64,000 bases of DNA. Source: Lysobacter sp. Lineage in GTDB: Bacteria; Pseudomonadota; Gammaproteobacteria; Xanthomonadales; Xanthomonadaceae. The notes under the pieces were generated by a model. The model saw only the letters and a list, made by a program, of their open reading frames with translations. It was not told the DNA's origin and made no database searches. The DNA lies in the NCBI GenBank assembly GCA_011526085.1, contig WYBC01000025.1:1-64000 (forward strand), read 5' to 3'. Shown here piece after piece: positions 1 through 64,000 of this stretch (position 1 is its first letter; every line of letters begins with the position of its first letter). Both the position numbers and the translations under genes were made by a program.

Positions 1-175
1 GGGCGGCCCCGCCCCCCGGGGGGGGGCCCCGGGGGCCCTTTTGTTCTGCCCCCCCCCCCCCCCCCCCACCCCCCCGGGCCGCCCGCCCGGGGCGCCCCCC
101 CCTCGACGCTTCCGCAAGCCCGCGCATGACCTCCGGCGGCTTCGCGTGCAGGCCCGCCTCCGCTACTCTGTCGCC
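1..175. other. G/C-homopolymer contig end, no gene supported
   Basis: The first ~110 bases consist almost entirely of runs of C and G, including a C run of about 20 at 48-67. This is unlike any other part of the window, where high GC comes from codon bias rather than homopolymers. A reading frame can be drawn through it (Pro-rich), but only because CCC codons contain no stops. It most likely reflects poor sequence at a contig end. The reliable sequence begins around 110-120, just before the first gene. Confidence 0.7.
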
Positions 176-604
176 ATGACCGCATCCCCCGCTTCACCGG
201 CCGTACCGCGCACGCGCGTGGTCGCGCCCGCGCTGCTGCTCCTGCTCGGCATCTTCGGCATGAGCGCGATCTGGACGCTGCTGGCGTTGATCGTCGACAA
301 ACAATGCGCCTGGATCGCGGTCATCACGGCCGCGGACCTGGCGCTGCTGCTGCGTCTTTCCCATGCTGCCCCCGGCCTACCGCGCGCATTCGTGACGCTC
401 GCCGCGACGCTGGCCACGATCCTGATCTCGAACTGGACCATCGCCGCCACCCAGATGGGCGGGCCGATGGGGTTGCCGCTGGTCGATTCCGTGCAGCGGC
501 TCGGCACCGACCACGGGCAGACCCTGATGCTGCTGGCCAATCAGCCCGCCGAGTGGGCGTGGTACGCGGTCGCGGCGATCGTGGCGCTGTGGCTGGGGCG
601 TTGA
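176..604 (+). CDS. Small hydrophobic membrane protein, unknown function
   Basis: Predicted 142-aa protein with about four hydrophobic segments (roughly residues 16-36, 43-58, 65-85 and 125-140), so an inner-membrane protein. I do not recognise the family. The ATG at 176 is preferred over the longer in-frame extension back to 41, because that extension is an artefact of the C-rich contig end. The stop at 604 sits directly against the stop of the convergent gene on the minus strand (606). No catalytic motif is visible, and neighbours give no clear functional hint. Confidence 0.6.
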   Translation: MTASPASPAVPRTRVVAPALLLLLGIFGMSAIWTLLALIVDKQCAWIAVITAADLALLLRLSHAAPGLPRAFVTLAATLATILISNWTIAATQMGGPMGLPLVDSVQRLGTDHGQTLMLLANQPAEWAWYAVAAIVALWLGR

Positions 605-605
605 A

Positions 606-1076
606 TCAGACCGGCGCGGCGCCGGAGAAGGCGTAGCCGGCGGCGATCAGCGCGATCAGGAACCAGATGCCGATGTGCCACAGATTGGCGCGTTCGGTGC
701 CCGGCAACACCACCGCGCGCTGCGGGCGCTTCGGGTCGTAGCGCACCTCGATCGTCTGTCCCTTGCGGATGCCGGACAACAGCGCGTACGCCTCGCGCTC
801 GCCCAGACCGCGCGCGGGACGATAGGTGAAGTGCCGGGAGCGATGGCGCGTGCCGGCGACGACGTAGTCGTAGACCAGATGCGCATCGGTGGAGACGTAA
901 TGATCGCCATCGGCATCGGTTTTTTCCTGCGCATCGAACCAGACATCCACGACCGTGCCCTGGGTCCGGCGCCAACGCCGCGAAGCCTCGCCCAGCGCAT
1001 ACCGCCGCCCATGCCAGAGCGCCATGCCCAAGGCGACGGCCGCGACGATCAACGGGATCCAAGGCGTCGCGCTCAT
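606..1076 (-). CDS. DUF3592-type membrane protein
   Basis: 156-aa protein with an N-terminal membrane helix (about residues 7-22), a central soluble region with the pattern of DUF3592 proteins (a TxGTVVDV-like strand, then a YDPKRPQRAVV stretch) and a C-terminal helix (about 134-152). The architecture of two helices bracketing a small beta-rich domain is the usual one for DUF3592, whose role is unknown. The start codon overlaps the stop of the upstream DUF1295-like gene by 4 bp (ATGA at 1073-1076), so the two are probably translationally coupled. Family assignment is by eye. Confidence 0.7.
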   Translation of the reverse strand: MSATPWIPLIVAAVALGMALWHGRRYALGEASRRWRRTQGTVVDVWFDAQEKTDADGDHYVSTDAHLVYDYVVAGTRHRSRHFTYRPARGLGEREAYALLSGIRKGQTIEVRYDPKRPQRAVVLPGTERANLWHIGIWFLIALIAAGYAFSGAAPV

Positions 1077-1792
1077 GGCACGTCCTCACGCGCGGCCGAT
1101 GCGATCGCGGCACGCGGGAACAACAGTCCGGTGCGCGCCCGGTAGGCCGACCACCCCGGATGCCGCGCCATCCGCGCGTCCTTGTGGAGCATGTTCGGCA
1201 GGAACACGCCTCCCCATACCCAAGCCAGCACCAGCCACGGCAACCAATGCCCGGCGACGACGGCGAACGCGGCGTAGAGCATCATTTCGCCCAGATAATT
1301 CGGATTCCGCGTCCGCGCGAAGAAGCCGTCGACGATCAGCCCCGGCCGCGCGCGCAGCACGAAATACTTCTGCGCATCGGCACCGACCATCAGCGCCAGC
1401 CCGATCGCATACAACAGCACCGCGCCGCCCAGCACCGCCGGCGGCTGTTCGATCCGCTGGCTGACGATCAGCCAGGGCGCGATCCAGTACGGCCCGAGCA
1501 CGAACAGCCAAGCGTTGAGCGCTCCGCCGAGCGTGACTTTCTTCTCCCAGGACGGATCGGGAAAGATCGCGTCCTTCAGCAGCCACACCAGTCCGTAGCT
1601 GCCGTGCAGGCCGAGATAGACCCAGGCCGTCGGCGTCCAGCAGTCGTAGGCCCACATCAACGCGAGCACGAACGGCAGGGTGCCGCCTTTCTGCAGGTTG
1701 ATCGCCGATGCGAAGCGGATCCGCGGGCCGCCGAGGAAATCCTCGGTGAGGTGGTCGCGGACGCGGAAGAATCGGTCGAGGACAGGGCGCAT
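1073..1792 (-). CDS. DUF1295 / isoprenylcysteine-methyltransferase-like membrane protein
   Basis: 239-aa polytopic membrane protein with several hydrophobic segments. Near residues 160-175 it has the motif ARTRNPNYLGEMMLYAAFA, which matches the SAM-binding NPxYxGE-type signature of DUF1295, steroid 5-alpha-reductase-like and isoprenylcysteine carboxyl methyltransferase families. The C-terminal region (W-x-x-Y followed by RTGLLFP) also fits. The substrate cannot be deduced. It is first in a two-gene operon with the DUF3592 protein and is divergent from the flavoprotein gene at 1889, with about 96 bp between them for both promoters. Confidence 0.75.
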   Translation of the reverse strand: MRPVLDRFFRVRDHLTEDFLGGPRIRFASAINLQKGGTLPFVLALMWAYDCWTPTAWVYLGLHGSYGLVWLLKDAIFPDPSWEKKVTLGGALNAWLFVLGPYWIAPWLIVSQRIEQPPAVLGGAVLLYAIGLALMVGADAQKYFVLRARPGLIVDGFFARTRNPNYLGEMMLYAAFAVVAGHWLPWLVLAWVWGGVFLPNMLHKDARMARHPGWSAYRARTGLLFPRAAIASAAREDVP

Positions 1793-1888
1793 GCCGCGAT
1801 GCTATCGCGAACGGTGCACGCCCGCGCCGGGCGTGTCGCGATGCGGGCCGCGAAGGCACAATGCCTGGCTCCTCCTCGGAATCCGCCC

Positions 1889-3973
1889 ATGCGCGACCCC
1901 CGCTACGACATTCTTTTCACGCCGATGCGGATCGGACCGGTGACGGCGAAGAACCGGTTCTTCCAGGTGCCGCACTGCAACGGCATGGGCCATGCGATGC
2001 CGCTGGCGCATGCGGCGATGCGCGAGACCAAGGCCGAAGGCGGCTGGGCGGTGATCTCGACCGAGGAGTGCGAGATCCACCCTTCCGGCGATGTCTCGCC
2101 CTATGTCGAAGCCCGGCTGTGGGACGATCGCGACATCCCCGCACTCGCCCTGATGTGCGACAAGGTCCACGCGCACGGTGCACTGGCGGCGGTGGAACTC
2201 ACCCACAACGGCCCAACCGCGTCGAATCTGTATTCACGCGAGGTGCTGATCGCGCCTTCGCACCAGCCCTCGAAATACGGCTATCCGGCGCAGGCACGCG
2301 CGATGGATCGCCGGGACATCGCGAATTATCGACGCTGGCATCGCGACGCCGCGCTGCGCGGCATGCGCGCGGGCATGGACATCGTCTACGTCTACGCCGC
2401 GCACGACCTGTCGCTGGCGATGCATTTCCTGCAGCGCCGGCGCAACCATCGCAGCGACGAATACGGCGGCACGCTGGAGAATCGCGTGCGCCTGCTGCGC
2501 GAAGTGCTGGAAGACACGAAGGAGGCGGTCGGCCATCGCTGCGCGGTGGCGATCCGCTTCGCTACCGAAGAACTGCTGGGGCCCGCCGGCGTCGAACGTG
2601 CGGAAGCGCAGGACATCGTCGGCATGCTCGCCGAGATCCCCGACCTGTGGGACGTGAATGTCGCCGCCTGGTACAACGATTCGGTGCCCTCGCGTTTCGC
2701 GCCGGAAGGGGCGCAGGAGCCCTTCATCGATTTCGTGAAGAAGACCACCAGCAAACCGGTGGTCGGTGTCGGCCGTTTCACCTCCCCGGACACGATGGTG
2801 TCGCAGCTCCGGCGCGGTGTGATCGACTTCATCGGCGCGGCGCGGCCCTCCATCGCCGACCCGTTCCTGCCGAAGAAGATCGAGGAAGGCCGGATCGACG
2901 ACATCCGCGAATGCATCGGCTGCAACATCTGCGTCTCCGGCGACAACACCATCACCCCGATCCGCTGCACCCAGAATCCGACCATGGGCGAGGAATGGCG
3001 CCGCGACTGGCACCCGGAAACGATCGCACCGGCGAAGTCCGCGGCGAAGGTGCTGGTGATCGGCGGCGGCCCCGCGGGCCTGGAAGCGGCGCGCGCGCTG
3101 GGCCAGCGCGGCTACGAGGTGCATCTGGCCGAAGCGCGGCGCGAACTCGGCGGCCGCGTCACCCGCGAAGCGCGCCTGCCCGGGCTGGCGGAATGGGCGC
3201 GCGTGCGCGACTGGCGGCTCGGGCAGATCCGGAAGATGCAGAACGTCGCCACGTATCTCGATTCGGCGCTGACCGCGCAGGACGTGCTCGACTTCGGCGC
3301 GGAGCACGTGATCGTCGCCACCGGCTGCCACTGGCGTCGCGACGGCGTCGGCCGCAGCCATGGCGAACCGATTCCCGGCTTCGTCGACAACCCCGCTGTC
3401 TTCACCCCCGACGACATCATGGACGGACGCCTGCCCGACGGGCCGGTCGCGATCTACGACGACGACTATTTCTATACCGGCAGCACGGTCGCCGAAGCGC
3501 TGCGCAGGGCGGGACGCGAAGTGGTCTACGTCACGCCGGACGACACCGTCGCCTCCTGGAGCGCGAACACCCTCGAATACCGTCACATCCAGTGGCGGAT
3601 GGCCGAACTGGGCATCGAGCAGAACGTCTCCCACGACATCCACGCCTTCGCGGACGGCGCGCTGGACCTCGAACAGGTCTGGAACGGCCGGCGGCGGAGG
3701 CTCGACTGCGCCGCGGTGGTCGCGATCACCTCGCGCCTGCCCGACGACGCGCTGTATCACGCGTTGGCGGCGCGCGAAGCCGAGTGGGCCGACGCCGGTC
3801 TGCGCACCGCGACCCGGATCGGCGACTCGCTGGCGCCCGGGCTGATCGCCCACGCGGTCTACGCCGGTCATCGCGCCGCGCGCGAGCTGGACGAAACGCC
3901 GGCGGGCGAAGTGCCGTTCAAACGTCACTTCCATACGCCGCGGGAAACCGACCTGCTGCGCCCGGGCGCCTGA
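1889..3973 (+). CDS. Trimethylamine-dehydrogenase-family FMN/4Fe-4S oxidoreductase
   Basis: 694 aa, with an OYE-type TIM barrel (residues 1-340), a 4Fe-4S motif and a C-terminal FAD/NAD-like domain starting at the dinucleotide motif IGGGPAGLEAA (about 391-401). The layout follows trimethylamine dehydrogenase (TMADH) closely. Cys30 in QVPHCNG corresponds to the cysteine that carries covalent 6-S-cysteinyl FMN. The cluster cysteines are C342, C345, C348 and C360. The catalytic triad Tyr169, His172, Asp264 is present. However, the TMADH aromatic substrate bowl is altered: Glu60 replaces Tyr, Gly351 replaces Trp, and only Trp261 remains. It is therefore probably an amine or other N-methyl-compound dehydrogenase with a different substrate. 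The comparison uses remembered family sequence, not an alignment. The start at 1889 gives the family N-terminus. Confidence 0.88.
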   Translation: MRDPRYDILFTPMRIGPVTAKNRFFQVPHCNGMGHAMPLAHAAMRETKAEGGWAVISTEECEIHPSGDVSPYVEARLWDDRDIPALALMCDKVHAHGALAAVELTHNGPTASNLYSREVLIAPSHQPSKYGYPAQARAMDRRDIANYRRWHRDAALRGMRAGMDIVYVYAAHDLSLAMHFLQRRRNHRSDEYGGTLENRVRLLREVLEDTKEAVGHRCAVAIRFATEELLGPAGVERAEAQDIVGMLAEIPDLWDVNVAAWYNDSVPSRFAPEGAQEPFIDFVKKTTSKPVVGVGRFTSPDTMVSQLRRGVIDFIGAARPSIADPFLPKKIEEGRIDDIRECIGCNICVSGDNTITPIRCTQNPTMGEEWRRDWHPETIAPAKSAAKVLVIGGGPAGLEAARALGQRGYEVHLAEARRELGGRVTREARLPGLAEWARVRDWRLGQIRKMQNVATYLDSALTAQDVLDFGAEHVIVATGCHWRRDGVGRSHGEPIPGFVDNPAVFTPDDIMDGRLPDGPVAIYDDDYFYTGSTVAEALRRAGREVVYVTPDDTVASWSANTLEYRHIQWRMAELGIEQNVSHDIHAFADGALDLEQVWNGRRRRLDCAAVVAITSRLPDDALYHALAAREAEWADAGLRTATRIGDSLAPGLIAHAVYAGHRAARELDETPAGEVPFKRHFHTPRETDLLRPGA

Positions 3974-4197
3974 GCGGCATCCCGGGCCGGCGACCTCCGG
4001 GCCAGCCTAATCCAGCCCGGGATCGGCCGAACGTCGGATTTGCGGCGGTGCAGCATGGGTCGCATAATCCGGCCGTCACCGATCCGCCCCGGTCAGCCCG
4101 ACCTCGCGCAACAGGTCGGTTACCCGGGCCGTCACGACCCATGCCGGCGCAGCGGGGCTGCGCGGCCGCCATGCTTCTCCCATCCACGGAGTCCCAC

Positions 4198-5373
4198 ATG
4201 TCCGACATCGTCATCGTCGGTGCGAAGCGCACCGCCATCGGTTCCTTTCTCGGCCAATTCACCGGCGTCCCCACCCCCACCCTCGGCGCCGCGGCCATCG
4301 CCGGCGCGCTGGACCACGCCGGCGTGGCCCCGGATCAGGTCGACGAAGTCATCATGGGCTGCGTGCTGCCCGCCGGGCTCGGCCAAGCCCCGGCCCGCCA
4401 GGCCGCCCTCGCCGCGAAGATCCCCACCGCCGCCGGCTGCACCACCATCAACAAGGTGTGCGGCTCGGGCATGAAGGCGATCATGTTCGCCCACGATCTG
4501 ATCAAGGCCGGCTCGGCCCGGGTGGTCGTCGCCGGCGGCATGGAATCGATGACCAACGCCCCGCATCTGCTGAACGGCTCGCGCACCGGCATCCGCTACG
4601 GCAGCGGCGAACTGCTCGACCACATGGCCTGGGACGGCCTGACCAATCCCTACGACAAGCAGGCCATGGGCGTCTTCGGCGATGCCGCCTGCGCCAAGTA
4701 CGGTTTCGACCGCGCCGCCGTCGACGCGTTCTCGGCCGAAAGCGTCGCCCGCGCCCAGAAAGCCATCGCCGAGGGTGCGTTCCGCGACGAAATCGCGCCG
4801 GTTACGGTGGTTACACGCAAGGGCGAGAGCATCGTCGACACCGACGAGGAACCCGGCAAGATCGACTCCTCGAAGATCCCGACCCTGCGTCCGGCGTTCG
4901 GCAAGGAAGGCGTGCTCACCGCCGCATCCTCGTCGAAGATTTCCGACGGCGCCGCCGCGACCGTGGTGATGTCGAGCGATGAGGCCGCGCGCCGCGGACT
5001 GCAGCCGCTCGCGAAGATCGTCGCGCACGCGACGCATGCGCAGGCGCCCGAATGGTTCACCACCGCACCGGTGACCGCGATCGCGAATGTGCTTGAAAAA
5101 GCGGGCTGGAGCGTGGGCGACGTCGATCTGTTCGAAGTCAACGAGGCGTTCGCGTGCGTCGCGATGGCGCCGATGAAGGACCTCGGCATCGCGCACGAAA
5201 AATTGAACATCCGCGGCGGTGCGTGCGCGCTCGGACATCCGATCGGCGCCAGCGGCGCGCGACTGGTGGTGACCCTCATCGCAGCGCTTCGCGCCACCGG
5301 CGGCAAGCGCGGCGTGGCCTCGCTGTGCATCGGTGGCGGCGAAGCCACCGCGATCGCAGTGGAGCTCCCATAA
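4198..5373 (+). CDS. Acetyl-CoA C-acyltransferase (thiolase II type)
   Basis: 391-aa thiolase, the normal length for acetyl-CoA acetyltransferases. The nucleophilic Cys88 lies in NKVCGSGMKA. The NEAFA loop, the GHPIGASGAR histidine motif and the C-terminal CIGGGEA cysteine motif are all intact. It condenses two acetyl-CoA or cleaves acetoacetyl-CoA/3-ketoacyl-CoA in the cytoplasm. Downstream genes in the window for leucine breakdown end in acetoacetate plus acetyl-CoA, so a role in using acetoacetyl-CoA is plausible but is inferred from the neighbourhood. The gene stands alone, preceded by 224 bp of non-coding sequence. Confidence 0.93.
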   Translation: MSDIVIVGAKRTAIGSFLGQFTGVPTPTLGAAAIAGALDHAGVAPDQVDEVIMGCVLPAGLGQAPARQAALAAKIPTAAGCTTINKVCGSGMKAIMFAHDLIKAGSARVVVAGGMESMTNAPHLLNGSRTGIRYGSGELLDHMAWDGLTNPYDKQAMGVFGDAACAKYGFDRAAVDAFSAESVARAQKAIAEGAFRDEIAPVTVVTRKGESIVDTDEEPGKIDSSKIPTLRPAFGKEGVLTAASSSKISDGAAATVVMSSDEAARRGLQPLAKIVAHATHAQAPEWFTTAPVTAIANVLEKAGWSVGDVDLFEVNEAFACVAMAPMKDLGIAHEKLNIRGGACALGHPIGASGARLVVTLIAALRATGGKRGVASLCIGGGEATAIAVELP

Positions 5374-5510
5374 GACGATGTAACGGACAAACCGGACGAA
5401 ACCGGCCACCCCCGCTTGACAGCCGTTGCCGGCTTGTCATCATGGAGCCCAAGACGCTTCCGGGCGTCCCCAGCAAACGCACTACCCACCCATTCACGAG
5501 GATCGACACC

Positions 5511-5870
5511 ATGACCCTGAACAAGGCTCTGCTCGCCCTGGCCCTGGGCTTCGCCCTGACCGCCTGCACCAACAAGGACCAGGCCGCCGATTCCGCCGCC
5601 GAAGCCGCTGAAGCCGCCACCGAGGCGACCGAAGCCGCTGGCGACGCCGCCGCTGCCGGCGACAGCGCCGCTGCCGACGCCGCCCAGGCCGCCGCCGAAT
5701 CGGCCGCCGCCGCCGCCGACGCCGCGACCGCCCAGGCCGCCGACGCCGCCGCTGCCGGCACCACCGCCGCTGGCGACGCCGCCGCCGACGCCGCCGAGAA
5801 GGCCGCCGACGCTGCCGAGTCCGCCGCCGACGCTGCCGGCGAAGCTGCCGACGCAGCCAAGAAGAATTGA
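5511..5870 (+). CDS. Ala-rich small lipoprotein, paralogue 1 of 3
   Basis: 119-aa predicted lipoprotein. A short signal peptide ends in LTAC with the lipidated cysteine at residue 19. The mature part is almost only Ala, Asp, Glu and Gly in an irregular 3-4 residue alternation (AADAA, AEKAADAAES), which predicts a long helix or coiled coil, and it ends in AKKN. It is the first of three tandem paralogues (next at 6075 and 6750) that share signal-peptide length, cysteine position and composition. A terminator hairpin at 5927 follows. The overall design resembles the Lpp/OprI type of envelope lipoprotein, but this copy ends in Asn, not Lys. Function unknown. Confidence 0.8.
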   Translation: MTLNKALLALALGFALTACTNKDQAADSAAEAAEAATEATEAAGDAAAAGDSAAADAAQAAAESAAAAADAATAQAADAAAAGTTAAGDAAADAAEKAADAAESAADAAGEAADAAKKN

Positions 5871-5926
5871 TTCAGTCGACCGGTTCAGTTGGGCTTCACA
5901 TCGCTGAATTGGTTGCTACAATGAGG

Positions 5927-5953
5927 AAGCCGCAAAATCATCTGCGGCTTTTT
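5927..5953 (+). terminator. Rho-independent terminator after lipoprotein 1
   Basis: Stem AAGCCGCA (5927-5934) pairs with TGCGGCTT (5943-5950) around an 8-base loop and runs into a T tract (5949-5953). It lies 57 bp after the stop of the first Ala-rich lipoprotein. Confidence 0.85.
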
Positions 5954-6074
5954 CATGGTGCTGGCAAGCACCAAGTAAGTCAGTGAACGAACACAAGCCG
6001 GCTCTCGCCGGACTGCCCCGCGCACTGGCGTTGCCTGACCCCTGTTTTTTCAGACAACTCCTTTGGAGAAAAGC

Positions 6075-6419
6075 ATGAACACGAAGCTTTACGTCCTCCT
6101 GGCCGCCGGCGTCCTCGCTCTGTCGGCTTGCAACAAGGCCGAAGAAACCGCTGACGCCTCCGCCGAAGCCGCCACCGAAGCCGCCGACGCCACCGCCGAC
6201 GCCGCTGCCGCTGCCGGCGACGCCGCCGCCACCGCCGCCGACGCCGCTGGCGACGCCGCTGCCGCCGCTGGCGACGCTGCCGCTGCCGCTGGCGACGCCG
6301 CTGCCGCTGCCACCGACGCCGCCGCTGCTCCGGCCGACGCCGCTGCCGCTCCGGCCGACGCCGCTGCTGCTCCGGCCGACGCCGCTGCCGCTCCGGCTGC
6401 CGAAGAAGCCAAGAAGTAA
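6075..6419 (+). CDS. Ala-rich heptad-repeat lipoprotein, paralogue 2 of 3
   Basis: 114-aa predicted lipoprotein with lipobox LSAC and Cys19. The mature region contains clear seven-residue repeats: three units of the AGDAAAA type followed by units of the ADAAAAP type. At the DNA level the latter are three near-identical 21-bp copies at 6327-6389. The protein ends EEAKK. A heptad pattern with Ala at core positions and a C-terminal Lys pair is what one would expect of a Braun-lipoprotein-like trimeric coiled coil. That functional link is inference, since no known family signature is visible. The ATG at 6075 follows GGAG at 6064-6067. Three stacked terminator hairpins follow the gene. Confidence 0.8.
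   Translation: MNTKLYVLLAAGVLALSACNKAEETADASAEAATEAADATADAAAAAGDAAATAADAAGDAAAAAGDAAAAAGDAAAAATDAAAAPADAAAAPADAAAAPADAAAAPAAEEAKK
6327..6389 (+). repeat. 21-bp in-frame tandem repeat in lipoprotein 2
   Basis: Three copies of a 21-bp unit starting GCTCCGGCCGACGCC (6327-6347, 6348-6368, 6369-6389), each coding APADAAA. They differ by one base in the last codon. The unit length equals one protein heptad, so copy-number change by slippage would lengthen or shorten the coiled coil without altering its phase. Confidence 0.9.
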
Positions 6420-6749
6420 TTCTTGCTTCCAAGGTTGTACCCAGAAAGACCCGCCTCGGCGGGTCTTTCTTTTTGGGCCCGATGACCCGCTCCGGCGGGT
6501 CATTCTTTTTTGATCTGACGCCCCGCCTCGGCGGGTCTTTTCATCTCTGGAGGCGGCCAGCGCCCCGGATCGCCATCGTGCGGATCGAACGCGGGACCAT
6601 GCAGTTCGCAAACCGGTGGTGCGGCGCGGCCTGGCGCTCTAGTATCGGCGGCGCGACGAGGGGGGATCGGCGCCCGGCGACAGACGCCGTCACCGCCGGA
6701 TCCCGAGACCCGATGCCGCCACGCACATCCCATGCACTGGAGAATCCGA
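6420..6749 (+). terminator. Intergenic region with three consecutive terminator-like hairpins
   Basis: 330 bp between lipoproteins 2 and 3. Hairpin 1 has the stem GAAAGACCCGCC (6445-6456) pairing with 6459-6470 and then a T tract to 6475. Hairpin 2 has ATGACCCGC (6482-6490) with GCGGGTCAT (6495-6503), followed by TCTTTTTT. Hairpin 3 has CCCGCC (6522-6527) with GGCGGG (6530-6535), followed by TCTTTT. All three share the GACCCGC core. The rest (about 6545-6735) shows no gene or motif that I can support and presumably holds the promoter of lipoprotein 3. Confidence 0.8.
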
Positions 6750-7130
6750 ATGAACCGTCAGCTCTTAGTCCTGCTCGCCGCAAGTGTGTTCGCGCTGTCG
6801 GCCTGCAAGAACGAAACCGAGACCGCCCAGAACGAAGCGGCTGAAGCCGCCGCCGCGATGGACCAGGCCGGCGATGCCGCCGCCGATGCCGCCAAGGCCG
6901 CCGGCGATGCCGCGACCCAGAGCGTCGACGCGGCCGCTGCCGCGACCGGCGAAGCCGTCGGCGAAGCGACCGCGACCGTCGACGAAGCCGCCGACAAGGC
7001 CGCCGCTGCCGCCGCGGAAGCCACGGCGGGCGCAGCGGATGCTGCCGCCAACGCCGCGAACAAGGTCGCCGACAAGGCCGACGCGATGGCCGACAAGGCG
7101 AACGCCGCCGCGGAAGAAGCCAAGAAATAA
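6750..7130 (+). CDS. Ala-rich small lipoprotein, paralogue 3 of 3
   Basis: 126-aa predicted lipoprotein with signal peptide ending LSAC and Cys19, exactly as in paralogue 2. The mature part is Ala/Asp/Glu-rich but less repetitive, and contains [22 protein letters not shown] at its end, a good amphipathic helix with a C-terminal Lys pair. GGAG at 6739-6742 supports the ATG at 6750 rather than the in-frame ATG at 6732. It is followed by its own terminator at 7156. With paralogues 1 and 2 it forms an array of three independently terminated genes. Function unknown; an Lpp-like envelope role is only inferred. Confidence 0.8.
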
Positions 7131-7155
7131 GCCGGATCCTGTCCGGGCGTCACCG

Positions 7156-7185
7156 AGAGACCCGCTGCGACGGGTCTCTTCTTTT
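7156..7185 (+). terminator. Rho-independent terminator after lipoprotein 3
   Basis: Stem AGAGACCCG (7156-7164) pairs with CGGGTCTCT (7171-7179) around a 6-base loop, followed by TCTTTT. The GAGACCCG core matches the stems after paralogue 2. Confidence 0.88.
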
Positions 7186-7284
7186 CCGGCACGCATTTTT
7201 TCGGATCGTGCCCCAATCCCCGCGATCAGTGCGGCCGGCGCAACGGGTATCCTTGTCGTTCTCGACGATGAGCCTCCTTGCGCC

Positions 7285-8892
7285 ATGCCCGTGCTGAGCA
7301 CCCGCCTCGATCCGCAATCCCAGGAGTTCCGCGACACCGTCGCGTACCACCGCGAACTCGTCGCCGAACTGGATGCCCGCCTCGCGCGCGCAGCGGAAGG
7401 CGGCGGCGAGAAGGCCCGCAGCAAACACACCGAACGCGGCAAGCTGCTGGCGCGCGACCGCATCACCGCCCTGCTCGATCCCGGCTCTCCGTTCCTGGAG
7501 ATCGCCCCGCTCGCGGCCGAGGGCATGTACGACGACGCGGCGCCCGCGGCCGGCATGGTCTGCGGCATCGGCCGGGTGATGGGGACGGAAGTGGTGATCG
7601 TCGCCAACGACGCCACGGTCAAGGGCGGCACCTATTTCCCGATGACGGTGAAGAAGCACCTGCGCGCGCAGCAGGTCGCGCAGGAAAACAGACTGCCGTG
7701 CATCTATCTTGTCGATTCCGGCGGCGCGTTCCTGCCGCTGCAGGACGAAGTCTTTCCGGATCGCGAGCATTTCGGCCGGATCTTCTACAACCAGGCGCGG
7801 ATGAGCGCCGAGAACATCCCGCAGATCGCGGTGGTGATGGGCAGTTGCACCGCTGGCGGCGCCTACGTCCCGGCGATGAGCGACGAAAGCGTGATCGTGA
7901 AGGAACAGGGCACGATCTTCCTCGGCGGCCCGCCGCTGGTGAAGGCCGCGACCGGCGAAGTGGTCGATGCCGAAGCGCTCGGCGGCGCCGACGTGCACAC
8001 CAGCGTCTCCGGCGTGGCCGATCATTTCGCCGAGGACGACCGTCACGCGCTGCAGATCGCGCGCAACCTGGTCGGCAACCTCAACCGCCGCAAGACGCTG
8101 CCGGTGGCGGTGCGCGCATCGAGCGAACCGCTGTATCCGGCCGAAGAGCTGTACGGCATCGTGCCGAAGGACACGCGCCGGCCGTTCGACATCCGCGAAG
8201 TGATCGCGCGCATCGTCGACGGTTCGGATTTCGACGAATTCAAGGCGCGCTACGCCAAGACCCTGGTCACCGGTTTCGCGCATCTGCACGGTTATCCGAT
8301 CGGCATCGTCGCCAACAACGGCATCCTGTTCGCCGAAAGCGCGCTCAAGGGCGCGCATTTCATCGAACTGTGCAACCAGCGCGGCATTCCGCTGGTGTTC
8401 CTGCAGAACATCACCGGCTTCATGGTCGGCCGCAAATACGAAAACGCCGGCATCGCGAAGGACGGCGCGAAGATGGTCACCGCCGTCGCCTGTTCCAGCG
8501 TGCCGAAGTTCACGGTGGTGATCGGCGGCAGTTTCGGCGCCGGCAACTACGCGATGTGCGGGCGCGCCTACGGCGCGCGCTTCCTGTGGATGTGGCCGAA
8601 CGCGCGGATCAGCGTGATGGGCGGCGAGCAGGCCGCGAGCGTGCTGGCGACGGTGCGTCGCGACGGCATCGAGGCCGCGGGCAAGACGTGGACGCCGGAA
8701 GAGGAAGACGCGTTCAAGGCGCCGATCCGCGCGCAGTACGAAACCCAGGGCAATCCCTACTACGCCACCGCACGCCTGTGGGACGACGGGGTGATCGATC
8801 CCGCCGACACCCGGCGCGTACTCGGCCTGGGGATTTCCGCATCGCTCAATGCACCGATCGAACCGGCGCGCTTCGGCGTGTTCCGGATGTGA
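7285..8892 (+). CDS. mccB: 3-methylcrotonyl-CoA carboxylase, carboxyltransferase (beta) subunit
   Basis: 535 aa, the usual length of the non-biotinylated carboxyltransferase subunit. The crotonase-fold halves carry typical motifs: [68 protein letters not shown], and [19 protein letters not shown] in the C-terminal half. Together with the biotin-carrying MccA it carboxylates 3-methylcrotonyl-CoA in leucine degradation. Here mccA lies about 13 kb downstream rather than alongside. mccB is followed at 11 bp by an exported-protein gene and then the hscC chaperone cluster with small gaps, so cotranscription is possible. Confidence 0.93.
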
Positions 8893-8903
8893 GGCGGGCC
8901 GGC

Positions 8904-9566
8904 ATGTTGCGCCGCCGCGCGTTCGCGATTTTCTCGTCGCTCTCGCTGATCGCCGTGCCCGTCGTCGCGCAGGCCGCCGGCCCCACGCAGTGCGCGCGCC
9001 TCGAACAGGCACTGATGCGATTGGGCGATCCCGATCCCGCCGAATGCCTCGAAGGCAAGGCGCTCGGCAACGTGCGCGCCACGCTGCCGAAAGGTCTCAG
9101 GCTGGCGGCAGTGCGCGGGCTGTATGTCGACGACGGCGGTCGCTACGTCGAAGTCGATCCGCGGCGCACGCCGGTCGACCTCGACCGGCCGGATACCGAT
9201 GGCAACCCGTTCGGTGGCGCGTTGCTCGTCGCCGGCAAGCGCAAATGGCGAGGTCATCTGCGTTACGAACCGAACAACGCCTGGCACTTCGCATTCGTGC
9301 CCGAAGCACAGAGCGACGATGCCTCGGCACCGCTGCAGCGCGCGTTCGCGACCATCGTGCTGGATCGCGACGACGGCACGCCGCCGGTCTCGCCGCCCGC
9401 CACGCTCGTCGCCGCCGGGTGCTGGGAAGCGACGGCGACCGCGCATTTCGCGGATTTCAGCGTGCTGCTGGGCGACGGCGAACTCGCCGGCGTGCGGCCG
9501 ATGCTGTTCCGCCTGTCCAACGTGCGCGATTTCCGCGCCTGCCCCTCCCCGGATTCCACCCCATAG
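8904..9566 (+). CDS. Exported protein of unknown function
   Basis: 220-aa protein with a clear Sec signal peptide (MLRRRAFAIFSSLSLIAVPVVAQAA, cleavage about residue 25). The mature region has two or three cysteines (C30, C47 and two more towards the C-terminus) that could form disulfides. I do not recognise the family. It lies 11 bp after mccB and 16 bp before hscC, which suggests it is carried in one transcript. A link with leucine degradation is not obvious for a periplasmic protein. Confidence 0.65.
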   Translation: MLRRRAFAIFSSLSLIAVPVVAQAAGPTQCARLEQALMRLGDPDPAECLEGKALGNVRATLPKGLRLAAVRGLYVDDGGRYVEVDPRRTPVDLDRPDTDGNPFGGALLVAGKRKWRGHLRYEPNNAWHFAFVPEAQSDDASAPLQRAFATIVLDRDDGTPPVSPPATLVAAGCWEATATAHFADFSVLLGDGELAGVRPMLFRLSNVRDFRACPSPDSTP

Positions 9567-9582
9567 CAGAGCCCTTCGCGAC

Positions 9583-11271
9583 ATGATCGTCGGTATCGAC
9601 CTCGGCACCACCCACTCCCTCGTCGGCGCATATTCGGAATCGGGCAGCCGGCTGTTCCCGAACGCGCTCGGCGACGTGCTGACCCCGTCGGTCGTCAGCG
9701 TCGACGGCAGCACCGTGCTGGTCGGCCAGGCCGCGCGCGAACGGTTGATCAGCCACCCGCACCACACCGTCGCGTCGTTCAAGCGCTGGATGGGCACCGC
9801 GCGTGAAACCCGGCTCGGCGACCGCAGTTTCCGTCCCGAGGAACTGTCGGCGCTGGTGCTGCGCTCGCTGCTGGCCGACGCCGAGGCCGCGCTCGGCGAA
9901 AAGATCGAGGAAGCGGTGATCAGCGTGCCGGCGTATTTCTCCGATGCGCAGCGCAAGGCCACGCGCACCGCGGGCGAGCTGGCCGGCGTGCGCGTGGAAC
10001 GCCTGATCAACGAACCGACCGCGGCGGCGCTGGCCTACGGCCTGCAGAACCGCGACGGCGAAGGCCGTTTCCTCGTGTTCGACCTCGGCGGCGGCACCTT
10101 CGACGTGTCGATTCTCGAATGCTTCGAGAACGTGTTCGAAGTCCACGCCAGCGCCGGCGACAACTTCCTCGGCGGCGAGGATTTCCTCGACGTGCTGGTG
10201 GAAGCCTTCTGCCAGGACAACCACCTGCGGCAGCCGGCGATCCCCGCGCAGGAATACGGCCAACTGCGGCGACGCCTGGAACTGCTGAAGCGCGAACTCG
10301 GCGGCACCGCCGTGGCGCCGCTGCAGATGGCGATCGGCGGCAAGGATTACCTGTGGAGCATCGACGAAGAGCGCTTCGCGCGCCTGGCCGAGCCGCTGGT
10401 ACAGCGCATGCGCACGCCGATCGAGCGCGCGATGCGCGACGCGAAACTGCAGCCGTCGCAGCTCGACGAGATCGTGCTGGTCGGCGGCGCCAGCCGCATG
10501 CCGCTGGTGGCGCGACTGGTGTCGCGCATGTTCGGCCGCCTGCCGCTGCGCCACGTGAATCCCGATCAGGCCATCGCGCTGGGCGCCAGCGTCGCCGCGG
10601 GGCTGAAATCGCGCGACGCCAAGCTGGAGGAAATCATCCTCACCGACGTCTGCCCCTACACCCTGGGCACGCAGATCGCGCGACGCGACCCGAACGGCCA
10701 GATCCACACCGGCTTCTTCCATCCGATCATCCTGCGCAACAGCACGGTGCCGGTGAGCCGCGAGGACCAGTTCTTTCCGATGCACGACAACCAGCAGAAG
10801 CTGACCATCGACATCTTCCAGGGCGAGAACCCGCTGGTCGCGAACAACATCAAGCTCGGCGAGATCACGGTCGATCTGGACAAGCGTCGCCAGACCGACG
10901 AGAACGGCGTGACCGTGCGCTTCACCTACGACATCAACGGCCTGCTGCAGGTGGAAGTGACCGAGCATGCGAGCAAGCGCCGGCACGAACTGCTGCTCGA
11001 ACAGAATCCGGGCCTGATGACGCCGGAGGAAATCCGCGCGCGGCTGGCCGCGCTCGCAGAACTGAAGGTCCACCCGCGCGAGCAGCAGGAAAACATCGCC
11101 GTGCTCGCGCGCGCCGAGCGCCTGTACGAGGAATTCCTGCACGAACGCGAGCGCCTGCAGGAGTGGATCATGCACTTCCGCGCGATCCTCGACACCCAGG
11201 ACAACACGCTGATCGCGCGCCAGCGCGGCCAGTTCGCGGAAGCGTTGGACGCGCTGGAAGCGCAGGGCTGA
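9583..11271 (+). CDS. hscC: HscC-type Hsp70 chaperone
   Basis: 562-aa Hsp70, shorter than DnaK (~640) and matching the HscC/Hsc62 subclass in length. The N-terminal ATPase domain has GIDLGTTHSLV, the FDLGGGTFDVS phosphate loop and LVGGASRMP. HscC-like signatures include the ASFKRWMGT segment, SVPAYFSDAQRKATR, VHASAGDNFLGGEDF and ILTDVCPYTLG. The substrate-binding domain (about 380-490) contains FPMHDNQQKLTIDIFQGEN. The lid is short, and there is no EEVD-like tail. Two J-like membrane proteins follow directly, consistent with the known pairing of HscC with DjlB/DjlC-type co-chaperones in Enterobacteria. Confidence 0.92.
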   Translation: MIVGIDLGTTHSLVGAYSESGSRLFPNALGDVLTPSVVSVDGSTVLVGQAARERLISHPHHTVASFKRWMGTARETRLGDRSFRPEELSALVLRSLLADAEAALGEKIEEAVISVPAYFSDAQRKATRTAGELAGVRVERLINEPTAAALAYGLQNRDGEGRFLVFDLGGGTFDVSILECFENVFEVHASAGDNFLGGEDFLDVLVEAFCQDNHLRQPAIPAQEYGQLRRRLELLKRELGGTAVAPLQMAIGGKDYLWSIDEERFARLAEPLVQRMRTPIERAMRDAKLQPSQLDEIVLVGGASRMPLVARLVSRMFGRLPLRHVNPDQAIALGASVAAGLKSRDAKLEEIILTDVCPYTLGTQIARRDPNGQIHTGFFHPIILRNSTVPVSREDQFFPMHDNQQKLTIDIFQGENPLVANNIKLGEITVDLDKRRQTDENGVTVRFTYDINGLLQVEVTEHASKRRHELLLEQNPGLMTPEEIRARLAALAELKVHPREQQENIAVLARAERLYEEFLHERERLQEWIMHFRAILDTQDNTLIARQRGQFAEALDALEAQG

Positions 11272-11294
11272 GCCGTACGTACAGGGAGATCGCG

Positions 11295-11492
11295 ATGAAA
11301 GAAGCCACGACGTCGACGCATCCGCAGTCATCGGAGCAGGATGACGCCCTACCGCCTGAGGCGTCGGCGGGCCCCGACTGGAGCCAACTGGTATTCGCAC
11401 CCAGGCCCAGGACCGAGCTGCCGGACGAAATACCGCCATGGATGGAGCGCGTTTTATCGATCCTGATGCGTTTTTCCCTGATGAAACCGTAG
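11295..11492 (+). CDS. Small acidic protein between hscC and the J-like genes
   Basis: 65-aa predicted protein, Pro/Glu-rich at first and then with a short amphipathic C-terminal segment (PPWMERVLSILMRFSLMKP). It is preceded by a good Shine-Dalgarno sequence (GGGAG at 11284-11288) with suitable spacing to ATG 11295. It ends 2 bp before the J-like gene, so the spacing is that of an operon member. I recognise no family. A small adaptor or membrane-associated peptide of the chaperone module is possible, but this is speculation. Confidence 0.55.
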   Translation: MKEATTSTHPQSSEQDDALPPEASAGPDWSQLVFAPRPRTELPDEIPPWMERVLSILMRFSLMKP

Positions 11493-11494
11493 GC

Positions 11495-13123
11495 ATGCAC
11501 GATCCCCTGCAGCGGCTGGGCCTCGGCCCGGACGCCGACGAGCGCGCCATCAAGCGCGCCTACGCGGCGAAATTGAGGATCACGCGGCCCGAGGAAGATC
11601 CGCAGGGCTTCCAGGCGTTGAACGAGGCCTATCAGGCCGCGCTGTCTTGGCATCGCGCGCGGGAAGCGGGCGAATTCGACCATGCATTCGACGACAGCGG
11701 CGAGCCCGACGCCGACGCGACGGACACGGTGCCAGCCGTCGTCATCGACACCCGCACCGCCAGTTCCGCCCGTGAAGTGCCCGCACCGGAAGCGACGCCC
11801 GGCACCATGTCGGTGCCGCCTCCCGAAACCATACCGGCGCCGACACCGGTCGCGTCCGCAGACGAAGCGACCGCAAACGACAACGGAAGTGAAAGCGAAG
11901 GCGAACCATTCGACGTGGAACGGTTCTTCGACGACTGTTTCGCCGCCGCGCGCGACGGCGATCCGCGGGTGATCGATCGTTGGCTCAACGCACAGCCGAT
12001 CCTGTGGTCGCTGCAGCACAAGGCGACGATCGGGCACTGGCTGCTGCGCGCGATGCACGAGCGCACCCCGCCGATGCCGGACCGCAGTTTCGACCGCATC
12101 GCCCAGTTCTTCGGCTATCACGAACTGCACGGCGGCTACGACCCGCTGGCGCTGCAGGGCCTGCGGGCGCGGGTGAACGACGCCTGGCGCTGGACCCGGC
12201 AGGCGAGCCAGCCACCTCCCGTCGCGCGCCGCGTCGAACCTCCGGATACCGGAAACGATCCCGAGACCTTGCGCAGGCGTCGCGAGACCGAGGCCATGCT
12301 CGCGGTCGCCCGCCAGCATCCGCATCTCGCGCGCGCGGAGTCGATCGCCTCCCTGCTCTGGCTCGCGCTCGATCCCTGGCAGGCCGCATCGATCAGGTGC
12401 CTGCTGCAGACGATCGGCGGCGACGGGATGGACATGAATGCGCTCCCGCCCCGGATCGACCGCGCGCAGGCGCGTTTCTGGCGCGCCGTTACGGATCCCG
12501 CGCGCCTGTCGCCGTGGCGCCTGCTTGTCGGCGTGCTGCGCAGCGCGGTCGCCGCGCTCGGCATCGTCGCCATCGTGGTCGCGGGCACGCTGTTGCTCGC
12601 GCCGGGCACGTTGGGCGGTCTGGATACGCTGGGCGATGTATTCGTCTCGTGTTTTTCCGCATTCACCGGCATTTGGCTGGCCTATGCGACGCTGCGGGCG
12701 TTTCTGCACTGGCAGTCGCGTCCGGACCCGGAAGCGCTCTGGCATCGCATGCTGCACCGGATGGCAGTCCCTGCGCTCCTGCTGGCCGCCGGCGCCGGCA
12801 CGATGCAGTCCGAAGCGAGCCCCTTGCCGATCCTCTTCAGCGTATTCGCGCTGGTCGCCGCGATCATGCGTAGAGGCGCAGCCGGAACGGCCTCGACGCC
12901 GGCGAGGTTGCCGCGCTGGATCAGGGCGAACATGCACTGGCAGCATGGCTTCCTGCTGGCGATCCTCGGGCTCGCGACCCTGCCCGCGCTCCTGATGTCC
13001 GAAGGCTTCCATGCCCTCGTGCTGGCGGTGGTGTTCCTGATTTCCATCGTCGTCTGGGCACTGGACCTGCGCAGGCGCATGCGTCTTTCGCGCAGGAAAA
13101 CACCGTCGGAGCCGCAGTCGTGA
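11495..13123 (+). CDS. Membrane J-like co-chaperone (DjlB/DjlC type), HPD replaced
   Basis: 542 aa. Residues 1-50 resemble J-domain helices II-III (DERAIKRAYAAKLRIT, then QGFQALNEAYQAAL). At the position of the invariant HPD loop the sequence is Arg31-Pro32-Glu33, followed by an acidic stretch. A low-complexity Pro/Glu/Thr region (about 75-140) separates it from a middle domain around an FFDDCFAAARDGD motif. The C-terminal 200 residues have four to six hydrophobic segments. The pattern matches membrane J-like partners encoded with HscC. The start at 11495 is chosen because it directly follows the small gene and gives the J region at the N-terminus. The gene overlaps the next one by 4 bp (GTGA). 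Confidence 0.75.
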   Translation: MHDPLQRLGLGPDADERAIKRAYAAKLRITRPEEDPQGFQALNEAYQAALSWHRAREAGEFDHAFDDSGEPDADATDTVPAVVIDTRTASSAREVPAPEATPGTMSVPPPETIPAPTPVASADEATANDNGSESEGEPFDVERFFDDCFAAARDGDPRVIDRWLNAQPILWSLQHKATIGHWLLRAMHERTPPMPDRSFDRIAQFFGYHELHGGYDPLALQGLRARVNDAWRWTRQASQPPPVARRVEPPDTGNDPETLRRRRETEAMLAVARQHPHLARAESIASLLWLALDPWQAASIRCLLQTIGGDGMDMNALPPRIDRAQARFWRAVTDPARLSPWRLLVGVLRSAVAALGIVAIVVAGTLLLAPGTLGGLDTLGDVFVSCFSAFTGIWLAYATLRAFLHWQSRPDPEALWHRMLHRMAVPALLLAAGAGTMQSEASPLPILFSVFALVAAIMRRGAAGTASTPARLPRWIRANMHWQHGFLLAILGLATLPALLMSEGFHALVLAVVFLISIVVWALDLRRRMRLSRRKTPSEPQS

Positions 13124-14667
13124 ACTGGGCCCTGCGCCGCCTCGGCCTGCGCGCCGATGCCGACGAGCGCGCGGTCAAGCGCGCGTATGCGGCGCAGTTG
13201 AAGACGACGCGGCCGGAGGACGATCCGGAAGGCTTCCAGTCGCTCAACGAAGCCTATCGCGCCGCGCTGGCGTGGGTGCAGTCGAGGCCGCCGCAGGTGC
13301 ATGTCGAGGATGACGCGGCTGCGCGCGACGACGCGTCGCAGGTCTCGATCGAGACGGACGCAGCGTCCATCGAACTGCCTCCGGACGTGCTGGCCGCGCT
13401 GCAGGACATCGATGCGCAGGTCGAAGCTGCGCGGGCGCTGCTGGATCGCGTGCAGCCGAACGACACCGCTGCCGCCGGCGCGTCCGCGGGCGTTGCCGCG
13501 CGGATCGACGATGCGGATGCGTTCGACGCCGCCGCATTGCTCGACGAATGCATCGCGCAGGCCGTCCACGGCCGCGATGGCGATCTCGAACGCTGGCTGC
13601 ATGCGCAACCGGCGCTGTGGTCGCTGTCGCGCAAGGCGCAGATCGGGCAATGGCTGGTGCGGCAGTGGCAGGTGCGGCGCCCGCCGATCCAGGCGCAACG
13701 CTTCGATGTCGTCGCCGATTTCTTCGGGCTGCTCGATCTGAACGGCGAACACGACGCCTACACGATCCACCGCCTGCGCCACCGCCTGCATCTGGCGTGG
13801 GAAGTGCAGACGAAGCAGATGCGCGCGCTGGCCGAACGCACCGGCCAGGACGGCGGCAGCGTGGCTTCCAACCTGCGCCAGACGGCCCGCATCCTGCGTC
13901 AGCTCACGCGGCCGTTGCAGTGGCCGCAGGCGCTGTGGGCCGGATTGATGCCCGGCTATCCGACGGCGGTGCGCAAATTCCTGCAGCATCTGGATTATGG
14001 CGATCTCGACGATCTGCCGCCGCCGATCCGCGAGGATCAGGTCGCGTTCTGGGACGCCGCCGGCGACCGCGCGCGTCTGTCGAAGCCGCGCTGGGCGGTG
14101 TCGATCGCGCGGCTGTTCGCGTATTCGACGTTGATCACCCTCGCGTACGCGGGATTGCTGACCCTCCTGCACCGCCAGGACAGCGCCGGCGATGTCCTGC
14201 ACGGACTGTCGTGGCCGCTGTTCGCGGCGGCCGCGTTCGCGCTGCTGGGCTCGGTCTGGCTCGGCCAGCTCGCGTATCAGGGCTTCGCGCGCTGGCAGGC
14301 GCTGGCGGACGACGAGGCGTCCGCGCCGCGGTGGCACGCCGCCGCGATCCCGTTATTGACGGCCCTCGCCATGGGCCTGCTCTGGACCGCGCCCGGCGAC
14401 GGCGTCGCCGCGGGTGTCGCGGTCGGCCTGCTGCTGGTGTTCGCCGGCATGGCCGCCTGGGTCCGCCATCGCGAACGCAGCGGCCCACCGCTCGGCCGCC
14501 ACATCGGTTTCTGGCGGGCCGCATTCCTGCTGTTGATGACGCGCACCGCCGGCGACGCATTCGGTTGGTTCGATGATGCGGGTTTCCTTGCGTTGATCGC
14601 CGGTGCCATCCTTTTCGTCTGGGCCAAGGACCTGTGGATCCAGCGACGCGCACGCACGAATTCATGA
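13120..14667 (+). CDS. Second membrane J-like co-chaperone, paralogue of the preceding gene
   Basis: 515 aa, starting at GTG 13120 inside the GTGA overlap with the upstream gene. The N-terminal region is a clear paralogue of its neighbour (LGLRADADERAVKRAYAAQ; NEAYRAALAW), again with Arg31-Pro32-Glu33 in place of HPD. The middle region contains LLDECIAQAVHGRDGD, equivalent to the neighbour's FFDDCFAAARDGD, followed by ALWSLSRKAQIGQWL. The C-terminus has about six membrane segments (from residue ~325). Presumably it anchors an HscC complex at the inner membrane; the two paralogues may give different client selection. That role is inferred from known DjlB/DjlC-HscC pairing. Confidence 0.75.
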   Translation: MNWALRRLGLRADADERAVKRAYAAQLKTTRPEDDPEGFQSLNEAYRAALAWVQSRPPQVHVEDDAAARDDASQVSIETDAASIELPPDVLAALQDIDAQVEAARALLDRVQPNDTAAAGASAGVAARIDDADAFDAAALLDECIAQAVHGRDGDLERWLHAQPALWSLSRKAQIGQWLVRQWQVRRPPIQAQRFDVVADFFGLLDLNGEHDAYTIHRLRHRLHLAWEVQTKQMRALAERTGQDGGSVASNLRQTARILRQLTRPLQWPQALWAGLMPGYPTAVRKFLQHLDYGDLDDLPPPIREDQVAFWDAAGDRARLSKPRWAVSIARLFAYSTLITLAYAGLLTLLHRQDSAGDVLHGLSWPLFAAAAFALLGSVWLGQLAYQGFARWQALADDEASAPRWHAAAIPLLTALAMGLLWTAPGDGVAAGVAVGLLLVFAGMAAWVRHRERSGPPLGRHIGFWRAAFLLLMTRTAGDAFGWFDDAGFLALIAGAILFVWAKDLWIQRRARTNS

Positions 14668-14795
14668 ACGCCGGAGTAATGTCGCCGCCCGCGGCCGCTG
14701 CGATTCTGCTGCCGCAGTCACACCGGTGCCATCGCCGCGGGGCTATGGTGCGAAGTCCTGCCGCATGCCGTCGGCGTTTCCGGAGTCCTTCCGAC

Positions 14796-15329
14796 ATGGC
14801 CATCTTCAATCAGTCCTCCTCCAGCAAGAAAGACGCCCCACCACCCGCCGCCGATACGCCCAGCTTCGCCGCGCGCGAAGCCGTGACGCCGCCGGCGAAC
14901 ACCGATTTCTCGCCCGCCACCTTCCCGCGCGGCAGCGCCGCGGCGGAAGCCGCGCCCGTCGCGAAGGAGTCGCTGATCGCCGCCGACCTCACCATCGAAG
15001 GCAAGATCGAAGGTTCCGGCCACGTCCGCATCGCCGGCAAGTTCAAGGGCGACGTGAACGTCCAGGGCGACCTGTCGCTGGAGCGCGGCGCCAGACTCAA
15101 CGGCGGCGTGCGCGCCAAGAAGGTCGTGGTGGCCGGCGAGCTGGAGGGCAACATCGAATCCGCGGCGCGCGTCGAACTGCTCGACACGTCGGTGCTGATC
15201 GGCGACATCAAGGCCGGCACGCTCACGGTCGCGGCCGGCGCGAAGATCCGCGGCCACATCGACTGCGGCTGGGAAACCAGCGGCACGCAGAAATCCGGCG
15301 TGAAGGCGGAGTCGGCTCCCGAAGCATGA
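14796..15329 (+). CDS. Bactofilin (polymer-forming cytoskeletal protein)
   Basis: 177 aa. A disordered Ala/Pro-rich N-terminal tail (1-60) is followed by a bactofilin beta-helix core (about 62-160) with repeated short strands such as LTIEGKIEGSGHVRIAG, KFKGDVNVQG and GELEGNIESAARVEL, and a short polar C-terminal tail. Bactofilins self-assemble without nucleotide into filaments that help place cell-envelope enzymes. The stop overlaps the start of the zinc-ribbon gene (ATGA at 15326-15329), indicating translational coupling. Confidence 0.92.
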   Translation: MAIFNQSSSSKKDAPPPAADTPSFAAREAVTPPANTDFSPATFPRGSAAAEAAPVAKESLIAADLTIEGKIEGSGHVRIAGKFKGDVNVQGDLSLERGARLNGGVRAKKVVVAGELEGNIESAARVELLDTSVLIGDIKAGTLTVAAGAKIRGHIDCGWETSGTQKSGVKAESAPEA

Positions 15330-15679
15330 GCACGCGACCGGGCACCGCGGGCGCCACCCGCGAGTGCCCGCACTGCAAGGCGACCATTCTCGAAAGCGCG
15401 GTGATCTGTCCCGCGTGCAAGCACTATCTGCGCTACGACTCCGACGCGCGGCCGGCGCAACCGAACCAGGTGCCGTTGCAGGTCGAGGGCACCATCCGCC
15501 ACCCGGCGGATGGCGACCCGTGGGAATACTCGGTGGTCGTGGTGATCCGCGACGAGCGCGGCAACGAAGTCGCGCGCAAGGTCGTCGGCGTCGGCGCGAT
15601 GCATGCCGGCGACGAGCGCAGTTTCAGCCTCTCGGTGGAAGTCTTCGAGGCCAAGGGCGCGAAGCCCAGAAAGCACTGA
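15326..15679 (+). CDS. Zinc-ribbon protein coupled to bactofilin
   Basis: 117 aa. The N-terminus has two CxxC knuckles (CPHCKAT and CPACKHY, residues about 15-35), a typical zinc ribbon. The remainder is a predicted beta-sandwich-like domain (VEGTIRHPADGDPWEYSVVVVIRDERG onward) that resembles a C2/FxLYD-like accessory fold, though this cannot be confirmed by eye. The gene is translationally coupled to the bactofilin, so a role in regulating or localising it is a fair guess, unproven. Confidence 0.7.
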   Translation: MSTRPGTAGATRECPHCKATILESAVICPACKHYLRYDSDARPAQPNQVPLQVEGTIRHPADGDPWEYSVVVVIRDERGNEVARKVVGVGAMHAGDERSFSLSVEVFEAKGAKPRKH

Positions 15680-15840
15680 GCGGGCCGCCCCCGTTCGACG
15701 CCCTGCCCCGGCGCCATGCATCGGGGCCCGATTGACATCCCTCCCGCCCGCGCCGAAAGTCGGACCGTCATCCGCGGCCGGACGCTTCGTGCATGGTCCT
15801 TCCCGCTGCGGCGACGCCCGTCAACAGCAGGAGAGCTCAC

Positions 15841-16023
15841 GTGAGCAAATCATTGATCGACGAGATCGGCCGGGAACGCGCCGAGGGTCTCATGGCGGAT
15901 GCGGTGCAGGACGCGGTCGAAAAGGCTGCCGCGCTCGGACTGCCGCAGGTGGTCAGGGTCAACGGCGCCTGGTGCAGGCGTTATCCCGATGGACGGATCG
16001 AACCGATCGGCGAGGAGGCATGA
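15841..16023 (+). CDS. Small protein upstream of zeta-like kinase (candidate antitoxin)
   Basis: 60 aa starting at GTG 15841, preceded by AGGAG (15829-15833). An in-frame ATG at 15793 would add 16 residues but lacks a visible ribosome site. The N-terminal half is a predicted helix rich in Ala/Glu (IGRERAEGLMADAVQDAVEKA), and the C-terminal half is basic and beta-like (VVRVNGAWCRRYPDGRIEPIG). It ends 3 bp before the zeta-like gene. Position and size are those of an antitoxin or immunity partner. It does not resemble the known epsilon antitoxin. Confidence 0.6.
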   Translation: MSKSLIDEIGRERAEGLMADAVQDAVEKAAALGLPQVVRVNGAWCRRYPDGRIEPIGEEA

Positions 16024-16026
16024 GCC

Positions 16027-17277
16027 ATGGAAGATTTCGACGGCAGGGAGCAGGCCGGTAGACCGAAGATGGTGGTGCTGGCCGGACCGAACGGGTCGGG
16101 CAAGAGCACGGTCACCCGGGGGCTGATGGAGGATCCCCACTTTCCGAAGGATCGTTACGTCAACGCCGACGACATCGCGAAGCGGCTCGAACAGCCGATC
16201 GAGGATGCCGAAACGCGCCGGCGATACGCCGCGGTGATCGAACCGAACATGCCGGAACTGCCCCTGGTCGGGAAGATCTGGTACATGGGCTCGCGGATGA
16301 GCGAGGAGCAGATCGCCACCGAACTTGGCCGCGGCGTCAGCAACGTCGATCAGCGCAACGGGTTCGCGGCGATCCTGGCCGACGACGCGCGCAAGGCCGA
16401 GCTGCGGGGCGGCCACGACTTCGCGTTCGAGACGGTGATGTCGACGCAGGGCAAGCTGGCGATGTTCGACGAAGCGCGCGGCAAGGGCTACGACGTCGAC
16501 ATGGTGTTCGTCACCACCGAGAGTTCGCTGATCAACCAGCAGCGCGTGCTCAACCGCGTCGCCCAGGGCGGCCACGCCGTGGACCCGGACAAGATCGCGG
16601 AGCGCTACAACCGCGCGATGCACATGCTGCCGGCCGCGCTGCAGATGGTCGAGACCGCGAGCGTCTACGACAACTCGTTCCACACGCCGGTGCTGATCGC
16701 GAAGAAGGAACGCGGCGAGATCGTGTTTCCGGAAGTGACCATGCCGACGATGGAAGACATGCAGAAGCGTCCGGAGCTGCGCAAGGAAGGGCCGCTCGGC
16801 GCCTGGTACGTCAGTTCGATGTGGCAGAGCGACTGGGCCGAGGCGCGGGAGGGCATCACCGGCCTGCAGAACCGGATCCGCGAGAACGTCCAGGCGCAGC
16901 AGCACGATTTCGACACCCTGCACGACCGCTACGCCAAGGCCGACAAGCCGATGGCGCGCGCCGACATCCAGAACGGCAGCGAGACCGCGGGCCGCGTCGT
17001 CGAAGTCACCGACCGCCACGTGCTGCAGTTCGACCGCGAGAACAATCGCTACGTCGCGCACGACCGCACCCTGCTGACGCCGGGCGTGATCGCCAACCTG
17101 CAGGAAGCGCAGGTGAGCGGCAAGGACGTGACGATCGCCTACAACTACGGGCCCGACAGCAAGCTGGTCGACCAGAACAAGACCCTGAACAAGACGCCCG
17201 AGCTCACCCAGGCCTCGCTCGATCAGTACCTGTTCGATCCTTCGTCGCGCGAAGAACCGAAGCCGAGACAGCTCTGA
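16027..17277 (+). CDS. Zeta-toxin-like kinase with C-terminal KfrB-like domain
   Basis: 416 aa. The N-terminal P-loop kinase (1-235) has Walker A GPNGSGKS (20-27), an ADDIAKRL segment following the first helix, and FETVMST (about 139), all typical of zeta-type kinases. Zeta toxins phosphorylate UDP-N-acetylglucosamine in classical cases; the substrate here is unknown. Residues about 310-385 (TAGRVVEVTDRHVLQFD... followed by VTIAYNYG) resemble the KfrB-type domain found at the end of plasmid and effector proteins. The N-terminal kinase is interrupted by a longer than usual insert with EPNMPELPLVGKIWYMGSRM. It is directly preceded by the 60-aa candidate partner. No signal peptide is visible. 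Confidence 0.75.
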   Translation: MEDFDGREQAGRPKMVVLAGPNGSGKSTVTRGLMEDPHFPKDRYVNADDIAKRLEQPIEDAETRRRYAAVIEPNMPELPLVGKIWYMGSRMSEEQIATELGRGVSNVDQRNGFAAILADDARKAELRGGHDFAFETVMSTQGKLAMFDEARGKGYDVDMVFVTTESSLINQQRVLNRVAQGGHAVDPDKIAERYNRAMHMLPAALQMVETASVYDNSFHTPVLIAKKERGEIVFPEVTMPTMEDMQKRPELRKEGPLGAWYVSSMWQSDWAEAREGITGLQNRIRENVQAQQHDFDTLHDRYAKADKPMARADIQNGSETAGRVVEVTDRHVLQFDRENNRYVAHDRTLLTPGVIANLQEAQVSGKDVTIAYNYGPDSKLVDQNKTLNKTPELTQASLDQYLFDPSSREEPKPRQL

Positions 17278-17284
17278 GTCCCCG

Positions 17285-17310
17285 CGCCCGCGCCGCGACC
17301 GGCGCGGGCG
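17285..17310. terminator. GC hairpin between zeta-like gene and the feo cluster
   Basis: CGCCCGCGCC (17285-17294) pairs with GGCGCGGGCG (17301-17310). It lies 7 bp after the zeta-like stop and 25 bp from the convergent feo-cluster end. There is no T tract, so intrinsic termination is weakly supported. Confidence 0.4.
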
Positions 17311-17334
17311 TTCCGGCGCAAGGGGTCGGCGGGA

Positions 17335-17586
17335 TCAGCGGTCGCGCGGCCCGCAGTCGTTGCAGCCGCCGCAACCGTCCGCGACGGACATCGGCATGGG
17401 CGCGATCCGGCGCCCGCATGCGCGCAGCCATGCCGGACGCCCTTCGCGCACCAGCGGCAGCGCGAGCGCGATGCGCAGGCGCCGCGCGGCGGCCGGCGCC
17501 TGCTTGCGGAACACCACCCACGCGCTGACCGCGACCGCCAGGGCCACGATCAGGTACTGCAGCGTCAGCGAGGCCTGCGGCGACAC
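17335..17586 (-). CDS. Small FeoB-associated membrane protein with Cys-rich tail (DUF6587-like)
   Basis: 83 aa starting at GTG 17586, immediately after the feoB stop (17588). It has one membrane helix (about residues 8-25), a basic middle part and a C-terminal cysteine cluster GCGGCNDCG. A single-helix protein with a Gly/Cys tail downstream of feoB is recurrent in Xanthomonadaceae. It may take the place of FeoC, but the fold differs and the metal-binding role is an inference. The longer reading back to 17640 lies inside feoB and is not preferred. Confidence 0.75.
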   Translation of the reverse strand: MSPQASLTLQYLIVALAVAVSAWVVFRKQAPAAARRLRIALALPLVREGRPAWLRACGRRIAPMPMSVADGCGGCNDCGPRDR

Positions 17587-17587
17587 C

Positions 17588-19450
17588 TCAGCCCGCCCCC
17601 AGCGCGACCGCGAGCTGATAGGTGACGAACGAAGCCGCATAGGCCAGACCGAACAGGTAGACGATCGCGACGATCATTTTCTGCGCGGAGTTGGTCTCGC
17701 GCTTGATCGTCGCCAGCGTGGAAATGCACATCGGCGCGTAGATGTACCAGACCAGCAGCGACAGCGCGGTGGCCAGCGACCAGTCCTGCGCGATCAGCGG
17801 CGACAGCGCCTGCGCGGCGATGTCGTCGTTGGCCGCGGACACCGCGTACACGGTCGCCAGAGACGACACCGCCACTTCGCGCGCGGCGAGGCCCGGAATC
17901 AGCGCGATGCAGATCCGCCAGTCGAAACCCAGGGGCGCGAACACGACCGTCATCGCCTGGCCGATGCGGCCGGCGAAGCTGTAATTGATGGCCGGGCCGA
18001 CGGCGTCCGCGGGCGCACCCGGGAACGACAGCAGGAACCACAGCAGAATGGTCAGCGCGAGGATGATGCCGCCCACGCGCTTGAGGAAGATCATCATGCG
18101 CTCCCACAGGCCGATCAGCAGGTCGCGCGGATTGGGGATGCGGTACGACGGCAGTTCCAGCAGCAGCGCGTGCTCGCCCTTGTCCCGGCGCCAGCGTTTC
18201 ATCACCGTCGCCACCAGCAGCGCGCTGACGATCGCGGCCGCGTACAGGCCGAACAGCACCAACCCCTGCAGATTGAACACGCCGGCGACTTCGCGGCGGG
18301 GAATGAAGGCGCCGATCAGCAGCGCGTACACCGGCAACCGCGCGGAGCAGGTCATCAGCGGCGCGACCAGGATCGTCGCGAGGCGATCGCGCGGGTCCTG
18401 GATGCTGCGGGTGGCCATGATACCGGGCACCGCGCAGGCGAAGCTCGACAGCAGCGGAATGAAGCTGCGACCGGAGAGCCCGGCCTTGTGCATCATCCGG
18501 TCGAGCAGGAACGCCGCGCGCGGCAGATAGCCGGACTCCTCCAGCGCGAGGATGAAGGCGAACAGGATGAGGATCTGCGGCAGGAAGATGACGACGCCGC
18601 CGAGACCGGCGATCACACCGTCGACGATCAGGCTTTTCAGCGGCCCTTCGGGCATCGCCGCGCCGACGCGCTCGCCCAGCCAGACGGTCGCGAGGTCGAT
18701 CGCGTCCATCAGCGGCGTGGCCCAGGCGTACACCGCCTGGAAGATCAGGAACATCACCAGCGCCAGGGTGACCAGACCGATCGCCGGATGCAGCAGCCAG
18801 CGGTCGAGCGCATCGTCCACCCGCGCGGTGCGCGTGGGCATCCGCACCGCCAGATCGATCAGGCGCCGGGTCTCGGCATGCAGATCCGCCCCTTCGGCCA
18901 TGCCGTGCGCGGGCGGATGCAGGCTGCCGGCCATGGCGTCGAGCTGCGCGAGCAGCGCCTGGCCACCGTCGCGGCGCACGGCCACGGTCTCCACCACGGG
19001 AACGCCGAGCTCGCGCTGCAGCGCCGGCAGGTCGATCTCGATGCCGCGACGTTTCGCGGCGTCCATCATGTTCACCGCCAGCACCATCGGCTTGCCAAGA
19101 GCGCGGACTTCCAGCGCGAAGCGCAGGTGCAGGCGCAGGTTGGTGGCGTCGACCACACAGACCAGCAGATCGGGCGCCGGCTCGCCCGGATAGAAGCCGC
19201 GGCAGATGTCGCGGGTCACCGCTTCGTCCAGACTCGCCGCGTGCAGGCTGTAGGCGCCGGGCAGATCCAGCAGCACCCATGGCCGGCCGGCCGGGGTCTG
19301 CAACCGGCCTTCCTTGCGCTCGACGGTCACCCCCGCGTAATTCGCGACCTTCTGGCGGCTGCCGGTGAGCAGGTTGAACAAGGCGGTCTTGCCGCAGTTG
19401 GGATTGCCGACCAGCGCCAGCCGCGGCGCCTGTGCCGAGCCTGCGCTCAC
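17588..19450 (-). CDS. feoB: Ferrous iron transporter FeoB
   Basis: 620 aa, shorter than the E. coli protein (773) but within the range of the compact FeoB class. The N-terminal G domain has GNPNCGKT (15-22), DLPGAYSL (G3) and NMMD (G4). The membrane part contains two Gate motifs with the conserved cysteines (FACAVPGIMATR; LMTCSARLPVY) followed by AREVAVSSLATVY and APMCISTLATI. It imports Fe2+ across the inner membrane with GTP hydrolysis. GTG start at 19450 overlaps the feoA stop by 4 bp (GTGA). Confidence 0.95.
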   Translation of the reverse strand: MSAGSAQAPRLALVGNPNCGKTALFNLLTGSRQKVANYAGVTVERKEGRLQTPAGRPWVLLDLPGAYSLHAASLDEAVTRDICRGFYPGEPAPDLLVCVVDATNLRLHLRFALEVRALGKPMVLAVNMMDAAKRRGIEIDLPALQRELGVPVVETVAVRRDGGQALLAQLDAMAGSLHPPAHGMAEGADLHAETRRLIDLAVRMPTRTARVDDALDRWLLHPAIGLVTLALVMFLIFQAVYAWATPLMDAIDLATVWLGERVGAAMPEGPLKSLIVDGVIAGLGGVVIFLPQILILFAFILALEESGYLPRAAFLLDRMMHKAGLSGRSFIPLLSSFACAVPGIMATRSIQDPRDRLATILVAPLMTCSARLPVYALLIGAFIPRREVAGVFNLQGLVLFGLYAAAIVSALLVATVMKRWRRDKGEHALLLELPSYRIPNPRDLLIGLWERMMIFLKRVGGIILALTILLWFLLSFPGAPADAVGPAINYSFAGRIGQAMTVVFAPLGFDWRICIALIPGLAAREVAVSSLATVYAVSAANDDIAAQALSPLIAQDWSLATALSLLVWYIYAPMCISTLATIKRETNSAQKMIVAIVYLFGLAYAASFVTYQLAVALGAG

Positions 19451-19692
19451 GCCGCCGCCTCTTCGCGCAGTCGCACCCGTGCGGCCTCGTTGTGGCGCAG
19501 GGCGAAGCGCGTGTAACCGATCTGGACCAGCAGCGGCTCGGCGCCGAACGGCCCGGCGGCCACGATTTCCACCGGCTCGCCGGAGACGAATCCCAACTCG
19601 CGCAGTCGCCGCGCGATGTTGTCGTGCGGGTCCTGGTCCAGCACCTCGTCGACGACGGCGCGGGTGCGTGGCGGCAGCTCGTTCAGCTTCAC
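19447..19692 (-). CDS. feoA: Ferrous iron transport accessory protein FeoA
   Basis: 81-aa SH3-like FeoA protein: VKLNELPPRTRAVV at the N-terminus, then ARRLRELGFVSGEPVEIV and a C-terminal FALRHNEAARVRL strand. It supports FeoB GTPase-driven iron uptake in the cytoplasm. I choose GTG 19692 because GGAG (19702-19699) lies 6 bases upstream. The alternative TTG at 19704 would overlap that ribosome site. The Fur-type box at 19704-19722 is just upstream, so the feoA-feoB-small-gene operon is probably iron-repressed. Confidence 0.9.
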   Translation of the reverse strand: MKLNELPPRTRAVVDEVLDQDPHDNIARRLRELGFVSGEPVEIVAAGPFGAEPLLVQIGYTRFALRHNEAARVRLREEAAA

Positions 19693-19703
19693 AGACCGCT
19701 CCA

Positions 19704-19722
19704 AATAAGAATTGTTCTCATT
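19704..19722. promoter_or_regulatory. Fur-type box upstream of feoA
   Basis: AATAAGAATTGTTCTCATT matches the gammaproteobacterial Fur consensus (AATGAGAATCATTCTCATT type) at 15 of 19 positions and is an imperfect palindrome. It lies immediately upstream of the feoA ribosome site, where bound Fur would block initiation. Confidence 0.8.
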
Positions 19723-19855
19723 CTATACCAGCCGGCGGAGCGCGGAACCGATCCGGATCAAATTCGCGACCGGAACGGCGACCGGCATCGCCACTGCAGG
19801 CGAACGGATATCATTCGGCACTCCGCAATCATGGACCAGAACAGGGGATCCGCGC

Positions 19856-20638
19856 ATGTCAGACGCGCTGCAGCACCATCGCAATGGGCCCATCGTGCGG
19901 CTGCGCCTGCACCGGCCCGACCTGCACAACGCCTTCGACGCCGACCTGATCGGCACCCTGACCGCCGCGTTGATCGCGGTCGGCGAAGACCGCACGGTGC
20001 GGGTGGTCGTCCTCGAAGGCGCGGGCCCCAGCTTCTCCGCCGGCGCGGACCTGAACTGGATGCGCGGCATGGCCACCGCCACCGAGGACGAGAACCGGAC
20101 CGACGCCCTGGCCCTCGCACGGCTGATGCGGATCCTCGACGAACTGCCGCATCCCACGATCGCCCGGGTCCACGGCGCGGCCTTCGGCGGCGGCGTCGGG
20201 CTCATCGCCTGCTGCGACATGGCCATCGGCGTGCCGGAAGCGAAATTCGGCCTGACCGAAAGCAAGCTCGGCCTGCTGCCCGCGGTGATCTCGCCGTATG
20301 TCGTCGATGCGATCGGCGCGCGCCAGGCCCGGCGCTGGTTCGCGTCGGCGGAAATCTTCGACGCGGCCGAGGCGCAGCGGATCGGCCTGCTGCATGCGGT
20401 GGTTTCCGCGGATGCGCTCGATGCCGCGGTGAACCGCCAGATCGATCTGCTGCTGAAGGCCGGGCCGTTCGCGGCCAGCCATGCCAAGTCGCTGGTGCGC
20501 CGCGTCGCCGCCAGTCACGACCGCAGCCGCGTCGACCGCGACAACGCCGACCTCATCGCGCGCCTGCGGGTGTCCCCCGAAGGCCAGGAAGGCCTGGCCG
20601 CGTTCCTCGAAAAGCGCAAGGCCGGCTGGGCGCCCTGA
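19856..20638 (+). CDS. liuC: Enoyl-CoA hydratase/isomerase family, probable 3-methylglutaconyl-CoA hydratase
   Basis: 260-aa crotonase-fold enzyme. The first oxyanion-hole region is FSAGADLNWMR (about 58-70), the second HGAAFGGGVGLIACCDMAIG (about 102-122), and the sequence EAKFGLTESKLGLLPAVISPYVV is characteristic of the methylglutaconyl-CoA hydratase (LiuC/AtuE-like) branch. It hydrates 3-methylglutaconyl-CoA to HMG-CoA in leucine degradation. The operon context with mccA and the HMG-CoA lyase supports this over a general fatty-acid role. It is divergent from feoA. Confidence 0.87.
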   Translation: MSDALQHHRNGPIVRLRLHRPDLHNAFDADLIGTLTAALIAVGEDRTVRVVVLEGAGPSFSAGADLNWMRGMATATEDENRTDALALARLMRILDELPHPTIARVHGAAFGGGVGLIACCDMAIGVPEAKFGLTESKLGLLPAVISPYVVDAIGARQARRWFASAEIFDAAEAQRIGLLHAVVSADALDAAVNRQIDLLLKAGPFAASHAKSLVRRVAASHDRSRVDRDNADLIARLRVSPEGQEGLAAFLEKRKAGWAP

Positions 20639-20672
20639 GCCCGCCTCCCCTCTCCCCGACAGGAGCGATCGC

Positions 20673-21071
20673 ATGCTGGACCATCTCGGCTTCACCGTCG
20701 TCGATTACCCGCGCAGCCGCGCCTTCTACCGCAAGGCGCTCGCGCCGCTGGGCTTCGACGTGGTCATGGACGTGAGCCGCGAGATGAGCGGCGGCTACGA
20801 AGGCTGCGGCTTCGGCCCGCCGGGGCGTCCGCAGTTCTGGATCGGCACCGGCACCGGCGCACCCGGGCACGGCATGCACATCGCCTTCAGCGCCGGCACC
20901 CGCGCCGAGGTCGACGCCTTCCACGCCGCAGCGCTCGCCGCCGGCGGCACCGACAACGGCGCGCCCGGCCTGCGTCCGCAGTACCACGCCAACTACTACG
21001 GCGCGTTCGTCATCGATCCCGACGGCCACAACATCGAAGCCGTCTGCCACGCGCCGGAACAGGGCGCATGA
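20673..21071 (+). CDS. VOC/glyoxalase-family protein
   Basis: 132-aa protein with the beta-alpha-beta-beta-beta pattern of the vicinal oxygen chelate superfamily: HLGFTVVDYPRSRAFYRKALAPLGF at the N-terminus and FVIDPDGHNIEAVCH at the C-terminus. Candidate metal ligands include His4 and the C-terminal Glu. AGGAGCG precedes the ATG. Its substrate is unknown. The last 4 bp overlap the start of the cupin gene within the leucine-catabolic operon. Confidence 0.85.
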   Translation: MLDHLGFTVVDYPRSRAFYRKALAPLGFDVVMDVSREMSGGYEGCGFGPPGRPQFWIGTGTGAPGHGMHIAFSAGTRAEVDAFHAAALAAGGTDNGAPGLRPQYHANYYGAFVIDPDGHNIEAVCHAPEQGA

Positions 21072-21601
21072 GCGACACCGCACGCGCGCCCGTCCCCGGC
21101 GCCGGGATCATCAATCTCGACGCGCTCGAATTCGTCGGCCTGCGCGAACGCGCGCGGGCGCGCGGACAGAGCGAACCGCCGGCGCGCTTCGACGCGCAGC
21201 TCGGCCCGATCGGCGAGAAGATCGGGGCCAGGAAGCTGGGCTGCAATCTCACCGTGATTCCTCCGGGCAAGGCCGCGTTTCCGCAGCACAGCCATCGCGT
21301 CAACGAGGAACTGTTCTTCATCGTCGAAGGCAGCGGCGAACTGCGGCTCGGCGACGCGGTGCATGCGGTGCGCGCGGGCGACGTGATCGCCTGTCCGCCC
21401 GGCGGCCCCGAAACCGCGCACCAGTTCGTCAACACCGGCGACGCGCCGCTGAAATTCCTCGCCGTGAGCACGATGGAATATCCCGACGTCTGCGAGTATC
21501 CGGATTCGAACAAGTTCCTCGTCCGCACCGGCTTCGCCGCCGACGATTTCTTCACCATCGGCAGGCGCGGCGAAGCGCTCGATTACTGGGATTCCGAATA
21601 G
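21068..21601 (+). CDS. Cupin-domain protein
   Basis: 177 aa with a single cupin barrel: HSHRVNEELFFIVEGSGEL (cupin motif 1, two His and one Glu as metal ligands, about residues 76-95) and CPPGGPETAHQFVNTG (motif 2). The C-terminal extension (PDVCEYPDSNKFLV onward) is typical of a group of uncharacterised bacterial cupins. Translational coupling to the VOC gene and a 3-bp gap to mccA place it in the operon. Reaction unknown. Confidence 0.85.
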   Translation: MSDTARAPVPGAGIINLDALEFVGLRERARARGQSEPPARFDAQLGPIGEKIGARKLGCNLTVIPPGKAAFPQHSHRVNEELFFIVEGSGELRLGDAVHAVRAGDVIACPPGGPETAHQFVNTGDAPLKFLAVSTMEYPDVCEYPDSNKFLVRTGFAADDFFTIGRRGEALDYWDSE

Positions 21602-21604
21602 CCC

Positions 21605-23664
<2,060 letters not shown>

Positions 23665-23668
<4 letters not shown>

Positions 23669-24246
23669 GCCTGCGCGACGCGGCGCTCGCCTTCGCATTG
23701 CTGGCCCTCTCCGCCTGCGTCACCTTCGAGCGCGCGCCGGTCGCGACGCTCGCCTGCGATCCCGCGCTGGCCGGGCAGTGGCGACCGATCAAGGACGGTC
23801 CACAGGACCGCGTCATCGAGGTCGCCGCGGACTGCACCGTGCGCTGGCCGGAAGACGACGGCGGCACCTACACCACGACGCTCGAAGGCTTCGCTCTGGG
23901 CGAATCCCGTTATCTCGTGTTCGCGCCGGCCATCGCCGACCGGCTGATGGGTGCCGGTGGCGACATGCTGCGGAACGCGCCGGCAGGCAGCGTCTTCATG
24001 GTCCGTTACCGCATCGATGGCGATCGCGCCACGGTCTGGCTGGCGGATGCGGACGAAGCGATGCGCCCTGCGGCCAAGGGCCTGGCGAGAGGCCGTCGCC
24101 TCGACGCATCGAACGTCCACGTCGAAGGCAGCCGCAAGGCCATCGCGGCGCTGCTGCGCGCGCGCGGCGAAACCCTGTTCGACATCGACGCGAACGGCCG
24201 CGGCGCACTGACGCTGCAGCGCATCGCACCGGAGACCACGCCATGA
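23665..24246 (+). CDS. Small lipoprotein inserted in the leucine-catabolic operon
   Basis: 193-aa predicted lipoprotein. Signal peptide MSLRDAALAFALLALSAC with lipidated Cys18. The mature part is small and mixed alpha/beta with a WRPIKDGPQDR segment and no known motif. It overlaps mccA by 4 bp upstream and the HMG-CoA lyase gene by 4 bp downstream, so it is locked into the operon. Why an envelope lipoprotein sits between two cytoplasmic enzymes is unclear; it may simply be co-regulated. Confidence 0.75.
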
Positions 24247-25154
24247 CCGACGCGGTCCGCATCGTCGAAGTCGGTCCCCGCGACGGCCTGCAGAACGAAA
24301 AGACCCTGGTGCCCGCGGCGGCGAAGATCGAACTGATCGATCGTCTCTCGGCCACGGGCCTGCGCAGCGTCGAGGCCACCAGCTTCGTCAGCCCGCGCTG
24401 GGTGCCGCAGCTCGCCGACGCCGCCGAAGTGTATGTCGGCATCGCCAAACGCCCCGGCGTGCGCTACCCGGTGCTGGTGCCGAACGAACAGGGTTACGAG
24501 CGCGCGCGCGCCGTCGGCGTCGACGAGATCGCGGTGTTCACCGCCGCCTCCGAAGCCTTCAACCTGCGCAACATCAACGCCTCGATCGAAGCGTCGCTGC
24601 AGCGCTTCGCGCCGGTGATCGAACGCGCGCAGGCCGACGGCGTCGCCGTGCGCGGCTACGTGTCCACGGTGCTCGGCTGCCCCTACCAGGGCGACGTGCC
24701 GCTCGCGGACGTGGTGCGCGTGGCGAAGGCGCTGCACGCGATGGGCTGCTACGAAATCTCGCTGGGCGACACCATCGGCATCGGCACGCCATCGAAAGCG
24801 GCGGCGATGCTGCGCGCGGTGGCGGGCGAAGTGCCGATGGCCGCGCTGGCGGTGCATTTCCACGACACCTACGGCCAGGCGCTGGCGAACCTGCTGGCCT
24901 GCCTCGACGCCGGCGTGCGGGTGGTCGACGCCGCCGTCTCCGGCACCGGGGGCTGCCCGTACGCGAAAGGCGCCAGCGGCAATGTCGCGACCGAGGATGT
25001 GGCGTATATGCTGCAGGGCATGGGCTTCGACACCGGCATCGATCTCGACGCGCTCAGCGACACCGGTCGCTGGCTGTCGCGGCTGCTCGGGCGCGACACC
25101 GGCAGCAAGGTGACGCGGGCGCGCGGCGACGCTTCGGGGAGCGCCGCCGCATGA
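24243..25154 (+). CDS. Hydroxymethylglutaryl-CoA lyase
   Basis: 303-aa HMGL-like TIM-barrel enzyme. It starts with IVEVGPRDGLQNEK (metal-ligand Asp), includes VEATSFVSPRWVPQ, HFHDTYGQALAN and the signature GCPYAKGASGNVATEDV, whose Cys is the active-site residue. It cleaves HMG-CoA to acetoacetate and acetyl-CoA, the last step of leucine degradation. It overlaps the preceding lipoprotein gene and the following c-di-GMP gene by 4 bp each. Confidence 0.94.
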   Translation: MTDAVRIVEVGPRDGLQNEKTLVPAAAKIELIDRLSATGLRSVEATSFVSPRWVPQLADAAEVYVGIAKRPGVRYPVLVPNEQGYERARAVGVDEIAVFTAASEAFNLRNINASIEASLQRFAPVIERAQADGVAVRGYVSTVLGCPYQGDVPLADVVRVAKALHAMGCYEISLGDTIGIGTPSKAAAMLRAVAGEVPMAALAVHFHDTYGQALANLLACLDAGVRVVDAAVSGTGGCPYAKGASGNVATEDVAYMLQGMGFDTGIDLDALSDTGRWLSRLLGRDTGSKVTRARGDASGSAAA

Positions 25155-27727
25155 CCGACGCCCGCGACGATGCCGTGCCGCCGCCGCCCGTCGATCCGAC
25201 GGAGACCCTCGACGCACTGGATCGCGCGCGGCGCAACCCGGACATCGCCCCGGCCGACGCGCAGCGCCTGTTCGAGCGCGCGCACGCCGCGCTGCTGGCG
25301 GCCCAGGCCGAAACCGAATCCGAACGTCTGCGTTACACCGCGCTGTTCGACGCCGTACCCGACCCGGTCAGCATCCTGGACTGGGACGGCACCGTGCTCG
25401 ACCTCAACAAGGCCGGCCTCGCCGCGTATCGCCGTCCGCGCGAACAGATCGTCGGCCAGCCGATCGAAGTGCTCAATCCCGACCTGCCCAAGGACCACAT
25501 GGTGCCGGTGTGGGAAGCGCTCAGCCGCGGCGAGACCTATGTCGTCGAAGTCGCCAACATGCGCGGCGACGGCCACCGCTTTCCGGTGGAAGTGCACACC
25601 GCCGGGTTCGACTACAAGGGCAAGCGGCGCATGGTCGCGGTGGCGCGCGACCTCAGCAACCGCTGGACCGCGGAAAACCGCTACCGCCTGCTGCTGGAAT
25701 CGATCGACGTCGGCGTGATCCTGTTCGACCGCGACATGCGCGTGGTCACCGCCAACCCGGCCGCGCACCGCGCCATCGGCGCGGGCCCCGGCCAGACCGT
25801 GAACACGCTGCTGCGCCCGGAGAACTGGAAGATCGTCGACGCCCGCGGCCGGCCGCTGACGTTCCGCGAATGGCCCACCACCCAGGCGCTGGAGCGCGCG
25901 CAGGTCATCAGCAACACGGTCGTCGGCCTGTATTACCTGCCGAGCCAGCGCATGTCGTGGATCTCGGTGACCAGCGTGCCGGTGTTCGAGGCCGAAGGCA
26001 CCGCGCCGGAATACGTCTTCGCGATGTTCAGCGACGTCACCACGCTCAAGCGCGACAACGTGCTGTTCGATCGCGCCCAGGGCCTCGCCCACATCGGCGG
26101 CTGGGAGTGGGACCGCGGCCGCCAGCGGCTGTATCTCACCCATGAAGCGCAGCGCATCCTCGGCCGCAGCCCGCAGCCGCAGACCATCGAGGACATGATC
26201 GCCGGCGTGGCGCCCGGCGACCGCATGCGCCTGCGCACCGCCGTCGACCGGCTGATCGAGACCGGCGGCAGCTTCGATCTGGAATTGCAGTATCTGCGCA
26301 GCGACCACCACGCCTGCTGGGTGCGCGTGATCGGCGAAGCCGACACCGCCGATCCGGGCACTTCGCGCATCGTCGGCACGCTGCAGGACATCACCGAACG
26401 CAAGCACGCCGAGGAAACGCTGCGCGTGCAGGCGCGTACCGATCCGCTCACCGGCCTGCTGAACCGCGACGCGATCCTGGTCGAACTCGACATGCGCATG
26501 CAGGATCCGGCGCATGCCGCGGTCGCCGTGCTCTACATCGACCTCGATCGCTTCAAGGTCATCAACGATGTGCTCGGCCACGCCGCCGGCGACGAACTGC
26601 TGGCCTCGGCCGCGCAGCGCATTTCCACCGCGGTCGCCGGCGAAGGCCTGGTCGCGCGCTTCGGCGGCGACGAATTCCTGGTCATGTGCAACCTCGCCGA
26701 CGACGCGCAGCGCCCCGAGCGCATCGCCGGCGCGATCCTGCACGCGCTCAACGACAGTTTCCGCTTCGACAACGAGGAATTCACGATCACCGCCAGCATC
26801 GGCATCGCCCGCGCGCCCGGCGACGGCGAACGCCCGCAGTCGCTGATCCAGAACGCCGACGCCGCGATGTACGACAGCAAGCGCCGTTCGCGCAACGCCT
26901 GGCAGGCATTCACGCCCGCGCTGGCGCAGACCCAGGCCGACCGGCTGTGGATGGAAACGCATCTGCGCCGCGCCGCCGACAACGGCGAGTTCCACCTCGT
27001 GTACCAGCCGCAGGTCGATCTGCTCAGCGGTCGCGTGGTCGCGGCCGAAGCGCTGATCCGCTGGCAGAACCATCTGCTCGGCGAACTGCGGCCGGACCGC
27101 TTCATCAGCCACGCCGAAACCACCGGCGACATCGTGCGCATCGGCAGTTGGGTGCTGCGCGAGGCCTGCCGCCAGGTCGCCGCATGGCGCGACGCGGGGC
27201 TCGGCATCGTGCGGGTCGCGGTGAACGTCTCCTATCGCCAGTTCGTCGGCGAGGACCTCGCCGAGGCGGTGCAGCGCATCCTCGACGAATTCCATCTGCC
27301 CGGCGCCGCGCTGGAGCTCGAATTCACCGAGCGCGTGCTGATCGAGGACGCGCCCGACACGCTGCGCACCTTCGCCGACCTGCGCGAAATGGGCGTGGTG
27401 CTGACCATCGACGATTTCGGCGAGGGCTACAGCGCGCTGAACTATCTGCGCCGGCTGCCGATCCACGGCCTGAAGCTCAGCCAGTTGTTCGTCGAAGGCG
27501 TACCGACCAACCACTCCGACGTGGCCGTGTGCCAGGCGGTCGTGGGCATCGCCCGCAGCCTCGGCCTCGGCCTCGTCGCCGAAGGCGTGGAATCCGAAGC
27601 GCAGCGCCAGTTCCTGCTGCGGCTCGGCGTGCCGATCGCGCAGGGCTTCCTGTTCGCGCCCGGCCTGAAACCGGACGAGTTCGCGCGCCGGCTCGAACAG
27701 GGCGGCCTGCATCCCTCCACGCACTGA
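25151..27727 (+). CDS. PAS-GGDEF-EAL cyclic-di-GMP protein
   Basis: 858-aa soluble sensor with no clear membrane segment. Three PAS-like regions occupy about residues 50-430, ending with the RIVGTLQDITERKHAEETLR linker. The GGDEF domain (about 430-590) has an intact GGDEF at ~503. The EAL domain (about 600-850) has AEALIRW, ELEFTERVL, IDDFGEGYS, GLKLSQ and AEGVES, so phosphodiesterase residues look complete. Both diguanylate cyclase and phosphodiesterase activity are possible. Unusually, it overlaps the HMG-CoA lyase gene by 4 bp (ATGA), tying it to leucine catabolism in the transcript. Confidence 0.9.
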   Translation: MTDARDDAVPPPPVDPTETLDALDRARRNPDIAPADAQRLFERAHAALLAAQAETESERLRYTALFDAVPDPVSILDWDGTVLDLNKAGLAAYRRPREQIVGQPIEVLNPDLPKDHMVPVWEALSRGETYVVEVANMRGDGHRFPVEVHTAGFDYKGKRRMVAVARDLSNRWTAENRYRLLLESIDVGVILFDRDMRVVTANPAAHRAIGAGPGQTVNTLLRPENWKIVDARGRPLTFREWPTTQALERAQVISNTVVGLYYLPSQRMSWISVTSVPVFEAEGTAPEYVFAMFSDVTTLKRDNVLFDRAQGLAHIGGWEWDRGRQRLYLTHEAQRILGRSPQPQTIEDMIAGVAPGDRMRLRTAVDRLIETGGSFDLELQYLRSDHHACWVRVIGEADTADPGTSRIVGTLQDITERKHAEETLRVQARTDPLTGLLNRDAILVELDMRMQDPAHAAVAVLYIDLDRFKVINDVLGHAAGDELLASAAQRISTAVAGEGLVARFGGDEFLVMCNLADDAQRPERIAGAILHALNDSFRFDNEEFTITASIGIARAPGDGERPQSLIQNADAAMYDSKRRSRNAWQAFTPALAQTQADRLWMETHLRRAADNGEFHLVYQPQVDLLSGRVVAAEALIRWQNHLLGELRPDRFISHAETTGDIVRIGSWVLREACRQVAAWRDAGLGIVRVAVNVSYRQFVGEDLAEAVQRILDEFHLPGAALELEFTERVLIEDAPDTLRTFADLREMGVVLTIDDFGEGYSALNYLRRLPIHGLKLSQLFVEGVPTNHSDVAVCQAVVGIARSLGLGLVAEGVESEAQRQFLLRLGVPIAQGFLFAPGLKPDEFARRLEQGGLHPSTH

Positions 27728-27740
27728 CGCCATCGCGACC

Positions 27741-28265
27741 ATGAGCTCCCACGCCGCACCCTCCTTCCGCATCCGCCCGATCGAAGCCCGCGACGATGCC
27801 GCGATCGCCGCGATCATCCGCCGCGTCATGCCCGAGTTCGGCGCCTGCGGCAGCGGCTTCGCGATCAACGACCCGGAAGTGGACTGGATGCATCGCGCGT
27901 ATTCCGCGCCGCGTTCGGCCTATTTCGTCGTCGAGCGCATCGACGCGCACGGCGACGGCGCGGTCGAAGGGGGTGGCGGCATCGCGCCGCTGACCGGCGG
28001 CGACGCCGACACCTGCGAACTGCGCAAGATGTATTTCCTGCCGGGCCTGCGCGGCCTCGGCGCCGGCGAAGCGCTGATGGCGCGCTGCCTCGACGCCGCG
28101 CGCGGCTTCGGCTTCGCGCGCTGCTATCTCGAAACGCTCACCGGCATGGACGCGGCGATGCGCCTCTACGCGCGCAGCGGCTTCCGGCGCATCGATCGTG
28201 CGTTGGGCGCGACCGGACACGGCGGCTGCAACACGTTCTATCTGCGCGAACTGGCGACGGACTGA
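27741..28265 (+). CDS. GNAT-family N-acetyltransferase
   Basis: 174 aa with the GNAT core: RIRPIEARDDAAIAAIIR (beta1-alpha1), ELRKMYFLPGLRGLGAGEALM (motif A, acetyl-CoA pyrophosphate loop RGLGAG) and RLYARSGFRRID (motif B). The substrate is unknown; similar proteins acetylate small amines or aminoglycoside-like molecules. It lies 13 bp after the PAS-GGDEF-EAL gene and may be cotranscribed. Confidence 0.87.
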   Translation: MSSHAAPSFRIRPIEARDDAAIAAIIRRVMPEFGACGSGFAINDPEVDWMHRAYSAPRSAYFVVERIDAHGDGAVEGGGGIAPLTGGDADTCELRKMYFLPGLRGLGAGEALMARCLDAARGFGFARCYLETLTGMDAAMRLYARSGFRRIDRALGATGHGGCNTFYLRELATD

Positions 28266-28287
28266 GACCTGCCGGAGAGCGATACGG

Positions 28288-28920
28288 ATGCGCACGCAGG
28301 GCACATTGATCAAATGGAACGACGACCGCGGCTTCGGATTCGCGAAGACCCGCGACACCGGCATGGACGTTTTCGCGCACGTCTCCGAGTTCCCGCGCGG
28401 CGGGCGACGACCGCAGATCGGCGACCTGCTGTCGTTCGAGATCGTGAGCGGCGACGACGGCCGCAAGCGCGCCTGCGCCATCGTCTTCGAGGTTCCGGCG
28501 ACCGATCGCGTCGATTTCACGCTCGCACCGATCGACAGGCGTGCATCGAAGCCGCAGCCTTCACCGCCGCCGCGCGCACCGCGCGAAACGCACGCACGCC
28601 CGCGCCGTCCCGAACACGCACGCCGCGAGCGCGGCGTCTCCGGGCTGATCGGCGCCGCCGTGTTCGTCTGCATCGTGCTGCTCGGCGGCCATCAGCTCAT
28701 CGAGGCGTTCCGCACCACCACTTACGTACCGCCACCGGCGACGCCATCGCAAACGGCATCCCCGCTGTCCGCGTCAACGGCGGCAAGCTGCGACGGACGC
28801 ACGCACTGCAGTCAGATGCGCTCCTGCGCGGATGCGAAGTGGGTCCTGCGCAATTGCCCGAATACCGCGATGGACGGCGACCACGACGGCGTGCCCTGCG
28901 AAACCCAGTGGTGCCGCTGA
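28288..28920 (+). CDS. Cold-shock domain / membrane / Excalibur domain protein
   Basis: 210 aa. The N-terminal cold-shock domain (1-70) has RNP1-like RGFGFAK and RNP2-like DVFAHV. A Pro/Arg-rich linker follows, then one membrane helix (about 113-135) and a C-terminal Excalibur-type calcium-binding region (about 165-210: CDGRTHCSQMRSCADAKW... then DGDHDGVPCE..C). So the nucleic-acid-binding domain is cytoplasmic and the calcium domain is outside, assuming normal topology. Variants with DUF1294 are common in gammaproteobacteria; the Excalibur pairing is rarer. Function unknown. Confidence 0.8.
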   Translation: MRTQGTLIKWNDDRGFGFAKTRDTGMDVFAHVSEFPRGGRRPQIGDLLSFEIVSGDDGRKRACAIVFEVPATDRVDFTLAPIDRRASKPQPSPPPRAPRETHARPRRPEHARRERGVSGLIGAAVFVCIVLLGGHQLIEAFRTTTYVPPPATPSQTASPLSASTAASCDGRTHCSQMRSCADAKWVLRNCPNTAMDGDHDGVPCETQWCR

Positions 28921-28955
28921 GCGCATCGGCGCGACGCTTCGACATACCCAACAAA

Positions 28956-28977
28956 AAACCCCGCCGGAGCGGGGTTT
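28956..28977. terminator. Bidirectional terminator
   Basis: AAACCCCGC (28956-28964) pairs with GCGGGGTTT (28969-28977) around CGGA. A-run upstream (28953-28958) and T-run in the stem let it serve both the plus-strand cold-shock gene and the convergent minus-strand fadL-like gene. Confidence 0.85.
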
Positions 28978-29004
28978 CCTGTCTGAAGCCGAGGGTATCG
29001 GGAA

Positions 29005-30369
29005 TCAGAACTTGTACTGGCCGGCGATGCCGAACAGATTCACGTCGCTGCTGTACTCGCCGAACAGGGCGTGGCCCTGCGAGTCGAGAATGCCGATCTT
29101 CGGGGAATCCGGCTCGATGCGGGTGTAGGCGGCGGTGATCTCGACGTGCTCGCTCATGTTCCAGGTCAGACCGAGCGAATACCAGCGACGGTCTTCGTCG
29201 GGCAGACGCGGGGTACGCGTCGCGAACGTGGTCGGGGTCTCGTCGTAGGCGTAACCGCCGCGGAGCGTGAAGGCCTCGGACAGCTTGTACTCGGCGCCGA
29301 TCGACCAGAAGCGGGTATCGCCCCAGCTGAAGTCCTCGACCGAATCCGGATCCGGATTGGCGAAGTCGATGCGGATCTCCTTCAGCGAGTGCCAGTCGGT
29401 CTCGGTGTAGTCGGCCATCAGCGCGAGGTTGTCGTTGAGCTGGTAGGCGACGCTGAGCGTGGTGATGCTCGGGGTGGTCAGCTTGGCGCTGGCCTTGCCG
29501 TCGCGGAACAGCGGCGAGGTGGTCGGGCTGGAAGCGAAGATCGTGGCGACGTCGGTCGGGACGGTCCAGTCGACCTTGCCCTGCAGATCGTGGTCGATCT
29601 CGGAGCGGTGCGACAGGCCGACGGTCAGGCTGTCGGTCGGACGGAAGTTCAGGCCGACGATCCAGCCGATGCCGGTATCGTCGCCGGTGACCACGGCTTC
29701 ACCGTCGCGCGCCTGCGGGCGGGCGAAGGGCAGCGGACGGGTCGCCGGATTGGCGAACAGCGCGGAACCGAAGTCCACGGCCTTGGACAGCTCGGCCTCG
29801 GCGCGCTCGTAGATCAGGCCGGCGCCGATGGAGAAGCGGTCGGGCACGATTTCGTAGGCGGCGGACAGGGTGAGGTCGACGGTCTTCAGATCCGAGGTGA
29901 GGCCGTGGTAACGACCGACCCAACCGGTGTCGTATTCGGTCTTCAGGCCGAAGGGCGCGCTGACCATGGCGCCGACGGTCAGGCCGTTGTCGAACTTGTG
30001 GATCAGCGACATGGCCGGGACCGGGGTGACATCGCCGGCGTTGCCGCCGTCGCTGCCGGTGAGCGGACCGGAGACCGGACCGAAGCCGACGCCGGCATAG
30101 CCGCCGCCATCGAAGCTGGCGTTGAGGTCGATCACGGTCACGTCGGACTGGATCGTGGTGCCCTCGAACGAAGTCATGGTCGCCGGATTGTTCACGACGA
30201 CGGATGCGTCGCCCTTGGCGACGCCGGAACCGGCGAAGGCGCGGCCCATGGCCTTGACGCTGTTTTCTTTCAGCTGGAAGCCCGAGGCCTGGGCTTGGCC
30301 GAAGGCCAGCGCGCCGGCGATGCCGAGCGCGAGCGCGGACATCTGGATGAAGCGGTTGTGGGTATGCAT
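29005..30369 (-). CDS. FadL/OmpP1/TodX-type outer-membrane transporter
   Basis: 454 aa. The signal peptide ends near AQASGFQLKENSVKAMGRAFAG, and the mature N-terminus is typical of FadL hatch-containing barrels: SGFQLKE, then AGSGVAKGDASVVVNNPATM (FadL NPA-like motif). Alternating strands run to a C-terminal QYKF ending in Phe. Similar proteins import long-chain fatty acids or hydrophobic substrates. No partner gene is adjacent; upstream is the rhomboid gene in the opposite orientation. Confidence 0.93.
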   Translation of the reverse strand: MHTHNRFIQMSALALGIAGALAFGQAQASGFQLKENSVKAMGRAFAGSGVAKGDASVVVNNPATMTSFEGTTIQSDVTVIDLNASFDGGGYAGVGFGPVSGPLTGSDGGNAGDVTPVPAMSLIHKFDNGLTVGAMVSAPFGLKTEYDTGWVGRYHGLTSDLKTVDLTLSAAYEIVPDRFSIGAGLIYERAEAELSKAVDFGSALFANPATRPLPFARPQARDGEAVVTGDDTGIGWIVGLNFRPTDSLTVGLSHRSEIDHDLQGKVDWTVPTDVATIFASSPTTSPLFRDGKASAKLTTPSITTLSVAYQLNDNLALMADYTETDWHSLKEIRIDFANPDPDSVEDFSWGDTRFWSIGAEYKLSEAFTLRGGYAYDETPTTFATRTPRLPDEDRRWYSLGLTWNMSEHVEITAAYTRIEPDSPKIGILDSQGHALFGEYSSDVNLFGIAGQYKF

Positions 30370-30487
30370 TGTGCTTGCGTCTCCGTGGACAGGATTTTGG
30401 GTCTGCGCCGTGCGGCCGGGCGTATTTCCTCGCCCGTGCCGCGCCTGCCGGAAACCCCCTCCCGACGTACGACGCCGTATGTACTAT

Positions 30488-30510
30488 ACCGCGCAAGTTA
30501 ACCTGAAGCT
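30488..30510. promoter_or_regulatory. Weak inverted repeat in the fadL-rhomboid divergent region
   Basis: The 200-bp divergent region contains GTTAACCTGAAGCTAAC (30497-30513 approx.), with half-sites GTTA/TAAC separated by nine bases. It could be an operator for the fadL-like gene, but no regulator family is assigned and the score is low. No strong sigma70 promoter is seen. Confidence 0.25.
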
Positions 30511-30569
30511 AACAACCGCTTGTCGCGGCGCGGCCCATGGATTCATGGGAATTTCGGCATACTCGCGCG

Positions 30570-31262
30570 ATGTTCGTTCAGCTTCCCACCCGCCGGACAT
30601 CCGGCCTGCGCTGGGCCACGCCGCTGGTCTTCGCGACGCTGTGGCTGGCCTACCTGTGGGCGAGCACCCGGCCGGAAGCGATCCAGCGCGGCCTGCTGCA
30701 GGACTGGGGCGCGCTGACCGGCGGTCCGGCCGCGACCGACACTTGGCTGGCGCTGTGGGCCAACGAGCGCTGGCTGCGGCTGTTCACCGCGATGTTCCTG
30801 CATGCCGACTGGGCGCATCTGCTGGGCAATCTGGTGTTCCTGCTGATCTTCGGGCTGCCCGCCGAGCGCGCCATGGGGCCGTGGCGCTTCCTGGCGCTGT
30901 TTCTGCTCGGCGGCACGCTCGCCAATCTGGCCGCGGTGTTCATGATCGGCACGCCGGAACGGCTGGTCATCGGCGCCAGCGGCGCGGTCTCGGCGGTGAT
31001 CGGCGCCTATCTCGCGCTGTTCCCGCGCGCCAAGCTCGGCGTGGTGGTGCCGCTGGGGCTGTTCCTGGAATTCATCCGGGCGCCGGCCTCGCTGCTGATC
31101 GGGGTCTGGGCGATCCTGCAGGTGGTGTTCGCCTACATCGGTCCGGCCTTCGGTGCGGTGGCCTGGAGCGCGCATATCGCCGGCTTCCTGTTCGGCGTGG
31201 TGTTCGCGCTGTCCGCCCGCGCAGGCATCGCCCGACGCCTGCGCCACAGCCAGGGCTATTGA
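30570..31262 (+). CDS. Rhomboid-family intramembrane serine protease
   Basis: 230 aa with six hydrophobic segments. The rhomboid signatures are HADWAHLLGNLVFLLIFG (the HxxxN motif in TM2 region), GASGAVSAVIGAY (GASG, catalytic Ser) and AWSAHIAGFLFGVVFAL (catalytic His). It cleaves within membrane substrates; the substrate is unknown. ATG 30570 is preferred over the further-upstream ATG 30537, because MFVQLPTRRT is a plausible N-terminus for the family. Divergent from the fadL-like gene. Confidence 0.9.
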   Translation: MFVQLPTRRTSGLRWATPLVFATLWLAYLWASTRPEAIQRGLLQDWGALTGGPAATDTWLALWANERWLRLFTAMFLHADWAHLLGNLVFLLIFGLPAERAMGPWRFLALFLLGGTLANLAAVFMIGTPERLVIGASGAVSAVIGAYLALFPRAKLGVVVPLGLFLEFIRAPASLLIGVWAILQVVFAYIGPAFGAVAWSAHIAGFLFGVVFALSARAGIARRLRHSQGY

Positions 31263-31360
31263 ATCCTCCGGCATTGCCCTGCCCTCTTCGCGAACCGGCT
31301 CTTGCATCCGCAGGCAACCGGCCGCATCTGCCCCATGTCGCCCCTCGCCTTCCCTCCACC

Positions 31361-31681
31361 ATGGCCAAGACGCTCTACAAGATCACCTTCCACAACCACG
31401 GCAAGATCTACGAGCTCTACGCGGAGCGCGTGACCAGCGGCAGTCTGTGGGGTTTCGTCGAAGTGGCCGGGCTGGCGTTCGATGTGCACGACGGGCTGGT
31501 GGTCGATCCCACCGAGGAACGACTGCGCGACGAATTCGGCGGCACCAGGGTGCTGCACCTGCCGATGCAGAGCATCGTGCGGATCGAGGAAGTCGAGAAG
31601 AAAGGCCAGTCCGCGATCCGCGACGCGGCGAGCGGCGAAACCGTGGTCACCCCGTTCCCGCTGCCGGTGAAACCGCGCTAG
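31361..31681 (+). CDS. DUF1820-family protein
   Basis: 106 aa. The pattern KTLYKITFHNHGKIYELYAERVTSGSLWGFVEVAGLAFD and later RVLHLPMQSIVRIEEVEKKG matches the conserved DUF1820 proteins of gammaproteobacteria, whose function is unknown. The TAG stop (31679-31681) lies within the first three bases of the MITE-like element that follows, so the element supplies this gene's end. That may have shortened or replaced the original C-terminus. Confidence 0.85.
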   Translation: MAKTLYKITFHNHGKIYELYAERVTSGSLWGFVEVAGLAFDVHDGLVVDPTEERLRDEFGGTRVLHLPMQSIVRIEEVEKKGQSAIRDAASGETVVTPFPLPVKPR

Positions 31682-31830
31682 AGCGCGTTATGCACTTTTT
31701 GATAGGCCGCGAAGGTCGTCTGCGGGCCTGGGCCAAGGCGCGCGCCGCGGCCAAGGCTGCGTCACGGAACCTTGTCTCGGCGCCACAGGCTGCGCAACGC
31801 GACCTGCCAAAAAGTGCATAACACGCTCTA
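31679..31830. mobile_element. MITE-like element, copy A (152 bp)
   Basis: Begins TAGAGCGCGTTATGCACTTT (31679-31698) and ends with its inverted partner AAAAGTGCATAACACGCTCTA (about 31810-31830), so the ends are terminal inverted repeats; TA flanks both sides as a possible target duplication. The internal part (31702-31806) matches copy B (37953-38219) in inverted orientation on both sides, but lacks about 115 bp of its middle. It carries no coding capacity. It sits between the convergent DUF1820 and M1-fusion genes. Confidence 0.8.
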
Positions 31831-31898
31831 GACGCGCGACCGCGGAAAAACGGATGCGGCGGCGCGTATCCCGCGCGCCACCGCATCCTTCCCGAAAT

Positions 31899-34800
31899 TC
31901 ACAGACTCACCCGCTTGCGGTTGTCCGCGGACACCCGGTCGATCAGCTTGTTGTAGGGGTCGAACCCGGCTTCGTAGGGTTGGGCGTCCACCACCACGGT
32001 GATTTTCGGATCCGCCGTGGTGATGCGATGACGCTTGAGGTACAGCGGCTTCTCGTCCTTTTCCTCGCCCGACGCGCCGCGCTCGAACACGCCGACTTCC
32101 ACCCAGTCGTCCATCGTGCCGGCGCTTTCCCTGCCCTTGCCGTCGACATAGCGCTTCGCCGCGCGCAGATCCAGGGTCACCTCGTATTTGCCGTCGGCGC
32201 GCTTCTTCGCGACCGCCGTCTCGACGCGGTTGTCGTAGAAGCTGATCTTCTCGAACAGGTCGACGATCAACTGCTCGTGCGCCGGCCCCGCCTCGGCGCG
32301 GATGTAATCCAGCAATTCCTTCGACGTGGTGTACGGCGGTTGCTGATAGCCCTTGTCCTGGAGGAATTTCTTCAGCGCGCGGTTCAGGGCCGCCTCGCCG
32401 ATCTCGTCGCGCAGCCGATAGAGCACCAGCGACGCCTTGCGATAGTGGATGTACGGCTGGTTTTCCACGCGGTACAGCGGCAACTCGTCGATCAGTTCGC
32501 CGCCACGGCCGGACAGATAGCTGTCCAGCTCGTACTTCAGGAATCGGCGCATCTTGTCGCGTCCGTATTCCTTCTCCATCACCATCAATGCCGAGTATTG
32601 CGACAGCGACTCGGACAGCACCGTCGCGCCCTGCACATTGGCGCCGATCACCTGATGCGCCCACCACTGGTGCGCCATCTCGTGCGCGGTCACGTAGAAG
32701 ACATAGTCGACGGCATCCTCGTCGCCGACATCGGCGATGAAGCCGATCGCTTCCGAGTAGGGAATGGTATTGGCGAACGCCTGGGCGAATCGGGCATACC
32801 CCGGGAACTCGATGATCCTCACCTGGCGATGCTGATAGGGCGTGAAGTGGGCCTCGTAGTACGCCAGCGACTTCTGCACCGCCTCGATCATGCGATCGAC
32901 GTTGTAGGGGTGCTTGCCGTCGTGGTAGATCTCGATCGGAATGTCCTTGTACCGGCCTTTCTTCACCTGCCAGCGCGCGGAAAGATAGGCGTAGAAATTC
33001 AGCATCGGCCGGTCCATCGCATAGCTGAAGCAGCGCCGCCCGTCGCGCATGAATTCCTTCTGCAGATATCCCGGCGACAGCGCGATCTGATCCGGCGCGG
33101 TGCAGATGGTCGTCCTGAAGTCGATCCAGTCGGCATCGTCGCCGAGGTACGTATTGGCCCGCGCCGCCTCGTCCTCCAGTTTCGGCATCCGCCGCGGCTC
33201 GCCGAGGTCGCGCTTGCGGCGCTCGTTGCGGTCCTGGATCTCGGCATTGTCGTTGTAACCGAACGACGGAAAGACGCTGCTGTTGAAGAAGCTGCCGTTG
33301 TCGACGATCGACGTCTGGGCGGTCTCGTTAGTGATGCCGTTCGGCGCCTGCGACACCTCGAAGCGGATCTCGCGCTCTTCGCCCGGGGCCATCGGAGCAC
33401 GCAAGCGATAAATGCGATATCCCATGTCCTCGTCGTGCTTCACGAGTTCGGCGCCGCCGAGGTCGATCGCGACCAGCGATTCGTCGTCGAACATCTGCAC
33501 ATGCACCTCGGAGATCGCCGTCGCATGCGGATTGCGCACGCGGTAGACGCCCTTGGCGCGCATGGTCCGGGTCTCGGGGCGAAGATCGATCTCGACCTCG
33601 GTCGCGAGGATCCGCGGCTGCGGCAGCGAGGCGTAGCGCTTGTACTCGCGCTCGTAGCGGGCCTGCAGGTCCAGATTGTCGTCCGGCGACAGGAAGTCGT
33701 TGCGGATGTTGGTGTTCCAGAACAGATACGCGCCCGTGCCGGCGAAAGCCAGCAGCGCGAACGCGGTCGCCGCGCCCAGCGGGCCACGCATGCGGCGGCG
33801 GGCCAGACGCATGCGCTCGCGCACGCCGCCGCTGACGCCACGCACCCACAGCGCCGCCGACAACAGCAGCAGCACGAGCAGGAACAGCCCCCAATAGCCC
33901 TGGAACCACAGTTTGGCGCCCAGGAAATGGCCGAATCCGTTCATGTCGGAATACGGCGCGCCGGGCGAGCCCGCGTAGATGTAGAGATTGTGGGTGAAAT
34001 CGAGCGCGGCCAGCACGCCCTGCGCGACCAGCACCAGGAGCATCAGGCCGTAGCCGGCGAATTTGTTGTTGGTGAAGACCTGCAGGCACAGCGCCAGACC
34101 GCCCATCAGCACGAACCAGATGCTGTCCAGCAGCAGGGTCTTGGCGTAGACCGCGAGTTCGAGCTGGGTGTGGCCCTTGGCGAGCTGGACCAGCATCGCG
34201 GCGATGCCGCCGAACATCTGGAAACACAGGATCACCGCGACCAGTGCGCCGAACTTCGCCGCCAGCGGCACCCAGTTGGGCACCGGCATGGCATCGGTGA
34301 CTTCATGGATCTTCGCGGCACGCTCCTTGCCGACCAGTTCGCCGGCGTAGAACAGCACGATGATGACCAGCACGAAGTTGTAGGACCCCTGCAATGCCTG
34401 CAGCATCTGCGACGTCACCGGATGGATCGGCGTTTCGTAAAGCGTCTGCGCCAGGATCGCGCTCGGCACGAAATTCGCCATCGCGAACAACAGCATCACG
34501 ATGAACGGGATGCCGCGAAGCACGCCTGCGGTATCGAAGCGCAGCTGGCGGAGGAACTGGGCGAATGCGGTTGCCGGCGTTTGCGCGATCGCGACCCTGG
34601 GAATCCGCAACGCCGCCGGGACGGCATCGACCACCGGCGCGTCGACGGCCACCCGGGCCTTGCGGAAACGGCTGCGACCGGTGCCGGCGCGCTGCGGCTT
34701 GAACCATGCGAAGCCCGCGGCGAACAGCACCAGCCCGATGCCCGTCCAGAGCGCGCGGTTGGCGAGGATGTAGCCTCCGATCGCCGGCAGTTCGGTATTG

Positions 34801-35480
34801 CGCTGTTCCGCGGCCCAGTAACGGATCGTGCGCCCGAAGGCGCGGATACCGAGCGGCTCGCTCAGCGACGCGATCCAGACGTTGTCGAGATCGCTCAGCA
34901 GCACGCCGCTCATGATGTAGAGCACGATGAACCCGAGCACGCCGACGTACACCCACAGCACGCTGCGGGTCGCGATGGCCAGCAGCGACAGCAGCGCCGC
35001 CATGAACAGCAGATTCGGCAGCACGATCACACCCATCGCCCACAGGTAGGGCACGGGCGTGACCGGGCCCAATCGCTCGGGTTCGATCCACGGCATGAAC
35101 TGGGCGACGAACAGACCGAACGCGATCACCGCGTACAGCAGCAGGCAGCAGATCACCGCGGCACCGACCCGCCCGGCGACGTAGTCGCGGCGTTTGATGG
35201 GGCTGGCGAAAATCAGTTCGGCGGTGCCCTGTTCGAAATCGCGCAGCAGCGCGCCGTTGATCGACATCGCCACGAACAGCATGCCCAGCAGCGTGAACAC
35301 GCCCATGAACTGGACGATCACCACCGGCGCATTGCGATGGATGTTGCCGATGCCGCCACCGATCTGGACGGCATCGCTCGACACCGCGGCGGCGCCCGAC
35401 AGCGCGAACAGCAGCGCCATCAGCCACAACAGCGGGGACCGCAGCTGCTGGCGCAGCTCGAAGCGGAGGAACTCGAACAT
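31899..35480 (-). CDS. ABC-permease fused to an M1-family aminopeptidase
   Basis: 1193 aa. Residues 1-580 form two ABC-2-type permease halves with about 12 membrane segments (first half ends with a basic linker near 285; the second starts around 315). Residues about 590-1193 are a periplasmic M1-like peptidase: N-terminal beta domain and then HEMAHQWW (zinc HExxH), with the third ligand Glu in LSESLSQYS twenty residues later. HEMAH and the flanking Tyr-rich region are intact, so it is probably active. The ATPase partner is the upstream gene 10 bp away. Substrates are unknown; such fusions are known in Xanthomonadaceae and Bacteroidetes genomes. Confidence 0.88.
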   Translation of the reverse strand: MFEFLRFELRQQLRSPLLWLMALLFALSGAAAVSSDAVQIGGGIGNIHRNAPVVIVQFMGVFTLLGMLFVAMSINGALLRDFEQGTAELIFASPIKRRDYVAGRVGAAVICCLLLYAVIAFGLFVAQFMPWIEPERLGPVTPVPYLWAMGVIVLPNLLFMAALLSLLAIATRSVLWVYVGVLGFIVLYIMSGVLLSDLDNVWIASLSEPLGIRAFGRTIRYWAAEQRNTELPAIGGYILANRALWTGIGLVLFAAGFAWFKPQRAGTGRSRFRKARVAVDAPVVDAVPAALRIPRVAIAQTPATAFAQFLRQLRFDTAGVLRGIPFIVMLLFAMANFVPSAILAQTLYETPIHPVTSQMLQALQGSYNFVLVIIVLFYAGELVGKERAAKIHEVTDAMPVPNWVPLAAKFGALVAVILCFQMFGGIAAMLVQLAKGHTQLELAVYAKTLLLDSIWFVLMGGLALCLQVFTNNKFAGYGLMLLVLVAQGVLAALDFTHNLYIYAGSPGAPYSDMNGFGHFLGAKLWFQGYWGLFLLVLLLLSAALWVRGVSGGVRERMRLARRRMRGPLGAATAFALLAFAGTGAYLFWNTNIRNDFLSPDDNLDLQARYEREYKRYASLPQPRILATEVEIDLRPETRTMRAKGVYRVRNPHATAISEVHVQMFDDESLVAIDLGGAELVKHDEDMGYRIYRLRAPMAPGEEREIRFEVSQAPNGITNETAQTSIVDNGSFFNSSVFPSFGYNDNAEIQDRNERRKRDLGEPRRMPKLEDEAARANTYLGDDADWIDFRTTICTAPDQIALSPGYLQKEFMRDGRRCFSYAMDRPMLNFYAYLSARWQVKKGRYKDIPIEIYHDGKHPYNVDRMIEAVQKSLAYYEAHFTPYQHRQVRIIEFPGYARFAQAFANTIPYSEAIGFIADVGDEDAVDYVFYVTAHEMAHQWWAHQVIGANVQGATVLSESLSQYSALMVMEKEYGRDKMRRFLKYELDSYLSGRGGELIDELPLYRVENQPYIHYRKASLVLYRLRDEIGEAALNRALKKFLQDKGYQQPPYTTSKELLDYIRAEAGPAHEQLIVDLFEKISFYDNRVETAVAKKRADGKYEVTLDLRAAKRYVDGKGRESAGTMDDWVEVGVFERGASGEEKDEKPLYLKRHRITTADPKITVVVDAQPYEAGFDPYNKLIDRVSADNRKRVSL

Positions 35481-35490
35481 GGCGGGCCCC

Positions 35491-36384
35491 TCAGGCGGCT
35501 TTGGCGTGCTGGCGCAGACGCTGGAAATACACGTCCTCGAGATCGGGAGCGACCTGCTCGAAACCGTCTTCGGGACGTTCGGCGCTGAACACGTGGATCA
35601 CCGGCAGGCCACCGACCAGACGCGTCGACAGCACGGTGAATTCGCGCAGGCAGCGCTCGAGATCGGCCTTCTCCACCTGCTTGCGCCACACCTGCTGCTC
35701 CAGTGCGCCGATGGCGTCGGCCGGGCGACCGGTGAGCAACACCTTGCCCTTGTTCATGATCGCCATGGAGGGGCACAGATTGGTCACGTCCTCGACGATG
35801 TGGGTCGACAGGATCACCGCGACGTTCTCGCCGATTTCGGCGAGCAGGTTGAGGAAGCGGTTGCGCTCCTCGGGGTCGAGACCGGCGGTGGGCTCGTCGA
35901 CGATGACCAGGCGCGGATCGCCCAGCAGCGCCTGGGCGATGCCGAAGCGCTGACGCATGCCGCCGGAGAAACCGCCGAGCTTGCGCTTGCGCACGTCCCA
36001 GAGATTCACCTGCTGCAACAGACCGTCGACGACCTCGCGCCGCTGCCTGCGATCGACCAGCCCCTTCAGCACCGCGAAGTGTTCGAGCAGATCGAGCGCG
36101 CTGACCTTGGGATACACGCCGAAATCCTGCGGCAGATAACCGAGCTGGCGGCGCACCGCGTCCTTGTCGCGAAGGATGTCGATGCGTCCGCCCTTGCCGT
36201 CGTCGAGGGTCGCGGTGCCGCTGTCCGCCTCCTGCAGGGTCGCGAGCGTGCGCATCAGCGACGACTTCCCGGCGCCGTTCGGGCCAAGCAGACCGAACAT
36301 GCCGCGCGGGATGTCGAGGGTCACGTTGTCAAGCGCACGCACGCCGTTGGCGTAGGTCTTGCTGAGATCGCGGATCGCGAGCAT
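35491..36384 (-). CDS. ABC transporter ATP-binding protein
   Basis: 297 aa. Walker A GPNGAGKSS (about 34-42), Q-loop LPQDFG, signature FSGGMRQRFG (about 139-148), Walker B LVIVDEPTAGLD and H-loop STHIVED are all present. The extension after residue 215 (RPADAIGALEQQVWRKQVEKAD onward) is of the type seen in ABC-2 exporters. It is the ATPase of the M1-fusion permease, with 10 bp between the genes and a shared orientation. Confidence 0.93.
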   Translation of the reverse strand: MLAIRDLSKTYANGVRALDNVTLDIPRGMFGLLGPNGAGKSSLMRTLATLQEADSGTATLDDGKGGRIDILRDKDAVRRQLGYLPQDFGVYPKVSALDLLEHFAVLKGLVDRRQRREVVDGLLQQVNLWDVRKRKLGGFSGGMRQRFGIAQALLGDPRLVIVDEPTAGLDPEERNRFLNLLAEIGENVAVILSTHIVEDVTNLCPSMAIMNKGKVLLTGRPADAIGALEQQVWRKQVEKADLERCLREFTVLSTRLVGGLPVIHVFSAERPEDGFEQVAPDLEDVYFQRLRQHAKAA

Positions 36385-36473
36385 GGAGGGTCCCCGGAGA
36401 CGGGTCCGCGACTGCGGACGGATCGCATCATCCTAGGGGAGCGGCACGAGCGCGCAGACGGGCCATCAGCCCT

Positions 36474-36504
36474 CATGACTTCCGGCCCAAGGCCGGAAGT
36501 CATG
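36474..36504. repeat. Perfect 14-bp hairpin after the S41 protease gene
   Basis: CATGACTTCCGGCC (36474-36487) pairs perfectly with GGCCGGAAGTCATG (36491-36504) around a 3-base loop. It lies 25 bp downstream of the S41 protease stop (minus strand) and has no T tract, so it is a palindrome rather than a standard terminator. Confidence 0.75.
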
Positions 36505-36529
36505 CGTATTGCCCGGAGGAAACGCGGTC

Positions 36530-37864
36530 TCAGCGCCGATCGGCGGCAGGCAGTGCGGCGACCTGCTTCTTGAGCACCGCGAGCGCGGCGGTGATCGGGG
36601 CGTCGCCTTCGAGCACGTCGCCGATGCCGACGCCGTCGGTTTCCTGGTCGCCGCGGAGATGGCCCGGCAATGCCGCTTCGGAGATCTCGCCCGGCCTGGC
36701 GGCGGCGCCGTCGGGTTTCAGCACCACGTCCGGATCGATGCCCCGGGCCTGGATCGAACGCCCGCTCGGCGTGTAGTAGCGCGCAGTGGTGAGCTTCACC
36801 GCGTCGCCGTTGTCCAGCGGCAGCACGGTCTGCACCGAGCCCTTGCCGAAGGTGCGGCTGCCGACGACCTGGGCGCGCTGGTTGTCGCGCAACGCGGCGG
36901 CCAGCACTTCCGAGGCGCTGGCGGAACCGGCATCCACCAGCACTACCACCGGCGCGCCGCGCATGCGGTCGCCCGGGGTCGCGCTGAAGGCGGTGTCGGC
37001 GACCGGATTGCGGCCGCGGGTACTGACGATGCCGCCCTTCTCCAGCAGATCGTCGGCGACCTGCACCGCGGAGGTCAGCAGACCGCCCGGATTGCTGCGC
37101 AGATCGAGCACCAGCCCGCGCAGGCCCGCGGCGCCACCGGCCTGCGCCTGCAGCTTGTCGACGTGGGCTTCGAAATCGTTCGCGGTATCGGCCTGGAACG
37201 CGCTGATGCGCAGGTAGGCGTAGCCGGGTTCAAGCATCCGGCTGCGCACGCTGCTGACCCGGATGGTGTCGCGCTGGACGGCGATCTCCAGCGGTTTCTT
37301 CGCGCCTTCGCGCTGCACGGTGAGCACGGTCCTGCTGCCCGGTTCGCCGCGCAGCGGATTGCTGTCGGCCTGTTCGGGCGTGAGCGGTTTGCCGTCGACG
37401 GCGACGATCACGTCGCCGGGCTTGATGCCGGCGCGCGCCGCGGGCGTGTCATCGATCGGCGCGATCACGAGGATGCTGCCGTCGGGCTGCTGCTGCACTT
37501 CGACGCCGATGCCGTCGTAGGCGCCGTTCGCGTCCTCGTCGAAGGCCTGCGCGTCGCTGCGCACGAGGTAGGTGCTGTGCGGGTCGAGATCGAACAGCAG
37601 GCCGCGGATCGCGGATTGCATCAGTTTGCGGTCCTCCACCGGCTCGACGTAGGCGTGCTTGACCGCGTTGAACACGTTGACGTAACGCCGGATCTCTTCC
37701 AGCGGCACCTTGCCGGCGTCGGCATCGGCGGACGCTTTCGCGGCGGGCGCCGCGGGCTTCGCGTCCTGGGCCATCGCCGGCACGGCGGCGCAGGCCGCGA
37801 ACGCGAGCAGGCCGGCCAGGCCATGGACGCGGAAGGGAAAGGACGCGGACAACGGACGGGACAT
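36530..37864 (-). CDS. S41-family C-terminal processing protease
   Basis: 444 aa. Signal peptide (about 1-33, ending PAMAQ). A helical region is followed by a PDZ domain (about 105-195: YDGIGVEVQQ, then AGIKPGDVIVAVDGK), and the S41 core with catalytic Ser in DAGSASASEV and Lys in SRTFGKGSVQ. These are the CtpA/Prc-type Ser-Lys residues. It processes or degrades envelope proteins in the periplasm. MITE-like copy B starts 88 bp upstream of its start codon, so it could influence this promoter. Confidence 0.92.
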   Translation of the reverse strand: MSRPLSASFPFRVHGLAGLLAFAACAAVPAMAQDAKPAAPAAKASADADAGKVPLEEIRRYVNVFNAVKHAYVEPVEDRKLMQSAIRGLLFDLDPHSTYLVRSDAQAFDEDANGAYDGIGVEVQQQPDGSILVIAPIDDTPAARAGIKPGDVIVAVDGKPLTPEQADSNPLRGEPGSRTVLTVQREGAKKPLEIAVQRDTIRVSSVRSRMLEPGYAYLRISAFQADTANDFEAHVDKLQAQAGGAAGLRGLVLDLRSNPGGLLTSAVQVADDLLEKGGIVSTRGRNPVADTAFSATPGDRMRGAPVVVLVDAGSASASEVLAAALRDNQRAQVVGSRTFGKGSVQTVLPLDNGDAVKLTTARYYTPSGRSIQARGIDPDVVLKPDGAAARPGEISEAALPGHLRGDQETDGVGIGDVLEGDAPITAALAVLKKQVAALPAADRR

Positions 37865-37952
37865 CGACGACTCCGGAAAGGACTGCTCGGTCGGACCGCG
37901 GCGGACGCGACTGGTTCACGCGCCGTGCGGCTGCCGTTCACCGTACCCGTTC

Positions 37953-38219
37953 AGAGCGTGTTATGCACTTTTTCATATCCCGCGTTGCGCAGCCTGTGGC
38001 GTCGAGACAAGGTTCCGTGGCGCAGCCTTGGCTGGTGGCCAAGGCAAGCCACGGGCCGCAGGATCGGCGCCACAGGGGCGCAACCCGGAGGGAAGGCCGT
38101 CTGCGAGCCCGATCCGGCGTTGCGCACCTTGCCAAGGCCACCACTTGGCCGCGGCGCGCGCCTTGGCTCAGGCCCGCAGACGGTCTTCGCGGCATATGAA
38201 AAAGTGCATAACACGCTCT
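37953..38219. mobile_element. MITE-like element, copy B (267 bp)
   Basis: Starts AGAGCGTGTTATGCAC (37953-37968) and ends with the exact 26-bp inverted partner (38194-38219), so the TIRs are perfect. Inside, both flanks match copy A in inverted orientation (for example GCGCAGCCTGTGGCG near 37987 versus its complement in A). The extra ~115 bp contains diverged second versions of the same fragments (GCGCCACAGGGGCGCAAC and GGCCGTCTGCGAG), as if built from two units. It ends in the TAG stop codon of envC. There is no protein-coding capacity. Confidence 0.82.
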
Positions 38220-39498
38220 ATTGCCGCCGGAGCCAACTGCCCGGATCGACAGGCTGGCCGTTGCGGCGCAGTTCGAAATACAGCGCCGGCTGCGCCAGCC
38301 CGCCGGAGTTGCCGACGCGGGCGACGGCATCGCCGCGCTTCACCGCGGCGCCGACATCCCTCAGCAGGGATTCGTTGTGCGCGTACAGGCTGAGATAGCC
38401 GTTGCCGTGGTCCACGATCACGATCAGACCATAGCCGGTCATCCATTCGGCGAAGACCACGTTGCCGTCCGCGACCGCGCGCACCGGCGTGCCGAGGCTC
38501 GCCGCGATCAGCAGGCCATGACTGGCGCGACCATCGGGCATGCGCCCACCGTAGCCGGCGAGGAGACTCCCCGACAGCGGCCAGCCGAAGCCGCCCACCC
38601 GCACCGGCGCCGCGCTGGCGGCCTGCCGCGGCGGTCGCGGCGTCGCGCGCTCGCCCGGCCGCGGCGCCGTGGACTTGGCGGCGCGGGCCGCGGCATTGCG
38701 GGCGTCGCGCTGGGCGGCGGCCCGTTCCGCGGCGGCCCTGGCGGCCGCCGCGCGCAGCCGCGCGACCAGCTGCTGCAGGGCCTTGGCGTCGCTGCCCAGC
38801 GCCTGCTCGCGGGCCTGGCGGTCGCGATAGCGCTGTTCCAGTTCGCCGAGGGTCGCGGCGCGACTGCGGCGGTCGCGGGCCAGCGCGGCCAACTGCGCCT
38901 GTTGGCGTTCGCGCGCGGCGTCGAGCGCCGTGCGTTTGGCGGCGATCTGCGCTTCCACGCGTTCCAGTTCGGCGAGTTCGGCGCTGAGCGCGGCGGTGCG
39001 CTGCAGGCGCTGGCGCTGCAGATAGCGGTAGTACACCAGTTGGCGCTGGGCGTCGGCGACGCGATCCTGCGCCAGCATCAGCTTCAACGGCGCCTGATCG
39101 CCCTGGGCATGCGCGGCGCGCAGCAGCGCGGCCAGTTCGCGGCGCTGTCCGGCCTGCTGGCGCAGCAGATATTCGCGGCGCGCGCCTAGTTCGGCCAGCG
39201 CGGTCTGTTCGCGCGCCAACTGGCGCTCGGCTTCGTACAGCGCACGGCTGGAACTGGCGACGCGCTCGTCCACCGCGCGCAGTTCGCGACTGGCGGCACC
39301 GCGCTGGCCTTCGAGGCGACGGCGTTCGGCGGCGACGTCCTTCAGTTCGCGCTGTACCTTCTCCAGCCGACGCTGCGCGTCCGGGCTCGCCGCGGGCTTG
39401 CCGCCCGACTGCGCGCCGGCCTGCGGCAGGAGAAGCAGCGCCAGCAGCGCGAGCGCGCACAGCGGGCGCAAGGCATGGCGCATGCGCGCAGGCGTCAT
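38218..39498 (-). CDS. envC: Murein hydrolase activator EnvC
   Basis: 426 aa. A signal peptide (about 1-29) is followed by a long coiled coil (about 40-290) rich in Glu/Arg/Gln and a C-terminal LytM-like domain. The LytM zinc ligands are degenerate: in HxxxD the Asp is Leu (SHGLLIAA), and the HxH motif is replaced (PALYFEL). That is the state of the catalytically inactive EnvC activator, which switches on division amidases rather than cutting murein itself. The TAG stop is formed by the edge of MITE-like copy B. The ATGA overlap with gpmI couples it to glycolysis; this gene pair is known in gammaproteobacteria. Confidence 0.9.
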
Positions 39499-41057
39499 CC
39501 GGCGGCCAGCAGACTGCGGCCGGACATCTCGGCCGGCTGCGGCAGACCGAGCAGATCGAGGATCGTCGGCGCCACGTCGCGCAGCGCGCCGCCGGCGCGC
39601 AGCTGCCCATCGGCGCGATCGCCGATGGGCGTATCGCATACGAGCACGAACGGCACCGGGCCGACGGTGTGCGCGGTATGCGGCTGCCCGGTCGCGGGGT
39701 CGCGCATCATTTCGAGATTGCCGTGATCGGCGGTGATCAGCAGCGCGCCGCCGGCCGCGCGCACCGCGGCCTCGACCGCGCCGATGGCCACGTCCACCGC
39801 CTGCGCCGCCAGGATCGCCGCCTGCAGATCGCCGGTGTGGCCGACCATGTCCGGATTCGCGATGTTGCACACCACCACGTCGAAGCGACCGCCCGCGATC
39901 GCGGCGACCAGCTTCGCGGTGACTTCGGGACAGCTCATTTCCGGCTGCAGATCGTAGGTCGCGACCTTCGGGCTGGGCACCAGGATGCGCTCTTCGCCCG
40001 GATACAGGTCCTCGCGGCCGCCGCTGAAAAAGAAGGTGACGTGCGCGTATTTCTCGGTCTCGGCGATCCGCAGTTGGGTCTTGCCGTGCGCGGCCAGCAC
40101 CTCGCCCAGGGTGTTGCGCAGATCGTCGGGGCCGAAGGCCACCGGCGCCGGCAGTTTCGCGTCGTATTCGGTCAGGCAGACGAAGCGCGACAGCGCCGGG
40201 CGCCGCACGCCCGCATCGAAGCCGTCGAAGGCGGGCGAGACGAAGGCCGCGGTGATCTGGCGCGCGCGGTCCGCGCGGAAATTCATGAACACCATCGCGT
40301 CGCCGTCGCGCATGGGCTGCGCGCCCTCGATCACCGTGGGCGCCACGAATTCGTCGTTCTCACCGCGGGCGTACGCATCGCGCAGCGCCGCCAGGGCATC
40401 GAACGCGCGATGGTCCGCATGCGCTTCGACCATCGCGTCCCAGGCGCGGCGCACGCGGTCCCAGCGCTGGTCGCGATCCATCGCGAAATAACGCCCGCTC
40501 ACCGACGCGATCCGCGCATTGCCCAGCGCGTCGCACTTCGCCTGCAGCGCGCGCAGGCTGGGTTCGGCCGATTTCGGCGGCATGTCGCGACCGTCGAGGA
40601 ACGCATGCACCGCGACCTGCGGCACGCCTGCGCGCGCGGCCAGATCGAGCATCGCGAAGATGTGCAGTTCATGGCTGTGCACGCCGCCGGGCGACAGCAG
40701 GCCCATCACGTGCAAGGTGCCGCCGGCGGTCTTCGCCGCGTCGCAGGCGGCGCGCAGTTCGGCGTTGGCGAAGAAGCTGCCGTCCTCGATCGCGGCGTCG
40801 ATGCGGGTCAGATCCTGGTACACGATGCGACCGGCGCCGAGATTCATGTGCCCGACCTCGGAATTGCCCATCTGCCCGTCCGGCAGGCCGACATGGCGGC
40901 CCTCGGTGTGGATCAGCGTGTGCGGCCGCTGCGCCCACAGCCGGCGCCAGTTCGGCAGATCGGCGAGCGCCAGCGCGTTGTCGGTCGGGTCTTCGCGATG
41001 GCCCCAGCCGTCCAGGATCATCAGCACCACGGGCTTCGGACGGGAGGCAGCGGACAT
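39495..41057 (-). CDS. gpmI: 2,3-bisphosphoglycerate-independent phosphoglycerate mutase
   Basis: 520 aa, normal length. Metal-binding Asp16 in LILDGWG-like MILDGWGH and catalytic Ser66 in [15 protein letters not shown], with the metal-binding [10 protein letters not shown] near the C-terminus. It interconverts 3- and 2-phosphoglycerate in the cytoplasm. Start ATG 41057 is chosen for the family N-terminus. It is the first gene of the gpmI-envC pair. Confidence 0.95.
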
Positions 41058-41165
41058 GTGACCTTCGGGGCAGTGACTTAGGACAGATGCGATTGTAGCG
41101 AAGCGGCCGCATCCTGCTCCTGCCGGCCCTCCCCCGGGTCTCACGTGTTCAGAAGAGGTCATCCC

Positions 41166-41903
41166 ATGCATGCCACGAAATCCGCTCTCGGCGTCGCCAT
41201 CGCGTCCGCCCTCGCGCTCGTCCTGCTCGCGCCCGTCGCCCACGCCGGCAAGGACATCGACAAGGTCATGGGCAGCATCACCGCCCACGCCGGCGAGGAT
41301 TACGGCGATCTGTCGAGCGTGAACGGCAGCGTGCGCGTCGAAGCCGGCGCCAAGACCCAGGACATCTCCACCGTCAACGGCAGCGTCCGCCTGGCCGAAG
41401 GCGCCCACATCGGCGACGCCGAAACCGTCAACGGCAGCATCAAGGCCGAAGGCCGGGTGACCGCCGGATCGCTGGAAACCGTGAACGGCAGCATCCGCCT
41501 CGACGAACAGGGCCACGCCACCAGCATCGAAACCGTCAACGGCAGCATCTTCGTCGGCCGCGGCGGCGCGGTGAGCAAGGACATCGAAACCGTGAACGGC
41601 GCCATCGGCATCGTCGACACCGACGTCAGCGGCAGCATCAGCACCGTCAACGGCGACATCACCGTCGGCATCGGCTCGCACGTCCGCGGCGGCATCACCA
41701 TCGAGAAGCCCAGCGGCAACTGGATGCCGGTCGCGACCAAACAGCGCAAACCGCGCATCGTCATCGGCCCCAACGCCGTCGTCGAAGGCCCGTTGGTGTT
41801 CAAGCGCGAAGTCAACCTCTACGTCCACAAGACCGCACGCATCGGCCAGGTCACCGGCGCCACCGCCGTGCGCTACGACGGGGCGACGGCGCCGAAGGAT
41901 TGA
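41166..41903 (+). CDS. Exported protein with seven 18-residue VNGS repeats
   Basis: 245 aa, with a signal peptide (1-27, ending VAHA). The mature domain contains (S/T)VNG(S/A/D)(I/V) at residues 52, 70, 88, 106, 124, 143 and 161, that is, spacings of 18, 18, 18, 18, 19 and 18. This predicts a right-handed beta-solenoid with about one turn per repeat. A polar region ([17 protein letters not shown]) and a non-repetitive C-terminus follow. It resembles the DUF4097-like repetitive proteins. No catalytic motif is visible; it may be a scaffold or envelope stress protein. Confidence 0.8.
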
Positions 41904-41994
41904 TGGCGGCCTGCCCGGCGGACGACTTCCGGCAGGTCTGCCCGAACGCCGCGAGGGCTTACACTCGGGGCTTCCGTTCGTGTGGAAGCCTCCG

Positions 41995-43755
41995 ATGTCA
42001 CGTTCACTGCCGACGATCCTGCCCAAAACCCTGCTCCTGACCCTCGCCGCCACCGCCGCGCTCGCCGCCTGCCAGCGCGGCGCCGAGACGGCCGAGGCAC
42101 CGAAACCCGCCGCCGAGGCGCCGAAGCCCGCGGCGTTCGCGTTCAAGGACGCGATCGATGCCGCCGATTTCGGCGAGCACGTGCGCGTGCTGGCCTCCGA
42201 TGAATTCGAGGGCCGCGCGCCGGGCACGCCCGGCGAAGAGAAGACCGTCGAATATCTGAAGGCGCAGTTCGAGCGCATGGGACTGAAGCCCGGCAACGGC
42301 GACAGCTGGTTCCAGGTCGTGCCGATGATGGAAACCACCGCCGACGAAGCCACGGCGATGACCATCGACGTGAAGGGCACGCCGCGCACGCTGAAATTCG
42401 GCACCGACATGGTGATCGGCACGCGTACTGGTCAAAGCGAAGTGAAGATCGATGCCAGCGAGCTGGTGTTCGTCGGTTACGGCGTCGACGCGCCGGAGCA
42501 GAAGTGGAACGATTACGCCGGCGTCGACGTGAAGGGCAAGACCGTGGTGATGTTCGTCAACGATCCGGGCTTCCATGCGAAGGACGCGAGCCTGTTCGAC
42601 GGCAACCGCATGACCTATTACGGGCGCTGGACCTACAAGTTCGAGGAAGCCGGGCGCAAGGGCGCGGCGGCCGCGCTGATCATCCACGACACCGAAGGCG
42701 CGTCGTACGGCTGGGACGTGGTGAAGAACTCGTGGTCCGGCGCGCAGTACGATCTGCGTGCGGCCGACGATCCGGCGCCGCGGGTGCCGCTGCAGGGCTG
42801 GATCACCGGCGAGCAGGCGAAGGCGCTGTTCGCGGACGCCGGCCTGGATCTCGACGCGATGCGCACCGCCGCCGGCAAGCGCGGCTTCAAGCCGGTGACG
42901 CTGCCGGCGAAGATGAGCACGACGCTGAAGAGCACCATCGCCGAGAAGGAATCGCGCAACGTGCTGGCGCTGCTGCCCGGCACCGAGCGCCCGGACGAGA
43001 CCGTGGTCTACATGGCGCACTGGGACCATCTCGGCAAGCATCCGGACGAAACCGGCGACAACATCTACAACGGCGCGATCGACAACGCGACCGGCGTCGC
43101 CGGCATCCTGGAACTGGCCGAACAGTTCGCGAAGATCGGCAAGCCGAAGCGGTCGGTGCTGTTCGCCGCGGTGACGCTGGAGGAATCCGGGCTGCTCGGT
43201 TCGAAGTACTACGTCGCGCATCCGACCGTGCCGCTGGACCGCACCGTCGGCGTGATCAATCTCGACGCGATGAGCGTGGCCGGTCGCGCGCGCGACCTGA
43301 CCGTGGTCGGCATGGGCAATTCCGAACTGGAAGACATCCTCAAGCCGATCGCGGAGAAACAGGGCCGCACGCTGGTGGCGGAATCCAATCCGGCCGGCGG
43401 CTACTACTTCCGTTCCGATCACTTCAATTTCGCCAAGGCCGGCGTGCCCGCGCTCTACACCGACGGCGGCAACGATCTGGTCGACGGCGGCAAGGCCGGC
43501 GGCGACGCGGCCGGCAAGGATTACAACGAGCACCGCTATCACAAGCCCGGCGACCAGTACGACCCGGCGGCATGGAAGCTCGACGGCACGATGGAAGATC
43601 TCACCGCGGTGTACGAGGTCGGCGCGGTGCTCGCCAACGGCGAGGGCTGGCCGAACTGGTACGCCGGCAATCCGTTCCGCGCCGCGCGCGAAACGATGAT
43701 GAAGGCGAATCCGCCGCCGGCGCCGGGCGCACCGGCCGCGGCCGCGGCGAAGTAA
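41995..43755 (+). CDS. M28-family zinc peptidase lipoprotein with PA insert
   Basis: 586 aa. Signal peptide with lipobox LAAC (lipidated Cys about 26). The peptidase core is split by a protease-associated (PA)-like insertion (about 130-250: [27 protein letters not shown]). Zinc ligands include H in AHWDHLG, D in [11 protein letters not shown] in [10 protein letters not shown] in INLDAM and H in EHRYHKPGD near the C-terminus. It is a periplasmic or outer-membrane aminopeptidase. The ATG at 41995 is used rather than the GTG 15 bp upstream. Confidence 0.9.
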
Positions 43756-43779
43756 GGCCGCGGTTCGCATCGCGGAACG

Positions 43780-43809
43780 CGAAAACGGCGCCGGAAGGCG
43801 CCGTTTTCG
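43780..43809. terminator. Bidirectional terminator
   Basis: CGAAAACGGCGCC (43780-43792) pairs with GGCGCCGTTTTCG (43797-43809) around GGAA. The A4/T4 in the stem suit termination from both convergent genes (M28 peptidase and the minus-strand XVIPCD-like gene). Confidence 0.85.
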
Positions 43810-43848
43810 TTCGCGGAAGGCCGTGCGCTCGGGTCGCGGCCGCAGACC

Positions 43849-44403
43849 TCAGAGCGTGCGGTGCGCGGATGCCTTCCAGGCGAGCGTGTCCTCGCCGACC
43901 TGGAACGCGTTGCGCGATTCGGCTTCGCGCTGTGCGCGCACTTCCTGCGCCTGCTGCTGCTCGCGCTGCTGGTTCTGGGCCGCGAGCTTGTCGTTGATCT
44001 GCTCGGGGCTCTGGTTGCGCGACTGTTCGACGTTCACGTAACCGTTGAAGATCGGTTCCTTGCCCACGCGCTCGGCGATCATCACGTGGCCGTTGCGCAC
44101 GTCCATGTATTCGGGCTTCTCGGAAATGCCGGGCGTGTGCCGCGCGGTCAGCACCACGTCGGTGGCGACCTTTTTCGCGTCGTCCTCGGTCATGCCGGTC
44201 TTGTTCTGCACCAGCGTCATCGCGCGCTCGAACAACTGGCGCTCGGCCGGATTCATCTCGAGTTCTTTCTGTTTCTGCGGGGCCTGCAGCATCGGGCCGG
44301 ATCGGTCCAGATCGGGTGCGGCCACGGCGTGCGCGCCGAGGTTGCGCGGGCCGTCTTCCTGCCCCGGCGCGCCGGCTTGTTGTCCCGCAAAGCGTTCGCT
44401 CAT
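43849..44403 (-). CDS. XVIPCD-like protein (candidate type IV secretion effector or orphan domain)
   Basis: 184 aa without signal peptide. The central part (AERQLFERAMTLVQNKTGMTEDDAKKVATDVVLTAR, about 55-95) and the HVMIAERVGKEPIFNGYVNVEQSRNQSPEQI segment resemble the Xanthomonadales Vir-interacting-protein conserved domain, which targets proteins to the X-T4SS. It ends in a Gln-rich stretch (LAAQNQQREQQQAQE), also typical of that domain. No toxin domain is visible: either the effector part is the short N-terminus or the protein is a domain-only relative. No T4SS genes are in the window. Assignment is by eye, so moderate. Confidence 0.5.
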   Translation of the reverse strand: MSERFAGQQAGAPGQEDGPRNLGAHAVAAPDLDRSGPMLQAPQKQKELEMNPAERQLFERAMTLVQNKTGMTEDDAKKVATDVVLTARHTPGISEKPEYMDVRNGHVMIAERVGKEPIFNGYVNVEQSRNQSPEQINDKLAAQNQQREQQQAQEVRAQREAESRNAFQVGEDTLAWKASAHRTL

Positions 44404-44536
44404 CGTCGTTCTCCTGCGTGAGCGGTCGGACGCCCCTGCCGCGCCGCGACCTGCGGACCGAGCATACTGCGGAATCCGGGCCCGTGCATGGGCCTGGTCG
44501 GACCAGGCCCGGAAGACCAGACCGGGCGGAAGCGAC

Positions 44537-45676
44537 TCAGCCCGCGGCGCGCTCCGGCCAGACCGTCTTCGCCAGCAGTTCGTCGTTCCAGTCGAACCGC
44601 AGCGCCCCCTGCTTGTCGAGCAGCAGCGAGACGAAGTTGAAGACGTTGCGGGCGAACATGTCGCTGGCGTGCATGGCGCCGCTGCTGGCCAGGTTCAGCG
44701 GGCCGGAGACGGTGACGCCGTCGTGCATGACGATCTCGCCGGGGCGGGTGAGCTCGCAGTTGCCGCCGGTCTCGGCGGCGAGGTCCACGATCACGCTACC
44801 GGGCTTCATGCCGGCGACCATCGCGGCGCTGACGATCTTCGGCGCCGGGCGACCGGGCACGGCCGCGGTGGCGACGATCACGTCGACGTTCTTCAGATGG
44901 TCGGCGAGACGCTGCTGCTGCAACGCGCGCTCTTCGTCGGTGAGCTGGCGGGCGTAACCGCCCTCGCCCGCGGCGCTGACGCCGAGGTCGAGGAACTTGC
45001 CGCCCAGCGATTCGATCTGTTCGCGCGTTTCCGGGCGCACGTCGAAGCCTTCGACCTGCGCGCCGAGGCGCTTGGCGGTGGCGATCGCCTGCAGTCCGGC
45101 GACACCGGCGCCGATCACCAGCACCTTCGACGGACGGATGGTACCGGCGGCTGTGGTGAGCATCGGGAAGAATTTCGGCGCCAGCTGCGCCGCGATCAGC
45201 ATCGCCTTGTAACCGGCCATGCCGGCCTGCGAGCTGAGGATGTCCATGGCCTGGGCGCGGGTGGTGCGCGGCAGGCGTTCCAGCGGGAAGGCGACGATGC
45301 CGCGGGTCTGGATGGCTTCGCCGCGGGCGGCGTCGCCCTGCGGCTGCAGCATGCCGACGAGCACCGCCCCGGATTTCATCGTGGCGATGGCCGCCGCCGG
45401 CGGCGGTTGCACGCAGACCACGATGTCGGCGCTGCCGAGCACCGCGTCGGCGCTGTCGTGGACTTCGGCACCGGCATCGGCGTAGGCGGCATCCGCGGCG
45501 TGCGCGCCGCTGCCGAGGCCGCGCTCGATGCGGACCGTGGCGCCTGCGGCGACGAGTTTCCTGCAGGTTTCCGGCGTCAACGCGACGCGGCGCTCGCCCG
45601 CGGCGGTTTCGCGTACCGCACCGATGATCACTTTCGCAGCCGTCGCCTGTGCCGCCTGTTCCGCAGTGTCCGTCAT
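44537..45676 (-). CDS. pntAA: NAD(P)+ transhydrogenase subunit alpha part 1 (dI domain)
   Basis: 379 aa, the length of a stand-alone dI (NAD(H)-binding) subunit. It has GAVRETAAGERRVALTPE at the start, LVIGAGVAGLQAIATAKRLGA and the conserved PGxPAPKIVSAAMVAGMKPGSVIVDLAAETGGN region. It needs dII (PntAB) and dIII (PntB) membrane/NADP subunits to make a proton-pumping transhydrogenase. Neither is next to it: the following gene on the same strand is the XVIPCD-like gene. The missing partners may lie elsewhere in the genome. Confidence 0.9.
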   Translation of the reverse strand: MTDTAEQAAQATAAKVIIGAVRETAAGERRVALTPETCRKLVAAGATVRIERGLGSGAHAADAAYADAGAEVHDSADAVLGSADIVVCVQPPPAAAIATMKSGAVLVGMLQPQGDAARGEAIQTRGIVAFPLERLPRTTRAQAMDILSSQAGMAGYKAMLIAAQLAPKFFPMLTTAAGTIRPSKVLVIGAGVAGLQAIATAKRLGAQVEGFDVRPETREQIESLGGKFLDLGVSAAGEGGYARQLTDEERALQQQRLADHLKNVDVIVATAAVPGRPAPKIVSAAMVAGMKPGSVIVDLAAETGGNCELTRPGEIVMHDGVTVSGPLNLASSGAMHASDMFARNVFNFVSLLLDKQGALRFDWNDELLAKTVWPERAAG

Positions 45677-45763
45677 GATCCGCCTTCCAATCGCCTCAAA
45701 CCGGTTGCCCGCATCCTAGCAGGTGCGCGGGCGGGCGATGACGACACTGTGGACACGCCAACG

Positions 45764-45797
45764 AAAAGGGCCGCAGACGCGGGGTCGTGCGGCCCTT
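45764..45797 (-). terminator. Terminator after DUF1631 gene
   Basis: AAGGGCCGCA (45766-45775) pairs with TGCGGCCCTT (45788-45797). On the minus strand it ends in TTTTCG, placing it 29 bp after the DUF1631 stop. Confidence 0.7.
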
Positions 45798-45825
45798 GAG
45801 CGCAATACCGACGATCCGGCGCCGG

Positions 45826-48177
45826 TCAGGACACCGCGACGCGGCTCTGTCCGAGCTGCTGCCACATGTCGCGCATGGCTTCGTCGAACGGCGCCTCGGA
45901 CGAGCGCAGCGCGACCCGACCCTTGGCGACCAGCGCGGCCAACTCTTCGGGTGAGACCACGAGCTTGCGCATGCCGCGGCGATTGACGATGAGGAAGCGC
46001 GACGTCAGCGGGCTGACCCAGGCGATGCGGGCGGTGCTTTCGCGGCCGTCCTCTTCGATCAGGCGCAGGCTCTGGCCGACGCGCAGGCGACGCATGCGTG
46101 CGGCCATCGACAGGTCGTAGTCGCCCCCGTCGTTGCCGCCGACCAGGCGCAGCCCGCCCCAGTTGGCCGCATCGCTGGCTTCGACCACCGGCTCTTCCAC
46201 CGTCACCGGATGCACCATGCGCGGCTGATCGGGGAACGCCAGCGAAGTGACGATCTTCGCCAGCGAATCGCGTGCGGCCGAAGCGTCGAGCCCGCAGCTC
46301 GCATAGCAGCGCCCCAGCGGCGCCTGCAATTCGAGGATCTTGTCGGCGACGCGACCGCCTTCGCAGCGGGCCGCATCGGCATCGGCCTGCATCAGGCCGT
46401 CGCCGATCGACAGCGCCGAGAGGTACTGGGCCGAACTCGGGCCTTCGCGCAGCCACGTCTGCACCAGATGGTGGCGCCAGTGGCCGGTGAGGAACTCGGC
46501 GATGCCGGTGGTGAGCGAACGCTGGCCGAGGCGCGAGACCAGCAGTTCGTCGACCGCGCGGCGCGCGTGCTGCAGGCGCTCGCGGCCGCCGACGGCTTCG
46601 GCGGCGCGCTGCTCGGCGATGTCGCGGATCTTCTTCTGCTGATCCAGATGGTCGCGCAGTTCAGAGGCGGCCATTTCGAAGATCGCCTTGTCGTCGCGAT
46701 AGTCCTCGACCACGCGATCCACCGCCAGTTCGGCGTGGGTCAGGGTCTGCTGATCCTGCGGCGATTCGCCGGTATTGCCGTCGCAGGCTTCGCTCAGCGC
46801 TTCCAGCAGTTTGCGGCCCGGATGGGCGCGCTGTTCGAACAGGCTGTCGTCGCTGAGGGCGAGCTTGAGGTACGGCGCCACCAGCCGGCCGTACAGCGCG
46901 CGCGAGCGGCCCAGCGCGGCGTGGCTGTGGGCCAGGGTCTGCAGCAGGATGCCGACGAGATCGATCGCATCCTCGTCGATTTCATTGAAGCGGGTCTGGG
47001 TGGGATCGAGACCGAGCTGACGCGAGCCGGTGACGATCTGGTCGCGGATGACGGCCGACAGCGGACGGCTGTCGTCGCCGGTCAGCGCACGGACGTAGGG
47101 CGCGGGATCGTCGCCCTGCAGCATCGACGCGATGCCCAGCAGCTCCTGCGGCGCCAGCACGCGGACGCCGACCAGCGCCGAGGACGGCGGCGGCATCGAA
47201 CCGCGGCGCAGGACGCTCTGGCGCCATGCGCGCAACTGCTGGTGCACGGTCTCGCGATAGCGCAGCGGACGGCTGCCGTCGGACAGCATGCCGCCCACGC
47301 CCTGATCGCCGCCCGCCATGGACTGGCCACCGATCGGGTGGGCACCCATCGCGGGACCACCCATGGGCTGGCCGCCCTGGTAGCCCCACGGGGCCGCCGT
47401 CGGCTGGGCCGGATTCGCATGGCCACCCTGCTGCGGAAGATTGCTCTCGACCAGTCCACCGTCGGGCACCCAACCGGCATTCGACGGCTGCGGCGCGGCC
47501 GCCTGCGGCGGGATCGGCATCTCGCGCGGCGCGAAATCGTGCTCCAGCGCGCTGTTGACCTTCGTGTAGAGATCGACGAGCGACTTCGAGAGCCGCTTCT
47601 CCAGCTGCAGGAAGATCAGCCGGCGCAGTTCCGGGGTGAGGTCGTCCTCGCTGAACAGTTTGACGAAGGCCTGCACCGGCACGTCCGGACGCAGCGGATT
47701 GCTTTCCGGCGCCTGCCGCGGCAGGCCGAGCGCGGTGGCCAGCGCATCGAGCCGCTCGTGCAGCATGTGCAGCGGATGCATCAGCTGGTGTTCCAGCAAC
47801 TCCACGATCTGCTGGCCGGCGAGATGGACTTCGAGCTGGCCTTCGGACATCAGGCTCAGGCTCTTGTTGTCGACGCCGCGCGGGCGCGGATTGCGCCACA
47901 GGTCGAAGGCGCCTTCCAGGGATTCGCGGTAGCGGCTCGCCAGCTCCAGCGCGCGCTGGTTCAGCAGCCGGATCGCGAGGCGATCGTCGTAGATGGCGCG
48001 ACTGTCGTGGCTGGCGATCGCGGCGAGCCGGACCTGTTCCTCGATGTCGCCCCAGAAGCCCGCGAGCACGCCGGACAGCGCCGTCACGGCGTCGCGCCGC
48101 ACGGACTCGAAGACCTTCTCGGCAGTCTGGGGGGCCAATGGCGAGCGGCCCGGGAAGAACCGGCTGTTATCGTCCAT
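45826..48177 (-). CDS. DUF1631-family protein
   Basis: 783 aa. Mostly helical with a Gln/Pro/Gly-rich low-complexity linker (about 255-320: QPMGGPAMGAHPIGGQSM). The C-terminal 80 residues (RVGQSLRLIEEDGRESTARIAWVSPLTSRFLIVNRRGMRKLVVSPEELAALVAKGRV) form a PilZ-like barrel fold, typical of DUF1631 proteins, though the PilZ c-di-GMP residues are not obvious. Function unknown. ATG 48177 (MDDNSRFF) is preferred over the 15-codon extension because it avoids a Pro-rich tail, and the divergent nitroreductase promoter then has more room. Confidence 0.8.
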   Translation of the reverse strand: MDDNSRFFPGRSPLAPQTAEKVFESVRRDAVTALSGVLAGFWGDIEEQVRLAAIASHDSRAIYDDRLAIRLLNQRALELASRYRESLEGAFDLWRNPRPRGVDNKSLSLMSEGQLEVHLAGQQIVELLEHQLMHPLHMLHERLDALATALGLPRQAPESNPLRPDVPVQAFVKLFSEDDLTPELRRLIFLQLEKRLSKSLVDLYTKVNSALEHDFAPREMPIPPQAAAPQPSNAGWVPDGGLVESNLPQQGGHANPAQPTAAPWGYQGGQPMGGPAMGAHPIGGQSMAGGDQGVGGMLSDGSRPLRYRETVHQQLRAWRQSVLRRGSMPPPSSALVGVRVLAPQELLGIASMLQGDDPAPYVRALTGDDSRPLSAVIRDQIVTGSRQLGLDPTQTRFNEIDEDAIDLVGILLQTLAHSHAALGRSRALYGRLVAPYLKLALSDDSLFEQRAHPGRKLLEALSEACDGNTGESPQDQQTLTHAELAVDRVVEDYRDDKAIFEMAASELRDHLDQQKKIRDIAEQRAAEAVGGRERLQHARRAVDELLVSRLGQRSLTTGIAEFLTGHWRHHLVQTWLREGPSSAQYLSALSIGDGLMQADADAARCEGGRVADKILELQAPLGRCYASCGLDASAARDSLAKIVTSLAFPDQPRMVHPVTVEEPVVEASDAANWGGLRLVGGNDGGDYDLSMAARMRRLRVGQSLRLIEEDGRESTARIAWVSPLTSRFLIVNRRGMRKLVVSPEELAALVAKGRVALRSSEAPFDEAMRDMWQQLGQSRVAVS

Positions 48178-48303
48178 GGTGATTGGTGTCGGGGGAAGTT
48201 TTGGGGGAAATTTCGGGGACAATGCGCCCTTGTCCCGATGCGCTACGATCTTTTAAACCATACCGGTCAGTCTGTGAACTCAATCTCAAATCATCCACCC
48301 GGA

Positions 48304-48870
48304 ATGTTGCAAATACTGGATGCGCGACGCTCGGTCGCAAGCCGACAACTTGGGGCGCCGGGCCCCGATCACCCCACTCTGTTGCGGATGTTGCAGTCCG
48401 CGGTGCGGGTGCCCGACCACGGAAAAAGAACACCGTTCCGGTTTCTCAGGATCGAAGGCGAATTCCGTCACAGTCTTGGCGCCCTGCTCGCCGCCCGCAG
48501 CCGGGCCCGCGACCCGGACGCTTCGGACAGCGTGATCGAGAAAGACCGCCTGCGGTTCTCCTTCGCGCCGACGATCGTGACCGTCATCGCAAAACTCGGT
48601 CCGGACCCGAAAATTCCCGTCCAGGAGCGCTTGCTCTCCGCCGGGTGCGTCTGTTTCGCGCTGCTCCAGGCCGCGCAGGCGATGGGCTTCGGCGCGCAGT
48701 GGCTGACCGGTTGGGCCGCGTACGACCCGGAGATCCGCACACGGCTGGGGATCGGCGAAGACGAAGTCATCGTCGGCTTCATCCACATCGGCACGATCCA
48801 GCAGGGCGAAGCCCCGGAACGCGAGCGTCCGGATGCCGCCGCGCTGCTCACCGACTGGACCGACGGATGA
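48304..48870 (+). CDS. Nitroreductase-family flavoprotein (YdjA-like)
   Basis: 188 aa. ILDARRSVASRQLGAPGPDHPTLLRMLQSAVRVPDHGKRTPFRFLRIEG matches the small NfsB-like YdjA group (FMN-binding Arg-Arg-Ser and APDHxxxxPW motifs). CVCFALLQAAQAMGFGAQWLTGW is a conserved central stretch. It is a probable NAD(P)H-dependent nitro- or quinone reductase, substrate unknown. ATG 48304 gives the family N-terminus; the ATG 66 bp upstream adds a poorly conserved extension. The ATGA overlap with the exonuclease gene couples them. Confidence 0.85.
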   Translation: MLQILDARRSVASRQLGAPGPDHPTLLRMLQSAVRVPDHGKRTPFRFLRIEGEFRHSLGALLAARSRARDPDASDSVIEKDRLRFSFAPTIVTVIAKLGPDPKIPVQERLLSAGCVCFALLQAAQAMGFGAQWLTGWAAYDPEIRTRLGIGEDEVIVGFIHIGTIQQGEAPERERPDAAALLTDWTDG

Positions 48871-49874
48871 GTGCCGGCACGCGCGACAACGACGAAGACG
48901 ACGACATCCTCGACCGCGACCTCTCGCCGCAGGCGCGGCATACCGCGGAACCGCCGCCGGTCTATCTGATCGACGCCAGCATCTACGTCTTCCGCGCCTG
49001 GCACACGATGCCGGACGAGTTCCGCGACACCGACGGTTGGCCGACGAATGCGGTGCAGGGTTTCGCGCGGTTCCTGCTCGACGTGCTCGAACGCGAGCGT
49101 CCGCAGCACATCGCGGTCGCGTTCGACGAAGCCCTGGACTCCTGCTTCCGCAATCGGCTGTATCCGGCCTACAAGGCGAACCGCGACCCCGCACCGGACG
49201 AGCTGAAACGGCAGTTCGCGCATTGCAAGGCGCTGTGCGCGGCGCTCGGGCTGACCGTGCTGGGCCATCAGGATTACGAAGCCGACGACCTGATCGGCAG
49301 CGCCCTGCGTCATGCGCGCGATGCCGGGCATCGCGGCATCATCCTGTCCGCCGACAAGGATCTGTCGCAGCTGCTGCACATCGGCGACGAACAGTGGGAT
49401 TACGCCCGCAACCAGCGCTGGGGCGTGCACGGGGTGAAGGCGCGGCACGGCGTGGAGGCGCACCAGATCGCCGATTACCTCGCGCTCAGCGGCGACGCGG
49501 TCGACAACATTCCCGGCGTGCCCGGCATCGGCGCCAAGACCGCGGCGGTGCTGCTGGCGCACTTCGGCGATCTCGACAGCCTGCTGACGCGGATCGACGA
49601 AGTGCAGTTCCTGCGCTTCCGCGGCGCCGCGCAGGCGGCGGCGAAACTGCGCGAGCACCGCGACAACGCCCGGTTGTTCCGCCAGCTCACCATCATCGAC
49701 TGCGATGCGCCGGTGGGCGACAGCGCACCGCGCTTCCATCGCGGGAACGCGGAGCCGGCGGCGCTGGGCGCACTCTGCGACACGCTGCGCTTCGGGCCGA
49801 TGACCCGACGCCGCGCGTACGCCGCGGGCGGGCTGGATTTTTCCGCGCATGCGCCGCAGAGCGGCGATCCATGA
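48867..49874 (+). CDS. 5'-3' exonuclease (FEN/PolA N-terminal domain type)
   Basis: 335 aa with an acidic N-terminal tail. The FEN/ExoI core (about 32-290) contains YLIDASIYVFRAWH, VAFDEALDSCFRNRLYPAYKANR, YEADDLIGSALRHAR, SADKDLSQLL, and the H3TH motif ALSGDAVDNIPGVPGIGAKTAAVLL. It is a flap/5' exonuclease acting in DNA repair or RNA-primer removal, separate from PolA. It is translationally coupled to the nitroreductase. Confidence 0.88.
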   Translation: MSAGTRDNDEDDDILDRDLSPQARHTAEPPPVYLIDASIYVFRAWHTMPDEFRDTDGWPTNAVQGFARFLLDVLERERPQHIAVAFDEALDSCFRNRLYPAYKANRDPAPDELKRQFAHCKALCAALGLTVLGHQDYEADDLIGSALRHARDAGHRGIILSADKDLSQLLHIGDEQWDYARNQRWGVHGVKARHGVEAHQIADYLALSGDAVDNIPGVPGIGAKTAAVLLAHFGDLDSLLTRIDEVQFLRFRGAAQAAAKLREHRDNARLFRQLTIIDCDAPVGDSAPRFHRGNAEPAALGALCDTLRFGPMTRRRAYAAGGLDFSAHAPQSGDP

Positions 49875-49899
49875 TCCATTGAACATGATGCATTGAACC

Positions 49900-49987
49900 G
49901 GTAGAGCGGCCTTCAGGCCGCTGATTTTCCATGCCGAAGCAGCGGGCTGGTTTTCAACAGTCGAATGGCTGGTCAGCCCGCTCTACC
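49900..49987. repeat. 88-bp structured intergenic repeat with 10-bp inverted ends
   Basis: Ends GGTAGAGCGG (49900-49909) and its inverted partner CCGCTCTACC (49978-49987) are exact. Inside are a hairpin AGCGGCC/GGCCGCT (49905-49911 with 49916-49922) and a second one AGCGGGCTG/CAGCCCGCT (49941-49949 with 49974-49982). It lies between the exonuclease and Nudix genes and looks like a REP-type or small non-coding mobile unit. Its core shares the GAGCG start of the MITE-like ends, which may be coincidence. Confidence 0.6.
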
Positions 49988-50010
49988 CAGACGACGATTC
50001 CGAGGCCCGA

Positions 50011-50556
50011 ATGACCGATCACGACGAAACGCTGTACGACGGCAAGTGGCTGCGCATGAAGCGCCGCGGTACCTGGGAATACTGCGAACGCAGCCACGGC
50101 GCCGGCGGCATGGCGGTGATCATCGTCGCGGTGACGCCGCGGGACGAGGTGCTGTTCGTCGAGCAGTACCGGGTGCCGCTGGGCGCGCGCACCATCGAGA
50201 TGCCCGCCGGTCTGGTCGGCGACGACCACGCCCACGACACCCTGGAAGACGCCGCACGGCGCGAACTGGTCGAAGAGACGGGCTGGCATCCGCGCCGGGT
50301 CGAGGTGCTGCTGATCGGACCGACCTCCTCGGGCATGAGCAACGAACGCATCGCCTTCGTCCGCGCCCGCGACCTGGAGAAGGTCGGCGACGGCGGCGGC
50401 GTCGACAACGAAGACATCGTCGTGCACACCGTGCCGCGCGCGCAGGCCCCCGCCTGGCTGATGCAGAAGCAGCGCGAAGGCTACGAGCTCGATCTCAAAC
50501 TCTGGGGCGGCCTGTGGATGATCGAGCACAATCCGGATGGGTCGAAAGCCGATTGA
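50011..50556 (+). CDS. Nudix hydrolase (ADP-ribose pyrophosphatase-like)
   Basis: 181 aa. The Nudix box is GDDHAH-D-TLEDAARRELVEETGW, with Asp in place of the first Glu of the consensus; the catalytic REUxEExGU half is intact. The N-terminal MKRRGTWEYCERSHGAGGMAVIIVAVTPRDEVLFVEQYRVPLG fits the ADP-ribose/GDP-mannose pyrophosphatase group. It is flanked by two unrelated REP-type elements (49900-49987 and 50584-50664). Confidence 0.83.
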   Translation: MTDHDETLYDGKWLRMKRRGTWEYCERSHGAGGMAVIIVAVTPRDEVLFVEQYRVPLGARTIEMPAGLVGDDHAHDTLEDAARRELVEETGWHPRRVEVLLIGPTSSGMSNERIAFVRARDLEKVGDGGGVDNEDIVVHTVPRAQAPAWLMQKQREGYELDLKLWGGLWMIEHNPDGSKAD

Positions 50557-50583
50557 GCCTGCCGGAACTGCTTCAGCTCCGCC

Positions 50584-50664
50584 TTTTGTAGGAGCGCCGG
50601 AAGGCGCGACAGGCCAAGGAAAGATCTCCCGCGGCCTGTCGCGCCTTCCGGCGCTCCTACAAAA
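50584..50664. repeat. REP-type inverted repeat with perfect 32-bp arms (GTAGGAGC family)
   Basis: Left arm 50584-50615 (TTTTGTAGGAGCGCC...GACAGGCC) is the exact reverse complement of the right arm 50633-50664, with a 17-base spacer. GTAGGAGCG ends are characteristic of REP/REPIN elements in Pseudomonas and Xanthomonadaceae. Placed between convergent Nudix and pepP genes, it would also fold as a strong bidirectional transcription terminator. Confidence 0.9.
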
Positions 50665-50731
50665 AGCCGCGCGATTCCGGCGAAAAATCGGAATGAAGGC
50701 TGTTCCAGCGTGAAGCCGATACCGGAGACGC

Positions 50732-52054
50732 TCAGCGCTCCGCCATGAACGCTTCGATCTCGTCCGCGCTGCGGGCAAGCCCTTCGGTCAGCACCTTGTG
50801 GCCGTCCTTCGTGACCAGGACATCGTCCTCGGTGCGGATGCCGATGCCGCGCCACTTCTCGTGCACGCCCTTGTCGTCGGCGGAGATGTACAGACCGGGC
50901 TCGATCGTGAACACCATGCCCGGTTCGAGCAGGCGCGATTCGCCGTCGAGGCGGTACTCGCCGACGTCGTGCACGTCGAGGCCCAGCCAGTGGCCGGTCT
51001 TGTGCCGGTAGAAGCGTTTGTAGTGGCCCTCGGCGATGTTCTTCTCCAGCCCGCCCTTGAGCAGCCCGAGCTTCAGCAGGCCTTCGGTCAGGGTTTCCAC
51101 CGCCGCGCTGTGGCCGGCTTCGTACGGCACGCCGGGCCGCGCCTGCGCCAGCGCCGCGCGCTGCGCTTCGCCGACCAGATCGTGCAGCACGCGCTGTTCC
51201 TTCGTGAAACGACCGTTGACCGGGAAGGTGCGGGTGATGTCCGCGGCATAGCCGCGATACTCGGCGCCCGCGTCGATCAGCACCAGCGCGCCGTCCTTCG
51301 CCTGCGCGTTGTTGGCGCGGTAATGCAGCACGCAGCCATTCAGGCCGGCGCCGACGATGCTGCCGTAGGCCGGCTCGGCATCGTGACGGCGGAACACGCG
51401 TTCGATTTCGGCCTGCAGTTCGTATTCGTGGATGCCGGGCCGGGCCGCGCGCATCGCGACGCGATGCGCCTCGATGCTGATGTCGGCGGCGCGCTGCATC
51501 AACTTCAGTTCCTCGCGATCCTTGAACAGGCGCATCTCGTCGAGCAGATGGCCGAGTTCGAGGAATTCGTGCGGCGGCTGCGCACCCATGCGCACCTGCG
51601 CGCGCACCCGGTTGAGCCAGCCGATCAGCTTGAGATCGAAATCGGTGTCGCGGCCGAAGTGATAGTAGACGCGGGTGCGGCCTTCGAGCAGGCCGGGCAG
51701 GATCTCGTCGAGATCGTCGATCGGATAGGCATCGTCCATGCCGAGCGCGTCCACCGCGCCTTCCGGACCGACGCGCGGGCCGTCCCAGCCCTCGCGCTCG
51801 GGATCGCGCTCACGGCAGAACAGCAGGGCCTCGCCGTGGCGACGCCCGGGAATCAGCACCAGCACCGCTTCGGGCTCGGCGAAACCGCTGAGATACCAGA
51901 GATCGGAATCCTGCCGGTACGGGTAGTGGGTATCGCGGCTGCGGATGCGTTCCGGGGCCGACGGGATGACGACGATGGCGTCGTCGCCGGCCATCCGCAT
52001 CAGTTGGCGGCGGCGACGGGCGTAGGCCTGTGCGGAGATGCCGGTGTGGGTCAT
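50732..52054 (-). CDS. pepP: Xaa-Pro aminopeptidase
   Basis: 440 aa. The AMP_N domain (1-170) starts at ATG 52054 with AYARRRRQLMRMAGDDAIVVIPSAPE. The creatinase-fold M24 catalytic domain has metal ligands D in LIDAGAEY, D in ADITRTF, H in GHWLGLDVHDVGEY, E in TIEPGLYI and E in IRTEDDVLV. It removes N-terminal Xaa-Pro residues from peptides. Adjacent upstream gene is UPF0149, as in the E. coli ygfB-pepP arrangement. Confidence 0.93.
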   Translation of the reverse strand: MTHTGISAQAYARRRRQLMRMAGDDAIVVIPSAPERIRSRDTHYPYRQDSDLWYLSGFAEPEAVLVLIPGRRHGEALLFCRERDPEREGWDGPRVGPEGAVDALGMDDAYPIDDLDEILPGLLEGRTRVYYHFGRDTDFDLKLIGWLNRVRAQVRMGAQPPHEFLELGHLLDEMRLFKDREELKLMQRAADISIEAHRVAMRAARPGIHEYELQAEIERVFRRHDAEPAYGSIVGAGLNGCVLHYRANNAQAKDGALVLIDAGAEYRGYAADITRTFPVNGRFTKEQRVLHDLVGEAQRAALAQARPGVPYEAGHSAAVETLTEGLLKLGLLKGGLEKNIAEGHYKRFYRHKTGHWLGLDVHDVGEYRLDGESRLLEPGMVFTIEPGLYISADDKGVHEKWRGIGIRTEDDVLVTKDGHKVLTEGLARSADEIEAFMAER

Positions 52055-52073
52055 GCCTGCGTGCGAAGTCGGC

Positions 52074-52631
52074 TCAATGCAGTTGGCGGCGATGGCGGGC
52101 CGCCATGGCGCAATCGCCATGCAGCAGCAGCGCGGCGACGCGCACGAACTCCTCGATCTCCGCCAGCGCGGCTTCGTCGTCCTCGTCGCCGTCCTCCTGC
52201 GGGCTGGCGGCAGCGAGTTTGGCCAGATCGATCAGCGCTTCGAGACTTTCCTCGGACAGCGGCGGTTTGGCGCCGGCCGCCAGGCCGAATCCGCCGAGGA
52301 AACCGCGGCACCAGTCGAACAGGCCGCTGCTGCGCACCTCCAGCGAGGCGTCGGCATCGGGCATCAGCAGGCCGAAGTCGAACTCGCGGTCTTCCATCTG
52401 GGCCACGCTCACCGTGCGCAGGCGGTCCAGCGGGCTGCCGGCGCTCGGCGCGGGCAGACTGTCGTCGGCCAGTACCTGGGCCAGCCATCGCGGGGAATCG
52501 ACGCCGCCGCCGGCCAGCCAGCCGCAGAGCGCGCCGTGCAGTTCGCAGGCGCCCACGCCCAGGCCCTGGGCACGCACCGCCTCCTCGATGTCGTCGACGT
52601 CGGGCAGGACCGGGCTGGACTGGGCGGACAT
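52074..52631 (-). CDS. UPF0149 (YgfB-like) protein
   Basis: 185 aa. The pattern with GACELHGALCGWLAGGG near the start and a central LFDWCRGFLGGFGLA is typical of UPF0149. YgfB is implicated in other bacteria in regulating antibiotic tolerance and expression, but this is not shown here. ATG 52631 (MSAQSSP) is the most family-like start; ATG at 52649 and 52634 are alternatives 3 to 18 bp away. It is 19 bp upstream of pepP and probably in one operon. Confidence 0.85.
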   Translation of the reverse strand: MSAQSSPVLPDVDDIEEAVRAQGLGVGACELHGALCGWLAGGGVDSPRWLAQVLADDSLPAPSAGSPLDRLRTVSVAQMEDREFDFGLLMPDADASLEVRSSGLFDWCRGFLGGFGLAAGAKPPLSEESLEALIDLAKLAAASPQEDGDEDDEAALAEIEEFVRVAALLLHGDCAMAARHRRQLH

Positions 52632-52868
52632 CATTCGGTCGGACACCATGCGGTCGGGTTCATGCGGTCGGATTCCGTGGCGCGGTCGCCTCTGCGACAG
52701 GCGGGCAGTGTACAACGGCACCGCGTCGTCGCCGGCTCGACCCGAAGCGGGTCGAGGGCCCGAACAGCGATCTGTCACCGCCCCGGCCGGAGCCGGGCAA
52801 AGATCGTTTTTCAACACCCGTCACAGCCCGTACACTGGCGGCTTCGTCAGAGGTACCCGGGGGGCCTC

Positions 52869-55136
52869 GTGTCGGATTCGGTGGAACTGCAGCTCTTCGC
52901 CTCGCTGGCACTGGCCGGCGTGCTGGGCGCGGTGTTGTTGTTCGTCTGGAGCCGCCGCGTGCGCGGCGACAAACGCCATACCGCCCAACTGCGCGAACGC
53001 GAGGATCGGCTCAAGCTGGCGCTGTGGGCCTCCTCCGAGCAGTACTGGGACTACGATCTGAAAACCCGGCACATGCGCCGCATCTGGGTGGACTCGCGCA
53101 GCAATCGGTCCGACCTGCAGGTGATGTCGACGACCGAAAGCGACCATCGCATCCACCCCGACGACCTGCCGCAGGTCGAAGCCAAGCTCCGCGCCCATCT
53201 TCGCGGCGAGGCGGAAATGTTCATCTCCGAACACCGCATCCTCGATCCGCGCGGCGAGTGGCTGTGGGTGCGCGCGCGCGGCCGCGCGGTGGAGAACGGG
53301 GTCGACGGCAAGGTCCGGCGCATCGCCGGGACCGCCCGCGACATCACCCAGGTCCGCCAGGCCGAACGCGAGCGCCGGATCGCCATCGCGGTGCTGCGCA
53401 GCATGAACGAAGCGGTCGCGGTGCTCGATCGCGATTTCAACTTCATCTCGATCAATCCCGCCTTCACCCGCACCACCGGCTACAGCGAGCGGGAGGTCAT
53501 CGGCCAGAGCGCCAGCCTGCTGGACAGCACCCAGCACGATGTCGCCTTCTACAACCGCGTCCGCCAGAAGCTGGTGACCGAAAGCCACTGGGCCGGCGAG
53601 ATGTGGCAGCGGCGCAAGAACGGCCAGGAATTCCTCTGCTCGATCGAATCCAGCGCCACCGAGGGCATCTACGGCGAACACCGGCTGTACATCGCCGTCA
53701 TCACCGACATCACCCAGCAGAAGCGCGCCGAGCAGGAGCTGCGCTATCTCGCCAATTTCGACACGCTGACCAATCTGCCGAACCGGGCGATGCTGTCGGA
53801 GCGGTTGTCGCGGGCGATCGTGCGGGCGCGCCGGCAGAACCACCGGATCGCGGTGCTGTTCCTCGATCTCGACCGCTTCAAGGACATCAACGACTCGCTG
53901 GGCCACACCGCCGGCGACCGCATCCTGCGCGCGGCGGCGATGCGCCTGCAGGAAACCGTCGGCGAACACCAGACCGTCGCCCGCCTCGGCGGCGACGAGT
54001 TCACCGTGGTCCTGGAGAATCTCGATCAGCCGGCCGACGCCGACAAGATCGCGCGCGAGATCATCATGGCCTTCGAGGCGCCGCTGGTGCTGGACGACCG
54101 CCAGGAAGTGGTGATCTCGCCCTCGATCGGCATCAGCCTGTATCCCGACCACGGCCAGGTGCCGACCGAACTGCTGAAACAGGCCGACACCGCGATGTAC
54201 CAGGCCAAGGCCGCCGGACGCCGCACCTTCGTGCGCTACGACGACAGCATGGAGATCGCCAACCGCCGGCGCGCGCAGCTCTCCAGCGCGCTGCACAAGG
54301 TGCTGGACCGCGGCGAACTGCGGCTGGTGTTCCAGCCGCGGCTGTCGCTGACCACCCGCCGCATCACCGGCGTGGAGGCGCTGCTGCGCTGGACCAGCGA
54401 GGAGTACGGCGAAATCCCGCCGATCCAGTTCATCCCGCTGGCCGAGGAAAGCGGGCTGATCCTGGACATCGGCGAATGGGTGCTGCTCGACGCCTGCCGC
54501 ACCCTGCAGCGCTGGCACCAGGCCGGGATGACCGACCTCACCGTAGCCGTGAACGTGTCCGTGCTGCAGCTGCTGCGCGGCGATTTCTCCGAGAGCGTGC
54601 GCAAGGTCCTGGCCGAAACCGGGCTGCCGCCGCATGCGCTGGAGCTGGAGCTCACCGAAAGCGTGCTGATGGCCAACGCCGAACAGACCGCCGCCAAGCT
54701 GCAGGCGCTGCGCGAGATGGGCGTCTCCCTGGCGATCGACGACTTCGGCACCGGCTATTCGTCGCTGGCCTACCTCAAGCGCCTGCCGATCACCACGCTG
54801 AAGATCGACAAGACCTTCATCACCGACCTGAACCGGGACCCGGACGACACCGCGATCACCACCACCGTGATCACCATGGCCCACTCGCTGGGCCTGACCG
54901 TGGTCGCCGAAGGCGTGGAAAGCGAAACCCAGTTGCGGTTCCTCGACCATTTCCGCTGCGACGAGATCCAGGGCCACTGGCTGTCGCGGCCGGTCGATCC
55001 CGAAAGCTGCCTGCGGTTCATCCGCGAGTGGAGCCCGGCCGCCATCGGTCACGGCATGATCGGCCGCGGCGCCACCGGCGGCATGCCCGACGCCCAGGCG
55101 CGGACGCCGGCGCCCGCCCGCGACGACCGCGCTTGA
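52869..55136 (+). CDS. Membrane PAS-GGDEF-EAL cyclic-di-GMP protein
   Basis: 755 aa, starting at GTG 52869. One membrane helix (about 9-26), two PAS domains (about 45-165 and 170-300, the first with RILDPRGEWLWVRARGR PAC-type motif), GGDEF (intact at about 374) and EAL (EALLRW at ~503, ELELTES, IDDFGTGYSS, TLKIDKTF, AEGVES). Both catalytic sets look complete, so dual function or switch behaviour is possible. It begins in the divergent region after the UPF0149 gene; no partner operon is evident. Confidence 0.9.
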   Translation: MSDSVELQLFASLALAGVLGAVLLFVWSRRVRGDKRHTAQLREREDRLKLALWASSEQYWDYDLKTRHMRRIWVDSRSNRSDLQVMSTTESDHRIHPDDLPQVEAKLRAHLRGEAEMFISEHRILDPRGEWLWVRARGRAVENGVDGKVRRIAGTARDITQVRQAERERRIAIAVLRSMNEAVAVLDRDFNFISINPAFTRTTGYSEREVIGQSASLLDSTQHDVAFYNRVRQKLVTESHWAGEMWQRRKNGQEFLCSIESSATEGIYGEHRLYIAVITDITQQKRAEQELRYLANFDTLTNLPNRAMLSERLSRAIVRARRQNHRIAVLFLDLDRFKDINDSLGHTAGDRILRAAAMRLQETVGEHQTVARLGGDEFTVVLENLDQPADADKIAREIIMAFEAPLVLDDRQEVVISPSIGISLYPDHGQVPTELLKQADTAMYQAKAAGRRTFVRYDDSMEIANRRRAQLSSALHKVLDRGELRLVFQPRLSLTTRRITGVEALLRWTSEEYGEIPPIQFIPLAEESGLILDIGEWVLLDACRTLQRWHQAGMTDLTVAVNVSVLQLLRGDFSESVRKVLAETGLPPHALELELTESVLMANAEQTAAKLQALREMGVSLAIDDFGTGYSSLAYLKRLPITTLKIDKTFITDLNRDPDDTAITTTVITMAHSLGLTVVAEGVESETQLRFLDHFRCDEIQGHWLSRPVDPESCLRFIREWSPAAIGHGMIGRGATGGMPDAQARTPAPARDDRA

Positions 55137-55168
55137 CCCCCGACAGACGCCTGCCTATCGTGCCCGAC

Positions 55169-55390
55169 ATGGATCCCGCCGATACCCTCGCCGAACTGCG
55201 CGCCCTGGCCGCCAAGGTCGATGCCCTCGCCCAGCGCGTGCAGCGCCTCGGCGAGGAGAACCGCAGCCTGCGCCTGCAGCAGGAACAACTGGCCAACGAC
55301 CGGTCGCAGTTGCTGGCGAAGAACGAACAGGCGCGATCGCGCGTGGAGGCGATGATCGCCCGCCTGAAGTCGCTGGAACAGCACACGTGA
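55169..55390 (+). CDS. Small coiled-coil protein (TIGR02449/ZapB-like)
   Basis: 73 aa, almost entirely heptad-patterned coiled coil (LAALRALAAKVDALAQRVQRLGEENRSLRLQQ). The match is to the TIGR02449 family that lies upstream of zapA in many gammaproteobacteria, often labelled ZapB-like. It ends 10 bp before zapA. A cell-division role is inferred from this position. Confidence 0.83.
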   Translation: MDPADTLAELRALAAKVDALAQRVQRLGEENRSLRLQQEQLANDRSQLLAKNEQARSRVEAMIARLKSLEQHT

Positions 55391-55400
55391 GCCGTCGTCC

Positions 55401-55691
55401 ATGAGCGAAGCGGTCAACATCCGCATTCTCGACCGCGAATACACCGTCGGGGTCGATCCCGACGAGCGCGAGAGCCTGCTCGCGGCCGCGCGCCTGCTCG
55501 AAACGAAGATGCGCGAAGTGCGCGGCAGCAACCGCATGGCCGCGGTCGATCGCGTCGCCGTGCTCGCCGCGCTGAATCTCGCGCACGAACTCGAACAACT
55601 GCGCAACGAACAGCGCTCGCGCGATCGCGAACTGACGCGCACGCTCGCCGAACTGAACCGCAAACTCGACGCGCTGCCGTCCTCGGACTGA
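55401..55691 (+). CDS. zapA: Cell division protein ZapA
   Basis: 96 aa. The N-terminal ZapA domain (VNIRILDREYTVGVDPDERESLLAAARLLETKMREVR) and a C-terminal coiled coil match FtsZ-ring stabiliser ZapA. The gene order of zapB-like, zapA, 6S RNA and 5-formyl-THF ligase is conserved in gammaproteobacteria. Confidence 0.92.
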   Translation: MSEAVNIRILDREYTVGVDPDERESLLAAARLLETKMREVRGSNRMAAVDRVAVLAALNLAHELEQLRNEQRSRDRELTRTLAELNRKLDALPSSD

Positions 55692-55831
55692 ACCGCATCG
55701 CGCCACGCGGCGCATGCCCCCGCATCAGGATGGACACGCCTCGCCGCATGGCGGATGCGGATGCAAACGCATGCGAGATGCATCGCCGCGCGAGCATCGC
55801 GCACGCTGAACGGAACATCGACCGATGGCGC

Positions 55832-55859
55832 TTGCACTGCGGCGTCGTGCGCCTATACT
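55832..55859 (+). promoter_or_regulatory. Sigma-70-type promoter for 6S RNA
   Basis: -35 TTGCAC (55832-55837) and -10 TATACT (55854-55859) with 16 bp spacing. Start expected near 55866, exactly where the closing stem of 6S RNA begins. Confidence 0.8.
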
Positions 55860-55865
55860 TCGCCT

Positions 55866-56053
55866 GCGTCCTCTGCCCTGGTCGACAGCGTGCCAAACAT
55901 TCACCTTGGCCCTTAAATACGACCACGGGAATGCAACGGAATCCGGGAGTGCATGTCCGCCTTGCTGCGGGAAGCCCGATGGAGCCAGAGCGTTCCCACT
56001 TGAACCCCGGGTTCAAGGTCGTTTAGCACGCATCGTCATGGCGGAGGATGCAT
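55866..56053 (+). ncRNA. ssrS: 6S RNA (SsrS)
   Basis: A ~188-nt transcript between zapA and fau, the position of ssrS in gammaproteobacteria. The 5' end GCGTCCTCTGCC (55866-55877) pairs with the 3' end GGCGGAGGATGC (56040-56051) as the closing stem. CTTGAACCCCGGGTTCAAG (55999-56017) matches the well-known E. coli 6S motif CCTTGAACC...GGTTCAAGG. A run of seven T at 56053-56059 follows. It binds housekeeping RNA polymerase in stationary phase. Confidence 0.9.
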
Positions 56054-56065
56054 TTTTTTCGCGAG

Positions 56066-56091
56066 ACCCGCGCTCACCGGCGCGGGTTTTT
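56066..56091 (+). terminator. Terminator downstream of 6S RNA
   Basis: ACCCGCGC (56066-56073) pairs with GCGCGGGT (56080-56087) followed by TTTT. It lies 7 bp past the 6S poly-T, so the 6S unit has two stop signals before fau. Confidence 0.75.
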
Positions 56092-56222
56092 GCGTTTCGC
56101 GTCATGCCATCTCCGCTTCGCGACCCGTGCGGCGAAGATCGCGGCCCGCGTTTTCTGGAACCGCTGCCGCGCATGCCGCACAATGTGCGCCCGATCCGTA
56201 TTCCTCCCCACGCGGCGCACCG

Positions 56223-56819
56223 ATGACCGAAGCCACCGCCACGGCGCGCGACGCGCTGCGCCGCGAACTGCGCGAGCGCCGCCGACAGTTGCCGCCCGCG
56301 ACCCGCATCGCCGGCGCCGAAGCCCTCGCCGCGCGCCTGTCGGCGCTGCCGTTCGCGCCCACCACCGGCCATGTCGCCGGCTACTGGGCGATGGACGGCG
56401 AGATCGCGCTCCACGTCTGGCAATTGCGGCTGCCGCCCGAGGTGCGCTACTGCCTGCCGGTGCTGGGCGACGACGGCGTGCTCCGGTTCGCGCCATGGGG
56501 GCCGGGCGAAGACCTAGTCGCCAACCGCTACGGCATTCCCGAGCCCGCATCCGCCGAACCGTTGCCGGCCGCGGCCATGGCCCTGATCGTGACCCCGCTG
56601 GTCGGGTTCGACCCCGCCGGGCACCGGCTGGGCATGGGCGGCGGCTGGTACGATCGCACCCTCGCCTTCCGCCGCGACCTCGCGGCGCCGCCCTGGCTGG
56701 TCGGCGCGGGCTTCTCGGTCCAGCGCTGCGACGCGCTGCCGGCCGAAGCCTGGGATGTGCCGCTGGACGCGGTCTGCACCGAAACCGACACGTTCACACC
56801 GAGCCGCCACGCCGCATGA
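56223..56819 (+). CDS. fau: 5-formyltetrahydrofolate cyclo-ligase
   Basis: 198 aa. The MTHFS/YgfA family pattern is clear: basic N-terminal helix, RAGAEALA, and the ATP-binding [17 protein letters not shown] loop. It converts 5-formyl-THF to 5,10-methenyl-THF. Position behind 6S RNA matches ygfA/fau in other genera. ATGA overlap with the EVE-domain gene. Confidence 0.93.
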
Positions 56820-57283
56820 GCACCCGCACCCGCTACTGGCTGATGAAGTCCGAACCCGAGGACTTCTCGATCGACGATCTCGCCCGCGTGAAGGTCGAAC
56901 CCTGGACCGGCGTGCGCAACTACCAGGCGCGCAATTTCATGCGCGCGATGCAGCTCGGCGACGGCGTGCTGTTCTATCACTCCAACGCCGAGGTGCCCGG
57001 CGTCTACGGCCTCGCCGAAGTCGCCAGCGCGGCCTACCCCGATCCGTCCCAGTTCGACCGCAAGTCGAAATACTTCGACGAGAAGTCGACCCGCGAACAG
57101 CCGCGCTGGGATCTGGTGGACGTGCGCTACGTGCGCAAGCTCAAGCGCGCGATCACGCTCGACGACATCCGCGGGCAGGCCGAAAAGCTCGGCGAGGATT
57201 TCGCGCTGATCCGCAAGGGCAACCGCCTCTCCGTGCTGCCGGTCACCGCCGCGCAGTGGAAAACCATCCTGTCCCTCGAGTGA
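56816..57283 (+). CDS. EVE-domain protein
   Basis: 155 aa, an EVE domain throughout: [51 protein letters not shown], and [19 protein letters not shown] near the end. EVE domains bind modified bases in RNA or DNA; this stand-alone type is widespread in proteobacteria with an unproven target. Translationally coupled to fau. Confidence 0.92.
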
Positions 57284-57291
57284 TTCCCGCC

Positions 57292-57939
57292 ATGTCCGAA
57301 GCGAAGCGCCTCGCCGCCGAAAAAGCCCTCGAATACGTCGAAGACGGCATGATCGTCGGCGTCGGCACCGGCTCCACCGTCGCCTACTTCATCGACGGCC
57401 TGGCCCGCTTCAAGCACCGCATCCAGGGCGCGGTGTCCAGCTCCGACCAGAGCACCGCGCGCCTGCGCGGCCACGGCATCGACGTGCTCGACCTCAACGC
57501 CACCGGCCCGCTGGCGCTGTACGTGGACGGCGCCGACGAATGCGATCCGCACAAGCGCCTGATCAAGGGCGGCGGCGCCGCGCTCACCCGCGAGAAGATC
57601 ATCGCCGAAGCCAGCGCGAAGTTCGTCTGCATCGTCGACCCGAGCAAGCAGGTCGGCGTGCTCGGCCGTTTTCCGCTGCCGGTGGAAGTCGTGCCGATGG
57701 CGCGCAGTCTGGTCGCGCGCGAGATCGTCCGCCTCACCGCCGGCCAGCCGGTCTGGCGCGACGGCGTGGTCACCGACAACGGCAACTGGATCCTCGACGT
57801 GCACGGCCTCGCCATCGTCGACCCGGTGGGCATGGAGCGCGATCTGAACCAGATCCCCGGCGTGGTCAGCGTCGGACTGTTCGCCCGTCGCCCGGCCGAC
57901 GTGGTGATCGTCGGCGGCGAGCCGCCGGTGGTGCTGTAA
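57292..57939 (+). CDS. rpiA: Ribose-5-phosphate isomerase A
   Basis: 215 aa. [16 protein letters not shown], the SSSDQST loop, and [25 protein letters not shown] with catalytic Glu/Asp residues are all as in RpiA. It interconverts ribose-5- and ribulose-5-phosphate in the pentose phosphate pathway. Start 8 bp after the EVE gene. The short gap (35 bp) to the next gene, which is convergent, leaves no room for a strong terminator. Confidence 0.96.
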
Positions 57940-57974
57940 CCCCGCAGTCCATCGCGGTCAGCAGACCAGCGCGG

Positions 57975-58682
57975 TCACCGGATGTTGCCGATCGCGTTCT
58001 TCGCGGTGTCATGCCTCACCTTCAGCACGCCACCCTCCACGCTGAAGACCATGTCGATGCGGACCCGCGGCGGCGCGACCGTGCGGACCTGGGTTTTCAG
58101 CGTGTCCTTCAGGCCACTGGTCGCCTTCTCCACCACCAGGGTCAGCACGTACTCGCCGTCGACCAGCGGCTCGGTGACGTCGATGTTGCCGGCATCGCGG
58201 CGACGGCTGGCGAGCGGCGCGGGGGCGGCCTGACGTCCGGTCGCGGCGTAGGAGGCCGCGGCCGCACCGCTTCCGGCGCTGCGTGTGCCGACCGAGGACA
58301 CGGCGGCCGAGACGATGCCCGCACCGGGAACCGCGCTGCCCGGCATCGAAGCGGTGGCCTGCCCCTTCGCCTGCGGCGTCAGCGTCATGTCATCGAGATT
58401 CGCCCGATAACCGCTGCCGTCCGGCAGCGCCACCGCGCAGATCGTGCCGCTGCAGACCACCGTCAGACTGGCGCCCTGGGCCACGGCGCTGCCGGCGGCG
58501 TGCAGCCCGGCGTTGACCTTCTCGCCGAAGGTGGCGCTCTGGGTCGGCTTCGATACCGTGACGTTCATGGAAATGCGGTTAGGCATTCCACCGTTGATTC
58601 CATTGACACCGCTCGCCGCGGCGACGCCCGCCGCCATCAGTTGCACCGTCAACACGACCGCAAGCACGCCTCTGGACCCCAT
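57975..58682 (-). CDS. Exported protein of unknown function
   Basis: 235 aa with a signal peptide (1-23, ending VAAA). The mature region has a cysteine pair (VVCSGTICAV, about 77-83), a low-complexity Ala/Ser region (about 120-155) and a C-terminal beta-rich part ending VEGGVLKVRHDTAKNAIGN. GAGGGGAC ahead of ATG 58682 is a good ribosome site. I do not recognise the family. Upstream lies the divergent polymerase gene, with ~237 bp between for promoters. Confidence 0.6.
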   Translation of the reverse strand: MGSRGVLAVVLTVQLMAAGVAAASGVNGINGGMPNRISMNVTVSKPTQSATFGEKVNAGLHAAGSAVAQGASLTVVCSGTICAVALPDGSGYRANLDDMTLTPQAKGQATASMPGSAVPGAGIVSAAVSSVGTRSAGSGAAAASYAATGRQAAPAPLASRRRDAGNIDVTEPLVDGEYVLTLVVEKATSGLKDTLKTQVRTVAPPRVRIDMVFSVEGGVLKVRHDTAKNAIGNIR

Positions 58683-58919
58683 GGCACGTCCCCTCTCGTG
58701 GATTCGGGCCGAGTATGGGCACATCCCTCCGCCGCACTCCAGCCGGCGGCGGCGGCGGCCCGGGCGCCGTTCATCCTCGGATCCGATCGCCGCCGCCGGA
58801 GGCCTGCGGTCGGTGCCATAATCGCCTTGCCCGATCCGGCGACCGGGCGCCGCATCACCCGCACGCGCCGTTGGGGCGGACGTGCCGCAGACCCCGCTTC
58901 GACTCTCTGCGACCCGCCC

Positions 58920-60281
58920 ATGACCCTGCGCTGCCTCTTCGTCGACTTCAATTCCTACTTCGCCTCGGTCGAACAGCAGGACGACCCGCGCCTGCGCGGC
59001 CGCCCCGTGGGCGTGGTGCCGGTGATGGCCGAGACCACCTGCTGCATCGCCGCCAGCTACGAGGCCAAGGCCTTCGGCGTGAAGACCGGCACGCCGGTGT
59101 GGGAAGCGCGGCAGAAGTGCCCGGGCATCCAGATCATCGAAGCGCGGCCGGCGCGCTACGTCGAAGTGCATCACCGGATGATGGACGCGATCCAGGACTG
59201 CATTCCGCACGGCAAGCCCGAGTCCATCGACGAAGTGCCGTGCTGGCTGATCGGTCGCGAACGCCGGCGCGACAACGCGGTCGCGATCGCGCGGAACATC
59301 AAGCGCAGCTTCCTCGACCGCGGCTTCGACGCCATCGGCTGTTCCATCGGCATCGCCCCGAACAAATTCCTGGCCAAGACCGCCTCCGACATGCAGAAGC
59401 CGGACGGGTTGACCGTGCTGGAACTGGCGGATCTGCCGCATCGGCTGCACGCGCTGGAATTGCGCGATTTCTGCGGCATCGGGCCGTCGATGGAGAAGCG
59501 CCTGCATCGCGCCGGCATCCGCACGGTCGAACAGCTCTGCGCCGCGAACCGCGAACATCTGCGCGCCGCCTGGGGCAGCATCGAGGGCGATCGCTATTGG
59601 CTGCAACTGCGCGGTTTCGAACTGCCGGAGCGGAAAACCGAGCGCGGCTCGGTCGGGCATTCCCACGTGCTCGGGCCGGAGCTGCGCAGCTACGAAGGTG
59701 CGCGATCGGTGCTGTTCAAACTGCTGGCGAAGGCCGCGATGCGCCTGCGCCGCGAGGAATTCCTCGCCGGCGGTCTCGCGATCCGCATCCGCTTCGTGGG
59801 CATGGACAAGCGCTTCGAACGCGATCTGTCGTTCGCCCCGATCGACGATACGCCCACCCTGCTCAGGCTGCTCGGCCGCGAGCTCGAAGCGCTGGAGCGC
59901 GCGCTCGCCAACGGCCGCTGGAAAGAGCGGCGGTATCCGCCGCTGTCGGTGTCGGTCACCCTGGTGGGCCTGGAGCCGCGCGGCAGCGTCAGCGGCGAAC
60001 TGATGACCGAACGCCGCCGCAGCCGCGACATGAGCGCCGTGCTCGACAAGATCAACCAGCGCTACGGCAACAACGCGCTCTACTTCGGCGCGATGCAGAA
60101 CGCGCTGTCGCAGCAGGCCGCGCCGATGCGCATCGCCTTCGGCCAGATTCCGGATACCGAAGCCGAGGAAGATGCGGGCAACGAGCTGTGGCTCAAGCGC
60201 GAACGCCAGTTCAAGGTCCTCGCCGAAACCGCACACCGCGAAGCCCGCGAAAAATCGCGCAAACCGCAGCCCGGCGCATAG
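58920..60281 (+). CDS. Y-family DNA polymerase (DinB-like)
   Basis: 453 aa. The catalytic sites are Asp9 in VDFNSYFASVEQ (with Tyr as steric gate) and Asp-Glu in ESIDEVP (about 104-106). Little-finger motifs follow (KFLAKTASDMQKPDGL, FCGIGPSMEKRLHRAGIRTVEQL). Translesion polymerase likely; the C-terminal 90 residues are an extended tail with a QIPDTEAEEDAGNE acidic stretch. It is not in an imuA-imuB operon here and is not paired with lexA. A LexA box was not identified upstream. Confidence 0.85.
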   Translation: MTLRCLFVDFNSYFASVEQQDDPRLRGRPVGVVPVMAETTCCIAASYEAKAFGVKTGTPVWEARQKCPGIQIIEARPARYVEVHHRMMDAIQDCIPHGKPESIDEVPCWLIGRERRRDNAVAIARNIKRSFLDRGFDAIGCSIGIAPNKFLAKTASDMQKPDGLTVLELADLPHRLHALELRDFCGIGPSMEKRLHRAGIRTVEQLCAANREHLRAAWGSIEGDRYWLQLRGFELPERKTERGSVGHSHVLGPELRSYEGARSVLFKLLAKAAMRLRREEFLAGGLAIRIRFVGMDKRFERDLSFAPIDDTPTLLRLLGRELEALERALANGRWKERRYPPLSVSVTLVGLEPRGSVSGELMTERRRSRDMSAVLDKINQRYGNNALYFGAMQNALSQQAAPMRIAFGQIPDTEAEEDAGNELWLKRERQFKVLAETAHREAREKSRKPQPGA

Positions 60282-60312
60282 GGCTACGGCTCGCGCCGCA
60301 TGGGCCGTGAGG

Positions 60313-62535
60313 TCAACCCAGCGTCAACTTCACCTCGTAGGTGCCGCCGCTGAAATCCACGCGTTCGGCAACGACGACCGCACCGCCATCGAGCGCCCTG
60401 ACGATCGGGCGCCCGCCGCCGCGATATTTCGCCGCGACCGGGAATTCGAGGCTGCCGAGATCGTCGACGAACGTATCTTCCTCGAAGAACTTCAGTTCCA
60501 GACGATCGACGAACGTCACCGGCGACGACAGCCACGGATCCAGCCAGCGGATATCGCCGGTATCGAAATTGCCGATCTCGCGGTTCGGAATGACCGCCAC
60601 GCTGACGCCATCGGCGAACAGTTCCAGGGCGATGTCGTCCGCGCCGGCGTCGAAGGGGCTGTCCGTTTCCTCGATGCACGACAACTTGATGCCGTCCGGC
60701 GGCGGCAGTCCGGCCAGCGGATTGAACTCGTCGGGGCCGGGCGCACGCTCGTATGCGGCCGGCATGTAGAGGATCGATACGTCCGAATCCCAGGACAGCG
60801 AGAAGTCGGAACCGGCAAAACCGCCACCCGGCTGACGTTGTACGACCACGAAATAATGGCCCGGCTTCAACTCGGCGGAGAGCGAGAACGCGCCGGTGCC
60901 GAAGGCGGTGTTGGCCGCGACATCGAGCACGTCGGGCGCGACCTCCTGCCCGACGATCAGGCGCATCGGCGCACCGCCGCTGCTGGATGCGCCGCTCAGC
61001 CGGATCCGCTGCGGCTTTCCGCTCGTCGTGGGCAGCACGTCGAACTCGAAGTAGCGCGCGTCCGCGATCGTTTCGCCATCGCCCAGACGGCATTCGTAGG
61101 CGCTGTTCGGCGCACCGACGCGGTGACTCGACGTTGCCTCCCTGCGCCGCACCAGCCCGATCGCATCGCGCAGGCTGGTGCCGAGATAGCGGCGGACGTT
61201 CAACGCGTAATCCGCCCTCGCATGGCGATCGGCCGACTGCATCTTCACGAAGATCGGCGCATCGGGCAGCAGGTACTTGACGCTGCGTTCGGCGCCGCGA
61301 TCCAGGGTCTGGTACACCGCCAGCGGCCGGCTGAGGTTGTCCTCGCCGTACAGTTCGAGATCGGCGCCGAAGGTCGCGAATTCGTAGGTGCCCGGCCTGA
61401 GCACGCAGAACCAGTCGATTTCGCCGTCGCGGAGCCGGTCGCTGGTGCCGAAGGTCGGCGACGTCTCGTCGCAGATCACAGGGATGCCGCGCGCGGCGCT
61501 GGTGCCCGGCCCGCGATGATCGGGCAGCATGTCGGCGACCACCGGCCAATGGTCGCTGATGAAGGGCGGGTTCTTCACCGGCACGCACAGCGCATGGTCG
61601 ATGAAGGCGTGCTGCAGCGTGCGATTGCCGGTGCCGGGCCGGGTGAGGAAGTAGTCGTAACGACGATCGCCGTTGGCGGTGGGCGCGGTGATGCCGGGGT
61701 CCTTCGGATGGACCAGCGTCGCGCTGGTCGCCTCCCACAGATGCGGACTCTGCTCGAACGCGATCGCATCCCAGTAATCCGTGGGGCCACTCATCGGCTG
61801 CGAAAACCGCGCTTTCCACTCGTTTCCGGCGTCGCCCGCATCCGGCAGCGTCATCGCGCCGTTCACGTTCACGTCGCCGCAGTGGACGAAATCGTATTCG
61901 CGATTGCCTTCGGAAATCAGCGGCTTCAGGTTGTCCCACGCTTCGGTGAATTGGGACAGCCGGACATCGGCGTACTCCTCGTCGTCCCTGGGACTGGCCT
62001 GCATGTGGGTGAGGCTGACCACGTACTTGTCGCCGCTGGGCAGCAGCAGCCGGACCGCCAACGCACCCTTTTCGGACGTGGCATCGTCGTCGGTGCGCTC
62101 CGAATAGGGCTTCCAGTTGAGGGCCGGCACCGTCGCCGCGGCATCGTCCGGGCTGGGCTGGGTGTCGAACGGAAACCGGCTGAACAGCATCAATCCGCTG
62201 TCCTGCGATTTGCCGAAGACTTCGAGCAGGCCCAGCGTGAGCGCCTGGAAGCCGATGGCGAGCGCGACGTAGCCTGCATTGTCGGTGGACGCCAGCGACG
62301 ACGCGAAGCCGCGGTCGCCGCCGATGCGCTCGACGTAATGCGGATATTTCGTCTTGAGCCCGGCGACGAATTTCTCGCGGGCGTCTTCGTCGAAGACCTC
62401 GTTCAGGCAGACGATATCGAAGTCGCGAGGCGAGGTGTCGATGCGCTTCGCGATCTCTTCGGCGCGCTGTTCATTGTCGACGTTGTCGAAGATCGGGCGG
62501 CATTGGACGTTGTAGGTGAGGACACGCAGGTGCAT
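60313..62535 (-). CDS. Large EEP-family phosphodiesterase (sphingomyelinase-like)
   Basis: 740 aa, no signal peptide visible. Residues about 1-345 are an EEP (endonuclease/exonuclease/phosphatase) domain with LTYNVQCRPIFDN, LNEVFDED (metal Glu), SLTHMQ, CGDVNVNG and SDHWPVV, closest to bacterial sphingomyelinase C patterns. The remaining ~400 residues are beta-rich and unlike any domain I know. Predicted to hydrolyse phosphodiesters, but whether it is a sphingomyelinase cannot be shown. Upstream is a 448-bp non-coding region. Confidence 0.75.
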   Translation of the reverse strand: MHLRVLTYNVQCRPIFDNVDNEQRAEEIAKRIDTSPRDFDIVCLNEVFDEDAREKFVAGLKTKYPHYVERIGGDRGFASSLASTDNAGYVALAIGFQALTLGLLEVFGKSQDSGLMLFSRFPFDTQPSPDDAAATVPALNWKPYSERTDDDATSEKGALAVRLLLPSGDKYVVSLTHMQASPRDDEEYADVRLSQFTEAWDNLKPLISEGNREYDFVHCGDVNVNGAMTLPDAGDAGNEWKARFSQPMSGPTDYWDAIAFEQSPHLWEATSATLVHPKDPGITAPTANGDRRYDYFLTRPGTGNRTLQHAFIDHALCVPVKNPPFISDHWPVVADMLPDHRGPGTSAARGIPVICDETSPTFGTSDRLRDGEIDWFCVLRPGTYEFATFGADLELYGEDNLSRPLAVYQTLDRGAERSVKYLLPDAPIFVKMQSADRHARADYALNVRRYLGTSLRDAIGLVRRREATSSHRVGAPNSAYECRLGDGETIADARYFEFDVLPTTSGKPQRIRLSGASSSGGAPMRLIVGQEVAPDVLDVAANTAFGTGAFSLSAELKPGHYFVVVQRQPGGGFAGSDFSLSWDSDVSILYMPAAYERAPGPDEFNPLAGLPPPDGIKLSCIEETDSPFDAGADDIALELFADGVSVAVIPNREIGNFDTGDIRWLDPWLSSPVTFVDRLELKFFEEDTFVDDLGSLEFPVAAKYRGGGRPIVRALDGGAVVVAERVDFSGGTYEVKLTLG

Positions 62536-62983
62536 GGAAATTCCTTCCGTTGAGTGAGTCCGATTCGGATGGCGTGGCCCGATGACGGCATCGGGTCGCA
62601 TGGATACGTCCAGGCCGCTGCCCGTCGTCGAACCGACGGCGGAACGGCGCCCGCAGAACACATCGCCACCCCGAACGGGATCGCGGGAACGATCCGGACT
62701 TCGGTCGGAAAAAAATTTCTGTCGCCCGGACACGGGCGAAACCGCGCAGGTATCCGCGGCCTGCGATTCATGCTGTCCGAAGTCGAGCGCAAAGCGCGTT
62801 TGGCATTCGCGCCGAACGCATGCGCCAGGATTTTCGTAGGAGCGACGCAAGTCGCGACGCTCTTCAGTCGCTACCATGCCGACAGGCAAACGCAAGAAAT
62901 CGTTGAAGCCTGCCCGAAACGACAACGGCGCCTCAGGGCGCCGTTGTCGCATGCCTCCGGTGCCACCGGGCACACCCGATGGA
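62536..62983. other. 448-bp intergenic region with REP half and a terminator
   Basis: Between two minus-strand genes, holding no supportable gene. It contains a single REP-type hairpin unit GTAGGAGCGACGCAAGTCGC (62836-62855), of the same GTAGGAGC family as 50584-50664. It also has a hairpin CGACAACGGCGCC (62920-62932) with GGCGCCGTTGTCG (62937-62949), a plausible terminator for the pepQ-like gene. The sphingomyelinase-like promoter should lie in 62540-62700. Confidence 0.7.
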
Positions 62984-64000
62984 TCACGCCACCGCGAACC
63001 CTTCCCGCGTCAGATTCACCGAATCGCCTTCCGTGCACACCACATCGTCTTCGATGCGGATGCCGCCGTAGGGTTTGAACTGCGCGACGCGGTCCCAGTT
63101 CACGCTCGGGCCGAGGCCTTTGTTCTTCAGCTCTTCGAGCAGCATGTCGATGAAGTAGATGCCGGGCTCGATGGTGACGACCATGCCGGGTTCGAGGACG
63201 CGGGTGAGACGCAGGTAAGGATGGCCGTCGGGTTTGGCGATGCTGCCGCCGGTGTCGGAGGCGGCGAAGCCGGCGACATCGTGCACCTGCAGTCCGATGC
63301 CGTGGCCGATGCCGTGCGGGAAGAAGGCGCTGCTGACGCCGGTTTCGACCGCGACGTCGGGCGCGACGTGGATCAGCTCGAAATCGCGGAGGATGCGCGC
63401 GAGCGCGAGGTGCGCGTCGAGGTGGATGCGCTTGTAGTCGGTGCCGGCGCGGACCTGCGCGCACATCCCGAGCTGCGCGGCGTCGACCGCGTCGATCATC
63501 GCCTGGAATTCGCCGCCCGGGTCCGCCGCGTAGGTGCGGGTGATGTCGCAGGCGTAGCCGCGATGGCTGCCGCCGGCGTCGATCAGGAAACTGCGCGCCT
63601 GGCGCGGAGCCATGCGGTCGCGGTCGGTGTAGTGCAGCACCGCGCCGTGTTCGTTGAGCGCGATGATGTTGTTGTACGGCAGGTCGTTGGCGTCCTGGCG
63701 CGCGGCCTGGCAATACGCGAGATGGATGCCGAACTCGCTGGCGCCGCTGCGGAACGCGCGCTCGGCGGCGCGATGGCCGCGCACGCCGACGCGGGTGGCC
63801 TCGCGCATCATCGCGATTTCGTACGGCGTCTTGAACGCGCGATGGTAGTGCAGGTAGTCGAGGACCGGCTGCGGATTGTTCGGCGCGAACGCGCCGTACT
63901 GGCCGAGCGCGCTCTGCGCCTCGCCGAGGATGGCGCAGCGCGCGGCGTTCTTGGGCAGATGCTGCTTGGCGTCTTCGGCGTTGCGGATGATGCGGATGTC
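62984..64000 (-). CDS. pepQ: Xaa-Pro dipeptidase-like M24 metallopeptidase (5' end outside window)
   Basis: 339 codons in frame to the edge, starting upstream of it. The sequence resembles prolidase PepQ (VLDYLHYHRAFKTPYEIAMMREA), with metal ligands D in LIDAGGSH and D in ACDITRTY, H in FFPHGIGHGIGLQVHD, E in TIEPGIYF and E in RIEDDVV. It would hydrolyse Xaa-Pro dipeptides. It is the second M24 peptidase in the window (the other is pepP). Partial. Confidence 0.9.
   Translation of the reverse strand, partial: DIRIIRNAEDAKQHLPKNAARCAILGEAQSALGQYGAFAPNNPQPVLDYLHYHRAFKTPYEIAMMREATRVGVRGHRAAERAFRSGASEFGIHLAYCQAARQDANDLPYNNIIALNEHGAVLHYTDRDRMAPRQARSFLIDAGGSHRGYACDITRTYAADPGGEFQAMIDAVDAAQLGMCAQVRAGTDYKRIHLDAHLALARILRDFELIHVAPDVAVETGVSSAFFPHGIGHGIGLQVHDVAGFAASDTGGSIAKPDGHPYLRLTRVLEPGMVVTIEPGIYFIDMLLEELKNKGLGPSVNWDRVAQFKPYGGIRIEDDVVCTEGDSVNLTREGFAVA

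Follow-up and report, generated by a model that had tools for sequence, protein, structure and literature searches.

OprI is an alanine-rich lipidated helix, and the H.8/Lip antigen of Neisseria combines an acyl anchor with low-complexity repeats of alanine, proline and glutamate. Among the cis-acting RNA leaders that can mask a Shine-Dalgarno (SD) sequence are riboswitches, thermometers and protein-binding leaders. The lipoprotein Lpp, according to PMC8824477, has 78 residues in most species and a very narrow length window. How the outer membrane is held and spaced in bacteria without a clear Lpp is an open question, for which the lipoprotein array locus described here supplies testable candidates.

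The locus lies in a 64,000-nucleotide stretch of Lysobacter sp. DNA (the window). Our preferred reading, to which we assign a probability of about 0.5, is that its three lipoproteins, P1, P2 and P3, are abundant lipid-anchored envelope spacers, with gene 2 under translational control by its leader.

An alanine-rich lipoprotein array conserved at one locus

The array is flanked by two genes that served as synteny anchors and whose names we presume from sequence resemblance.

4198..5373, + strand: presumed thiolase-type gene, flanking anchor
5511..5870, + strand: P1, alanine-rich lipoprotein gene; 119 aa, Cys19, C-terminus Lys-Lys-Asn (KKN)
6075..6419, + strand: P2, alanine-rich lipoprotein gene; 114 aa, Cys19, C-terminal seven-residue ADAAAAP repeats, C-terminus KK
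6750..7130, + strand: P3, alanine-rich lipoprotein gene; 126 aa, Cys19, C-terminus KK
7285..8892, + strand: presumed carboxyltransferase gene (methylcrotonyl-CoA carboxylase beta type), flanking anchor

An earlier, sequence-only reading of this DNA had described three consecutive paralogues, two of them ending in Lys-Lys, and the open reading frames agree: P1, P2 and P3 are paralogues, each with an 18-residue signal and a lipobox Cys19, as read from the sequence, and with a body of Ala, Asp and Glu in which the alanine share is 55%, 61% and 47%, respectively. The same reading placed exact 21-bp copies at 6327-6389 in P2; three copies of the unit do stand there, the middle one differing in its final base only, and TRF gave a period of 21 over 6160-6390. 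GCG is avoided more strongly in P1 (3%) and P2 (0%) than in 20 ribosomal ORFs (34%) and hardly at all in P3 (27%), so that codon bias is no clean signal of abundance, and we rejected it as proof of high expression.

The sequence-only reading had also called for a search for homologues. We scored 54 loci from 59 genomes, leaving out G005, G009, G017, G049 and G051 (anchor missing or contig edge). Alanine-rich lipoprotein genes were present at the thiolase/carboxyltransferase locus in 32 of the 54, with both anchors flanking and in order in 28; several scored loci run off their contigs (L071, L072 and L076 among the zero scores), so that absence there is not shown. Presence at the same locus in 32 of 54 marks a conserved family, and the locus, judged by this comparison across genera, is more than chance. 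The gene-amplified form proposed earlier also held: relatives carry one to three copies per locus, other genera mostly one or two, and the largest arrays seen belong to the window's genus.

With start codons chosen by script, 49 of 60 array genes place the lipobox cysteine at position 19 and the others at positions 12-22. The mature proteins of relatives are 68-129 residues long; net charge ranges from -3 to -29, and each mature P1, P2 or P3 has 0-10 large hydrophobic residues, the nonpolar face being almost only alanine.

Relationship to Lpp and OprI

The proposal that the array encodes a Xanthomonad counterpart of the Braun lipoprotein or OprI found little support. P1-P3 gave no match to PF04728 (Lpp) at E<=1; none of the 59 genomes passed its curated cut-off, which was exceeded in 1 of 14 control genomes. 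For PF11839 (OprI/alanine zipper) 0 of 59 genomes were above cut-off, and the window's own genome had no match to either profile at E<=0.1. On these profile searches we rejected homology to Lpp or OprI, and P1-P3 reach no family cut-off anywhere in Pfam or NCBIfam. The array proteins moreover lack leucine heptads, are loose in length and include proline-rich bodies.

A better counterpart of Lpp than the arrays, judged by its sequence, is a separate lipoprotein (alignment A5) of the same bacterial family. It is likewise small, but has leucine heptads and matches PF04728 at E 5.1e-05, below cut-off; six aligned A5 lipoproteins terminate in PRG. A gene that is L,D-transpeptidase (LDT)-like by its HGCIN motif lies downstream in 9 of 9 loci. 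Of eight genomes with the A5 lipoprotein, seven also have an alanine-rich lipoprotein at the array locus. The pair occurred in 0 of 11 genomes of the window's genus, which has the largest arrays seen, making the pair in relatives a natural comparison.

One alternative, a form of the murein tether raised by the sequence-only reading, would have an L,D-transpeptidase join the C-terminal lysine to peptidoglycan, binding the outer membrane to the wall. C-terminal lysine is found in 40 of 52 leader-linked proteins (those encoded behind the leader described below), including at least 5 of the 10 proline-rich ones, a frequency that could mean covalent tethering rather than a free brush, and the window genome contains two YkuD-type L,D-transpeptidase genes. 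However, scored by class, in a set that overlaps these 52, C-terminal lysine occurs in only 9 of 21 P1, 4 of 7 P2, 1 of 10 single-copy and 12 of 22 P3 proteins, the last class mixing leader-bearing and leader-free genes because the second gene of two-copy loci was assigned to it by position (it also holds the single gene of L046, beyond the carboxyltransferase). P1 of the window itself ends in KKN, neither flanking gene (thiolase, carboxyltransferase) is an LDT, and the spread of mature lengths contrasts with the 78 residues given for Lpp in most species in PMC8824477. We think murein linkage somewhat unlikely, and favor lipid-anchored spacers.

A structured leader RNA precedes gene 2

The regions between the genes contain terminator-like hairpins and promoter-like sites, and ahead of gene 2 a conserved leader, a new result that goes beyond the observations of the sequence-only reading.

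5416..5443, + strand: promoter-like site of P1, TTGACA-N16-CATCAT (sequence match)
5895..5922, + strand: promoter-like site of P2, TTCACA-N16-TACAAT, with TG preceding the second box (sequence match)
5927..5950, + strand: terminator-like hairpin and T-tract after P1, near the predicted P2 transcript start
5957..5972, + strand: upstream leader hairpin GGTGCT-GGCA-AGCACC (7 sequences compared)
5975..6077, + strand: conserved structured leader RNA of P2 (model R1), core from 5979, ending at the ATG
6444..6469, + strand: terminator-like hairpin 1 after P2
6481..6504, + strand: terminator-like hairpin 2 after P2, in a 36-bp tandem unit
6522..6535, + strand: terminator-like hairpin 3 after P2
7155..7180, + strand: terminator-like hairpin after P3

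R1 was found in 54 of 247 family genomes with one match per genome, a second match in L160 (25 bits) having been left out before the pair count as likely chance. In all 54 it precedes this same lipoprotein gene, and the thiolase, the carboxyltransferase or both lie close by. A search of the window genome found no second copy, and P3 has no leader match. The model comprises, in order, the helix GUCAGUG:CACUGGC, a CCGGC hairpin, the helix GUUGcCUGA:UCAGaCAAC and a CUCC-nnn-GGAG hairpin, the last of which is predicted to pair the SD sequence.

The fold of 5928-6080, upstream hairpins included, is 3.36 sd below shuffles. With 51 distinct leader sequences, 96.1% of cells pair, and slid controls reach 37.7% at most. 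Both sides have changed in 8 pairs, compared with 1.4 on average in shuffles and 1-6 in slid controls; the count uses an alignment fitted to the R1 model, one slid control reached 6 pairs, and, with much of the leader invariant, only few changes underlie the pair evidence. In the upstream hairpin three pairs are changed on both sides in L040 (7 sequences). An alternative pairing of CAGUGAACG with CGUUGCCUG was noticed by eye, in columns that hardly vary.

A leader peptide was also considered. Relative to the upstream GTG, however, the conserved block falls in all three phases (23, 13 and 12 of the 48 scorable leaders, with 6 of 54 unscorable), and on this ground a leader peptide was rejected. 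R1 is, by comparative sequence analysis, conserved as an RNA with some covariation, and its conserved position and structure, together with the compensatory changes, mark it as a putative structured cis-regulatory leader. In two scans of the window region against Rfam 15 the best leader-region matches were far below gathering, and scans of the loci in five of the 54 genomes with a leader gave none at gathering. A 16-bit match to sX6, which encodes a protein according to PMC5559785, was taken as chance.

Given its predicted pairing with the SD sequence, the leader probably controls the amount of P2 protein. On the other hand, it might act as an mRNA stabilizer or transcription attenuator, a reading that draws on the 5927-5950 hairpin, near the predicted +1 and ending in a T-tract. 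A hairpin and T-tract stand ahead of the leader in 45 of 54 loci, as an uncontrolled pattern count. A stricter scan, which missed the window's own 5927-5950 hairpin because its T-tract was paired away, found a hairpin in 24 of 54, with a TANNNT-type box ahead of 10 of the 24 (shuffled mean 3.4, maximum 8). The promoter-like site just upstream is conserved in the seven three-copy loci, to which we restrict the promoter claim, since a strict extended -10 pattern occurs in only 17 of 54 leader loci. Yet the hairpin is already accounted for as the P1 terminator, and the best-conserved part of the leader is found farther downstream, with the SD hairpin at its end, which makes a stabilizer or attenuator rather improbable to us beside a translational switch.

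Separate termination of each gene, as claimed earlier, stands in part. A terminator-like hairpin does follow every gene, three in a row after P2, and in relatives 50 of 60 array genes have one 3' of them by the looser scan. Nevertheless, a consensus terminator scan of both strands gave 6 sites against a shuffled expectation of 2.5 (sd 1.8), barely above it; of the five named hairpins two (6481 and 6522) come from this controlled scan and the others from the looser scan, run without a shuffled control, so that termination is an inference from sequence. The P1 promoter-like site overlaps a palindrome, TGACAGCCG..CGGC-T-TGTCA, that is present in most of the seven three-copy loci and broken in L040.

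Composition and helical period

The bodies were proposed to be heptad coiled coils. A heptad period of 3.5 does show in the alanines of P2 (its polar residues have about 3.6), but a heptad coiled coil is not a shared feature, as the polar residues of P1 and P3 have a period of 3.65-3.67 residues (11/3), that is, an 11-residue rather than a 7-residue repeat. The LIVMF period of E. coli Lpp is 3.5 (power 11.6), compared with 3.6 (power 4.1) in P3 and no signal in P1 or P2 (power <=0.9).

The proposed helical bodies were borne out in models. AlphaFold, run on monomers with alignments of 4 sequences, predicted one helix over residues 2-112 of P2 (mean pLDDT 89) and helices over 2-64 and 68-125 of P3 (mean pLDDT 66.5); alanine-rich helices are prone to over-prediction. 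A sequence search of solved structures, with P3 only, returned none at E<=1.

Proline content raised the possibility of a lipoprotein of the H.8/Lip kind: a polymer of Ala/Pro/Glu repeats on an acyl anchor, perhaps surface-exposed, whose exact sequence carries little weight. Proline reaches at least 10% in 10 of the 52 leader-linked proteins, with runs such as AAPAE repeats, and P2 of the window has its ADAAAAP repeats. Given that proline is at most 2% in 40 of the 52, we consider this very unlikely.

Weak profile matches (Apolipoprotein, YtxH, LptM, conotoxin and others) were read as composition effects. The sub-threshold Apolipoprotein matches comprise P3 of the window (E 0.056; 13.6 bits against a cut-off of 90), 4 of 22 members of A1 and 2 of 31 of A2 (best E 1.6e-05, in A2). 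The 11-residue period does fit the apolipoprotein class. An amphipathic helix protein of the LEA or apolipoprotein kind, protecting or binding membranes under stress, to which that period and those matches would point, is highly improbable given the nearly all-alanine nonpolar face, the few large hydrophobics and the position of the window proteins below every family cut-off.

Proposed function and comparison with known systems

In the reading that we prefer, P1-P3 would be rod- or polymer-like proteins of the envelope, acidic, rich in alanine and, if the lipobox is a guide, lipid-anchored. They would probably be anchored in the outer membrane and extend into the periplasm, where they may serve as a spacer or brush separating the outer membrane from the cell wall; that they are produced in large amounts is likely, but a guess. 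Each array gene would have its terminator-like hairpin behind it, and gene 2 would be translated behind a folded leader whose last hairpin pairs the ribosome-binding site. A signal (temperature, a small RNA, a ligand or a protein) might open or close that hairpin and so set protein output, the direction and the trigger being conjectural.

More tentatively, R1 may be a new class of cis-regulatory leader, occurring as a single copy per genome in some members of one family, that responds to the condition of the cell or envelope. It would then set how strongly a major alanine-rich lipoprotein of the outer membrane is translated, one that replaces or supplements Lpp as periplasmic spacer. A gene-specific structured leader, one per genome, would be a compact handle on control of an envelope lipoprotein.

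Like known leaders that mask the SD sequence, R1 is a structured 5' leader with a conserved core and the SD sequence in its terminal hairpin; it differs from them in having no Rfam 15 match and in being a single copy per genome before one gene. The array proteins recall the alanine-rich lipidated helix of OprI, but do not match PF11839, and resemble H.8/Lip in some orthologues only, most members being without proline. With Lpp they share small size, a lipobox, a predicted helix and, in two of the three window proteins, a C-terminal lysine. They differ from it in the 11-residue period of P1 and P3, in having hardly any leucine-type core, in the proline-rich bodies of some orthologues and in length, the narrow window of Lpp being matched neither by the 119, 114 and 126 aa of the window proteins nor by the mature lengths in relatives. 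The array proteins probably act somewhat like Lpp while standing outside the Lpp and OprI families.

The lipoprotein array and its distribution

The sequence-only reading had described three consecutive Ala-rich lipoproteins, and this observation holds, with corrections. Each open reading frame has an 18-residue signal and a lipobox at Cys19, and the array is flanked by what we take to be a thiolase-type gene on one side and a carboxyltransferase-type gene on the other, both named from resemblance:

5511-5870, +, P1, ORF with lipobox Cys19
6075-6419, +, P2, ORF with lipobox Cys19
6750-7130, +, P3, ORF with lipobox Cys19

The mature parts are acidic, with an Ala content of 47-61%, and a search of the genome of origin (GCA_011526085.1) with P3 at E ≤ 0.001 gave no matches beyond the three. 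Alanine codons in P1 and P2 are nearly all GCC or GCT; GCG makes up 3% (P1), 0% (P2) and 27% (P3), as against a share of 34% across 20 ribosomal ORFs from this genome. Upstream of P1, a palindrome (TGACAGCCG..CGGC-T-TGTCA, 5417-5439), retained in most three-copy loci, overlaps a -35-like box and is a possible operator.

With P3 as query, matches were found in 24 of 59 genomes, the genome of origin among them. Using the thiolase and carboxyltransferase genes as synteny anchors, we scored 54 loci including the window, leaving out 5 of the 59 genomes. One to three Ala-rich lipoprotein genes were present at 32 of these loci (three in 7, two in 14, one in 11), and none at 22, of which no fewer than three (L071, L072 and L076) are cut short by a contig end. 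Both anchors surrounded the genes in order at 28 of the 32 positive loci; one anchor was absent from the stretch in L049, L052 and L077, and in L046 the gene lay beyond the carboxyltransferase. All 7 three-copy loci belong to the window's genus, and the three named records found came from Lysobacteraceae, Lysobacter and Lysobacterales metagenome genomes.

Each gene had been said to possess its own terminator. A terminator-like hairpin does follow each, with three in tandem after P2, where terminator-like 36-bp units repeat over 6448-6540, but the one scan carrying a shuffled control found 6 sites where 2.5 were expected. Across the scored loci such hairpins lie 3' of 50 of 60 array genes, and the hairpin scan gave one each after P2 in the other 6 three-copy loci. 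The P2 transcript is predicted to start near the hairpin after P1 (5927-5950), which may therefore have a second role in shielding the 5' end of that transcript.

The window also holds an Hsp70 neighbourhood:

9577-11268, Hsp70 gene (PF00012, by Pfam)
11438-13123, first gene after the Hsp70 gene
13120-14667, second gene after the Hsp70 gene

The products of the latter two had no Pfam match at E ≤ 0.01; we take their N-termini to be J-domain-like, with RPEEDP-type residues replacing HPD.

A conserved leader RNA precedes P2

Of all the results, the strongest and the least anticipated concerns a structured leader RNA before P2. An alignment of spacers from the 7 three-copy loci showed far higher conservation in the region preceding P2 than in the P2-P3 spacer. 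The core, GUCAGUGAACGA...CCGGC....GCCGG...GCGCACUGGCGUUGCCUGA...UCAGACAACUCCnnnGGAG...AUG, has a mean column identity of 84% and its pattern is present in 12 of the 54 loci; the consensus fold contains 25 pairs, and for the region 5928-6080, which takes in two hairpins further upstream, the predicted fold lies 3.36 sd below that of shuffled sequences. A covariance model of the leader, R1, found it in 54 of 247 genomes of the family, as a single copy each, and in 4 of 250 genomes drawn across the order, all four from the same family, both counts being lower bounds because strict filters were used. In 54 of 54 cases the leader lies upstream of an Ala-rich lipoprotein gene; 52 of the proteins are complete, and the two on truncated contigs have starts that match the rest.

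In the 54-sequence alignment (51 distinct rows), which was fitted to R1 and is thus biased towards the model, 96.1% of cells pair, as against at most 37.7% in slid versions. Changes on both sides occur in 8 pairs, whereas shuffles gave 1.4 such pairs and slid versions 1-6; many columns hardly vary. A leader peptide is ruled out: relative to an upstream GTG the conserved blocks fall in all three phases (23, 13 and 12 of 48 scorable sequences; 6 of the 54 were unscorable), and therefore it is RNA, not peptide, that is conserved. Rfam 15 gave nothing near threshold for the leader in the window region and none at gathering in the loci of five leader-bearing relatives. Neither of two core strings, whether written in DNA or in RNA letters, occurred in any paper of the literature searched, and no paper describing the leader was found by title or abstract start.

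The last hairpin of the leader RNA (CUCC-nnn-GGAG) is predicted to pair the Shine-Dalgarno sequence, which lies some 5-7 nt upstream of the AUG, and a predicted GUUG.CUGA:UCAG.CAAC helix adjoins this hairpin. Translation of P2 would then be low with these helices formed, and high once some trigger opened them.

The encoded proteins and the question of a murein tether

The proteins had been likened to Lpp, which stands in part as an analogy; membership of the Lpp or OprI families is not supported, since Pfam gave no Lpp (PF04728) or alanine-zipper (PF11839) match to P1-P3 and neither profile exceeded its cut-off in any of the 59 genomes. NCBIfam likewise gave nothing above cut-off for P1-P3.

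The proposed heptads are real in P2, because its alanines show a period of 3.5, but in P1 and P3 orthologues the polar residues recur every 3.65-3.67 (11/3), not 3.5, with a power in P3 orthologues of 12.7 versus 0.97 when shuffled. E. coli Lpp, as control, gave 3.5-3.55 with polar, hydrophobic-plus-Ala and leucine-type residue sets. The 21-bp copies at 6327-6389, described as exact, are present, but the middle one differs at one base. Mature P1, P2 and P3 proteins have 0-10 large hydrophobic residues each, and the single-copy relatives 2-16. AlphaFold2 with four-sequence alignments predicted P2 as a single helix at a mean pLDDT of 89, and P3 as two helices with a break at 65-67 (mean 66.5). 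Pro makes up 10% or more of the residues in 10 of the 52 complete leader-linked proteins and no more than 2% in 40; helical and Pro-rich bodies therefore replace each other behind the leader.

The sequence-only reading also proposed that a C-terminal Lys is joined to murein, which is possible. By class, such a Lys ends 9 of 21 P1, 4 of 7 P2, 12 of 22 P3 and 1 of 10 single-copy proteins, but it ends 40 of the 52 leader-linked proteins (Lys-Lys in 37), and this second count favours the proposed tether. The two sets share members and neighbours are kin, which means that the counts are not independent. Two YkuD proteins are encoded in the genome of origin, so that P1-P3 may be linked to murein. 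Two neighbouring L,D-transpeptidase-like genes lie on its locus stretch L056:

99-836, -, gene 1, presumably L,D-transpeptidase-like from its SFGCPAVR stretch
886-2013, -, gene 2, L,D-transpeptidase-like, Pfam match to YkuD

Comparison with Lpp

According to PMC8824477, Lpp has 78 residues in most species, with upper lengths of 99 or more. The mature array proteins of the scored loci span 68-129 (P1 81-111, P2 68-111, P3 81-114, single-copy 76-129).

Weak PF04728 matches pointed to a separate lipoprotein of 80-90 residues with leucine heptads (E 5.1e-05, below cut-off). A profile built from six of these gave strong matches at 9 loci in 8 of the 59 genomes, all 8 in the synteny set, with two extra matches at E 0.002 and 0.0095. 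The 11 genomes from the genus of the window gave none. At all 9 loci a gene with an HGCIN motif lies directly downstream; we take this motif to be typical of L,D-transpeptidases, and name the genes L,D-transpeptidase-like by motif alone. The stretches are:

L058, L059, L060, L061, L064, L065, L104-L111, L114, leucine-heptad lipoprotein and HGCIN gene

Seven of the 8 genomes also carry an Ala-rich lipoprotein at the anchor locus; in the eighth (G025) the contig stops 277 bp short of the carboxyltransferase. The leucine-heptad lipoprotein has an ANQRLD stretch in common with E. coli Lpp and, judged from sequence, is together with its HGCIN gene a better Lpp counterpart than P1-P3.
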